Positions 1-33,253 of a stretch of 33,253 bases of DNA are shown in pieces (position 1 is the first letter of the stretch; each line of letters begins with the position of its first letter). The notes below the pieces were generated by a model. That model had not been told where the DNA came from, made no database searches, and saw only the letters and a program-made list of their open reading frames with translations. The DNA comes from Alphaproteobacteria bacterium (GTDB taxonomy: Bacteria; Pseudomonadota; Alphaproteobacteria; Rhizobiales; Hyphomicrobiaceae). Where the stretch lies: positions 1-33,253 of the forward strand of contig JAJRZC010000018.1 in the NCBI GenBank assembly GCA_024275435.1, written 5' to 3'. The translations under genes and the position numbers were made by a program.

Positions 1-1856
1 CGTGCTGTGGGGCTGAAATTGTCATTTCCAAGCCAGACGCCGGTGACGTATTTTCCAGTAAATCCCATAAACCAAGCATCTCGATAGCTGGAACTTGTGC
101 CGGTTTTGCCGGCAACATAAGTGAAATCAAGGCGTGCTCGCCCGCCTGTTCCTGCTTCGACCACTTGATGCAGCATTTGGTTTAGGTAGGCGGCAACTTT
201 AGGGGCTACGACTTGGGGGGCTTCCGGCTCGTCGCGCTCGCGAGAATAAACGAGCTGACCTTTGGAATTGGTCAATTCCAAAATGGCGTAGGGGCGCACA
301 AGTTTTCCACCATTTGCGAAAGTTGCAAAACCGCCAGTGTGTTCAAGTGGCGTTACACCTCCGTCACCCAAGGCCATGGAACAACTTCTTCGAACGCCAG
401 TGACACCGAGACGTTTTACCATTTCGAGGAGCTTGTCGCGCCCGAACTTGAGAGAAAGCTCAACGGCGGTGGTGTTAAGAGACTTGGCGAGTGCGTAACT
501 TAGTGGAATACGGCGCCCGCTGCCGTGACTGCCGTTGTAATTCTTAGGGTGCCAGCGACCGCAACTGCGCGAGGAATCGCGAACAATGGTGCTTGGTTTA
601 TAACCGTTTTCAAGTGCGACGGCATAGACATAAGGCTTAAAGGAAGAGCCGGGTTGGCGTCGTGCGCTTGTTGCGCGGTTAAATTGGCTTCGCCCGTAAT
701 CGGTTCCCCCAACGAGGGCGCGAACTGCTCCGTCGGTTTCCATTGAGACGAGAGCTCCGGCACGGACGCGCTTATATTTTCCTTCATGTCTTATTGTACC
801 AAGAAGGGCTTCTTCTGCCTGGCGTTGCAGAGTAAGATCTACGGTGGTTCGGGCTGTCAGGACATATTCATCCTTTCCCTCGGCGAGGCGAGCGACTTCC
901 TCGAAAGCCCAATCGAGAAACCAGTCTGGTTTTGAAAAGTTATCTCGTTCGGCGATCTTGGCAGGGTGCAGGCGTGCCTGGTGGACTTCTGCTGCAGTAT
1001 AGAAGCCGGCTTCGACGAGGTTGGAGAGCACTTCGTTGGTACGGGCTCGCGAGGCGGGAAGATTGATATGGGGGGCGTATTTTGTCGGGGCCTTAAACAA
1101 GCCGGCGAGGAGCGCCGCCTCGGCCAGATTTACACGCCTGACAGATTTTCTAAAATAGAACTGGGAAGCGGCTTCAACTCCAAAAGCCCCTCCGCCCATG
1201 TAGGCACGGTCGAGGTAGAGTTTTAGGATTTCGCGTTTCGTGAAGCGTGATTCAAGAAGGAAGGCAAGATAGACTTCTTTGATCTTGCGGGTGATTGAAC
1301 GCTCCGAAGAAAGAAAGAGGTTTTTTGCGAGCTGTTGGGTTAGTGTGGAGCCACCTTGAACAACACCGTTTGCGCGCATGTTTTCCATGAGGGCGCGTAA
1401 AGTGCCTTGGAAGTCGACGCCGAAGTGTTCGAAAAAACGACGGTCTTCTGTGGCCAAAGCGGCCTTGATGACGGATTCTGGTATTTCTTCAAGCGGGACC
1501 GCATCGTCATGCAAAATACCCCGGCTACCGATTTCATTGCCGTAGCGATCAAGAAACTTTACAGCGTAGCGGCCGGTTAAAAAGCGTTTCTCATCGAATT
1601 CAAGAAGTGCGGGAAGAGATAAAGCGTATAAAAGTAAGATGCCACCCATGGCGAGTGTCAGCGTTTCGCTACTCAGTTCGGTGATGATGCGCTTCCAACC
1701 TGTCAACCGAAAGCGTTGGAAGAAACTCGAGCCAGCGTTCCAGAAATCTTTGATGCGCGACCATGTTTCCGCCAAGGTGGAATCAATCATCGAATCGACA
1801 CTGAGCCAATCGATAAGCTTATCGCGTCCACCTTGTTTGAAAAACCAATCGCTCAC
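1..1856 (-). CDS. Class A penicillin-binding protein (PBP1A-type), C-terminus outside window
   Basis: A bifunctional peptidoglycan synthase that polymerises lipid II and cross-links stem peptides in the periplasm. About 618 codons are visible. An N-terminal cytoplasmic stretch is followed by one membrane helix near residues 60-80. The GT51 glycosyltransferase domain has EDRRFFEH with catalytic Glu137, then QGGSTLTQQLAKN and a KREILKLYLDRAYMG segment. The transpeptidase domain has the nucleophile motif SSFK at 404-407, then SLN and KTGTS, so all three penicillin-binding motifs are present. I chose the GTG at 1856 because an in-frame TAA lies three codons upstream and AAGG precedes it at a suitable distance. 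The reading frame stays open to base 1, so the gene runs off the window. The family call is very secure; the exact paralogue is not. Confidence 0.95.
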   Translation of the reverse strand, partial: MSDWFFKQGGRDKLIDWLSVDSMIDSTLAETWSRIKDFWNAGSSFFQRFRLTGWKRIITELSSETLTLAMGGILLLYALSLPALLEFDEKRFLTGRYAVKFLDRYGNEIGSRGILHDDAVPLEEIPESVIKAALATEDRRFFEHFGVDFQGTLRALMENMRANGVVQGGSTLTQQLAKNLFLSSERSITRKIKEVYLAFLLESRFTKREILKLYLDRAYMGGGAFGVEAASQFYFRKSVRRVNLAEAALLAGLFKAPTKYAPHINLPASRARTNEVLSNLVEAGFYTAAEVHQARLHPAKIAERDNFSKPDWFLDWAFEEVARLAEGKDEYVLTARTTVDLTLQRQAEEALLGTIRHEGKYKRVRAGALVSMETDGAVRALVGGTDYGRSQFNRATSARRQPGSSFKPYVYAVALENGYKPSTIVRDSSRSCGRWHPKNYNGSHGSGRRIPLSYALAKSLNTTAVELSLKFGRDKLLEMVKRLGVTGVRRSCSMALGDGGVTPLEHTGGFATFANGGKLVRPYAILELTNSKGQLVYSRERDEPEAPQVVAPKVAAYLNQMLHQVVEAGTGGRARLDFTYVAGKTGTSSSYRDAWFMGFTGKYVTGVWLGNDNFSPTA

Positions 1857-2040
1857 GGTGTTTTACCTTGTTTTGAGTTGGGTCGGCTGCTGCTAATTGA
1901 ATAATCCGCTACGCGCGTGGGTTCAAGGTGTTGGGCTCTATTGTGTGCTTGATAACAGGGCACTTTATTTTGATATTTGACAGGGAGTCGTGACGAAATG
2001 ATGCGAGAGGATGATGAGGTGAGTTTTGGGGCAGAATAAT

Positions 2041-2481
2041 GTGCCGTTTTGGGAGTCAAAGACACTTGAGGAGATGTCTTCCAAGGAATGGGAATCGCTT
2101 TGTGACGGCTGCGGTCGTTGCTGTTTGCTGAAGATTGAAGACTGGGACACAAGCGAAGTGTTTCTGACGCGCCTGTCTTGTCATCTGCTAGATAAAGAAA
2201 CGTGCCGGTGTCGTGATTACCCCAATAGACACAAGGTGGTAGAGGATTGTGTTTCCATCAGCCCTAAAAAGGTGCGTTCGCTTTCATGGCTGCCTGAGAG
2301 TTGTGCATATCGGCGTGTGGATGACGGCAGAGGGTTAGCCTGGTGGCATCCACTGTTATCGGGGTCCAGCAAAACTGTTTTTGAGGCGGGTATTTCCGTG
2401 CAGGGATGGGCGCGATGTGAGAGCACTGTGGCGCCTGATGATTTTCATCGCTATATCATCAATGATTTTGACGCTGATTGA
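2041..2481 (+). CDS. YcgN/UPF0260-family cysteine-cluster protein
   Basis: A small cytoplasmic protein of about 146 residues. The N-terminus has the family hallmark CDGCGRCC, with cysteines near 21, 24, 27 and 28, followed by CRCRDYPNR and a further Cys. This matches the zinc- or iron-binding CxxCxxCC cluster family that includes E. coli YcgN; the biochemical role is unknown. The open frame reaches back to a TTG at 2026 just after an in-frame TGA. I prefer the GTG at 2041 because it gives an N-terminus ([12 protein letters not shown]) like that of relatives, although the upstream GGGG is a weak ribosome site. It is divergent from the penicillin-binding protein, with 184 bases between the two starts. 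Confidence 0.85.
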
Positions 2482-2628
2482 AGTATAGAAATGCGTGCAA
2501 CGTTCCATGTGTTATTATTATGAATTTAAAACTTATCCACTTCATGCTGTTCCAATGTATAGTTAAGTGTTTTGTTGTTTTCATTAGGGCTTTTGATGTA
2601 TTGATCTTTAGATATATTTAAAATTTTG

Positions 2629-2657
2629 TTGACACCGTTGCGGTGTTATTGTATAAA
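2629..2657 (+). promoter_or_regulatory. Near-consensus sigma70 promoter
   Basis: TTGACA (2629-2634), a 17-base spacer, then TATAAA (2652-2657), in an AT-rich stretch between the YcgN-like gene and the TerS-like gene. The -35 is a perfect match, the -10 matches five of six bases, and the spacing is ideal. Transcription would start near 2664 and run into the phage/GTA relic. It is read from sequence only. Confidence 0.65.
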
Positions 2658-2737
2658 TTTGTTATTGCTGGAAATGGGCTCAAGTGTTGCTGAAACTTGC
2701 TCCGGCTATTCTTCAAAATTATGGATGTTTTTGCTGC

Positions 2738-3346
2738 ATGTCCGTCGATGACGCGGCCTGGGGTGAGATACGCCGTTGCTATGTTGATGGTCGAGAGACT
2801 GTTGCTGATATAGCTGCGCGTTTTGGCGTATCCGTCGGGGCAATTCGCTATCGGGTGCGTCGTGATGGATGGTCACGGAGCGTTTCGCGCTCCGGATCGT
2901 CCAAGTGGAGCGGTGCCGGTGAGGGTGAAACCAAGAAACATGACAAGCGCGTAGATGCTGGGAAAAGGGTGCTGCGCCGGAACAGGAAGACCAAGCGGGC
3001 TCAGACGTTAATCGAGGATCCGCTTGCTGCACGTGAAGAAGTGGTTGGGCGGCTTTATCGGGCGATTTTGATGAAGCTGGAGGATCTGGAGGTGAGGATG
3101 GAACAGGGGCAGGATCTTAGTGCTGCAGACAGCGAAAGAGAAACGCGAGAGTTGAGCACCATGGTTCGGAGTTTTGAGAAAGTGACGGGGGTCGCCGCTG
3201 ACATCGCCAAAGAACGAAAACCAAAAGCTGGAGCACGGGCAACCGTCACGGCCGATGCGGAGCGCATGCGCGTTGAGATTGCGGAACGTCTTGAGCGTCT
3301 CCATTCGCAATGGGACCTTGAAGGACGATCTGGCCAGTCTGGGTGA
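2738..3346 (+). CDS. TerS-like DNA-packaging protein with N-terminal HTH (phage/GTA relic)
   Basis: About 202 residues. The N-terminus carries a helix-turn-helix typical of small terminase or Mu-type DNA-binding proteins, with TVADIAARFGVSVGAIRYRV at roughly residues 22-41. A basic, low-complexity linker follows, then a long charged, probably coiled-coil helical region from about 95 onward. A small terminase subunit recognises DNA and recruits the large subunit. The identification rests mainly on this architecture and on the large terminase directly downstream. The frame opens at a TTG at 2684; I chose the ATG at 2738 (MSVDDAAWGEIRR) because the HTH follows at the usual distance. The ribosome site is poor. 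The 3' end overlaps the next gene in another frame. It could also be an orphan HTH protein. Confidence 0.6.
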   Translation: MSVDDAAWGEIRRCYVDGRETVADIAARFGVSVGAIRYRVRRDGWSRSVSRSGSSKWSGAGEGETKKHDKRVDAGKRVLRRNRKTKRAQTLIEDPLAAREEVVGRLYRAILMKLEDLEVRMEQGQDLSAADSERETRELSTMVRSFEKVTGVAADIAKERKPKAGARATVTADAERMRVEIAERLERLHSQWDLEGRSGQSG

Positions 3347-4340
3347 GGCTGCTCTTTCAGCCTTGCTGAAAGATTGGCAGGTTTGGGCGCGTGATGATCA
3401 ACTTCCACCTCGCTTTACTCAAGCGGGCCAACCTTGGCGAACGTGGTTGATTTTAGGCGGACGTGGTGCCGGTAAGACGCGTGCGGGAGCTGAATGGATC
3501 AAGGCCAAAGCTTTAGGGTTGGAGCCAATAGCTTCTCAACCCGTCCGGCGGATTGCTTTGGTAGGAGAAACCATGGCCGAAGTCCGCCATGTGATGGTGG
3601 AGGGGCAATCTGGTTTATTGGCGGTTCATTGTGAAAAGGAGCGACCAAAATTTGAACCTTCCAAGGGCGTTGTTGTTTGGAAGAACGGTACAGTCGCGCA
3701 GTTGTTTTCTGCTGAAAATGCCGAGGGTTTGCGAGGGCCGCAATTTGAGGTGGCTTGGTGCGATGAGATTGCGAAATGGCGTCAAGGTGAACTTGCCTGG
3801 GACATGCTTCAGTTTGGCTTGAGGCTTGGGCATTGTCCGCAGCTTGTGGCTACGACGACACCAAGACCTGTGCCACTGCTAAAGCGGATTCTAGCGGATC
3901 CGATGAGTGTTGTCAGTAAAGCAGCCACTGAAATGAACGCGTGTAATCTTGCTCCCAGTTTTGTTTCAGAGGTGAAAAGGCGCTACGAGGGAACGGTACT
4001 TGGCAGGCAGGAATTGCAAGGTGAGATTATTGAAGATCAAAGCGGGAGCTTATGGCGTCGAGACTGGATTGAGAGTGCCCGCGTTGAGTGTGCTGCTGAT
4101 TTGAAAACTATTGTTGTGGGTGTAGACCCACCGGTGAGCGCCACGGAGCGTTCAGATGCTTGCGGAATAGTTGTGGCCGGTTGCGGCGATGATGGACAGG
4201 TTTTTGTGCTGGCGGACCGGACGGTTCAGGGACGTGAGCCCAATGTATGGGCGCGTGCGGCGGTTCGAGCCTATCACGAATTTGAAGCCGATCGGATTGT
4301 TGCTGAGATCAATCAGGGGGGTGACTGTCAATTCCTATGA
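3255..4340 (+). pseudogene. Large terminase (GTA/phage TerL), truncated in nuclease domain
   Basis: The ATPase-nuclease motor that packages DNA into capsids. Visible are Walker A GGRGAGKT at 68-75, Walker B WCDE with Asp170-Glu171, the ATTTPRPVPLLKRI coupling region, and the start of the RNase H-like nuclease with Asp291 in VGVDPP. It closely resembles RcGTA-type terminases. After the conserved AEINQGGD segment the frame runs into CQFL and a stop at 4338-4340, so only 361 residues remain, against roughly 420-460 usually. The rest of the nuclease domain, including later metal-binding acidic residues, is missing, so packaging activity is unlikely. ATG 3255 overlaps the TerS-like gene by 92 bases; a TTG at 3318 is an alternative start. 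No portal, protease or capsid gene follows. Confidence 0.85.
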
Positions 4341-4380
4341 ACGTTCACGACTGCTTGGGTTGCGCTGGGCGTCCTCTTCT

Positions 4381-5259
4381 ATGGGTGTGAGCAAGGAAGA
4401 TCGTTCCAGTGGAGCGTTATTTCAGCATGCTTTGAAGCATGTTCTCGAGATGGAAGGCGGTTATACGAATGATCCTGTTGATCCGGGTGGGCCGACGAAC
4501 AAGGGTATTACACTTGGTGTATTTGCTGCTTGGCGCAAGGTTGTTTTGAATGGAAAGACGCGTGCAAAGCTGTTAGCACAACTGAAAAAAATCCCAGATT
4601 CCACAGTGTCTGAAATCTATAAGAAGCGCTATTGGGACAAGGCTTTATGTGAGGCGTTTCCTTCTGGTATCGCGTTTATGCATTTTGATACGGCGGTTAA
4701 TCATGGTGTTGGCACAGCTGTTCGAATGCTACAGCAGGTCGTTGGTGTGGCGGTGGATGGCGAGGTGGGCCCCAATACGCGCCGTGCTGTGAATTCCCAA
4801 TCAGAAGATGAAATCTTGAAAACTTATGCGGACATTCGGCGGGCGCGGTATCGCTCGTTGAAACATTTTTGGCGATTTGGGCGGGGGTGGTTGCGTCGTG
4901 TGGATGTCACGCTTGAGCGGGCGCGTGAATTGGTTGGGAAGTCTGAGAAAAATGGTTCTGGTAAGAGGAGTAACGATATGATGGTGTCACGGAATCAAAC
5001 TGGTGTGGGTCAATCAAAATGGTGGGGTCAGTCTGTTACGATCTGGGGTGCATTGGTAACGGCTGCTGCCACAGTGGTGCCAGTACTTGGTCCTTTGGTG
5101 GGGATTGAAATTGGAGCTGATACTGTGCGCCAGATTGGAGCTGAGACTTTTACAGCTGTGCAAGCGGTTGTTGGACTTGCTGGAACTGCAATGACCATAT
5201 TTGGGCGTATTCGTGCCACGCAGACCTTGGAGCAGCGTTCTGTTTCACTGAAAATCTAG
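4381..5259 (+). CDS. GH108 endolysin with C-terminal holin-like membrane domain
   Basis: A 292-residue protein. The N-terminal part is a glycoside hydrolase 108 lysozyme (N-acetylmuramidase) with the catalytic EGGYTNDPVDPGGPTNKGIT segment, Glu25 being the likely acid. A C-terminal lobe, VGVAVDGEVGPNTRRAV, resembles PG_binding_3. After a polar linker near 190-205 comes a tail with two hydrophobic stretches, WGALVTAAATVVPVLGPLVG and a second ending MTIFGRIRATQ, similar to small phage holin-like proteins that carry a TIWG...YGR(V/I)KA pattern. The enzyme would cleave peptidoglycan and the tail would sit in the membrane. The start is probably ATG 4381, though its ribosome site is weak; the frame extends upstream into sequence overlapping the terminase. 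The lysozyme lies only 40 bases past the truncated terminase stop. Confidence 0.8.
   Translation: MGVSKEDRSSGALFQHALKHVLEMEGGYTNDPVDPGGPTNKGITLGVFAAWRKVVLNGKTRAKLLAQLKKIPDSTVSEIYKKRYWDKALCEAFPSGIAFMHFDTAVNHGVGTAVRMLQQVVGVAVDGEVGPNTRRAVNSQSEDEILKTYADIRRARYRSLKHFWRFGRGWLRRVDVTLERARELVGKSEKNGSGKRSNDMMVSRNQTGVGQSKWWGQSVTIWGALVTAAATVVPVLGPLVGIEIGADTVRQIGAETFTAVQAVVGLAGTAMTIFGRIRATQTLEQRSVSLKI
4978..5259 (+). CDS. Possible internally initiated holin-like protein nested in the endolysin gene
   Basis: Inside the endolysin frame, an ATG at 4978 (residue 200) is preceded by AGAGGAG at 4964-4970 with seven bases of spacing, a better ribosome site than that of the full-length gene. Initiation here would give a 93-residue protein of two hydrophobic segments and a basic end, which is the size and layout of a stand-alone phage holin-like protein. 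Either two formerly separate genes have fused in frame, or both products are made from one frame. Translation from this site is an inference. Confidence 0.4.
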   Translation: MMVSRNQTGVGQSKWWGQSVTIWGALVTAAATVVPVLGPLVGIEIGADTVRQIGAETFTAVQAVVGLAGTAMTIFGRIRATQTLEQRSVSLKI

Positions 5260-5493
5260 GGTTTTGATTTTATCTCTGGAGGTCTGGCGTGTTTTTCCAG
5301 GAAAGATGAAACGCGTGATCCATTTTTGGAAACTATAGCTTTGAGATTGCACATGCTTGGCGGGTTTCATCGGGTCTTTGAATGTTTGGAGAGGGAACAA
5401 CTCAGACATTGCTGTTCATGGGCTATTCAGATGGTGGGAGCTATAAGATGAGTTGGTTTGAGGGGTGTCAAACTCGTTAGGAATCGTCGTTTC
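5260..5493 (+). other. Intergenic region between phage relic and PepSY-like gene
   Basis: About 230 bases with no convincing gene, RNA or strong hairpin. AGGAA at 5479-5483 is the likely ribosome site for the next gene. An in-frame TTG at 5458 extends that gene's frame, but a start there would bury the signal peptide. Confidence 0.5.
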
Positions 5494-5820
5494 ATGACAT
5501 TTAGGCTTTTGAGAAGTGGCTCATTTTTTGTGCTTTTGGCTGTCTTGCTGATGGCTCCAGCTCAAAATGCTTCGGCTGATACGCTTCCACGATGCTATGA
5601 AGATTGGTCTGTTGGTTCCACCATTGTAAAGGAACATGGGTTGGTTTCCGTGGAAGAGCTGATATCGCGTGCTAAAACCGTCCTTGCCGGCAAAATTGTA
5701 AAAACCACGCTGTGCAACACCAAAGATGGCTATGCATATCTGGTTGTGATGCGTACGAAAGAAGGGCAATTGAAAACTCTCTCGATTGATGCGCTTGAGC
5801 CGTTCACCACGCGTCCATAA
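5494..5820 (+). CDS. Small secreted PepSY-like protein, possible FeuN counterpart
   Basis: 108 residues with a clear Sec signal peptide: basic MTFRLLRSG, hydrophobic FFVLLAVLLMAP, then a likely cleavage after NASA near residue 28. The mature part is about 80 residues with two cysteines that could pair, and a C-terminal segment GYAYLVVMRTKEGQLKTLSI resembling a PepSY repeat. ATG 5494 has AGGAA ten bases upstream; an upstream TTG at 5458 would place extra residues before the signal. It sits directly before a FeuP/FeuQ-like pair. In Sinorhizobium meliloti the gene before feuPQ, feuN, encodes a small periplasmic inhibitor of FeuQ. The shared position, size and secretion suggest the same role here, but I did not compare sequences, so this is inference. 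Confidence 0.65.
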   Translation: MTFRLLRSGSFFVLLAVLLMAPAQNASADTLPRCYEDWSVGSTIVKEHGLVSVEELISRAKTVLAGKIVKTTLCNTKDGYAYLVVMRTKEGQLKTLSIDALEPFTTRP

Positions 5821-5912
5821 AGTACAATATGCTTAGGCTCTAGAAGTGGTCTGTTTTATTGCCGTCTGTTAATAAAGGCGTGTATTCCTTAACGTCTTTC
5901 CATCATTGGTTA

Positions 5913-5941
5913 TTGTTCGCGACTGGAAAACACCATATTAG
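5913..5941 (+). promoter_or_regulatory. Candidate promoter for the feuPQ-like operon
   Basis: TTGTTC (5913-5918), a 17-base spacer and TATTAG (5936-5941), about 60 bases before the regulator start. It is a partial sigma70 match with correct spacing in an AT-rich stretch. It would allow the kinase pair to be transcribed apart from the small PepSY-like gene. Confidence 0.3.
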
Positions 5942-5998
5942 CGAGTATAGTTACGTTTATTGTATAGTGACTGTTTGATGAAGATATGAGGTTTTCCC

Positions 5999-6685
5999 TT
6001 GCGTGTTCTCGTTGTTGAAGATGATCAAGATTTAAATCGGCAGCTGGTCACGGTGCTTTCTGATGCTGGCTATGCGGTGGATACCGCTCTTGATGGCGAA
6101 GAAGGTTACTTTCTGGGTGATACCGAGCCTTATGATTTGGTGGTGCTGGATCTTGGTCTGCCGAAGATGGATGGACTTTCAATCCTTGAGCAATGGCGTC
6201 GATCTGAACGGAATATGCCCGTTATCATTCTTACAGCACGAGACCGTTGGAGTGATAAGGTTGCGGGGATCGATGCAGGAGCCGATGATTATCTCGCGAA
6301 GCCATTTCACATGGAAGAATTATTGGCGCGTGCTCGGGCCCAGATGCGACGGGCAAGCGGACATGCCAAGAGTGAACTTGTTTGTGGGGCTGTGCGTCTG
6401 GATACGAATTCCGCGAGAGTTACGTGCGATGGGCAACCTGTGAAACTGACTTCACATGAATATCGCTTGCTTTCTTATTTGATGCATCACAATGACAGGG
6501 TTGTTTCACGCACAGAGCTTGTTGAACATCTTTATGATCAGGATTTTGATCGTGACTCGAATACCATTGAAGTCTTTGTGGGCCGCTTGCGTAAGAAGTT
6601 GCCGAGCGACTTAATCGAGACCGTTCGTGGGCTTGGATATCGGATGAACTCGCACCAGGAAAAAGAGAAGCAGGGTGGAGATTGA
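5999..6685 (+). CDS. feuP: OmpR-family response regulator, FeuP-like
   Basis: 228 residues. The N-terminal receiver domain has the acidic pair Asp8-Asp9, phosphoacceptor Asp51 in VVLDLGLPKMDG, the Thr of ILTARDRWSDK and the conserved Lys of LAKPF. The C-terminal winged-helix domain contains LTSHEYRLLSYLMHH, then DRDSNTIEVFVGRLRKKL and the terminal ETVRGLGYRM. The DRWSDKVAGIDAGADDY and LYDQDFDRDSNTIEVF stretches match what I remember of rhizobial FeuP, which controls cyclic glucan export in Sinorhizobium. The start is a TTG at 5999, with GAGG seven bases upstream; no in-frame ATG would preserve the first beta-strand. The stop overlaps the kinase start by one base. The symbol is a family-level assignment. 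Confidence 0.9.
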   Translation: MRVLVVEDDQDLNRQLVTVLSDAGYAVDTALDGEEGYFLGDTEPYDLVVLDLGLPKMDGLSILEQWRRSERNMPVIILTARDRWSDKVAGIDAGADDYLAKPFHMEELLARARAQMRRASGHAKSELVCGAVRLDTNSARVTCDGQPVKLTSHEYRLLSYLMHHNDRVVSRTELVEHLYDQDFDRDSNTIEVFVGRLRKKLPSDLIETVRGLGYRMNSHQEKEKQGGD

Positions 6686-8070
6686 TGCGGGTTAATTCCC
6701 TTGCATTTCGTCTGCTTCTTACGTCTGCGATATGGACGTTGCTGGTGCTTCCTATAGCCGGTGTGCTGATCTATTCCCTTTATCGCAATGATGTCCAAGC
6801 TACGTTCGATAATCAGTTGCGCAAACTCGTATTGGCAATACGTATCGACAGTTTGTATGCCGGGTCAAACCAGCCGATTGTGCCTCCGAACCGCTATGAG
6901 CCGTTGTTTGAAGTCACGCATTCCGGGTGGTACTGGCAGATCAAGCCGTTGGAGGGTGGAGAAGGGAGAACGCTTGTTTCAGCGTCTCTTGCCACCGCCA
7001 CCCTAGCCTCACCCAAGCAATTAAACTATCCCGCTGATAAGTCGGGAGCCCGGTGGATGAATGGCCAGGGGCCACTGGGTGAACCGGTACGGATTGTTGA
7101 AGTCATTGACAAACTTCAAACTGGGGAAGAAGGGGCACCTTCATACTCAATTATTGTGGCTGGCCCTTTGGAATGGTTTGAAGATGGGGTCGCCAAATTC
7201 AGGAACCGATTGACAATATTTCTTGCACTTGCGGGGCTTGGCCTTGTGATTGCAACCTTGCTTCAGATCAGATTTGGTTTGGCGCCATTACGCAAAATTG
7301 AACAAGGGCTTGCGCGCGTGCGCTCCGGCAAGGCTGTGAAGTTGGAAGGTACGTTTCCAGCTGAAATTGAGTCGCTACAGATAGAACTCAATGCGCTGAT
7401 TGAATCCAACCAAAGTATTATTGATCGTGCGCGTACACAGGTTGGGAATCTCGCTCACGCGCTAAAAACACCTCTTGCTGTGATCACCAATGAGACTCGC
7501 GATACTAGCGGAGCGGTTGGTGATAAGATCAGTGAACAGGCAGAGCTTATGCGTTCTCAAATTTCCCACTACCTTGACCGGGCTCGTATTGCTGCACGTG
7601 TTGATGTGATTGGGCGGGTTACAAAAGTTTATGATGTCATGGAGCCACTGGTGCGTGCGCTGGAGCGTATACACATGGACAAGGCTGTTTCTATTCATAT
7701 TGATTGCCCTGAAGATCTGAGTTTTCAAGGTGAGAAACAGGACCTTGAAGAGATGCTTGGTAATCTTTTGGATAATGCCTGCAAATGGGCGTCGCGAAAT
7801 GTCTATTTGAAGGTTGTCTTGTTGTCGGTGGGCGACCAACGTTCTATGCGGCAGATATGTATCTCGGTAGAGGATGATGGGCCTGGATTAACCAAGGAAG
7901 AGCGTGAGAAAATCTGTCAGCGTGGGCTTCGACTTGATGAGAGCAAACCGGGGTCTGGACTGGGGCTTTCGATCGTATCTGATCTAGCTCAGTCTTATCG
8001 GGGCCGTTTTGAACTGGATAGCTCTGCTCATGGCGGGTTGCTGGCCAAGCTTATTTTGCCCAGCATTTAA
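6685..8070 (+). CDS. feuQ: Membrane sensor histidine kinase, FeuQ-like
   Basis: 461 residues. TM1 is near residues 7-30, a periplasmic sensor of about 140 residues includes HSGWYWQIKPL, and TM2 is at roughly 176-196. A HAMP-like linker follows, then the dimerisation helix with His258 in LAHALKTPLAVI. The ATPase domain has an N-box in LGNLLDNACKWA, a G1 box DDGPGL and a G2 box GSGLGLS, so it looks fully active. It is most like PhoQ/FeuQ-type kinases. The start ATG overlaps the regulator stop (TGATG) and has a GGTGGAG ribosome site, pointing to translational coupling with the upstream regulator. The preceding TTG at 6682 is in frame but less likely. Confidence 0.9.
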   Translation: MRVNSLAFRLLLTSAIWTLLVLPIAGVLIYSLYRNDVQATFDNQLRKLVLAIRIDSLYAGSNQPIVPPNRYEPLFEVTHSGWYWQIKPLEGGEGRTLVSASLATATLASPKQLNYPADKSGARWMNGQGPLGEPVRIVEVIDKLQTGEEGAPSYSIIVAGPLEWFEDGVAKFRNRLTIFLALAGLGLVIATLLQIRFGLAPLRKIEQGLARVRSGKAVKLEGTFPAEIESLQIELNALIESNQSIIDRARTQVGNLAHALKTPLAVITNETRDTSGAVGDKISEQAELMRSQISHYLDRARIAARVDVIGRVTKVYDVMEPLVRALERIHMDKAVSIHIDCPEDLSFQGEKQDLEEMLGNLLDNACKWASRNVYLKVVLLSVGDQRSMRQICISVEDDGPGLTKEEREKICQRGLRLDESKPGSGLGLSIVSDLAQSYRGRFELDSSAHGGLLAKLILPSI

Positions 8071-8268
8071 GCCCATTTTTCAAGATTTGAGATATGTTTT
8101 AGCGTTTGATTTAGGGGGAGGTCGAACTTTTGCCCGAATCCGGCTGGTAAAGGTCAATGTAGATCAACGCCGACATACTCAGCGTAGAGATAATATCTGT
8201 TCTTTTGGGTATGTATGAACTGGGCCGTGCCTATTGGCTCTGACCCTCAGAAAACAATGAGGACTACC

Positions 8269-8739
8269 ATGAATAAGTCGCGGCTCGTCGTTATCGCTGC
8301 GTTACCATTGATGCTTGCTGGGTGTGGCCCTGATGGTGCTTCCAAGGCTGATACAGGGACGCTTGTGGGTGCAGTTGCCGGAGGTATCATAGGCAATCAG
8401 GTGGGAAATGGTACTGGGCGCGTTCTTGCGACGGTTGCAGGGGCGTTCATTGGTGGTGTTGTTGGGCACTCCATTGGTCAGTCTATGGATGAGCAAGACC
8501 GCATATTAGCTCAGCGCGCTGAGTATGCAGCTTTGGAAGAGGGGCAGTCGGGACGTTCTATTCCGTGGCGCAATCCTGATAACGGTCATTATGGTGAAGT
8601 TATCCCAAGTCGGCCTTATAAACGCGAGGGGCGCCAATGCCGTGATTTTACACACACGGTATATATTGGGGGAGAACCGCAAACCATGAAGGGGCGCGCT
8701 TGCCGCAATCCCGATGGAACCTGGCGAAAAATTGCTTAA
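8269..8739 (+). CDS. Glycine-zipper outer-membrane lipoprotein (17 kDa surface-antigen type)
   Basis: 156 residues. The lipoprotein signal ends in LMLAGC, with Cys20 the lipidation site. Next is a glycine-zipper hairpin, TLVGAVAGGIIGNQVGNG and VAGAFIGGVVGHSIGQSMDE, as in the Rickettsia 17 kDa antigen and related envelope lipoproteins. The C-terminal domain ends with RQCRDFTHTVYIGG and GRACRNPDGTWRKI, a common surface-antigen tail with two cysteines. I chose ATG 8269, with GAGGA five bases upstream, because the upstream in-frame ATG at 8215 would put 18 extra residues before the signal. A structural role in the outer membrane is likely; the exact function is unknown. It stands alone between feuQ-like and the ccm operon. 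Confidence 0.85.
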   Translation: MNKSRLVVIAALPLMLAGCGPDGASKADTGTLVGAVAGGIIGNQVGNGTGRVLATVAGAFIGGVVGHSIGQSMDEQDRILAQRAEYAALEEGQSGRSIPWRNPDNGHYGEVIPSRPYKREGRQCRDFTHTVYIGGEPQTMKGRACRNPDGTWRKIA

Positions 8740-8788
8740 AGCCTGCGACATTTGGTAGATAGTTGGTGTCTAGCCTTGTGTTAGCCTT

Positions 8789-8817
8789 TTGACACACTTA
8801 TTCCATGTCTTGAATTA
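8789..8817 (+). promoter_or_regulatory. Candidate promoter for the ccm operon
   Basis: A perfect -35 hexamer TTGACA at 8789-8794, 38 bases before the ccmI start. The base run 17 bases later, GAATTA at 8812-8817, is a poor -10, so the element is uncertain. It fits the expectation that the ccm genes start their own transcript. Confidence 0.3.
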
Positions 8818-8832
8818 GGACTTGGATATCAA

Positions 8833-10029
8833 ATGATCCTTTGGGTTTTTTTCGCTGTTCTTACAGCTTTGGTGGTCGGCACTATCTTGATGCCGTTGTC
8901 ACGTGATCGCGGTCGCTCCGAGGACACGAGCGATGGCTCCTATGATCTGACCGTTTACCGGGATCAACTCTCTGAAATTGAACATGACCGTGAACGCGGG
9001 CTCGTGAGTGCCGAGGCGGCGGAAGCATCGCGTGCTGAACTGGCTCAGCGAATATTTCATCATGTTGATGTTCGCTCTGGAGAAGTGGGTGGGGCGGATA
9101 AACTTGGCCAGACTTTCGGAGTTGGGGGCGCTCCTCGTGAAGGGGTTGATGTTCGACGTTTGGTTTTGGCGATTGGCGCTTTTCTTCCCTTGATGAGTGT
9201 TGGACTTTATGTTGCGATTGGTTCTCCGGGTGTGCCGGGGAAGCCATTTGTCGCAAGTGTTGTTAAGTCTCCTGAACAATCTGATGTTGAAAAACTTGTC
9301 GGACAAGTGGAAGCGCGATTGCGTGAGAAGCCACTGGATGGGCGAGGTTGGGATGTTCTCGCTCCCGTTTACGCGCGGCTTGGAATGTTTGAAGATGCGC
9401 GTGTCGCTTACGGGCGAGCTTTGGCGCTGCTTGGGCCTTCCAAAGAACGGCTGCTTGGTTTGGGGCGAACAGCTATTCGAGCAAGTGATGGGATTGTTAC
9501 TGATGAAGCGCAGTTGGCGTTTGAGCAGTACCTTGAACTCGATCCAAGTGACCTTGAAGCGCGGCTCTGGTTGGCACGTGCAAAAGAGCAAGGTGGCGAT
9601 ATTAAAGGCGCTATTGCCGCGTTTGAGGAAATGCTGGCCAGTTCAAAAAAAGATGCCAAGTGGCGTACTATGATTGAAGAGCGGATCGCCAAGTTGCGTT
9701 CTAGTTTAAATGGCGCTGGTGTACCTGATTCAGGAAATAAAACTGAAGATTCACGCGTTGTGGATGGGGCGTCTGCTGTTTCGGAGATGAGCGAGGAGCA
9801 AAAAGCGAAGTTTATCTCAAATATGGTAGAAAGGCTGGCTACTCGTTTATCCAAAGATGGTGGTTCAGATTTTGATGGTTGGACCCGGTTGGTGCACGCT
9901 TATGTGGTGCTGGGTCGAACCGAGGAAGCCAAGAAGGCGCTTGCTGATGCTCGCGCACGATTTGGTGATGATGAGGTCCGCGCTAAGGACCTTGATGCTT
10001 TGGCAAAAAAATATGAATTGGGTTCTTAA
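8833..10029 (+). CDS. ccmI: Cytochrome c biogenesis protein CcmI (CycH)
   Basis: 398 residues. CcmI chaperones apocytochrome c and hands it to the CcmF/CcmH haem ligase. The N-terminal helix ILWVFFAVLTALVVGTIL is followed by a cytosolic leucine-zipper-like segment with YRDQLSEIEHDRERGLVSA, a family signature. A second helix, LVLAIGAFLPLMSVGLYVAIG, lies near residues 110-132. The rest is periplasmic TPR repeats, with RGWDVLAPVYARLGMFEDA and the related DGWTRLVHAYVVLGRTEEA near the C-terminus. It is first in the ccmI-ccmE-ccmF-ccmH order seen in rhizobial cycHJKL operons. The full length is present. Confidence 0.95.
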   Translation: MILWVFFAVLTALVVGTILMPLSRDRGRSEDTSDGSYDLTVYRDQLSEIEHDRERGLVSAEAAEASRAELAQRIFHHVDVRSGEVGGADKLGQTFGVGGAPREGVDVRRLVLAIGAFLPLMSVGLYVAIGSPGVPGKPFVASVVKSPEQSDVEKLVGQVEARLREKPLDGRGWDVLAPVYARLGMFEDARVAYGRALALLGPSKERLLGLGRTAIRASDGIVTDEAQLAFEQYLELDPSDLEARLWLARAKEQGGDIKGAIAAFEEMLASSKKDAKWRTMIEERIAKLRSSLNGAGVPDSGNKTEDSRVVDGASAVSEMSEEQKAKFISNMVERLATRLSKDGGSDFDGWTRLVHAYVVLGRTEEAKKALADARARFGDDEVRAKDLDALAKKYELGS

Positions 10030-10156
10030 AACCTGACCCGTCTATTACAGTGATTGCCTGGAAGCATGTGGTCTAGGGGTTGGATTTCAGGCAAGCATTT
10101 CATGTTTGTGCTGGCTTTACGACGAAGACTGAGATGACTTAGGATATGGAGAAGTC

Positions 10157-10615
10157 ATGACGCGGAAACAACGACGCGGATTTTTAATTGGAGCTGGTGT
10201 TGTTGTGCTGAGTATCGCAGGGATACTGGTCGGGTTTGCGCTCAAGGACACCATTGTTTTTTTCTATACACCCAGCGATGTCTTGAGCAAGAATATCGAG
10301 CCTGGCAAGCGTTTGCGTCTTGGTGGGCTTGTTGCTGAAGATTCCGTGAAACGTGGTGAAGGGACCCTTGTTGAATTTGCGGTGACAGATACGATTCACA
10401 CGATATCGGTCCGCTACAATAAGCTGTTGCCCGATCTGTTTCGTGAGGGGCAGGGCGTTGTTGCTGAAGGAATTCTTGATGAAAAAGGTGTGCTTGTCGC
10501 CGACACAGTGCTGGCCAAGCATGATGAGAATTATATGCCCCCGGAAGTTGCGTCTGCGCTCAAGGAAAAAGGCGTGAAACTCGGCAAAGGTGCGGTTCAC
10601 AAATCGGCCCCGTAG
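10157..10615 (+). CDS. ccmE: Cytochrome c maturation haem chaperone CcmE (CycJ)
   Basis: 152 residues, a normal family length. The N-terminus is basic (MTRKQRRG) with one membrane anchor, FLIGAGVVVLSIAGILVGFAL. The periplasmic OB-fold domain has LRLGGLVAEDSVKRGEG and VVAEGILDEKGVLVADTVL. The covalent haem-binding motif HxxxY is intact, with His122 and Tyr126 in AKHDENYMPPE. CcmE receives haem from the CcmABCD complex and passes it to CcmF. ATG 10157 follows GGAG closely. It lies 128 bases after ccmI and 38 before ccmF, so it is probably in one operon. Confidence 0.96.
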   Translation: MTRKQRRGFLIGAGVVVLSIAGILVGFALKDTIVFFYTPSDVLSKNIEPGKRLRLGGLVAEDSVKRGEGTLVEFAVTDTIHTISVRYNKLLPDLFREGQGVVAEGILDEKGVLVADTVLAKHDENYMPPEVASALKEKGVKLGKGAVHKSAP

Positions 10616-10653
10616 AGCGGGATGTATGCGGTAAGCAAAAAGGACGCTTTAGG

Positions 10654-12636
10654 GTGATAGTTGAAGTTGGACATTTTGCATTGGTGTTGGGTGTGGTTGT
10701 TGCGCTGGTGCAGATGATCATACCCTTGTGGGGTGCGCAAATCGGTAATACGCGCATGATGGAGGTTGCAAAACCTGCCGCGATTATGCAATTTCTTTTA
10801 CTGTTAATCGCTTTTTTGGCCTTGATGTATGCCTATGTGGTTTCTGATTTTTCTGTTTTGAATGTTGTTCAAAACTCGCATTCTGCCAAACCCCTGATCT
10901 ACCGAATTGCAGGTGTGTGGGGTAACCATGAAGGTTCCATGCTGCTGTGGGTTTTGGTGCTTGCACTTTTCGGCGCAGCGGTTGCGGTTTATGGCGAGAA
11001 TTTGCGTCCCACACTTCGTGCCAATGTGTTGGCGGTTCAAGCGTCAATCGTGGTGGCATTTGGTCTGTTCATTCTTTTAACGTCTAACCCGTTCATTCGA
11101 ATGATTCCGGCGGCTCTTGAGGGGCGCGGTTTGAACCCCATTTTGCAAGACCCGGCCTTGGCGTTTCATCCGCCGTTTCTCTACATAGGGTATGTCGGTT
11201 TCTCGATGGCATTTTCGTTTGCGGTGGCCGCCCTCATTGATGGGCGGATCGATGCGGTTTGGGCACGCTGGGTGCGTCCGTGGACTTTGGCTGCATGGAT
11301 GTTTTTGACCATCGGTATCGCCATGGGGTCTTGGTGGGCTTATTATGAGCTTGGCTGGGGCGGCTGGTGGTTTTGGGATCCTGTGGAGAATGCTTCGTTC
11401 ATGCCCTGGCTTGCAGGAACGGCGCTATTGCACTGCGCGCTTGTTATGGAGAAGCGAGAGGCTCTTAAAGTCTGGACGATACTGCTGGCTATCTTGACGT
11501 TCTCATTGTCTCTCATGGGTGCATTTCTCGTGCGCTCGGGCGTGCTGACTTCCGTTCATTCTTTCGCGGTTGATCCGGAACGCGGCGTGGTCATTCTAGG
11601 GATCATGGTGTTGTTTATCGGCGGCTCACTGAGTCTGTTTGCCTATCGTGTTTCTTCTTTGCGGCAAGGCGGGCTATTTTCGCCAATCAGCCGTGAGGGC
11701 AGTCTTGTTCTCAATAACGTTCTGCTTACAACGGCCACTGCCACGGTGCTGGTTGGCACGCTTTATCCGCTGGTTCTTGAAACCTTTACGGGTTTGAAAA
11801 TTTCTGTAGGCGCACCGTATTTCAATCTGACGTTTGGTCCTTTGATGATACCGTTGTTGCTTGCGATGCCCTTTGGGCCGCTTCTCGCCTGGAAGCGGGG
11901 TGATATTGTTGGTGTCGGGCAACGATTGATTTTTGCCTGTCTCGTTTTTGTTGTCGTTGCGGCCGCGGCTTATGCCTATTATTATCGCGGTCCAGTCATG
12001 GCACCTTTTGGACTTGCTCTAGGGGCTTTTGTCATGGCCGGTGCGATCACCGAATTTGCCGTGCGGGTGAAAGTTGGCAGAGCGTCCTTTGAGGAAGTTG
12101 CCCGCAGAACCTGGAATCAACCTCGATCCGCATGGGGAAGTGCGTTGTCGCATTTTGGGGTTGGTCTGATGGTTGTCGGAATCGTGGCCACATCGGCTTA
12201 CCAGGAAGAAAAGATCCTGGTTTTGAAGCCCGGTGAAGAAACGAAGATCGCTGGCTATACTGTTAAATTCCGTGGGGAAGCACCCAGACATGGCGCCAAC
12301 TATCGTGAGCAGGTCGGTGTTTTAGATGTTATGCGGAACGGTTCACAAGTGATCCGTTTGTATCCGGGCAAACGCTCTTATACAGCTCCGGTACAAGTGA
12401 CGAGTGAAGCTGGCATCTATGCCTCGTGGGCGGGAGACCTGTATACAATATTAGGTGACCGTCAAAAGAATGGTGGTTTCACATTCCGGATGTATTACAA
12501 TCCATTGGTACGGTTTATCTGGTTTGGAGCGTTGGTTATGTTCTTTGGAGGGGCCATATCGTTAAGTGATCGCAGACTGCGTTTTGGAGCGCCAGTGCGA
12601 TCTCGTCGACGGTCCGCTCAGGTTCCTGCAGAGTGA
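10654..12636 (+). CDS. ccmF: Cytochrome c haem lyase subunit CcmF (CycK)
   Basis: 660 residues with many membrane helices. It holds the WWD haem-handling motif, WGGWWFWDPVENASFMPW at 235-252, and conserved His-bearing loops such as NSHSAKPLIYRIAGVWGNHE and LVRSGVLTSVHSFA. CcmF takes haem from holo-CcmE, reduces it and attaches it to CxxCH of apocytochromes together with CcmH. The start is a GTG at 10654 with AAGGA nine bases upstream, giving MIVEVGHFALVLG. The stop is followed within ten bases by the ccmH start, so the two are translationally linked. No disruption is visible. Confidence 0.97.
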   Translation: MIVEVGHFALVLGVVVALVQMIIPLWGAQIGNTRMMEVAKPAAIMQFLLLLIAFLALMYAYVVSDFSVLNVVQNSHSAKPLIYRIAGVWGNHEGSMLLWVLVLALFGAAVAVYGENLRPTLRANVLAVQASIVVAFGLFILLTSNPFIRMIPAALEGRGLNPILQDPALAFHPPFLYIGYVGFSMAFSFAVAALIDGRIDAVWARWVRPWTLAAWMFLTIGIAMGSWWAYYELGWGGWWFWDPVENASFMPWLAGTALLHCALVMEKREALKVWTILLAILTFSLSLMGAFLVRSGVLTSVHSFAVDPERGVVILGIMVLFIGGSLSLFAYRVSSLRQGGLFSPISREGSLVLNNVLLTTATATVLVGTLYPLVLETFTGLKISVGAPYFNLTFGPLMIPLLLAMPFGPLLAWKRGDIVGVGQRLIFACLVFVVVAAAAYAYYYRGPVMAPFGLALGAFVMAGAITEFAVRVKVGRASFEEVARRTWNQPRSAWGSALSHFGVGLMVVGIVATSAYQEEKILVLKPGEETKIAGYTVKFRGEAPRHGANYREQVGVLDVMRNGSQVIRLYPGKRSYTAPVQVTSEAGIYASWAGDLYTILGDRQKNGGFTFRMYYNPLVRFIWFGALVMFFGGAISLSDRRLRFGAPVRSRRRSAQVPAE

Positions 12637-12644
12637 GGAAACTT

Positions 12645-13193
12645 ATGCTTCACAGTGTGAATGCTGTCTCGATGAGAACTTTTACGACATTCATTCTTAT
12701 GGCTTTTGTCGTCTCGGCGCTTTTGTTTCCTCCAACTTGCGCTTTTGCGGTTCAACCTGACGAGGTTTTGAGAAATACAGAGCTTGAAAAGCGCGCTAGA
12801 AATCTATCAGCCAAATTACGTTGTCTTGTTTGTCAAAACCAATCCATTGATGATAGCGACGCTCCGCTTGCACGTGACTTGAGATTGCTGGTTCGTGAGC
12901 GTTTGGTGGCGGGAGACAGCGATGATGAAGTCGTGGGTTTTCTGGTGGCTCGCTATGGCGAATTTGTTTTGTTGAAGCCAAGCTGGGGACCACATACGTT
13001 CATTCTGTGGTTATCGCCGTTATTGGTACTGTTGCTGGGAATATTTCTCGCTCGCAGGTTGCTTGTTTCCAGTTCTCGTGTTTCCGCCTCTCAAGATGGG
13101 GATGTGAAAAAAGTGAACCGGCTTTCCGAAGAAGATGAAGAACGCTTGAAGGCAATACTTGAGGTTTCGCCTGATGCTCGTTTAGACAAGTGA
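12645..13193 (+). CDS. ccmH: Cytochrome c maturation thioreductase CcmH (CycL)
   Basis: 182 residues. A cleavable-type signal ending near TCAFA is followed by a periplasmic three-helix domain with the redox motif LRCLVCQNQS, Cys60 and Cys63. A C-terminal membrane helix, TFILWLSPLLVLLLGIFLARRLL, is followed by a charged tail. CcmH keeps the apocytochrome haem-binding thiols reduced. I chose ATG 12645 because GAGG at 12635-12638 is six bases upstream; an in-frame GTG at 12633 overlaps the ccmF stop. This is the short CcmH form that works with a separate CcmI, as in rhizobia. It is the last ccm gene here; ccmABCDG are not in the window. Confidence 0.96.
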   Translation: MLHSVNAVSMRTFTTFILMAFVVSALLFPPTCAFAVQPDEVLRNTELEKRARNLSAKLRCLVCQNQSIDDSDAPLARDLRLLVRERLVAGDSDDEVVGFLVARYGEFVLLKPSWGPHTFILWLSPLLVLLLGIFLARRLLVSSSRVSASQDGDVKKVNRLSEEDEERLKAILEVSPDARLDK

Positions 13194-13380
13194 ATTTTCT
13201 CAGGATGGTCTGAGATTTAATGATTCTGACCAATTCTTGAGAAATTGGCCGATTTTCTTCCATTTTTGCTTGGAAAAAGTGGTTTCTTACCAACTCTTAA
13301 GGTGCCCGAAAGGCTGCTGTAATGCGCCAATGCTATCAGGAAAGAGAACATTTCCCGATATTTTTGGAGGCATAATAAAA

Positions 13381-14970
13381 ATGCAAACCCAGAATACCAA
13401 TTCACGCCCTAAGCTACGAGCTAGCAAAGGCTATTTTGGCAAAGTTCGAAGCGGTGTCATTGCTTTGAGCGTACTTGGCGTTGCAGCTCTTGCGTTTAGC
13501 GCTGTTCCTTCAACTGGGCCTTTAAAGGCCCAGTTGAAGCCCAGCGATACAGGTATCATAAAGCCTTATGCTAGGGCTCCACTTACTTTTGCTGATATCG
13601 TAGAGAAGGTTAAGCCTGCGGTGGTGAGTGTTTCGGTGCGAAGCAAGACCAAACAGGTTGTGTCCTCTGACAAGAAGATGGAAGGCCTTCCTGGCATTCC
13701 AGGCATTCCAAAAGACCATCCTCTTTACGAGTTCTTCAAGAAGTTTGGAGCTCCCAATAACCAAGGTACACCAGGTGTGCCCGGTGGTGGCCCCCGTATA
13801 CCTTCCCCCCCAAAAATGGCAGAGGGTTCAGGGTTTGTTATTTCGGCCGATGGTTATGTTGTCACGAACAATCATGTGATTGACGGGGCTTCCGAGATTA
13901 CAGTTCGCTTTGACAAGGACAATAAGTACACTGCCGAACTTGTGGGAACAGACCCACGCACTGATCTAGCCCTGCTGAAAATCAAATCGGATAAGAAATT
14001 TCCGTTCGTGTCTTTTGCAAAGAAGCATACCCGGGTCGGAGATTGGGCTGTTGCGGTTGGCAATCCTTTCGGACTTGGCGGGACGGTAACCGTGGGTATT
14101 GTTTCAGCTCATGGCCGGGATATCGGCTCGGGCCCTTATGATTATCTGCAAATTGATGCTGCGGTTAACCGGGGTAATTCCGGTGGGCCTACGTTCAACC
14201 TTCAAGGTGAGGTTATTGGCGTCAACACGGCAATCTACAGCCCTTCAGGTGGAAACGTCGGTATTGCGTTTGCGGTGCCAGCTAAAACCGCAGCTGAAGT
14301 TATCGAGCAGTTGAAAAAGAACGGAACCGTAAGCCGTGGTTGGCTTGGAGTTAAGATCCAAAACATCAACGAAGACATGGCTGGAAGTCTTGGTTTACCT
14401 GAGGCGAAAGGTGCTTTGATTTCGGAAGTCACGAAATCGGGCCCAGCATATGGTGCCGGGCTGAAGGTTCAAGATGCCATCGTCCGTGTGAATGATAGCC
14501 CAATTACCGATAGCCGCGATCTTGCTAGGAAAATTGCTGAAATTGCTCCCGATACAACTATAGATGTTGGTATCTGGAGGGATGGAAAACAACAGGTGGT
14601 GAAAGTGAAACTGGGCCGTTTCCCAGGTTCGGCTGAGGAGATTGCAGCGCTTGAGCAAGGCAAGGACCTCAATTCACTACCCAAGGAGCTTGAAAAACTT
14701 GGTCTTTCGCTCGTACCCGTTGGCGGTGGTGATCAGCCAAACTCTCAAGGTGTTACAATTGCCGAAGTTGTTTCTGGTTCCGATGCTGAGCGCAAGGGCT
14801 TGAAACCGGGTGATGTGATTTTGGAAGTCCAGGGTGTGAAAGTGAAAAACCATGACGATGTGGTTAAGGGCGTGAAAAGAGCACTGGACAAGAAACGTCC
14901 AGCAGTTCTCATGCACGTGCAGTCTTCACAAGGCAAACGCTTTGTGGCTGTGCAACTCAAGAAAGGCTGA
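13381..14970 (+). CDS. degP: DegP/HtrA-type periplasmic serine protease (Do family)
   Basis: 529 residues. A signal-like helix, SGVIALSVLGVAALAFSAV, lies near residues 25-45. The trypsin-like domain has the complete triad His165 (TNNHVIDG), Asp195 (DPRTDLALLKI) and Ser267 (NRGNSGGP). A glycine- and proline-rich LA-loop-like insert precedes it. Two PDZ domains follow, with GWLGVKIQNI and a second with GVTIAEVVSGSDAERKGLKP. It degrades or refolds misfolded envelope proteins. The open frame extends back to 13237, but GGAGG at 13366-13370 and the signal peptide support ATG 13381. degP next to cycHJKL is a known rhizobial arrangement. Confidence 0.96.
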   Translation: MQTQNTNSRPKLRASKGYFGKVRSGVIALSVLGVAALAFSAVPSTGPLKAQLKPSDTGIIKPYARAPLTFADIVEKVKPAVVSVSVRSKTKQVVSSDKKMEGLPGIPGIPKDHPLYEFFKKFGAPNNQGTPGVPGGGPRIPSPPKMAEGSGFVISADGYVVTNNHVIDGASEITVRFDKDNKYTAELVGTDPRTDLALLKIKSDKKFPFVSFAKKHTRVGDWAVAVGNPFGLGGTVTVGIVSAHGRDIGSGPYDYLQIDAAVNRGNSGGPTFNLQGEVIGVNTAIYSPSGGNVGIAFAVPAKTAAEVIEQLKKNGTVSRGWLGVKIQNINEDMAGSLGLPEAKGALISEVTKSGPAYGAGLKVQDAIVRVNDSPITDSRDLARKIAEIAPDTTIDVGIWRDGKQQVVKVKLGRFPGSAEEIAALEQGKDLNSLPKELEKLGLSLVPVGGGDQPNSQGVTIAEVVSGSDAERKGLKPGDVILEVQGVKVKNHDDVVKGVKRALDKKRPAVLMHVQSSQGKRFVAVQLKKG

Positions 14971-15024
14971 TCTTCATGTGAAGGTTGCCGTTCGGCACAA
15001 GTTGTTTCGTGCTTAACAATATTC

Positions 15025-15062
15025 GCGGCGTCGGACCTTCAGTTGGTTTGACGCCGCTTTCG
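15025..15062 (+). terminator. Intrinsic terminator after degP
   Basis: A perfect 8-bp GC-rich stem, GCGGCGTC at 15025-15032 and GACGCCGC at 15050-15057, with a 17-base loop and TTTCGTCT after it. It lies 55 bases past the degP stop and would separate the ccm/degP transcripts from the next regulator. Confidence 0.75.
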
Positions 15063-15200
15063 TCTGTATAGTCTCTTGGCCAGGAAGCAGTAACTTGTAC
15101 AAGTTTGCGAATTATCAAAGAATGAGAAAACTTGGTCGAGATCTAGGCTAGAGTTATGGCCGAGGTGTTGCTGTCATCTACAAAGGGATTTTAACCTTAT

Positions 15201-15881
15201 ATGCGTGTGCTGGTGATTGAAGACGATAGGGAAGCAGCCGGGTTCCTGCAAAGGGCGCTGAAGGAGAGTGGGCACACGGCTGAGTTGGCTTATGATGGTG
15301 AAATCGGACTGGCCATGGCGAGGGAAGATGATTTCGATGTTTTAATTGTTGATCGGATGTTGCCAAAGCGAGATGGTTTGAGTGTTATCCGTACGTTGCG
15401 TGATGAAGGTGACCAGACACCGGTTTTGATATTGTCGGCACTTGGTGAGGTTGATGACAGAGTAAAAGGACTTCGTGCTGGTGGAGATGATTATCTCACG
15501 AAACCTTATGCCTATAGCGAATTGCTTGCGCGCGTGGAGGCTCTTGCCCGTAGGACCGTTCCTGAAGAACATATGACACGGCTTGTTGTGGGAGATCTGG
15601 TGCTTGACCGGTTATCACATCGTGTGAGCCGCAATGGCCAGCCTATTCAATTGCAACCACGCGAATATCGGTTGCTGGAATACTTGATGAAACATGCAGG
15701 CCAGGTGGTTACGCGAACCATGCTGCTGGAGAATGTGTGGGACTATCACTTCGATCCTCAAACGAATGTTATTGACGTGCATGTTTCTCGATTGAGAGGA
15801 AAAATCGACAAAAATTTCGATCGACCATTACTGCAAACAGTTCGTGGCGCTGGGTACGTTATTCGTGATCAAGCTGAATAA
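15201..15881 (+). CDS. OmpR-family response regulator
   Basis: 226 residues. The receiver domain has Asp8-Asp9, phosphoacceptor Asp51 in LIVDRMLPKRDG, the switch Ser of LILSALGEVDDR and the Lys of YLTKPYAYSEL. The C-terminal winged-helix domain includes LQPREYRLLEYLMKHAGQVV, NVIDVHVSRLRGKID and QTVRGAGYVI. It belongs to the QseB/TctD-like branch of OmpR regulators. ATG 15201 sets the first beta-strand correctly, although the upstream TTTTAACC gives little ribosome site. It is followed by an overlapping kinase and then glnE, the order known downstream of degP in rhizobia. Targets are unknown; the position after degP suggests envelope-stress signalling, which is inference. Confidence 0.93.
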   Translation: MRVLVIEDDREAAGFLQRALKESGHTAELAYDGEIGLAMAREDDFDVLIVDRMLPKRDGLSVIRTLRDEGDQTPVLILSALGEVDDRVKGLRAGGDDYLTKPYAYSELLARVEALARRTVPEEHMTRLVVGDLVLDRLSHRVSRNGQPIQLQPREYRLLEYLMKHAGQVVTRTMLLENVWDYHFDPQTNVIDVHVSRLRGKIDKNFDRPLLQTVRGAGYVIRDQAE

Positions 15882-17403
15882 CATTTGGGAATCCTCCATA
15901 TCGACGACGGCTTTTCGAACCGCCGCAATCGTGGTGGCGGTTTTTACTTTGGTGGCTGCCGCTATCATGTGGTTTGTTTCGCAGCAGACAAACCTGGTTT
16001 TAACACAACAAGTCTTAGCGGCGCTTTCTTCCGAAACAGAACTACTTCGGGCTGAAGAACGCAGTTCCGGGTTGGTGGGCTTGCGTCGAGCCGTTGCTTT
16101 GCGTAGCAGGACGGCAGGTTCTGGGCTGTATTTTCTTGGAGATGAAAAAGGGACCCGTCTGGCTGGCAACCTGTCTGAGATTCCAAAAGAATTGCTGGAT
16201 CATCATAGGGGCGCTGTGTTTTCGTATCCCGTTCAACGTGCGGGATCCATGTCCGAGCAAGGGCGTTCTTCGGGGCCTGCGCGGCGCACTGCTGTGGGGG
16301 TATTGCTTTCATTTGGTGGTGCGCAACTTGTCGTCGCGCGTGATGTGGAAGATCAACGTGTGTTGTCTCATCGAATCCGTTTGGTCTCTCTCATCGGGTT
16401 TGGGTTACTTGGGATAGGTGGGCTTTTGGCAGGTTTGTTATTAAGCCGGCTTGTGCTGTCGCGGGTGAATGAGATTACTGAAGCCAGTCGGGCGATTATG
16501 GCGGGCAACCTATCTGAGAGACTTCCACGATCGGGTACGGGTGACGAGTTCGACCGCTTGGCGGGAAGCCTCAATGAGATGCTGGCGCGAATTGAACAGC
16601 TTATGCTTGGGCTGCGTGAGGTTTCCGATAATATAGCTCATGACCTGAAGACGCCTTTGAATCGATTGCGCAACCGTGCCGAGGAAGCGTTGCGAGATCC
16701 GCGAGGAGCTCAGGCGCAAAGGCAAGGTCTGGAACGAACGATCGAGGCGGCGGATGATCTTATTAAAACGTTCAATGCACTTTTGCTTATTGCCCGGCTG
16801 GAAGCTGGTGCCATAGATGAAACTCTCGAAGACACAGACTTGCGGGAAGTTGTTAGGGATGTCACGGAGCTTTACGAGCCGGTGGCTACAGATGCTGGTT
16901 TTAATCTAAGTGTCACGTTTTCTGAGGGGGGGGATTTGAATGTTCCTATTAACCGCCAACTCATTGGGCAGTCTATCGCAAATCTTCTGGAAAATGCCAT
17001 CAAGTATAGTGTGAGCGGACTGAAAAGTGATTTAAGAAAAACATCCGACTGCGTCGGCGGGGATGGTCAAGACGAGATGGTGTTGGCCGAGAAAGTCAGA
17101 AGCTATCGTGCGACTGCAAAAGATATTTCCGTTTCTGTAACACCCGTTGAAAAGGGCGTTGAGATTTCGGTGGGGGATCGTGGTGCAGGCATTGCGCCTG
17201 AAGACCGAGAACGCGTGTTGCGCCGTTTTGTTCGTTTGGAAAAGAGCCGCACAGCTCCAGGAACAGGACTTGGTTTGAGCCTCGTGGCGGCGGTGGCGCG
17301 ACTTCATGGAGGTAAGGTTCGGCTAGAGGACAATGAACCAGGGTTGCGGGTTGTGGTTTTTTTGCCCAGTGGTAAGGGGCGTTCAGGATCGCAGCAGGTT
17401 TAA
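15865..17403 (+). CDS. Membrane sensor histidine kinase partnered with the upstream regulator
   Basis: About 512 residues. TM1 is near residues 15-35, a periplasmic region of roughly 120 residues follows, and TM2 (LIGFGLLGIGGLLAGLLL) is near 170. A HAMP domain follows with EASRAIMAGNLSERLPRSG. The dimerisation helix has His259 in NIAHDLKTPLNRLRNR. The ATPase has an N-box NLLENAIKYS, a G1 box DRGAGI and a G2 box GTGLGLS. Between N-box and G1 is an insert of roughly 35-40 residues, about 383-421. The start is uncertain: GTG 15865 overlaps the regulator stop by 17 bases, and an in-frame GTG at 15844 is possible. The overlap implies coupled expression with the regulator. Confidence 0.9.
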   Translation: MIKLNNIWESSISTTAFRTAAIVVAVFTLVAAAIMWFVSQQTNLVLTQQVLAALSSETELLRAEERSSGLVGLRRAVALRSRTAGSGLYFLGDEKGTRLAGNLSEIPKELLDHHRGAVFSYPVQRAGSMSEQGRSSGPARRTAVGVLLSFGGAQLVVARDVEDQRVLSHRIRLVSLIGFGLLGIGGLLAGLLLSRLVLSRVNEITEASRAIMAGNLSERLPRSGTGDEFDRLAGSLNEMLARIEQLMLGLREVSDNIAHDLKTPLNRLRNRAEEALRDPRGAQAQRQGLERTIEAADDLIKTFNALLLIARLEAGAIDETLEDTDLREVVRDVTELYEPVATDAGFNLSVTFSEGGDLNVPINRQLIGQSIANLLENAIKYSVSGLKSDLRKTSDCVGGDGQDEMVLAEKVRSYRATAKDISVSVTPVEKGVEISVGDRGAGIAPEDRERVLRRFVRLEKSRTAPGTGLGLSLVAAVARLHGGKVRLEDNEPGLRVVVFLPSGKGRSGSQQV

Positions 17404-17461
17404 AACCACTTTGTGTGTCCACAATATCATTTCTTTTGCTACGTTTGAATTATCGCATGTA

Positions 17462-17473
17462 GATTCTTGAGTC
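17462..17473. promoter_or_regulatory. Paired GANTC sites upstream of glnE
   Basis: GATTC at 17462-17466 and GAGTC at 17469-17473, two CcrM-type methylation sites two bases apart, about 50 bases before the glnE start. In alphaproteobacteria GANTC sites near promoters can link transcription to the cell cycle through GcrA and CcrM. Two so close in a 118-base gap may be chance, and no clear promoter was seen beside them. Confidence 0.3.
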
Positions 17474-17521
17474 TGATGATGTTTTGTTGTGGCAGTGAGA
17501 GTTTATTAGCTAGGGGGCGCG

Positions 17522-20512
17522 ATGGCTATTCAGACACAAGACACCGTAAAACAGCTGTTTGAATTGGTAAGCTCTGCTCCACTTTTACGTGATGGTGTGA
17601 GGGCAGGCCTTGATGATCCTGAAGTGATATTTCTTCGCGAAGAGGCACACAAGGGCGGCCTTGAAGATCTTGCAAAGGCTCTCTTTGATCCACAAACATG
17701 CGCGTTGGTTGGTGGAGTGTTACATGGCTCTCCCTATTTATCTGGACTTATCAAAACAGATCTAAAGCGATTTCAACGTGTGCTTTGCTCACCACCGCTC
17801 ATCTTGTATGAAGATCTTATCCAATCCGTTTCCCATTTGGCACATGACGCTCGCAAAATAGAAGATGCGATGCGGGGCCTTCGTGTGTTTAAGAATGAAA
17901 TGGCGTTGTTGCTTGCCTTAGCTGATTTGGGCGGCATCTGGCCGGTGATGAATATCACGGCCAAGCTAAGTGAGACTGCGCAAACAGCTTTGCAGACAGC
18001 TGTTGGTTTCTTATTCCAGCAGGCGATCTTAAAAGGTGATTGGCTTGTTGAGGGTGATGCGCAATTCGCTGACCCTTTAAAAGTCGCCGGGTCGTCTGGT
18101 TATATTGTTCTGGGTATGGGAAAATTTGGTGCCTATGAACTGAATTATTCCAGCGATATTGATCTCATTGTTTTCTTTGACCCTGACTTGGCCTCACTGC
18201 GCGAGGGGATTGAGGCGCATCGCTTTTTTGTAAAAATGACCCGTGACCTGGTTCGACTTATGGATGAGCGTACGGCCGATGGGTATGTGTTTCGGACCGA
18301 TCTTCGCCTTAGGCCTGATCCCGGTGCGACGCAAGTTGCGCTACCGGTTGCTGCTGCCATGGTTTACTATGAAAGCTTTGGTCAGAACTGGGAACGTGCG
18401 GCCTTAATCAAGGCGCGGCCTGTTGCGGGTGATTTATCCGCTGGCGCAGCCATTTTAAAAGAAATTCAGCCATTCGTGTGGAGGAAGTATCTCGATTTTG
18501 CTGCCATTGCCGACATTCAAGCGATGAAACGTCAGATCCACGCGTTCCATGGTTTTGGCGAGATTGCAGTTGCGGGTCATAATATCAAAATTGGTCTGGG
18601 TGGTATTCGAGAGATAGAATTCTTTGTACAAACGCAACAACTCATAGCAGGTGGACGTCAGCGGGACCTTCGAACGCGCGGGACGCTGGAAACCCTCGAT
18701 GGTCTTGTTGAGCGTGGCTGGATAAAGCCTGATGTACGCGACGAACTCATCAAGGCTTACAAGTTTTTGCGTACCATTGAACATCGCATCCAGATGGTTC
18801 ACGACGAACAAACACAACAACTTCCTGACACCGAAGAGCGCCTGGAGGCGTTCGCTAACTTTTGCGGTTATAAAGATGCAAAAGCGTTCGGGGATGACCT
18901 GCTTAAAGTGTTGAACCTTGTGCAGGAACGCTTTCGGGGACTGTTTAAGGATGAGCCTTCACCTACGGCAAGCGGGCGGAATCTTGTTTTTGCCGGGCAA
19001 GAGGATGACCCGGCGACCGTGGCGGCTTTGAAGGACTTTGGATTTTCAAGACCTGAATCTGTTATTTCCACAGTTCGAAGCTGGCATCATGGGCGCTATG
19101 CTGCCGTGCGTTCGACAGCTTCGCGAGAACAATTGACGGCTGTGCAGGGTGTGTTGATTGAGGCTCTTTCGGAAACAGCAGACCCCGATATGGCGTTTGT
19201 GAGTTTTGATCGTTTCCTGGCATCCTTGCCTACCGGGGTTCAATTGTTTTCTCTACTTCGATCCAAGCCTGGTCTGTTGCGACTGGTGGCTGATATCATG
19301 GGTAGCGCTCCGCGACTGGCTTCAATTTTATCACGCAGGCACAGACTTCTGGATGCGGTTATTGACCCTCGCACTTTTGATGAACTGCCCAATGAAAAGG
19401 TTCTTACAGAACTGGTTGAATTGGAACTGTCACGAGCTGCTTCCTTCGAGGAGGCATTGGATAGCGCACGTATTATCGGGGGCGAGCAATCCTTTCTTAT
19501 CGGTGTAAGAGTGCTCTCTGGTACGATCAATGCTGATCAAGCTGGGGCGGCATATGCGGTACTTGCGACCAGTCTGATTAACGTATTGCAGGAGCGCACG
19601 GAAAAGGAACTTGAAAAATCATTTGGCCGTGTTCCTGGCGGTGGTGCCGTTGTCATTGCAATGGGAAAGCTTGGCGGACGTGAAATGACAGCTTCGTCGG
19701 ATATTGATATCATTGTTGTTTATGATCATCCAGATGATGCTGTTGCCACCGATGGGGCGCGGCCGCTTTCAACAAGTCAATATTTTACGCGTTTCACACA
19801 ACGACTTATTACAGCTTTGGCGGCGCCGACGGCTGAGGGCAGTCTTTATGAAGTGGATATGCGGTTGCGCCCTTCCGGGCAGCAGGGTCCGGTTGCCACG
19901 CGATTATCGAGCTTTGTGAAATATCAGGCGGATGAAGCATGGACGTGGGAACATATGGCATTGTTGCGCGCCCGCGTCATCAGTGGTCCGTCTGAATTAC
20001 GATTGCGCGTTGAAGATGCGATTCGCCACGCGCTTGAACGCAAACGGGATGCCGACCTTATCGCTCAAGATGTCCGCGAGATGCGTTCGCGCATCGCTGC
20101 TGAGAAAGGTTCGGAATCCATATGGGATTTAAAGCAGGTTCGTGGTGGTCTCGTCGATCTTGAGTTCATCGCTCAATACTTGCAACTGATACATGTTCAT
20201 GATCATCCACAGGTGCTTGATCAAAATACATTGCGTGCGTTTCAGAAGTTGCGAGATCTGGGTCTCTTGGAAAGTAAATATGCGGATGTTTTGATACCGG
20301 CGACACGTCTCATACATAACCTGACGCAGGTTTTGCGCATCTGCATAACGGAGAGGTTTGAATCTGAGAGTGCGCCGCAGGGCTTGAAGGACCTTTTAGC
20401 GAGAGCTGGTGCCATGCCTTCGTTTGAAGTTCTTGAGGATACATTGCGAGAAACCTTAAAGCAGGTGTTTGATGCTTTTGAGGAGATCGTTAAACCGACG
20501 CGTCCTGTTTAG
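17522..20512 (+). CDS. glnE: Bifunctional glutamine synthetase adenylyltransferase/deadenylase GlnE
   Basis: 996 residues, full family length. GlnE adds AMP to glutamine synthetase or removes it in response to PII proteins and glutamine. Both nucleotidyltransferase domains are intact. The N-terminal deadenylase has GMGKFGAYELNYSSDIDLI with Asp212 and Asp214. The C-terminal adenylyltransferase has AMGKLGGREMTASSDIDII with Asp727 and Asp729. Conserved flanks include LRLRPDPGATQVALP, GLGGIREIEFFVQ, MRLRPSGQQGPVATRL and QVRGGLVDLEFI. ATG 17522 follows a purine-rich GGGGGCGCG. It is convergent with the next gene, with only ten bases between the stops. It belongs to the rhizobial cycHJKL-degP-regulator-kinase-glnE order. 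Confidence 0.98.
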   Translation: MAIQTQDTVKQLFELVSSAPLLRDGVRAGLDDPEVIFLREEAHKGGLEDLAKALFDPQTCALVGGVLHGSPYLSGLIKTDLKRFQRVLCSPPLILYEDLIQSVSHLAHDARKIEDAMRGLRVFKNEMALLLALADLGGIWPVMNITAKLSETAQTALQTAVGFLFQQAILKGDWLVEGDAQFADPLKVAGSSGYIVLGMGKFGAYELNYSSDIDLIVFFDPDLASLREGIEAHRFFVKMTRDLVRLMDERTADGYVFRTDLRLRPDPGATQVALPVAAAMVYYESFGQNWERAALIKARPVAGDLSAGAAILKEIQPFVWRKYLDFAAIADIQAMKRQIHAFHGFGEIAVAGHNIKIGLGGIREIEFFVQTQQLIAGGRQRDLRTRGTLETLDGLVERGWIKPDVRDELIKAYKFLRTIEHRIQMVHDEQTQQLPDTEERLEAFANFCGYKDAKAFGDDLLKVLNLVQERFRGLFKDEPSPTASGRNLVFAGQEDDPATVAALKDFGFSRPESVISTVRSWHHGRYAAVRSTASREQLTAVQGVLIEALSETADPDMAFVSFDRFLASLPTGVQLFSLLRSKPGLLRLVADIMGSAPRLASILSRRHRLLDAVIDPRTFDELPNEKVLTELVELELSRAASFEEALDSARIIGGEQSFLIGVRVLSGTINADQAGAAYAVLATSLINVLQERTEKELEKSFGRVPGGGAVVIAMGKLGGREMTASSDIDIIVVYDHPDDAVATDGARPLSTSQYFTRFTQRLITALAAPTAEGSLYEVDMRLRPSGQQGPVATRLSSFVKYQADEAWTWEHMALLRARVISGPSELRLRVEDAIRHALERKRDADLIAQDVREMRSRIAAEKGSESIWDLKQVRGGLVDLEFIAQYLQLIHVHDHPQVLDQNTLRAFQKLRDLGLLESKYADVLIPATRLIHNLTQVLRICITERFESESAPQGLKDLLARAGAMPSFEVLEDTLRETLKQVFDAFEEIVKPTRPV

Positions 20513-20522
20513 CTTGGTCTTG

Positions 20523-21743
20523 TCAGGCCGCCATGTCTTCAACTGTGATTTCTGTTGAGAGTGATGGTTTGGTCTGAGTGTTGGGTTCACTTCTGAGAGG
20601 GGTTTTAAAGAAGTCGTGCTGGCCGACCAGCTCAAGAATGGTTTTTGCCCGCCAGCCATTTCTATCATCACTTAAAACCATGAGGGTTGTGCCATGGAGG
20701 CTCAGAAGGGTTCGCGCTACACACAACGGCAGGGTGTCTGTTAGGAATGGGCGGGTGCTGGATTTTGTGCTGATTTCGATCTCGACGTGGTGATTATCGG
20801 AAATTGCACGAACGAACAGCTGGGAATTGTTTTCCGTATAGTTTTTTGCCTCGCACATGAGATTGAGAAGCACCTGTCTTAAGGCCTGGGCTTCTCCCAA
20901 AACTTCTATTTCTGGTGCGACATCAATTTGGAGTGTGATTTTTCTCTCTTGTGCTTGAGTTGCAACAAACTCCCAGGCGTTCAGAATGAGGGGTTTGAGA
21001 GCAATGGGTTTATGTGCTGGTTCGCCTGATGGTTTGTTGTTTAAGGCAGAAGTCATGGCCAACGTGTCTTCGGCAGACTTTAAAAGTTCCAAGCCGCAGT
21101 CCTGGATGTGACGTGCATATTCTTGGTACCGTGGTGAACCCAATGGGCCGTATGCTTCTTGCTGCATGAGGTCTGAAAAGCCGATGACAGCGTTTAAGGG
21201 GGTTCTCAGGTCGTGACTGAGTCGGGCCATCAGATCTGCCCAGGCGTGGTCTTTTGGATCAAGACCACGAGGGAGCACGGCGTTTGGGGCTGCCAGTGGA
21301 GCGATTTGGGCATGAACAGGCGCCGGGTTACGTCGCATCGTGCCGGTTTTTTTGATTGGTGGGAAATTTGAGAGTGTCTGATGCCTTGGCTTGGATAAAT
21401 TGCATATCTGGTGAGTGAGAAGATGATCATTCCCGCTTTGGGCTGGAACGGGAATGATCTTTTCTTCTTTGGAAGCTTGTTGCGGGTGGTTGATGAGAGA
21501 GAGAATAAGAACCAGTGCTGTCGTTACAACAAGGACGATCAATACTGGGGAACTCGTAATGACAGGCCAGAGAGATGCAAGAATGAAGACGTGCAAGGTC
21601 ATAGCGAGAAACTGCAAACGATGAGACTGGGGCACTGCCCAGAAGGTATTACTATTGGCCAGGGGTGCGCTTGCACCTGCACCGTTCACACCAACCTTTT
21701 GGCAAAGCTCCGCTCTCGAGCCGCCGGACCATGCCCGCGTCAT
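20523..21743 (-). CDS. Degenerate membrane histidine kinase, ATPase motifs lost
   Basis: 406 residues. Two adjacent membrane helices are near residues 46-85 (LAMTLHVFILASLWPVITS and VLIVLVVTTALVLILSLI), followed by a long disordered-looking linker. A well-kept dimerisation and phosphoacceptor helix has His177 in RLSHDLRTPLNAVIGFSDLM. The C-terminal ATPase-like domain is eroded: the N-box position reads NLMCEAKNYTENN, without the usual NAxKF/Y pattern, and no DxGxG or GxGLGL box follows. Autophosphorylation is therefore doubtful; it may be a phosphatase, a scaffold or a decaying kinase. No sensory PAS or HAMP domain is evident. ATG 21743 is used; it lies 150 bases downstream of pepN on the same strand. 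The target is unknown. Confidence 0.8.
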   Translation of the reverse strand: MTRAWSGGSRAELCQKVGVNGAGASAPLANSNTFWAVPQSHRLQFLAMTLHVFILASLWPVITSSPVLIVLVVTTALVLILSLINHPQQASKEEKIIPVPAQSGNDHLLTHQICNLSKPRHQTLSNFPPIKKTGTMRRNPAPVHAQIAPLAAPNAVLPRGLDPKDHAWADLMARLSHDLRTPLNAVIGFSDLMQQEAYGPLGSPRYQEYARHIQDCGLELLKSAEDTLAMTSALNNKPSGEPAHKPIALKPLILNAWEFVATQAQERKITLQIDVAPEIEVLGEAQALRQVLLNLMCEAKNYTENNSQLFVRAISDNHHVEIEISTKSSTRPFLTDTLPLCVARTLLSLHGTTLMVLSDDRNGWRAKTILELVGQHDFFKTPLRSEPNTQTKPSLSTEITVEDMAA

Positions 21744-21863
21744 CTGGTATTCCCCGCTGTTAGAATCGTGCCTTCAACTGTGTGATTCTATGGCTGCTTC
21801 AAGGCCGCGAATCACTAACCCACTTGAACTGATTTGGCGGGATTGTGTCGAGAGAGAATAAAT

Positions 21864-21899
21864 GGTTGAGCGAGGATTTTAAATGGACTGTGCTCAACC
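21864..21899 (-). terminator. Probable pepN terminator hairpin
   Basis: Perfect 8-base arms GGTTGAGC (21864-21871) and GCTCAACC (21892-21899), with a 20-base AT-rich loop. The arm on the pepN side contains the pepN stop codon. On the minus strand the stem is followed by ATTTATTCT, a modest T-rich tail, so termination may be partial and allow some read-through into the kinase gene. Confidence 0.45.
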
Positions 21900-24545
21900 C
21901 TCTAGAGTTTTGTTAATGATTTCAAATACATCTCTGGATAGATCGGGTTTTTTTGCGATACGGGTCAAGGCTCGTTTGGCCTTGGCGCGTCTTTTTGGTT
22001 CCAAATTACGCCAACTGCGCAGCGCACTGAGCAAGCGTGCGGCGATCTGCGGATTGAATGGGTCAATTTTCAGAATTTGATCGGCCAGGAATTCATAACC
22101 GGCACCATCAGGTCTGTTGAATTGTAGCGGGTTGGACATGACAAAGCTGCCTATCAGTGCGCGCACCTTATTGGGGGTGGTGAGCGAGAAGCTATGATGG
22201 TCGGTTAAAGCTTTGACCTCATCAAGTGCTTGAGGGCGCGGAGATTGGGCCTGGGCGGCAAACCAACTGTCCATAACGATGTGGTCGTGTTGCCAACGCT
22301 CGAAGAATTGATCAAGTGCCTTTTTGCGGTGTGGTGTTTCATGGGCCGCGAGAAGGAACAGAGCGTTGGCCTCGTCTGTCATGTTCGATGCTTTTTCAAA
22401 ATGATTCATGGTCCGGTCAAAATCGGTCTTAGTTTTTCGGGAGGCCAGTAACCAGAGGATGACATTGCGCAGCGCGCGCCGACCGGCGGGGCGCGCGTTT
22501 GGGGAGAAACGGCCTTTGGAAGCTAGGTCATCGTAGAGCTGTTCCAATTGTTCTGAGAGATGTTTTGCGATTGTCCTGGACAACTGGCCATGCGCCTCGC
22601 AAATATTTGTATAATCGACGTTAGAGCCGATTTCTCGAGCAATGTCTGCTGGTGAGGGGAGCTTGAGGAGTTCAGCTTTGAAGGCTTCCTCTAATTTGTC
22701 GTCGGCAAGGGCTGTTTGTAAACCACGCGCGAAACTGGCGCCACGACTGGAGCGTTTATTTTGTTCGCGTGCTTTTACAAGTTGAATGATGGTGCGCGTG
22801 GCGAATGTATTGGCTGCCTGCCATCGATTGAAGGGGTCGTTGTCATGGGCAATGAGGAAGGCGAGGTCTTTATCGGATAGATCAAGCTTTAAATTCACGG
22901 GGGCTGAAAACCCACGCAGGAGCGAAGGCGTTGGGCGCGAGGGTACATTCTTGAAGTGGAAGGTTTGTTTGGCTTGAGTGATGTGGACAACGCTGCTTGG
23001 GACCTTGCCACCTTTTTCCAAAAATAAAGGTATGTCGTTGCCGGATTTGTCGATCAGTCCCAGTCGCAACGGTATGTGCAAAGGTTTTTGAGTGTTTTTT
23101 ACCGTAGGAGAGTTTTGCGATTGGGTGACTTCCAGTTTGGCGGTCTTGGAGCGCTTATCATAGCTCAGGACACAGTTGAGTTCCGGTGTTCCGATTTGTT
23201 CGTACCAGAGGTGAAATTGGGTCAGGTCTGTGTTGGTGGCGTCTTCAAAGCATTTGAGAAAGTTTTCGATGGTGGTGGCTTCGCCATCGTGGCGCTCGAA
23301 ATAGAGGTCCATCCCCGCCTTGAAGTCTTTTGGCCCCAGGATTGTTGCGATCATCCGGACGAGTTCGGCACCCTTTTCGTAGATCGTGGTTGTGTAGAAA
23401 TTGTTGATCTCGATATAGGTGTTGGGGCGCACGGGGTGCGCAAGGGGGCCGGCATCTTCAGGGAATTGATGCGATTTGAGACGGCGTACGTCGGCGATGC
23501 GCTGGACAGGGCGTGATCTCAAGTCGGCGGAGAATTCCTGATCGCGGTAGACGGTCAAACCTTCTTTCAAGCAAAGCTGAAACCAGTCGCGACAGGTGAT
23601 GCGATTGCCTGTCCAGTTGTGGAAGTATTCGTGAGCCACAACGCTTTCGATGGATTGGTACATCAAATCGGTGGCGGTTTTTGCAGAGGCGAGAATCAAG
23701 CGGTCATTGAAAATATTCAACCCCTTGTTTTCCATCGCGCCCATGTTGAAGTCTGAGACGGCAACAATATTGAAAACGTCCAGGTCGTATTCGCGCCCGA
23801 AACGTTTTTCATCCCACCGCATGGATTTTTTCAAGGACTCCATAGCCCATCCTGCGCGATCCTCTTTGCCGTGCTCGACGTAAATTGCCAAATCAACATC
23901 ACGGCCACTGGCGGTTGTGAATTTAGAGGCGATGGAGGAGAGATCCCCTCCGACCAGGGCAAACAGATAGCAGGGCTTGGGGTGAGGGTCGTGCCAGACA
24001 GTGTAGTGACGCGCTCCTCTATCGAGGTTGCCACGTTCTCTTAGGTTTCCGTTCGACAGCAGAACGGGAGCTTCTTCCGGGTCGGCTTCAATGCGCACTG
24101 TGTAGGTAGACAGAATGTCGGGGCGATCAAGGAAATAGGTTATACGCCGGAAACCTTGTGCTTCACATTGTGTGCAATAGACGCCACGAGATTGGTACAG
24201 CCCTTGAAGGGCTTTGTTAGCAGTGGGGTTTATGATCGTGGTGATGTCGAGATTAAATGGACCTTGAGGAGGTTTGCGCAAAGTGAGGGTTGTTTTGGAA
24301 AGCTTGTAATCGGACCTGGCGAGTTCACGCCCATTGAGCAGGATTTTTTCTAGTTTGAGATTTTCTCCATCAAGCTTGAGCGGAGATGTTCTTTGGGAGG
24401 TACGCGGGTTTGGGCGAACTTTAAGTTTTGCTCTTACGCGTGTTTCTTGTTGATTGAGTTTGAAGTCGAGATCAACCTTGTCGATCAGATAATCAGGTGG
24501 GGTATAATCTTTAAGACGTGTCGGGCGGGGCGTGTCTGTCTTCAT
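21894..24545 (-). CDS. pepN: Aminopeptidase N (M1 family)
   Basis: 883 residues, typical of the bacterial PepN type. This zinc exopeptidase removes N-terminal residues from peptides in the cytoplasm. The substrate-recognition motif MGAMENKG is present. The zinc site is complete: His305-Glu306-x-x-His309 in VVAHEYFHNWTGN, with the third ligand Glu328 in LCLKEGLTVYRDQE. The N-terminal DYTPPDYLIDKVDLDF and the C-terminal helical domain with NPLQFNRPDGAGYEFLAD are characteristic. ATG 24545 is preceded by an AGAAG ribosome site. Its promoter must lie in the divergent region shared with dusA. Confidence 0.98.
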   Translation of the reverse strand: MKTDTPRPTRLKDYTPPDYLIDKVDLDFKLNQQETRVRAKLKVRPNPRTSQRTSPLKLDGENLKLEKILLNGRELARSDYKLSKTTLTLRKPPQGPFNLDITTIINPTANKALQGLYQSRGVYCTQCEAQGFRRITYFLDRPDILSTYTVRIEADPEEAPVLLSNGNLRERGNLDRGARHYTVWHDPHPKPCYLFALVGGDLSSIASKFTTASGRDVDLAIYVEHGKEDRAGWAMESLKKSMRWDEKRFGREYDLDVFNIVAVSDFNMGAMENKGLNIFNDRLILASAKTATDLMYQSIESVVAHEYFHNWTGNRITCRDWFQLCLKEGLTVYRDQEFSADLRSRPVQRIADVRRLKSHQFPEDAGPLAHPVRPNTYIEINNFYTTTIYEKGAELVRMIATILGPKDFKAGMDLYFERHDGEATTIENFLKCFEDATNTDLTQFHLWYEQIGTPELNCVLSYDKRSKTAKLEVTQSQNSPTVKNTQKPLHIPLRLGLIDKSGNDIPLFLEKGGKVPSSVVHITQAKQTFHFKNVPSRPTPSLLRGFSAPVNLKLDLSDKDLAFLIAHDNDPFNRWQAANTFATRTIIQLVKAREQNKRSSRGASFARGLQTALADDKLEEAFKAELLKLPSPADIAREIGSNVDYTNICEAHGQLSRTIAKHLSEQLEQLYDDLASKGRFSPNARPAGRRALRNVILWLLASRKTKTDFDRTMNHFEKASNMTDEANALFLLAAHETPHRKKALDQFFERWQHDHIVMDSWFAAQAQSPRPQALDEVKALTDHHSFSLTTPNKVRALIGSFVMSNPLQFNRPDGAGYEFLADQILKIDPFNPQIAARLLSALRSWRNLEPKRRAKAKRALTRIAKKPDLSRDVFEIINKTLEG

Positions 24546-24860
24546 GCTGTTTTTCTTCTGCTAGCTTAGGAAGCAACTCTTGTCCCCCTGGGGGTGTTTC
24601 AGGCAAGAATTGGGCGGGCTTTTCAGGCTCTAACTATAGTGGGCCTTTGGATGATCGCCAGTGAGGAAATGGAAATAATGTGAAACTGTGAACGATTTAA
24701 CTGCGCTTTGGAGCTTAAGCCGGGTGTCTTTCAATTTAAGATGGTCAACTCTTCGAGTTGTATTATTTTTATGCTACGCGGTTTAGGTTGATGTTGCCTC
24801 GTGAAAGCGAGAAAGCCCAGACGTGATCAAAAGGCTCAATGGACAATAGAGTTTTGCTGG
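24546..24860. other. Divergent intergenic region between pepN and dusA
   Basis: 315 bases with no convincing protein gene, although the dusA frame stays open back to a GTG at 24801. It holds an 11-base palindrome CCCCCTGGGGG at 24584-24594, a TATAGT -10-like element at 24635-24640 and a terminator-like hairpin at 24746-24770. It must carry promoters for both flanking genes. A small RNA read on the plus strand is possible. Confidence 0.5.
24746..24770 (+). terminator. Orphan terminator-like hairpin upstream of dusA
   Basis: Arms CAACTC (24746-24751) and GAGTTG (24755-24760) close a three-base loop and are followed by TATTATTTTT. The shape is that of an intrinsic terminator on the plus strand, yet the nearest upstream gene, pepN, runs the other way. 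It could end a small RNA, act as a leader attenuator for dusA, or be the leftover of a lost gene. The stem is short. Confidence 0.45.
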
Positions 24861-25859
24861 ATGAGTGTTGTTTCACATAAGCTGTGTGTTGCGCCGATGA
24901 TGGACTGGACGGATCGGCACTGCCGGTATTTCCATCGTTTGTTGTCGCGTGATTGCGTGCTTTATACGGAAATGGTTACGGCTGATGCGGTTCTTCATGG
25001 GGACCAGGATAGGTTGTTGGGCTTTCATGGGAGTGAGCACCCAGTGGTGCTGCAACTTGGTGGCAGTGATCCGATTAAGCTGTCGCAGGCTGCCCGGGTC
25101 GGGGAGCAATTGGGCTATGATGAGATCAATCTGAATGTGGGTTGTCCATCTGATCGTGTGCAGGAGGGGCGTTTCGGGGCTTGTCTTATGGCTGAGCCTG
25201 AGCGCGTTGCCGAATGCGTTGGTGCGATGGGTGCTGCGGTTTCCATTCCCGTCAGCGTCAAATGCCGGATCGGGATTGACGACCAGGACACAGAAGCAGA
25301 TTTCAGCCGTTTTGTTGAGACGGTGTCGCAAGCGCCGTGCCGTATTTTCATCGTTCATGCCCGCAAGGCCTGGCTTGAGGGTTTAAGCCCCAAGCAAAAC
25401 CGGGATGTGCCTCCGCTGGACTATGATCGTGTGTACGGCCTAAAGCGAGCGCGCCCTGATCTGGAGATTATTATAAATGGCGGAATCAACTCATTGGCAG
25501 CCTGTAGCGCACATTTGGAGCATGTGGATGGCGTGATGCTTGGGCGCGCTGCTTATCAAGACCCTTATATTTTAGCGCAAGTTCAGCAGCAGCTTTTCAC
25601 TCCCGATGTGGCGTTGCCGTTAAGAGAGGACATTCTCTCAGCCTTGGTGCCATATGTGGCGTCTCATCTGTCCAAGGGGGGGCGCGTCAATAATATTACG
25701 CGGCACATTCTCGGGCTCTATCGTGGCATTCGTGGCGGGCGTGCGTTTCGGCGCCATCTGAGTGAGAACGCGTTTGGTGATGGTGCTGGTGTGGAGGTTC
25801 TCGAGGAGGCAATTGCCATTATGGAGCGTTGTGCTGAAGACCGTCAAACATTGGTTTGA
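24861..25859 (+). CDS. dusA: tRNA-dihydrouridine(20/20a) synthase DusA
   Basis: 332 residues from ATG 24861. An FMN enzyme that reduces U20/U20a in the tRNA D-loop. The N-terminus APMMDWTDRHCRYFHR is the DusA signature. The catalytic Cys95 lies in INLNVGCPSDRVQEGRFGAC, and FMN-binding segments SVKCRIGID, IVHARKAWLEGLSPKQNR and IINGGIN follow. GVMLGRAAYQDPY and the C-terminal helical domain complete it. The frame continues upstream to a GTG at 24801, but the 20 extra residues do not resemble the family and no ribosome site precedes them. The 5' end of dusA is a known integration site for mobile elements; here it is uninterrupted. Confidence 0.96.
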   Translation: MSVVSHKLCVAPMMDWTDRHCRYFHRLLSRDCVLYTEMVTADAVLHGDQDRLLGFHGSEHPVVLQLGGSDPIKLSQAARVGEQLGYDEINLNVGCPSDRVQEGRFGACLMAEPERVAECVGAMGAAVSIPVSVKCRIGIDDQDTEADFSRFVETVSQAPCRIFIVHARKAWLEGLSPKQNRDVPPLDYDRVYGLKRARPDLEIIINGGINSLAACSAHLEHVDGVMLGRAAYQDPYILAQVQQQLFTPDVALPLREDILSALVPYVASHLSKGGRVNNITRHILGLYRGIRGGRAFRRHLSENAFGDGAGVEVLEEAIAIMERCAEDRQTLV

Positions 25860-25867
25860 CGGTCTTC
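25836..25867. repeat. Perfect 14-bp inverted repeat spanning the dusA stop codon
   Basis: GAAGACCGTCAAAC at 25836-25849 and GTTTGACGGTCTTC at 25854-25867 are exact reverse complements around a four-base ATTG loop. The left arm encodes the last residues of DusA and the right arm contains its TGA stop. No T-run follows on either strand. It lies between convergent dusA and the phosphomutase gene, so it could shape the 3' ends of both transcripts. Confidence 0.85.
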
Positions 25868-25916
25868 ATGTTGTGGCCTTATTCGCAATTTGGGCTGAGA
25901 TCAACCCTGATTTATT

Positions 25917-27479
25917 TTATAGCTTTTGATTAAAGGCGCCGATTTGCGGATGCTTGGCGAGCTGTTCTTCTATGTCCTTGAAGATGGCGTTGCGATTTTC
26001 TTCCGAAGTTGGGCTTTCGACGACGATTACGAGTTCTGGTTTGTTTGAGGAGGCGCGTACCAAACCCCAGGTTCCGTCTTCCAGGACAATGCGCACGCCG
26101 TTTACGGTGATGAGTTCGCGAATGCTTTGCCCAGCGATCTTTTCTCCATCGTCAAAACATTTTTGGTAGTGAGCAATTATTTTGTCGACAACGCCGTATT
26201 TTTCTTCGTCGGCACACTTTGGAGACATGGTGGGCGACTGCCATGTTTTGGGAAGTGCGTTCTTGAGGTCAGCCATGGTTTTATCTGGGTTGCGATCGAG
26301 CATGTCGCAAACCGCCAACGCTGCGATGATACCGTCGTCGTAGCCATAGCCGAGTGGGGGATTGAAGAAGAAGTGACCGGACTTTTCAAATCCGACCAAT
26401 GCCTTGTTTTCAAAACTGTAGCGCTTGATATAAGAGTGGCCGGTTTTCCAGTAGTGGGTGGTTGCGCCGTTCTTGATCAAAACCGGGTCGGTGAGAAACA
26501 GACCGGTGGACTTTACATCTACAACAAACTTTGCATTTTCGAAACGAGCAGAGATGTCGCGCGCCAACATAACACCGACTTTATCTGCGAATATTTCTTC
26601 CCCCTCGTTATCGACGACGCCACAACGGTCGCCGTCACCGTCGAATGCTAGCCCGACATCGGCACCGGTTTCATTTACCTTGGCGGCCATTGCGTGAAGC
26701 ATGGCTAGGTCTTCGGGATTTGGGTTGTGGTTGGGGAAGGAATGGTCGAGGTCTGTGTTTAACGGGATAACTTTACAGCCCACCGCCTCCAAGACCTGCG
26801 GAGCAAAGGCGCCAGCTGTCCCATTTCCGCATGCAACCACAACTTTAATGGGGTTTTTCAGTTTGGGGCGGTTTGAAAGTGCGCCTAAGTAACGATCCGC
26901 CATGTCGGGGACATAGATATATTTTCCGCCATTGGTTGCTTCATAGTCGCCGTCGATGACGATCTTTTTGAGCTGGGACATTTCGTCGGGGCCGAAGGTC
27001 AATGGACGCGACAGGCCCATCTTGATGCCGCACCAACCGTTGTCGTTGTGAGATGCGGTAACCATTGCGACGCCTTCGACTTCAAGTTCGAACTGGGCGA
27101 AGTAGGCCATGGGTGAGAGCGCCAGGCCGATGTCGTGAACCTCGAAGCCACCGGCGATCAAGCCATTGATGAGTGCCTGTTTGACAGAGCCTGAATACCA
27201 TCTGTAATCGTGTCCCACGACAATGCGTTTCGCAACACCGCGGCTATCAAAGACCTTGGCCATCCCCATGCCAACGGCGTTCAATCCCATCAAGTTGATT
27301 TCTTCAGGAAATAACCAACGTGCGTCGTACTCGCGAAAACCTGTTGGTTTCACTTGCGGCAATCGTTCAAATTCTGCGGTGTTTGGTTTTAGGTCGGCGC
27401 GTGGTTTGGGAAGCATGATTTGTCCGTTAGAATTGTTGAATTCAAATTCGATGGGGCGAGGTTTTGAAGCCACGTTCAC
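25917..27479 (-). CDS. Phosphomannomutase/phosphoglucomutase
   Basis: 520 residues, alpha-D-phosphohexomutase superfamily. It interconverts mannose-6-P/mannose-1-P or glucose-6-P/glucose-1-P for surface polysaccharide and glycan precursors. The active-site serine is Ser143 in VTASHNDNGWCGIKMG. The magnesium loop DGDGDR starts at Asp280 in GLAFDGDGDRCGVVD. The sugar-binding loop GFEKSGHFFF and the phosphate-binding VRASSNKPELVIVVES are present. The start is a GTG at 27479; no in-frame ATG lies near, and the first 20 or so residues are poorly conserved-looking. Sugar specificity cannot be read from this. It is convergent with dusA. Confidence 0.93.
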   Translation of the reverse strand: MNVASKPRPIEFEFNNSNGQIMLPKPRADLKPNTAEFERLPQVKPTGFREYDARWLFPEEINLMGLNAVGMGMAKVFDSRGVAKRIVVGHDYRWYSGSVKQALINGLIAGGFEVHDIGLALSPMAYFAQFELEVEGVAMVTASHNDNGWCGIKMGLSRPLTFGPDEMSQLKKIVIDGDYEATNGGKYIYVPDMADRYLGALSNRPKLKNPIKVVVACGNGTAGAFAPQVLEAVGCKVIPLNTDLDHSFPNHNPNPEDLAMLHAMAAKVNETGADVGLAFDGDGDRCGVVDNEGEEIFADKVGVMLARDISARFENAKFVVDVKSTGLFLTDPVLIKNGATTHYWKTGHSYIKRYSFENKALVGFEKSGHFFFNPPLGYGYDDGIIAALAVCDMLDRNPDKTMADLKNALPKTWQSPTMSPKCADEEKYGVVDKIIAHYQKCFDDGEKIAGQSIRELITVNGVRIVLEDGTWGLVRASSNKPELVIVVESPTSEENRNAIFKDIEEQLAKHPQIGAFNQKL

Positions 27480-27638
27480 ACATTGTATTGTGTTTGGACT
27501 ATTGTTTGAGGTGTTGCAGACTAGTGATGAAGTCTGTGACTAAGACATGACGAGCATTGTTTTGCTGGATTGAAGGAGTTTCGAATAACTGGAAGGATTT
27601 ATAGTACATTTTGGATGCGTGAATTCAGGATTTTTTTC

Positions 27639-28214
27639 TCATTTTTGCAAAATCAGGTCGCCTTGGCGCATTTCCACACGAGCAAGACGACCCAAAAAAG
27701 ACATTCCCAGAAGTGTGACATGAAGGGCTCCGGGTTCAGATACGGAAGCGCGAATGTTGCGAAGTGTAATATCGCCGATGCGAATGCTTCGGATTGTTAC
27801 GGGGGCTGAGCGGGCAATGCCATTGGCTGTTCGTGAGCGGGCTGTGAAATCGGACCTTGACAGGTAAATACCGGCGCGACGGGCGTCTTCATAGGTCAGA
27901 GCCACAAGGGTTGCACCCGTATCGACAAGAACGTTTATGCGTTGATTGTTGATTTTTGCAACAGTGCTGTAGTGCCCCCCACGGCCTCGACGTATTTTTA
28001 CCTGTCCGTAGGATTGAGGTTGGCTGCTTTCGGTATTTCGTTGATGTTTGAGTGTCGCCTTATCTTCGAACTGCTCAGAATGGTTGGGAAGGTCCAGATA
28101 TGCGCTGGTAAATGCTCTGATATCTTCGAAATGCATAATTGCAAAGGCTGCTGCAATGGTCAGAAATACCCATGAGAAGGCGTCTATGAGCAGGTTTTTT
28201 GTACCAATTGACAT
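27639..28214 (-). CDS. Membrane-anchored retropepsin-like aspartic protease (TIGR02281 type), copy 1
   Basis: 191 residues. One N-terminal membrane helix (AFSWVFLTIAAAFAIMHF) is followed by a polar linker and a single retropepsin-like domain. The active Asp98 lies in INVLVDTGATLVALTYEDARRAGI, and VTIRSIRIGDITLRNI and LLGMSFLGRLARVEMRQGDL complete the fold. Clan AA enzymes of this size work as homodimers because each chain gives one aspartate. The catalytic domain is most likely periplasmic. ATG 28214 lies 57 bases after the end of its upstream paralogue. The substrate is unknown. Confidence 0.88.
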   Translation of the reverse strand: MSIGTKNLLIDAFSWVFLTIAAAFAIMHFEDIRAFTSAYLDLPNHSEQFEDKATLKHQRNTESSQPQSYGQVKIRRGRGGHYSTVAKINNQRINVLVDTGATLVALTYEDARRAGIYLSRSDFTARSRTANGIARSAPVTIRSIRIGDITLRNIRASVSEPGALHVTLLGMSFLGRLARVEMRQGDLILQK

Positions 28215-28271
28215 TTATGCGTGGCCCGACACAAGTGGTTTGTCGTTTGACTTGGGCCGGATGCTGAGGGG

Positions 28272-28976
28272 CTACTGGCGCAGAGTCAAAAATTCTCCAG
28301 AGAACTCATAAGAGCGCAAACGTCTTAAAAAACTCATACCCAGCAAGTTTTCATTAAGATTTCCGGGCTTGGCAACCAACGCGTCGACATCTTCAAGATG
28401 AATGGGGCCGATGGAAAGGGATTTAAGGCGTATAGGTGCGGTATAGGTGGTTCCATTGGCTGTCTGAACGGCGATGGTGTAGGAGAGGTTTTTGGTGTCG
28501 ATGCCGACGCGGGCAGCGTCAGCTGGTTTGAGGACCACTGTGCTTGCCCCGGTGTCAACCAGGAAAGAGACGGCAACGCCGTCGATGGTTCCGCGCGCGG
28601 TGAAGTGGTCGTCGGAGCGCCGCCGGATTTTAATTGCGATAGGACCGCTGTTATCGTTTGAGACCCTTATGCCTTGGCCGGGTGGCGCGAGTTCGGCTGT
28701 CACGCGGTTGGTGATGAACTGGATATCTTCGCGAAAGCTGTAGCCGATAATGAGGGCGAGGCCGATAGCGAGCCAAATTCCCAAATCCCGGATGCTTTTT
28801 TTCATGCGGCCTTGATTGCCGCTCATCAAAAGAAGTGCATAAAGGCTCATAATGACGCCGGCTGCTATCAGCCCCCATCTGTCCCAGCCGCCTGTCACCA
28901 TCGTGCTGTCCATGCCGGTCAACAGATAGAAAAGTGCTGTAAATGCGGCTAGTAAAATCAAGAGCCAAACCAGCAT
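28272..28976 (-). CDS. Membrane-anchored retropepsin-like aspartic protease (TIGR02281 type), copy 2
   Basis: 234 residues. Three predicted membrane helices come first: LVWLLILLAAFTALFYLL, LIAAGVIMSLYALLLM and LGIWLAIGLALIIGYSF. A retropepsin-like domain follows with Asp141 in VSFLVDTGASTVVLKPADAARVGI, and LLGMSFLRRLRSYEFSGEFLTLRQ at the C-terminus. It shares the domain layout of copy 1 but has two more helices, so it is a diverged tandem paralogue. ATG 28976 is one base after the DUF1289 stop, so the two are probably co-translated. A heterodimer with copy 1 is conceivable, because each chain supplies one catalytic Asp; that is speculation. Confidence 0.88.
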   Translation of the reverse strand: MLVWLLILLAAFTALFYLLTGMDSTMVTGGWDRWGLIAAGVIMSLYALLLMSGNQGRMKKSIRDLGIWLAIGLALIIGYSFREDIQFITNRVTAELAPPGQGIRVSNDNSGPIAIKIRRRSDDHFTARGTIDGVAVSFLVDTGASTVVLKPADAARVGIDTKNLSYTIAVQTANGTTYTAPIRLKSLSIGPIHLEDVDALVAKPGNLNENLLGMSFLRRLRSYEFSGEFLTLRQ

Positions 28977-28977
28977 G

Positions 28978-29163
28978 TTATTCTTCCATCTGTGATTGCT
29001 TGGAATTCAAGCGTTTGCGTTTTTGGAGTGCGTGCATGATATGGGATCGTTTGGCGGGTGTTAGGGTTGCCCAACTGGCGATTTCATCGATGGTTCTCAG
29101 GCAGCCTTGGCATTGTCGTGTTTCCTGGTCGATTTTGCAAATACCTGTGCATGGGGTTTCCAT
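28978..29163 (-). CDS. DUF1289 small cysteine-cluster protein
   Basis: 61 residues. The N-terminus has the DUF1289 pattern PCTGICKID...CQGC, with Cys5, Cys9, Cys18 and Cys21, then LRTIDEIASWATLTPAKR. Four cysteines at this spacing probably bind a metal such as zinc or an iron-sulfur centre. The C-terminal tail is basic and polar. The function of the family is not established. It is first in a tight group with the two retropepsin-like proteases on the minus strand. ATG 29163 is the only sensible start. The call is good despite the short length, because the cysteine pattern and ending are distinctive. Confidence 0.88.
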   Translation of the reverse strand: METPCTGICKIDQETRQCQGCLRTIDEIASWATLTPAKRSHIMHALQKRKRLNSKQSQMEE

Positions 29164-29429
29164 TTAGGATCCTTGTCAGTTGGCAGAACTTGCCGTCATT
29201 TATGTTGGGGTATTTGTCTTCTCTTACAAGATGCTTTGAGAATGTGTCTGTGCGTTTAGGAGGCTGGCTGAGGGGAACAATGCTGTTTATTTCCAGGGGA
29301 GTGCCTTGCGAGGTTAAGATATCAGACTTATGGAGCTGATGTCTTCCCGGCTGTTTTTTTTGCCTTGCGATCTGACCCGCCCTTTTCGATGACAAATTGC
29401 GCGGTGGTGCTTAGATCGGGCTAGGTGGG
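29164..29429. other. Intergenic region between DUF1289 and the multi-helix kinase
   Basis: 266 bases with no gene I can support. It must contain the promoter of the DUF1289/protease group and the 3' end of the kinase transcript, both on the minus strand. A run of eight T lies near 29353-29360 on the plus strand, but no good hairpin precedes it. Confidence 0.5.
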
Positions 29430-30974
29430 CTAGTGTGTTGAAACGCGATGGCGTTCGGCTCCTAAAGTTTGCAAAGGAGGAAGGGAGACAAGAACCCGAG
29501 CTTTGGGGAAAGCGACGATTGCCTCTGTTCCTTTGCGTAACTCCGAACGCAATTCAAAGGTCCCGCCGTGTAATTCCACGAGGCTTTTTACGATGGGTAA
29601 GCCTAGGCCCGTTCCACCTTCTGCATTTTCGTGGGCCAGAGAACCCTGGCCGAAGGCCTGCAGGACTTTCGAAATTTCATCTTTGGGTATGCCAGGCCCT
29701 GTATCGCGAATGGAAAGAATTTGACCTCCATCACTTGTGGCTGAAACAGTGATAAGTATCCGGCCGTTTTTAGGTGTGAACTTCAAAGCATTGGATAGGA
29801 GATTGAGACACATTTGCCGGCAGGCACGCTCATCAGCCCATATTTGGGGTAGGTTCATGTCGAAGTCTTCGACCACTTCCAGACCTTTGCTTTTTGCTCG
29901 CAACTTGAGAAGTCTGCGGCAATCATCGGCGATATCGGCCAAGTGCAAGGGCTCTTCCTGAAGCTCGTAACTTTCAGCTTCGATACGGGAAAGATCAAGA
30001 ATTTCGTTGATGAGTTTAAGAAGGTGGGTTCCGCTTTCGTGGATGTTTTCAGTGTATTCCTTGTAGGTTTTATTGGGCATCTTACCCAGGATTTCCGTTT
30101 TCATAACTTCGGAAAATCCCATGATGGCATTCAAGGGTGTGCGCAGTTCATGGCTCATGGTTGCAAGGAAGCGCGACTTCGCATCATTGGCCGCTTCGGC
30201 GCGTGCACGGGCGGAATCAGCTATTGACTTTTGTTCTTCCAGTTCGGCGATGAGGTCGTCTTTTTGGGCGCGGTATTCGCACATGGCTAATGCCGTGGCG
30301 TTTATTCCGCAAGCCAGGACAAAGAAGTAGATATGGACCCCGACTGCCATGGCAGCCAATGCCATGGAGAATGGATCTCCATAGACAACTAGGCGGATTA
30401 CGACTGCCAGTGTCACAGGGATCGTGCCGGCGTGCAGTATGGGAATGACGGAAGAAGCAAACATCATGCGGATCGCCAGGATGACGATCAATGTTGCAAA
30501 TAAGAATACCTGCGATGAGAACACGAAATTTTCGACGTTTATGGTATCGCCTGACATTCCCACCAGAGCAAAGCCTGCCCAAGTGACCCCGTTTAAGGAT
30601 TCAGCCAAAATGAATCTACGGCGCCAGGTCTTTATGTCGTTCTTTGAATTGGGTGAAGCTAGAAAACGTCGCGCCTGTTCGAGCAGTAAGACCTTGGAGG
30701 CAATGACCATCAATAGCCAAAGAATGGCTTCCCAAGCTGGAGCCCAAAACAGTGAAGCCAGAGAAAAGATAATTGATAAAGCCGGCATGGTGAATGCTGC
30801 GCCCATTTCATTGCGCGCAAACATGGTCAGTAATTCATGCTCGAATTCGGGTTTAATCTGAGTTCCATTGATGAGCTTTTCGCGCGCGTCCTTTATCTCT
30901 TGCGACGTCCGTTTGCGCTGGGCCTGTTGGGTCCGGCGGCGGGTGATTTCATCTGTTCTCGCGCTTTTATCCAT
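29430..30974 (-). CDS. Multi-helix sensor histidine kinase of the DivJ/PleC type
   Basis: 514 residues. A basic cytoplasmic N-terminus of about 55 residues is followed by about six membrane helices (roughly 60-235), a coiled coil with AELEEQKSIADSARARAEAAND, and a kinase core. His275 lies in TMSHELRTPLNAIMGFSEVM, and EILGKMPNKTYKEYTENIHESG resembles the DivJ/PleC/PdhS dimerisation helix. The ATPase is intact: NLLSNALKFT, DTGPGI and GTGLGLPIVK. DivJ/PleC kinases act on the single-domain regulator DivK to control division and polarity in alphaproteobacteria. The lack of a PAS domain and the helical N-terminus recall DivJ, but I cannot tell the paralogues apart, so no symbol is given. It starts at ATG 30974 with GGAA close by. 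Confidence 0.9.
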   Translation of the reverse strand: MDKSARTDEITRRRTQQAQRKRTSQEIKDAREKLINGTQIKPEFEHELLTMFARNEMGAAFTMPALSIIFSLASLFWAPAWEAILWLLMVIASKVLLLEQARRFLASPNSKNDIKTWRRRFILAESLNGVTWAGFALVGMSGDTINVENFVFSSQVFLFATLIVILAIRMMFASSVIPILHAGTIPVTLAVVIRLVVYGDPFSMALAAMAVGVHIYFFVLACGINATALAMCEYRAQKDDLIAELEEQKSIADSARARAEAANDAKSRFLATMSHELRTPLNAIMGFSEVMKTEILGKMPNKTYKEYTENIHESGTHLLKLINEILDLSRIEAESYELQEEPLHLADIADDCRRLLKLRAKSKGLEVVEDFDMNLPQIWADERACRQMCLNLLSNALKFTPKNGRILITVSATSDGGQILSIRDTGPGIPKDEISKVLQAFGQGSLAHENAEGGTGLGLPIVKSLVELHGGTFELRSELRKGTEAIVAFPKARVLVSLPPLQTLGAERHRVSTH

Positions 30975-31294
30975 AGTTTCCGGTACACTTAATGGTTCTT
31001 TCTGACCACTTGCAGTTGTTTGTTGGTTCTAGAAATCAAATTCATTGCTGACGCATGAGTCGTTTCAGAGTCCTAAAATCGTGGTAAATGGCTAACTTTG
31101 TGTTTACTTGATGCGAATACCGAGTGGGTTTCTGAAAGCTTAATGGGTCGTAGAGGCAAGTTATCGCGGTTGCTGCACGATATGGGGACCGGAAAAGGTC
31201 GATATTTCGGGCCTCAGTTCCCTGCGGAACAGTTGGAAATAAACTTAGGGTTTAGTTAGTTAAGATTCAGGGGAACGGATTTTAGGGGCGTGCA
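30975..31294. other. Divergent intergenic region between the kinase and the MBL hydrolase
   Basis: 320 bases without a supported gene. A 5-bp hairpin with a four-base loop (GTTCC 31217-31221, GGAAC 31226-31230) and a GATTC methylation site (31263-31267) lie toward the hydrolase. AGGGG near 31284-31288 is its ribosome site. Promoters for both flanking genes must be here, but none matches consensus well. Confidence 0.5.
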
Positions 31295-32038
31295 ATGAAA
31301 GTAACGACCGTTGGTTCGGGGGATGCATTTGGATCGGGTGGGCGACTGCAGGCATGTTTTCATGTTGCAGTAAATGATGGAGCGTTTCTCATTGATTGCG
31401 GCGTTACGTCTTTAATTGGCTTTAATAAATTGGGTCTTGACCCTAATTGTGTGTCTACAATCTTTATCTCCCATCTTCACGGTGATCATTTTGGTGGTCT
31501 TATCTGGTGGGTTCTTCATGCGCGTCACGTAGCGAAAAGAACCTCTTCTTTGGTTGTTTTGGGGCCTGAAGGTATCGAGGAGAGATATAAAAGGGCTTCT
31601 GAGGCTCTCTATCCTGGTTCGCTTGATAAAAAGCCTGAATTTGAGCTTGTGTTTCGAGAATACAATGAGACGTGTTCGGAGCTGATTTCCGGGGTGAGGG
31701 TTAGTGTCATGCCGGTCTGCCATCCTTCGGGAGGAAGATCTTATGCATTGCGTTTGGAGGTGGGTGACAAGGTCATTTCCTATTCAGGTGATACAGAATG
31801 GGTTGATGGTCTTGTAAAAATTTCCGATGGGTCGGACTTGTTTATCTGCGAATGTTTCGGATTTGAGGAGCAGATCCAATATCATTTGAACTGGGCGACG
31901 TTGGTTTCAAAGCTGCCAATTCTAATTTCACGTCGAATTTTACTCACCCATATGGGCGCACAGATGCTTGAACATGCCTCGCAGATCAAAGATCCGCGTG
32001 TGCTCATTGCTGAAGATGGTCGAGAGATCGTCGTATAG
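31295..32038 (+). CDS. Metallo-beta-lactamase-fold hydrolase (RNase Z-like subgroup)
   Basis: 247 residues. It begins with VTTVGSGDAFGSGGR, as in RNase Z/arylsulfatase-type MBL enzymes. The metal-binding motif HLHGDH is complete at residues 60-65, and later ligands are probably His in VCHPSGGRSYAL, Asp in SYSGDTEW and His in ILLTHMG. Length and missing flexible arm argue against a true tRNA 3' processing RNase Z; it is likely a phosphodiesterase or another hydrolase of unknown substrate. ATG 31295 follows AGGGGCG. It is the first of two plus-strand genes, 135 bases before the Lrp-type regulator. I see no evidence of a specific pathway. Confidence 0.85.
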   Translation: MKVTTVGSGDAFGSGGRLQACFHVAVNDGAFLIDCGVTSLIGFNKLGLDPNCVSTIFISHLHGDHFGGLIWWVLHARHVAKRTSSLVVLGPEGIEERYKRASEALYPGSLDKKPEFELVFREYNETCSELISGVRVSVMPVCHPSGGRSYALRLEVGDKVISYSGDTEWVDGLVKISDGSDLFICECFGFEEQIQYHLNWATLVSKLPILISRRILLTHMGAQMLEHASQIKDPRVLIAEDGREIVV

Positions 32039-32173
32039 TCAGTGGTGTGATTTTTATTTGGGCCGTGTGCTCGCGAAAAAAAATTGCTGCATTTCAACTG
32101 TAGGTCGTGTTAAGTTGGGAAGAAATTTCAATTTTCCTGATTTGGGGCGATTGATATTATCAAAGGTGTTGAA

Positions 32174-32683
32174 ATGCTGGATGAAATGGATGTCAAGATT
32201 TTGCACATCCTGCAAGAAGACTGTACGCGATCTGTCGCTGATATCGGCAAAGAGGTGGGGCTTTCGACGACCCCATGTTGGCGACGTATTCAAAAGCTTG
32301 AGGAAGCAGGTGTCGTGCAACGTCGTGTTGCTGTCTTGGACCCTAATCTGGTCAATGCGGGCGTAACTGTATTTGTGCAGATTAAGACAGATAAGCATAG
32401 CCTCTCTTGGCTGGAAAAGTTTCACGAGGCCGTTGAGGACTTTCCTGAGGTGGTTGAGTTTTATCGTATGTCCGGCGAGATTGATTATCTGTTACGGGTC
32501 GTTGTTCCTGATATCGATGCTTATGATGGGTTTTACAAACGGCTTATTGCACGCATCGAGGTTGCCAAAGTATCGTCGGCTTTTGCCATGGAACAGATCA
32601 AGTGTACGACGAAACTACCGCTCGATTTTATTCACGTGGGTACAAATTCAAATAAGCCCAAGCTCGAAAATGAGGCTCTTTGA
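32174..32683 (+). CDS. Lrp/AsnC-family transcriptional regulator
   Basis: 169 residues. The N-terminal winged helix-turn-helix has RSVADIGKEVGLSTTPCWRRIQKL, the family signature, preceded by LDEMDVKILHILQEDC. A C-terminal ligand-binding RAM domain follows, with VVEFYRMSGEIDYLLRVVVPDIDAY and a final TTKLPL. Such proteins form octamers and respond to amino acids, often acting on a neighbouring catabolic or transport gene. The neighbour here is a convergent 3-hydroxyisobutyrate dehydrogenase-family gene, part of valine breakdown in many bacteria, but being convergent it is not an obvious target. ATG 32174 has AAAGGTG upstream at good spacing. The family call is secure. Confidence 0.94.
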   Translation: MLDEMDVKILHILQEDCTRSVADIGKEVGLSTTPCWRRIQKLEEAGVVQRRVAVLDPNLVNAGVTVFVQIKTDKHSLSWLEKFHEAVEDFPEVVEFYRMSGEIDYLLRVVVPDIDAYDGFYKRLIARIEVAKVSSAFAMEQIKCTTKLPLDFIHVGTNSNKPKLENEAL

Positions 32684-32761
32684 AACACGAGCACGGCCGT
32701 GTCGGGCGTGTGATTGGTGTTGGAGATCCTTGTTGGCATGAGCAGTTGCTTGCTGGATACC

Positions 32762-33253
32762 TCACTGTTTCTTTGCGTTAAGGCGTGCAATGAGACTGGA
32801 CGTATCCCATCTGTTGCCACCCATTTTCTGGACGTCTTCATAGTATTGATCAACAATCTTCGTGATGGGAAGGTTTGCGCCGTTTGCGCGTGCTTCTTCA
32901 ATGCAGATGCCCAGGTCTTTGCGCATCAGATCGACGGCGAAACCAAAATCGAATTGGTTGTTGGCCATTGTCTGCCATCGATTTTCCATTTGCCAGGATT
33001 GGGCTGCGCCTTTCGAGATTGTCGTCATAACGGCTTGAATGTCGATGTTGGCAGCCTGTGCGAAGTGAATGCCTTCCGACAAGGCTTGCACAAGTCCTGC
33101 GACGCAGATTTGGTTGACCATTTTTGTCAGTTGTCCGGCGCCTGATGGGCCGATAAGTGTTACCTGCTGGGCATAGCAGTCGATTATCGGTTTGGCCTTT
33201 TTGAATGCGGATTCGTCTCCTCCGCACATGACCGTCAGGGTTCCATTTTGTGC
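32762..33253 (-). CDS. 3-hydroxyisobutyrate dehydrogenase-family NAD(P)-dependent oxidoreductase, N-terminus outside window
   Basis: About 163 residues of the C-terminal part. The frame continues past the first visible ATG (33229) to the window edge, with AQNGTLTV preceding it, so the gene is cut. The middle carries the family segment GPSGAGQLTKMVNQ, which holds the catalytic Lys, followed by the all-alpha domain with LVQALSEGIHFAQAANID and FDFGFAVDLMRKDLGICIEEA. The Rossmann NAD-binding half is missing here. Substrates of the family include 3-hydroxyisobutyrate, tartronate semialdehyde and other beta-hydroxyacids, and they cannot be told apart from this part. It is convergent with the Lrp-type regulator. 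Confidence 0.92.
   Translation of the reverse strand, partial: AQNGTLTVMCGGDESAFKKAKPIIDCYAQQVTLIGPSGAGQLTKMVNQICVAGLVQALSEGIHFAQAANIDIQAVMTTISKGAAQSWQMENRWQTMANNQFDFGFAVDLMRKDLGICIEEARANGANLPITKIVDQYYEDVQKMGGNRWDTSSLIARLNAKKQ

Follow-up and report, generated by a model that had tools for sequence, protein, structure and literature searches.

Gene transfer agents (GTAs) are domesticated viruses that ship host DNA between cells. Clusters of the RcGTA-like kind (type I, Rhodogtaviriformidae) are known from many Hyphomicrobiales (PMC9662315). A published criterion for a GTA is the presence of 14 of the 17 head-tail genes, and pseudogenised and completely lost clusters have been described in multiple lineages, where they may represent cheaters (PMC10883770). 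According to modelling, non-producers should take over from GTA producers (PMC6209664). The locus analyzed here resembles the pseudogenised alphaproteobacterial clusters in that the particle genes have been lost and remnants left. It differs from the published cases in that the exact junctions have been mapped, and that identical junctions appear to recur independently. GTA loss is already known; of the recurrence of the same junctions we found no description in the literature searched, most subscription journals lying outside its scope.

The window is one whole contig (C232) of 33,253 b; the draft genome to which it belongs totals 3.56 Mb over 424 contigs and is 94.5% complete with 4.5% contamination. 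A search of named genomes for the lysin family shows that its relatives are Hyphomicrobiaceae, comprising Hyphomicrobium, Filomicrobium and uncultured members. In a tree of the histidine kinase, CcmE and CcmF the window adjoins the clade of Filomicrobium insigne (G064) on a long branch, its exact position being unsure. The same site in G020, a single-contig genome, is occupied by terS, terL, portal, protease, capsid, g6-g15 and lysin in canonical RcGTA order, and in at least a dozen relatives an intact 14-kb cluster lies between the same flanking genes as those of the window. The arrangement of ycgN to the left of the cluster and orf120, response regulator, histidine kinase and ccmIEF to its right is found in many Hyphomicrobiaceae, and largely so in certain genomes from elsewhere in the order.

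All the features described here lie on the forward strand of the window. The left flank of the GTA site is a ycgN-like CxxCxxCC protein at 2026..2481 (Pfam CxxCxxCC, E 8e-9), which has 53-61% identity to the ycgN found directly upstream of terS in intact relatives. To the right is orf120, a small exported protein at 5458..5820 that is located 3′ of the lysin in most relatives (29-45% identity), followed at 5999..12636 by the response regulator, histidine kinase, glycine-zipper protein, ccmI, ccmE and ccmF, in the same order as downstream of the relatives' cluster. Between these flanks the window retains terS and terL at the left end and the lysin at the right end, each orthologous to the corresponding cluster gene of the relatives. 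On the evidence of position and gene order the locus is an orthologue of the RcGTA-like cluster. In contrast to that cluster it lacks the genes from portal to g15, which are absent both from the site and from the genome, so that most of the head-tail genes are missing and it is a relic and not a functional GTA. Particles packaging host DNA would not be expected in the absence of capsid and portal.

The preliminary description had treated the choice between GTA and prophage as a matter of inference. It can now be decided in favor of a GTA, because the relatives have the canonical RcGTA gene order, the cluster occupies one conserved site and its sequence divergence tracks that of the host. An ordinary prophage that integrated at the site and left a remnant might account for the genes seen, since terminases and GH108 lysins occur in phages too, and the phage collection has terminases, all of them distant, that match the one in the window at 48-52% identity at best. 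Yet the site and gene order are common across the family. No integrase, replication or lysogeny genes are found among the listed open reading frames of the window or in the G020 cluster. We therefore regard a prophage origin as extremely unlikely.

The left end of the GTA locus begins with a sigma-70-like promoter, TTGACA-N17-TATAAA, at 2629..2657, which matches 11 of the 12 consensus positions and had been noted before as near-consensus. The TTGACA element and 17-nt spacer are present upstream of terS in most relatives, so this promoter is conserved in the family. The intact terS (2684..3346, a g1-like small terminase whose true start may be later) had been described as TerS-like with a helix-turn-helix; it matches the small terminase subunit PHROG_1206 (E 3e-6), and is 25-43% identical to the terS in the same place in the relatives. 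The terL gene (g2), of which the genome has a single copy, runs from 3255 to 4340, and its amino-acid identity to the terL of the intact clusters is about 57-68%. Profile search and alignment with the terL of the relatives show that it comprises codons 1-357 of about 461, followed by CQFL and a stop. Beyond NQGGD (codon 357, base 4325) there is no further homology to intact terL, and the stop codon lies at 4338-4340; the abrupt change of sequence reported earlier at about 4325 was thus exactly placed. Terminase_6N is complete (E 1e-33), while Terminase_6C is matched only over positions 1-67 of 155. The ATPase domain is therefore whole but the nuclease domain is cut, with more than half of Terminase_6C gone; the last ~100 residues of TerL, including the SPDRVDALVWAL stretch, are missing. 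A headful large terminase such as RcGTA g2 has both the ATPase and the RNase H-like nuclease domains whole, unlike that of the window.

The right end is a GH108 muramidase remnant at 4321..5259, with possible starts at GTG 4321 or ATG 4381. It consists of GH108 (Glyco_hydro_108, PF05838, E 6e-26), PG_binding_3 and a holin-like C-terminus, in agreement with its original recognition as a GH108 endolysin behind the terminase, and the family-invariant EGG of the MEGG motif is present. In Hyphomicrobiaceae the endolysin follows g15 within the cluster, whereas the endolysin and holin genes of Rhodobacter capsulatus lie outside the main cluster (PMC6209664). In the relatives the lysin gene has about 124 more codons at its 5′ end and opens with a TIGR02594 domain (residues 6-138 of the 430 in G020), and many of these lysins match that of the window from the junction onward. 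The window lysin is thus truncated, with loss of its TIGR02594 domain and normal start. The surviving lysis gene had been portrayed as open, well formed and perhaps still under selection. The frame is indeed open; the gene is not of full length, and a recent deletion explains an open frame equally well.

The catalytic part is shared with the holin-associated N-acetylmuramidase family NF040573 (E 4e-19), but the score of 69 bits is under the family cutoff of 240, and here GH108 is preceded by TIGR02594 in the relatives and fused to the holin-like end. Similarity of the C-terminus to Phage_holin_1 is weak and below cutoff. There is an in-frame internal start for this module at ATG 4978 (4978..5259), preceded by AGGAG at 4966-4970. 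A Shine-Dalgarno sequence of at least 5 nt with an ATG before the holin-like module is found in 50 of 62 lysin genes of the family, compared with 8 of 996 control windows taken from those genes. The 3-contig genome G007, whose main cluster has been reduced to half of g15 plus the lysin, encodes a second GH108 lysin (G007:C1:198729-200183), which has a TIGR02594-like part.

The homology to the lysin begins at base ~4321 (VTVNSYERSRLLGLRW) and that to terL ends at 4325, placing the breakpoint inside both genes. With both sides aligned to the relatives, the deletion junction can be assigned to 4320..4325, where the two sides share GGTGAC, at most 5-6 nt. The join reads GGGGGGTGACTGTC, in which GGTGAC can be assigned to terL (GGT GAC) and GTGAC to the lysin (GTG ACT). 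The right side follows the lysin from V-[ST]-V (residue ~124 in G020), a motif situated about five residues beyond the point where the NQ of LLGGNQ begins. The two frames differ at the join, so that it is out of frame and there is no fusion protein. Missing between these points are the rest of terL, portal, protease, capsid, g6-g15 and the first ~124 codons of the lysin, about 13.3 kb; the same two points are separated by 13,262 b in G064 and 13,432 b in G088, the nearest intact relatives. Both sides of the join are homologous to separated parts of one intact cluster, with nothing between them.

The remainder of the cluster is also absent elsewhere in the genome. A 2,802-residue concatenate of the C-terminal part of TerL, portal, protease, capsid and g6-g14 gave no match in the genome of the window, and neither did a 1,460-residue concatenate of g15 and the N-terminal part of the lysin; as a control, the former gave 12-13 pieces in each of G035, G015 and G017. 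A skip by the assembler over the middle of an intact cluster might be suspected given the 424 contigs and 4.5% contamination, and G034, a second compact locus, is likewise in a fragmented draft. This is very improbable, because 5-6 nt is far below any usual k-mer and too short for k-mer collapse, and no other contig carries the structural genes. Moreover, comparable deletions are found in G125, a 4.6-Mb single-contig genome, in G061 on a 1.48-Mb contig and in G080 on a 0.97-Mb contig. Both the missing structural genes and the internal deletion fusing the two ends of a cluster, as first suggested, are borne out, the latter by synteny with the intact 14-kb clusters between the same flanking genes. 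The comparison shows, at the level of sequence, one internal deletion with complete loss of the particle genes.

We conclude that the locus is very probably an RcGTA-like (type I) orthologue inactivated by a single internal deletion of ~13.3 kb, most likely a recent and non-functional remnant. Illegitimate recombination at the 5-6 nt match would have joined terL codon 357 to lysin codon ~124. Particle making would have been lost with portal, capsid and tail, and with the end of the terminase nuclease domain, converting a producer lineage into a non-producer. The conserved promoter could still express TerS and the ATPase fragment of the terminase; reinitiation at GTG 4321 or ATG 4381 may yield the muramidase, and a holin-like product may come from its own ribosome site before ATG 4978. 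Recombination between very short repeats, recency and lack of function are what we infer here. In trees of the same taxa, the ratio of the window's gene branch to its flank-gene branch is 1.11 for terL (other taxa: median 1.39, range 0.61-2.26) and 1.48 for the lysin (median 2.05, range 1.52-4.44). The window departs from the other taxa at 2 of the 110 terL columns and 2 of the 73 lysin columns that are invariant in them. With no excess of branch length and few departures there is no sign of long neutral drift, which suggests a recent deletion or else constraint on the remnants. Selection on the remnant would also fit the intact frames of its terS, terL and lysin.

How general is GTA loss in this family? 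Our census was anchored on the flanking histidine kinase, present in 95 of 103 genomes of the family, to avoid counting only genomes that keep the lysin. Up to 20 kb upstream of each kinase was read, and a deletion was counted if both sides of the join were in one contig; a relic is recognized only if an end remains. Including the window, 16 of the 95 anchored genomes have internal deletions, with 13 distinct junctions. Those with a breakpoint in terL are terL357/lys124 in the window, terL~318/lysin start (G034), terL~181/lys~49 (G061, G085 and G080), terL75/g15-1284 (G075), terL311/g15-243 (G121), terL210/g15-633 (G124) and terL118/portal327 (G018). The others are terS/g15-1025 (G004), terS/lys389 (G103), ycgN/g15-1197 (G069), portal317/lys166 (G092 and G125), portal317/g15-757 (G091) and, in G014, both portal130/g6-28 and g8/g15-858. 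The carriers are placed on separate branches of the flank-gene tree, among intact clusters, showing on these trees that GTA deletions have occurred repeatedly and independently in the family.

Ten genomes lack any GTA gene at the site. In G019, G060, G072 and G082 none is found beside the response regulator, histidine kinase and ccm genes, and cluster genes are present elsewhere in the genome, which suggests that the cluster has changed position there. Searches with the cluster genes found none in G031, either at the site or elsewhere. Three very close species differ in state, G104 being intact, G121 having a terL-g15 deletion and G125 a portal-lysin deletion. This suggests fast turnover of GTA loci with loss in progress, and the three would show the predicted passage from producer to non-producer under way. 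The Hyphomicrobiaceae thus offer a natural set for measuring the rate and place of GTA loss, and whether the ends are kept.

Two breakpoints are shared between genomes. In G061, G085 and G080 the terL codons for FDAAWCD, by position the Walker B region, are joined in frame to the lysin sequence VAWCAAF. The terL~181/lys~49 join occurs at GC(C/G)TGGTG(C/T)G, which is common to both genes, and the resulting fusions (G061/L118, G080/L123 and G085/L119) are single frames of 567-573 codons. The fusion loci of Hyphomicrobium sp. LHD-15, NDB2Meth4 and RBC040 have the N-terminal part of terL and the lysin at the same chromosomal site as the window and carry this join, in frame at the Ala-Trp-Cys codon run, whereas the window is joined at other points and out of frame. 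In G092, G125 and G091 the portal is left at PGDNT(Y/F), in frame.

The flank-gene tree does not group carriers of one junction as sisters, and each of their terL, portal and lysin segments is closest, or equally close, to that of their own kin. For these reasons the shared junctions most likely arose independently, as judged from the trees, the terL-lysin join three times and the portal-lysin join twice, in frame. Horizontal spread of the two shared-junction alleles was considered and rejected, both sides of the join being closest to their own kin and not to the other carriers. A single ancestral deletion is also unlikely, as intact clusters separate the carriers of the same junction on the flank-gene tree. 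Nor is the repeat at the terL-lysin join the longest in the cluster; it is ~10 nt, and each cluster has 59-85 spanning repeats of at least 10 nt. Since the AWC repeat is one of dozens that span the cluster, chance alone is a weak explanation, and the shared joins point either to a recombination preference or to selection for particular products.

In-frame junctions number 10 of 16 (P = 0.016), or 7 of 13 when shared junctions are collapsed (P = 0.10), so that the excess is suggestive at best. It bears on two adaptive readings. One is that the GTA clusters of Hyphomicrobiaceae have time and again been reduced, frequently in frame and with a preference for certain points, to compact loci in which the GTA promoter, TerS, a portion of the terminase and the muramidase-holin unit survive; such loci would be favored as non-producer (cheater) or lysis-only alleles, rather than being products of passive decay. 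We consider this unlikely. The other, in our judgment improbable, is that selection maintains the compact locus as a means of lysis, some of the cells using the GTA promoter to express the muramidase and the holin-like protein while making no particles. Such a lysis role would fit the retention, by our count, of an intact GH108 domain in 14 of about 20 deletion events and of the holin-like end in all the recognized ones, the in-frame terL-lysin fusions of G061, G080 and G085 that keep the lysin translated, the in-frame excess above and the lack of relaxed evolution in the window. However, the fusion of the window is out of frame and has lost the lysin start, and in G092 and G125 the deletion has removed the EGG catalytic motif of GH108 while sparing the holin-like end, with a further frameshift in G092. 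Only lysin fragments are kept in G103, G109, G068 and G001, and the retention of ends is itself a condition for a relic to be recognized in the survey. Inactivation by deletion, leaving a non-functional remnant, thus remains the reading that we prefer for the window.

Some of the intact clusters have a further elaboration of the portal gene. In L199 (G116), L202 (G118), L236 (G094), L230 (G081), L220 (G063) and L196 (G111) there are arrays between the portal and protease genes. Past a motif resembling YREDQPRVPAG..GG.WTD the portal carries an extension at its C-terminus that varies, and orphan cassettes follow in which the portal 3′ end is repeated with different C-terminal modules and small immunity-like open reading frames. 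The extension is a CdiA-CT RNase A toxin domain in G118 (PF18431, E 5e-17) and a CdiA_C domain in G094 (PF18451, E 2e-7), and similar small open reading frames (36% identity) lie 3′ of the RNase A-like modules of G118 and G111. Judged by sequence, the GTA portal here seems to carry a polymorphic toxin-immunity array, in a parallel to the MuF toxins of temperate phages (PMC5576092).

Follow-up and report, generated by a model that had tools for sequence, protein, structure and literature searches.

The open reading frame at 20523..21743 on the minus strand of the window (the whole stretch of DNA analysed, 33,253 nucleotides from an alphaproteobacterium of the family Hyphomicrobiaceae) encodes a degenerate PleC-type orthologue of 406 amino acids, with an ATG start and syntenic orthologues in other genomes. 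Judged from its motifs it is no normal autokinase, lacking the N-box asparagine, the G1 box, the ATP lid and the G2 box. The leading explanation, held at about even confidence, is that of a kinase-dead PleC which would drain phosphate from DivK~P, a fixed kinase-minus/phosphatase-plus (K-P+) form of the enzyme. Kinase-dead relatives of histidine kinases, namely DivL, PhyT, ChpT and Spo0B, are already known; a PleC without ATPase, fixed over a family, was not described in the literature searched, which comprised papers outside subscription.

Architecture of the stripped protein

The N-terminus, MTRAWSGGSRAE (21708..21743, minus strand), is similar to the start of the family consensus, MA.T.SA..RG. 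Among canonical kinases, L054 starts with the akin MAKADAWSAPGG, and others, such as L055, are unlike it. Hydropathy predicts two transmembrane (TM) helices at residues 43-59 (21567..21617, minus) and 68-84 (21492..21542, minus), with an inter-helix loop of 8 residues versus 138-153 in six canonical orthologues; all six of the latter have two TM helices (45-72 and 200-242). The periplasmic sensor segment and both PAS domains are gone according to Pfam and hydropathy. From the full PleC layout (TM, periplasmic domain, TM, PAS, PAS) the two TM helices alone remain, which is why the name 'degenerate PleC' is used rather than PleC in full.

Pfam recognizes HisKA alone in this frame (41.2 bits, cut-off 26.9, E 1.7e-10), at residues 169-231 (21051..21239, minus), where AlphaFold2 places the helices of the DHp domain. 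As the initial annotation had proposed, His177 (21213..21215, minus) is embedded in an intact phosphoacceptor motif, SHDLRTPLNAVIGF, and the DHp is of the DivJ/PleC dimerization type; its sequence type, GPLG..RY.EYA..I, is shared with PleC, as is the pair of TM helices. Thr181 (21201..21203, minus) stands at H+4, the place of the phosphatase Thr or Asn of HisKA proteins (PMC3510030), and both His177 and this Thr are invariant in 29/29 stripped sequences.

Residues 245-372 (20628..21011, minus) make up a pseudo-CA domain, an ATPase fold without ATP lid by hhalign, AlphaFold2 and VIA-align. Alignment with canonical kinases upholds the annotation's description of an atypical N-box and missing G1 and G2 boxes, and the three boxes expected of a functional histidine kinase are not found in the frame. 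The N-box remnant NLMCEAKNYT (residues 294-303; 20835..20864, minus) aligns with the canonical NLLSNAVKFT, its Asn being replaced by Glu298; at this position, 18 aligned rows of the stripped form hold Glu (13), Asp (3), Thr (1) or Ser (1), and none holds Asn. At residues 325-337 (20733..20771, minus), the DTGIGI (G1) box, the ATP lid and the GSGLGL (G2) box are all absent, the G2 glycines being replaced. HATPase_c is missing from the Pfam matches of the frame at a limit of E 10, with HMMER filters dropping most matches above ~0.1; the same scan gives HATPase_c at 3.2e-27 in the kinase at 29430-30974.

The origin of the C-terminal part is indicated by profile comparison. A profile of 29 stripped sequences aligns with one of 96 canonical CA domains (28 from named loci and 68 from the PepN census described below) over 137 columns (hhalign, 99.7%), and one stripped relative, L044, has a weak HATPase_c match (E 5.7e-4, under the cut-off). 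By these profiles, the residues C-terminal to the DHp are the former ATPase domain. The closest solved structures by sequence are the GacS kinase (E 3.6e-12), RetS (4.4e-11) and DivL (7.3e-8). The structure prediction that the annotation had called for, made with AlphaFold2 from aligned sequences of the window and the named loci (pTM 0.66, mean pLDDT 78.5), shows a DHp helix pair together with the sheet and helices of an ATPase fold that lacks the lid. VIA-align, used as a re-scoring of Foldseek's list only, gives the VanSA CA as best structural match (Z 19.4, 1.7 Å, 128 residues) and the DivL DHp-CA as best whole-core match (Z 18.6, 3.9 Å, 201 residues). RetS, a Pseudomonas regulator built on a histidine kinase core, is likewise a close fold match; the structures 7n0e (RetS) and 4q20 (DivL) both rank near the top of the structural matches.

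Locus, distribution and history of the loss

The gene lies tail to tail with glnE (17522..20512, plus strand; NF010706 over cut-off; synteny), its stop 10 bp from the glnE end, and 150 bp downstream of the end of pepN (21894..24545, minus strand; TIGR02414 over cut-off; synteny), so that coordinates and NCBIfam matches agree with the arrangement first annotated. From 60 relatives, 33 match regions were followed, of which 28 hold a stripped histidine kinase beside pepN and five hold other kinases. All 28 loci adjoin pepN, and in 20 of them the fragment also carries glnE; 27 come from as many genomes of the window's own family (f1) and one from G052 of family f18. The G2 pattern and an intact N-box pattern are lacking in every one of the 28 proteins; a D.G.G pattern occurs in three, away from the G1 place as judged by eye. 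Two TM helices are predicted by hydropathy in 22, one in two and none in four. Recent decay or a sequencing artefact is ruled out, as the boxes are missing in all 28 relatives read (L048 being without any CA).

The neighbourhood has further features of its own. In several family members, the window excepted, a small cassette whose products resemble an ECF sigma factor, a membrane anti-sigma factor and a periplasmic Spy/CnrX-like protein (names from reading translations) lies between glnE and the pseudokinase (L021:5099-7030, L022:5789-7650, L025:8613-10474, L033:8267-10175, L030:8570-11207). A response regulator and a kinase adjoining glnE at 15201-17403 of the window are kept with glnE across the family, the regulator being 75-85% identical, and the same pair is also found in L054, Mesorhizobium. 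At 3255-5259 there is a likely phage remnant, terminase large subunit-like by eye and without NCBIfam match; an overlapping frame has a holin-associated muramidase domain at 68.5 bits against a cut-off of 240.

In many other alphaproteobacteria the same place is occupied by a complete kinase. Among the best 80 of 544 loci, 28 named loci have a histidine kinase with pepN and/or glnE, including those of Mesorhizobium, Rhizobium, Bartonella, Roseibium, Rhodoplanes and Phenylobacterium; by regular expression, G2 is present in 28/28 of these kinases and both G1 and G2 in 26/28. A census independent of the kinase took PepN as its starting point and found it in 91 of 101 genomes of the order; 80 of the regions downstream of it were read, G000 (the window's genome), G007, G010, G022 and G052 (already known) and six others being set aside. 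A kinase with G1 and G2 follows pepN in 65/80 regions and 36/47 families, with a length of 453-862 amino acids (at least 600 in 61/65). Four of the 80 regions, from families f5 and f42, match the regular expression for only one of the two boxes, three have the stripped form (G043, G050, G059), G088 has a glnE-side kinase only, and no histidine kinase was seen in seven, five of which are fragments below 3.5 kb. Outside the window's family, the stripped form is found in one genome in each of four families. The pepN-locus kinases L261, L264 and L266 (f5) and L265 (f42) are divergent, with an H-box ending in RTPLNHIIG and an altered G2 box in f5 or an altered G1 box in f42, possibly by independent drift of PleC.

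The canonical gene at the pepN-glnE place is presumably PleC, as its layout suggests. PAS-PAS-HisKA-HATPase was found in 4/4 canonical orthologues scanned, and the layout of PleC as described is the same (PMC10790692). The stripped gene keeps the position between pepN and glnE found for the PleC-layout kinases of many alphaproteobacteria and is in this respect like PleC, the PdhS-family kinase of Caulobacter; it differs by the loss of the periplasmic sensor, the PAS domains, the N, G1 and G2 boxes and the ATP lid. The DHp profile of PleC is best in 28/32 cases, with margins of a few bits over other PdhS-type DHps, the DivJ and DivL profiles being built from four and five sequences, all of the window's family. 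Because the DHp profiles separate PleC weakly from PdhS-type kinases, the identification rests on synteny and layout; no paper naming both pleC and glnE was found in the literature search. A full PleC-type form is present in a genome (L100) of the Hyphomonadaceae, the family of H. neptunium. In this stalked budding bacterium PleC has been reported to phosphorylate DivK in vitro (PMC7200025).

Within the window's family, 84/103 genomes, the window's included, have a frame of 293-504 amino acids that matches a profile of the stripped form with E 3.7e-57 or better (the protein itself was read in part of them). One stop codon each occurs in 13/84 matches and is the gene's own end in the three checked (G001, G015, G035). 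Among the 19 genomes without profile match, G008 and G031 have a stripped gene and G023 a DHp-only gene; in nine of the remaining 16, examined downstream of pepN, a PleC-type DHp is absent (two fragments being short, 571 and 2096 bases). In five of these (G005, G011, G012, G028, G033), glnE is on the same fragment, and the gene is therefore missing there. The loci L313, L314, L315, L318 and L319 belong to family members without PleC-type gene between pepN and glnE, in which DivK and a DivJ-type kinase are present. DHp-only forms are 140 (G023), 133 (G050) and 297 (G059) amino acids long. In these three relatives (loci L048, L198 and L199) no CA match was obtained in any frame of the fetched stretch, which rules out a frameshift hiding the CA. 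The genes thus form a series from the full PleC-type kinase to the stripped form, the DHp alone and absence.

All 29 stripped genomes group to one side of a single branch (SH-aLRT 91, by a quick method) in a PepN tree with 58 rows, and the stripped state requires one change, versus a mean of 17.6 after shuffling. The tree uses 12 of the 28 named loci and omits stripped loci with partial pepN (L034, L036, L042) and family members without the gene; of its five unlabelled rows, two (L280, unknown, and L281, without PleC-type gene) lie within the stripped side. Given this single branch, one ancient loss suffices for all sampled stripped cases.

The retained parts have not drifted evenly. For the DHp, mean pairwise identity is 0.586 among the 29 stripped sequences and 0.695 among the 96 canonical ones; for the pseudo-CA and the canonical CA the figures are 0.240 and 0.436. 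Seven close pairs give dN/dS values of 0.03-0.24 in the DHp (computable for 6/7), 0.17-0.62 in the pseudo-CA (7/7) and 0.28-0.68 in the N-terminus, all rough values as dS is near saturation. The DHp of the stripped form has been under purifying selection since the loss. Along with the His and the Thr at +4, R+3, P+5, L+6 and N+7 are invariant in 29/29 sequences; Asp or Glu stands at H+1 in 28/29 (Gln in L052), and a stretch of helix 2, LLKSAEDTLA, is conserved specifically in this clade. The DHp-only L048, L198 and L199, excluded from this table, all retain His, R+3 and T+4, with Ala for P+5 in L048 and Ala at +1 and Thr for N+7 in L198.

The annotation had reserved the possibility of a simple decay event should orthologues prove to have full boxes. 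Distant syntenic orthologues do have G1 and G2 (26/28), but near relatives share the loss, the boxes being missing in 28/28 read; a loss shared by near relatives, lying on one branch and leaving a DHp under purifying selection, is no simple decay event.

Likely partners in the DivK pathway

The annotation placed the pseudokinase, as a possibility, in the same relay as the kinase at 29430..30974 (minus strand; HK29430), and an intact DivJ-type kinase and DivK are both present in the genome. HK29430, a PdhS-family kinase, is the top PleC/DivJ-type kinase of the window's genome, with intact boxes. The NCBIfam DivJ model matches it below the curated cut-off, so that 'DivJ-type' is a label and not a membership. 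It is the likely partner of the pseudokinase in a DivK relay, and the shared-relay proposal is made more specific by the finding that the pseudokinase gene stands at the place of its relatives' PleC-type kinase. Two adjacent retropepsin-like genes are found at 27639-28976, next to HK29430. The one at 28272-28976 scores above the cut-off of TIGR02281 (clan AA aspartic protease), and a related kinase in L121 has one similar gene as its neighbour.

Other members of the pathway were found in the genomes searched. DivK is present in the window's genome and five relatives (6/6), 77-79% identical to the DivK query (79% in the window's genome), and ChpT in the same 6/6 genomes. The window's genome and 4/4 relatives listed as 100% complete each have a DivJ-type kinase as well as a protein of DivL type, whose H-box carries Tyr in place of His. 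A putative second receiver, in a frame of ~465 amino acids, adjoins divK in G000 and G059, as pleD would. No co-loss of DivK with PleC was seen, DivK being present in 14/15 genomes and missed in G043, which is 84% complete. Several genera of the window's family keep DivK and a DivJ-type kinase with the PleC-type gene absent at the locus, from which it follows that its function is dispensable in those genera. CtrA boxes (TTAAN7TTAA, one mismatch) are not enriched, six being found versus 10.2 expected.

A second intact PleC elsewhere in the genome was considered and none was recognized, by H-box region and length, in G020, G007, G022 and G030 (each 100% complete). The best PleC-like matches inspected, L165-L183 (19 of 47 places at E 1e-15 or better), are DivJ-type, DivL-type, a soluble kinase of ~300 amino acids, hybrid kinases and others. 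A separate kinase type (L143, L182, L183), with LAHEL(K/R)TP.SAIA and a PdhS-like G...NE(K/R)Y..Y..DIH helix, occurs in the window's genome and in relatives and is a possible further DivK-pathway kinase.

Candidate functions of a PleC without ATPase

In the PleC-type orthologue of the Hyphomicrobium-containing family, the sensor in the periplasm, the two PAS domains and the half of the CA that binds ATP have been lost, and the DHp has been retained under purifying selection as dimer and docking module, with His177 and the phosphatase Thr181. For a K-P+ PleC, the following course can be envisaged. The DivJ-type kinase HK29430 would make DivK~P, on which the stripped PleC may dock and from which it may take off the phosphoryl group, thereby keeping DivK off in one cell compartment and allowing DivL, CckA, ChpT and CtrA to stay on. 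The pseudo-CA, which presumably binds no ATP, would position the DHp or help the phosphatase reaction.

Experimental studies of other kinases describe what such an enzyme needs. In NtrB and EnvZ the DHp can act as a phosphatase by itself, with the CA increasing the activity, and HisKA phosphatases require the T/N residue, PleC being one of the cases cited (PMC3510030); a DHp construct of HK853 also has phosphatase activity (PMC5727384). Removal of the PAS domains leaves PleC able to dephosphorylate DivK, and it is the phosphatase of PleC, not its kinase, on which motility and pili depend (PMC10790692). PleC(F778L) is a K-P+ allele (PMC7010744), and in PdhS2 the T275A mutant (K+P-) failed in complementation, unlike H271A (K-P+) (PMC7003649). 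A fixed DivK~P phosphatase is favoured because the stripped PleC keeps the parts that those studies require. It resembles the laboratory alleles PleC(F778L) and PdhS2(H271A) in having lost the kinase and kept Thr at H+4 (PMC7010744, PMC7003649), but differs from these point mutants in that a natural, domain-scale loss has been fixed in a lineage with the His retained.

The strongest point against the phosphatase is the acidic residue kept after the His, together with the precedent of PhyT described below. In CrdS, as reported, this residue is needed for the kinase and not for the phosphatase (PMC3510030), and its retention hints that His177 is still phosphorylated, favouring phosphotransfer. 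A histidine phosphotransferase like PhyT, ChpT or Spo0B, in which His177 would take the phosphoryl group from, for example, DivK~P and hand it to, for example, PleD without hydrolysis, is a possible role, if clearly less probable, and both the invariant His177 and the acidic residue in 28/29 agree with it. PhyT/PhyP, ChpT and Spo0B also combine a DHp with intact His and a catalytic domain without ATP binding (PMC5898713, PMC3433190), ChpT having an ATPase-like domain without normal lid and no ATP bound in crystals (PMC3433190). PhyT sets a precedent: this membrane-anchored protein, thought to derive from a degenerate histidine kinase, initially passed for a phosphatase, until it was found to act as a phosphotransferase that receives its phosphate from a single-domain regulator (PMC5898713). 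These proteins, however, belong to other pathways or are other genes; the window frame has no match to the ChpT family PF10090 (HPTransfase) in Pfam at E up to 10, where filters drop weak matches, and a PF10090 ChpT is located elsewhere in G000. EnvZ may offer a further parallel, its N347 being the N-box Asn. The acidic N-box substitution of the stripped form recalls EnvZ-N347D, a kinase-minus/phosphatase-plus variant with reverse transfer (cited in PMC5727384), and the putative pleD-like receiver after divK in G000 and G059 would provide an acceptor. Against phosphotransfer stand a pathway that already has ChpT, a phosphatase Thr that is invariant too, and the known role of PleC as DivK phosphatase (PMC10790692).

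A broader version, tentative and rather doubtful, sees the PleC half of the DivJ/PleC polarity switch of Hyphomicrobium-like bacteria, now a membrane pseudokinase, as an ATP-independent phosphate hub in which His177 would accept phosphate from DivK~P and either pass it on to PleD or another receiver or drain it, with DivJ as sole charger and with later lineages reduced to a bare DHp or to loss. If true, it would provide a natural series from a bifunctional kinase to a minimal phosphotransfer module.

Regulation by binding alone, in the manner of DivL or RetS, is unlikely. The protein would then be a scaffold or dominant partner without enzymatic activity, acting on DivK by binding it or pairing in mixed dimers with a genuine kinase of the PdhS family; the DHp as best-kept part and the fold matches to RetS and DivL are consistent with this. 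DivL, which also belongs to the DivK pathway and is a DHp-CA pseudokinase of PdhS type, needs no phosphorylated DHp for its action, and its CA is dispensable, but it has lost the His (replaced by Tyr) and keeps the N, G1, F and G2 boxes (PMC4211667), the reverse of the stripped PleC, in which the His is kept and the ATP-site motifs are lost. The window frame thus shows neither the Tyr or Ala for His nor the kept motifs of a DivL, the Tyr-type DivL of the genome being separate, and an invariant His and Thr are not predicted by a role in binding only. Least probable of all is a slowly decaying relic with little or no function left, for which the missing sensor, PAS and ATPase, the poorly conserved pseudo-CA (mean identity 0.24), the series onward to the DHp alone (G023, G050, G059) and the absence in other genera could be cited, against a DHp with low dN/dS and 59% mean identity over 29 sequences, its clade-specific helix 2 residues and a long frame matching the stripped profile in 84/103 genomes of the family.

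The favoured phosphatase reading meets a second objection, to its necessity, in that DivK and a DivJ-type kinase persist where the gene is absent. Its interest lies in the biology of asymmetric division, where a PleC-type enzyme helps to set which daughter cell swims and which settles, and where the need for the PleC kinase has so far been studied via laboratory K-P+ alleles; the name 'Hyphomicrobium' is absent from the main text of a 2010 survey of alphaproteobacterial cell-cycle genes (PMC2877005). Nature appears to have run the K-P+ experiment once and to have preserved its outcome in most of a family with stalked budding bacteria among its members. The family offers a ready test of whether a bifunctional histidine kinase can have its kinase half separated from its phosphatase half, and makes it possible to ask why the pseudo-ATPase domain is retained and how one kinase can serve to rebuild a polarity switch.
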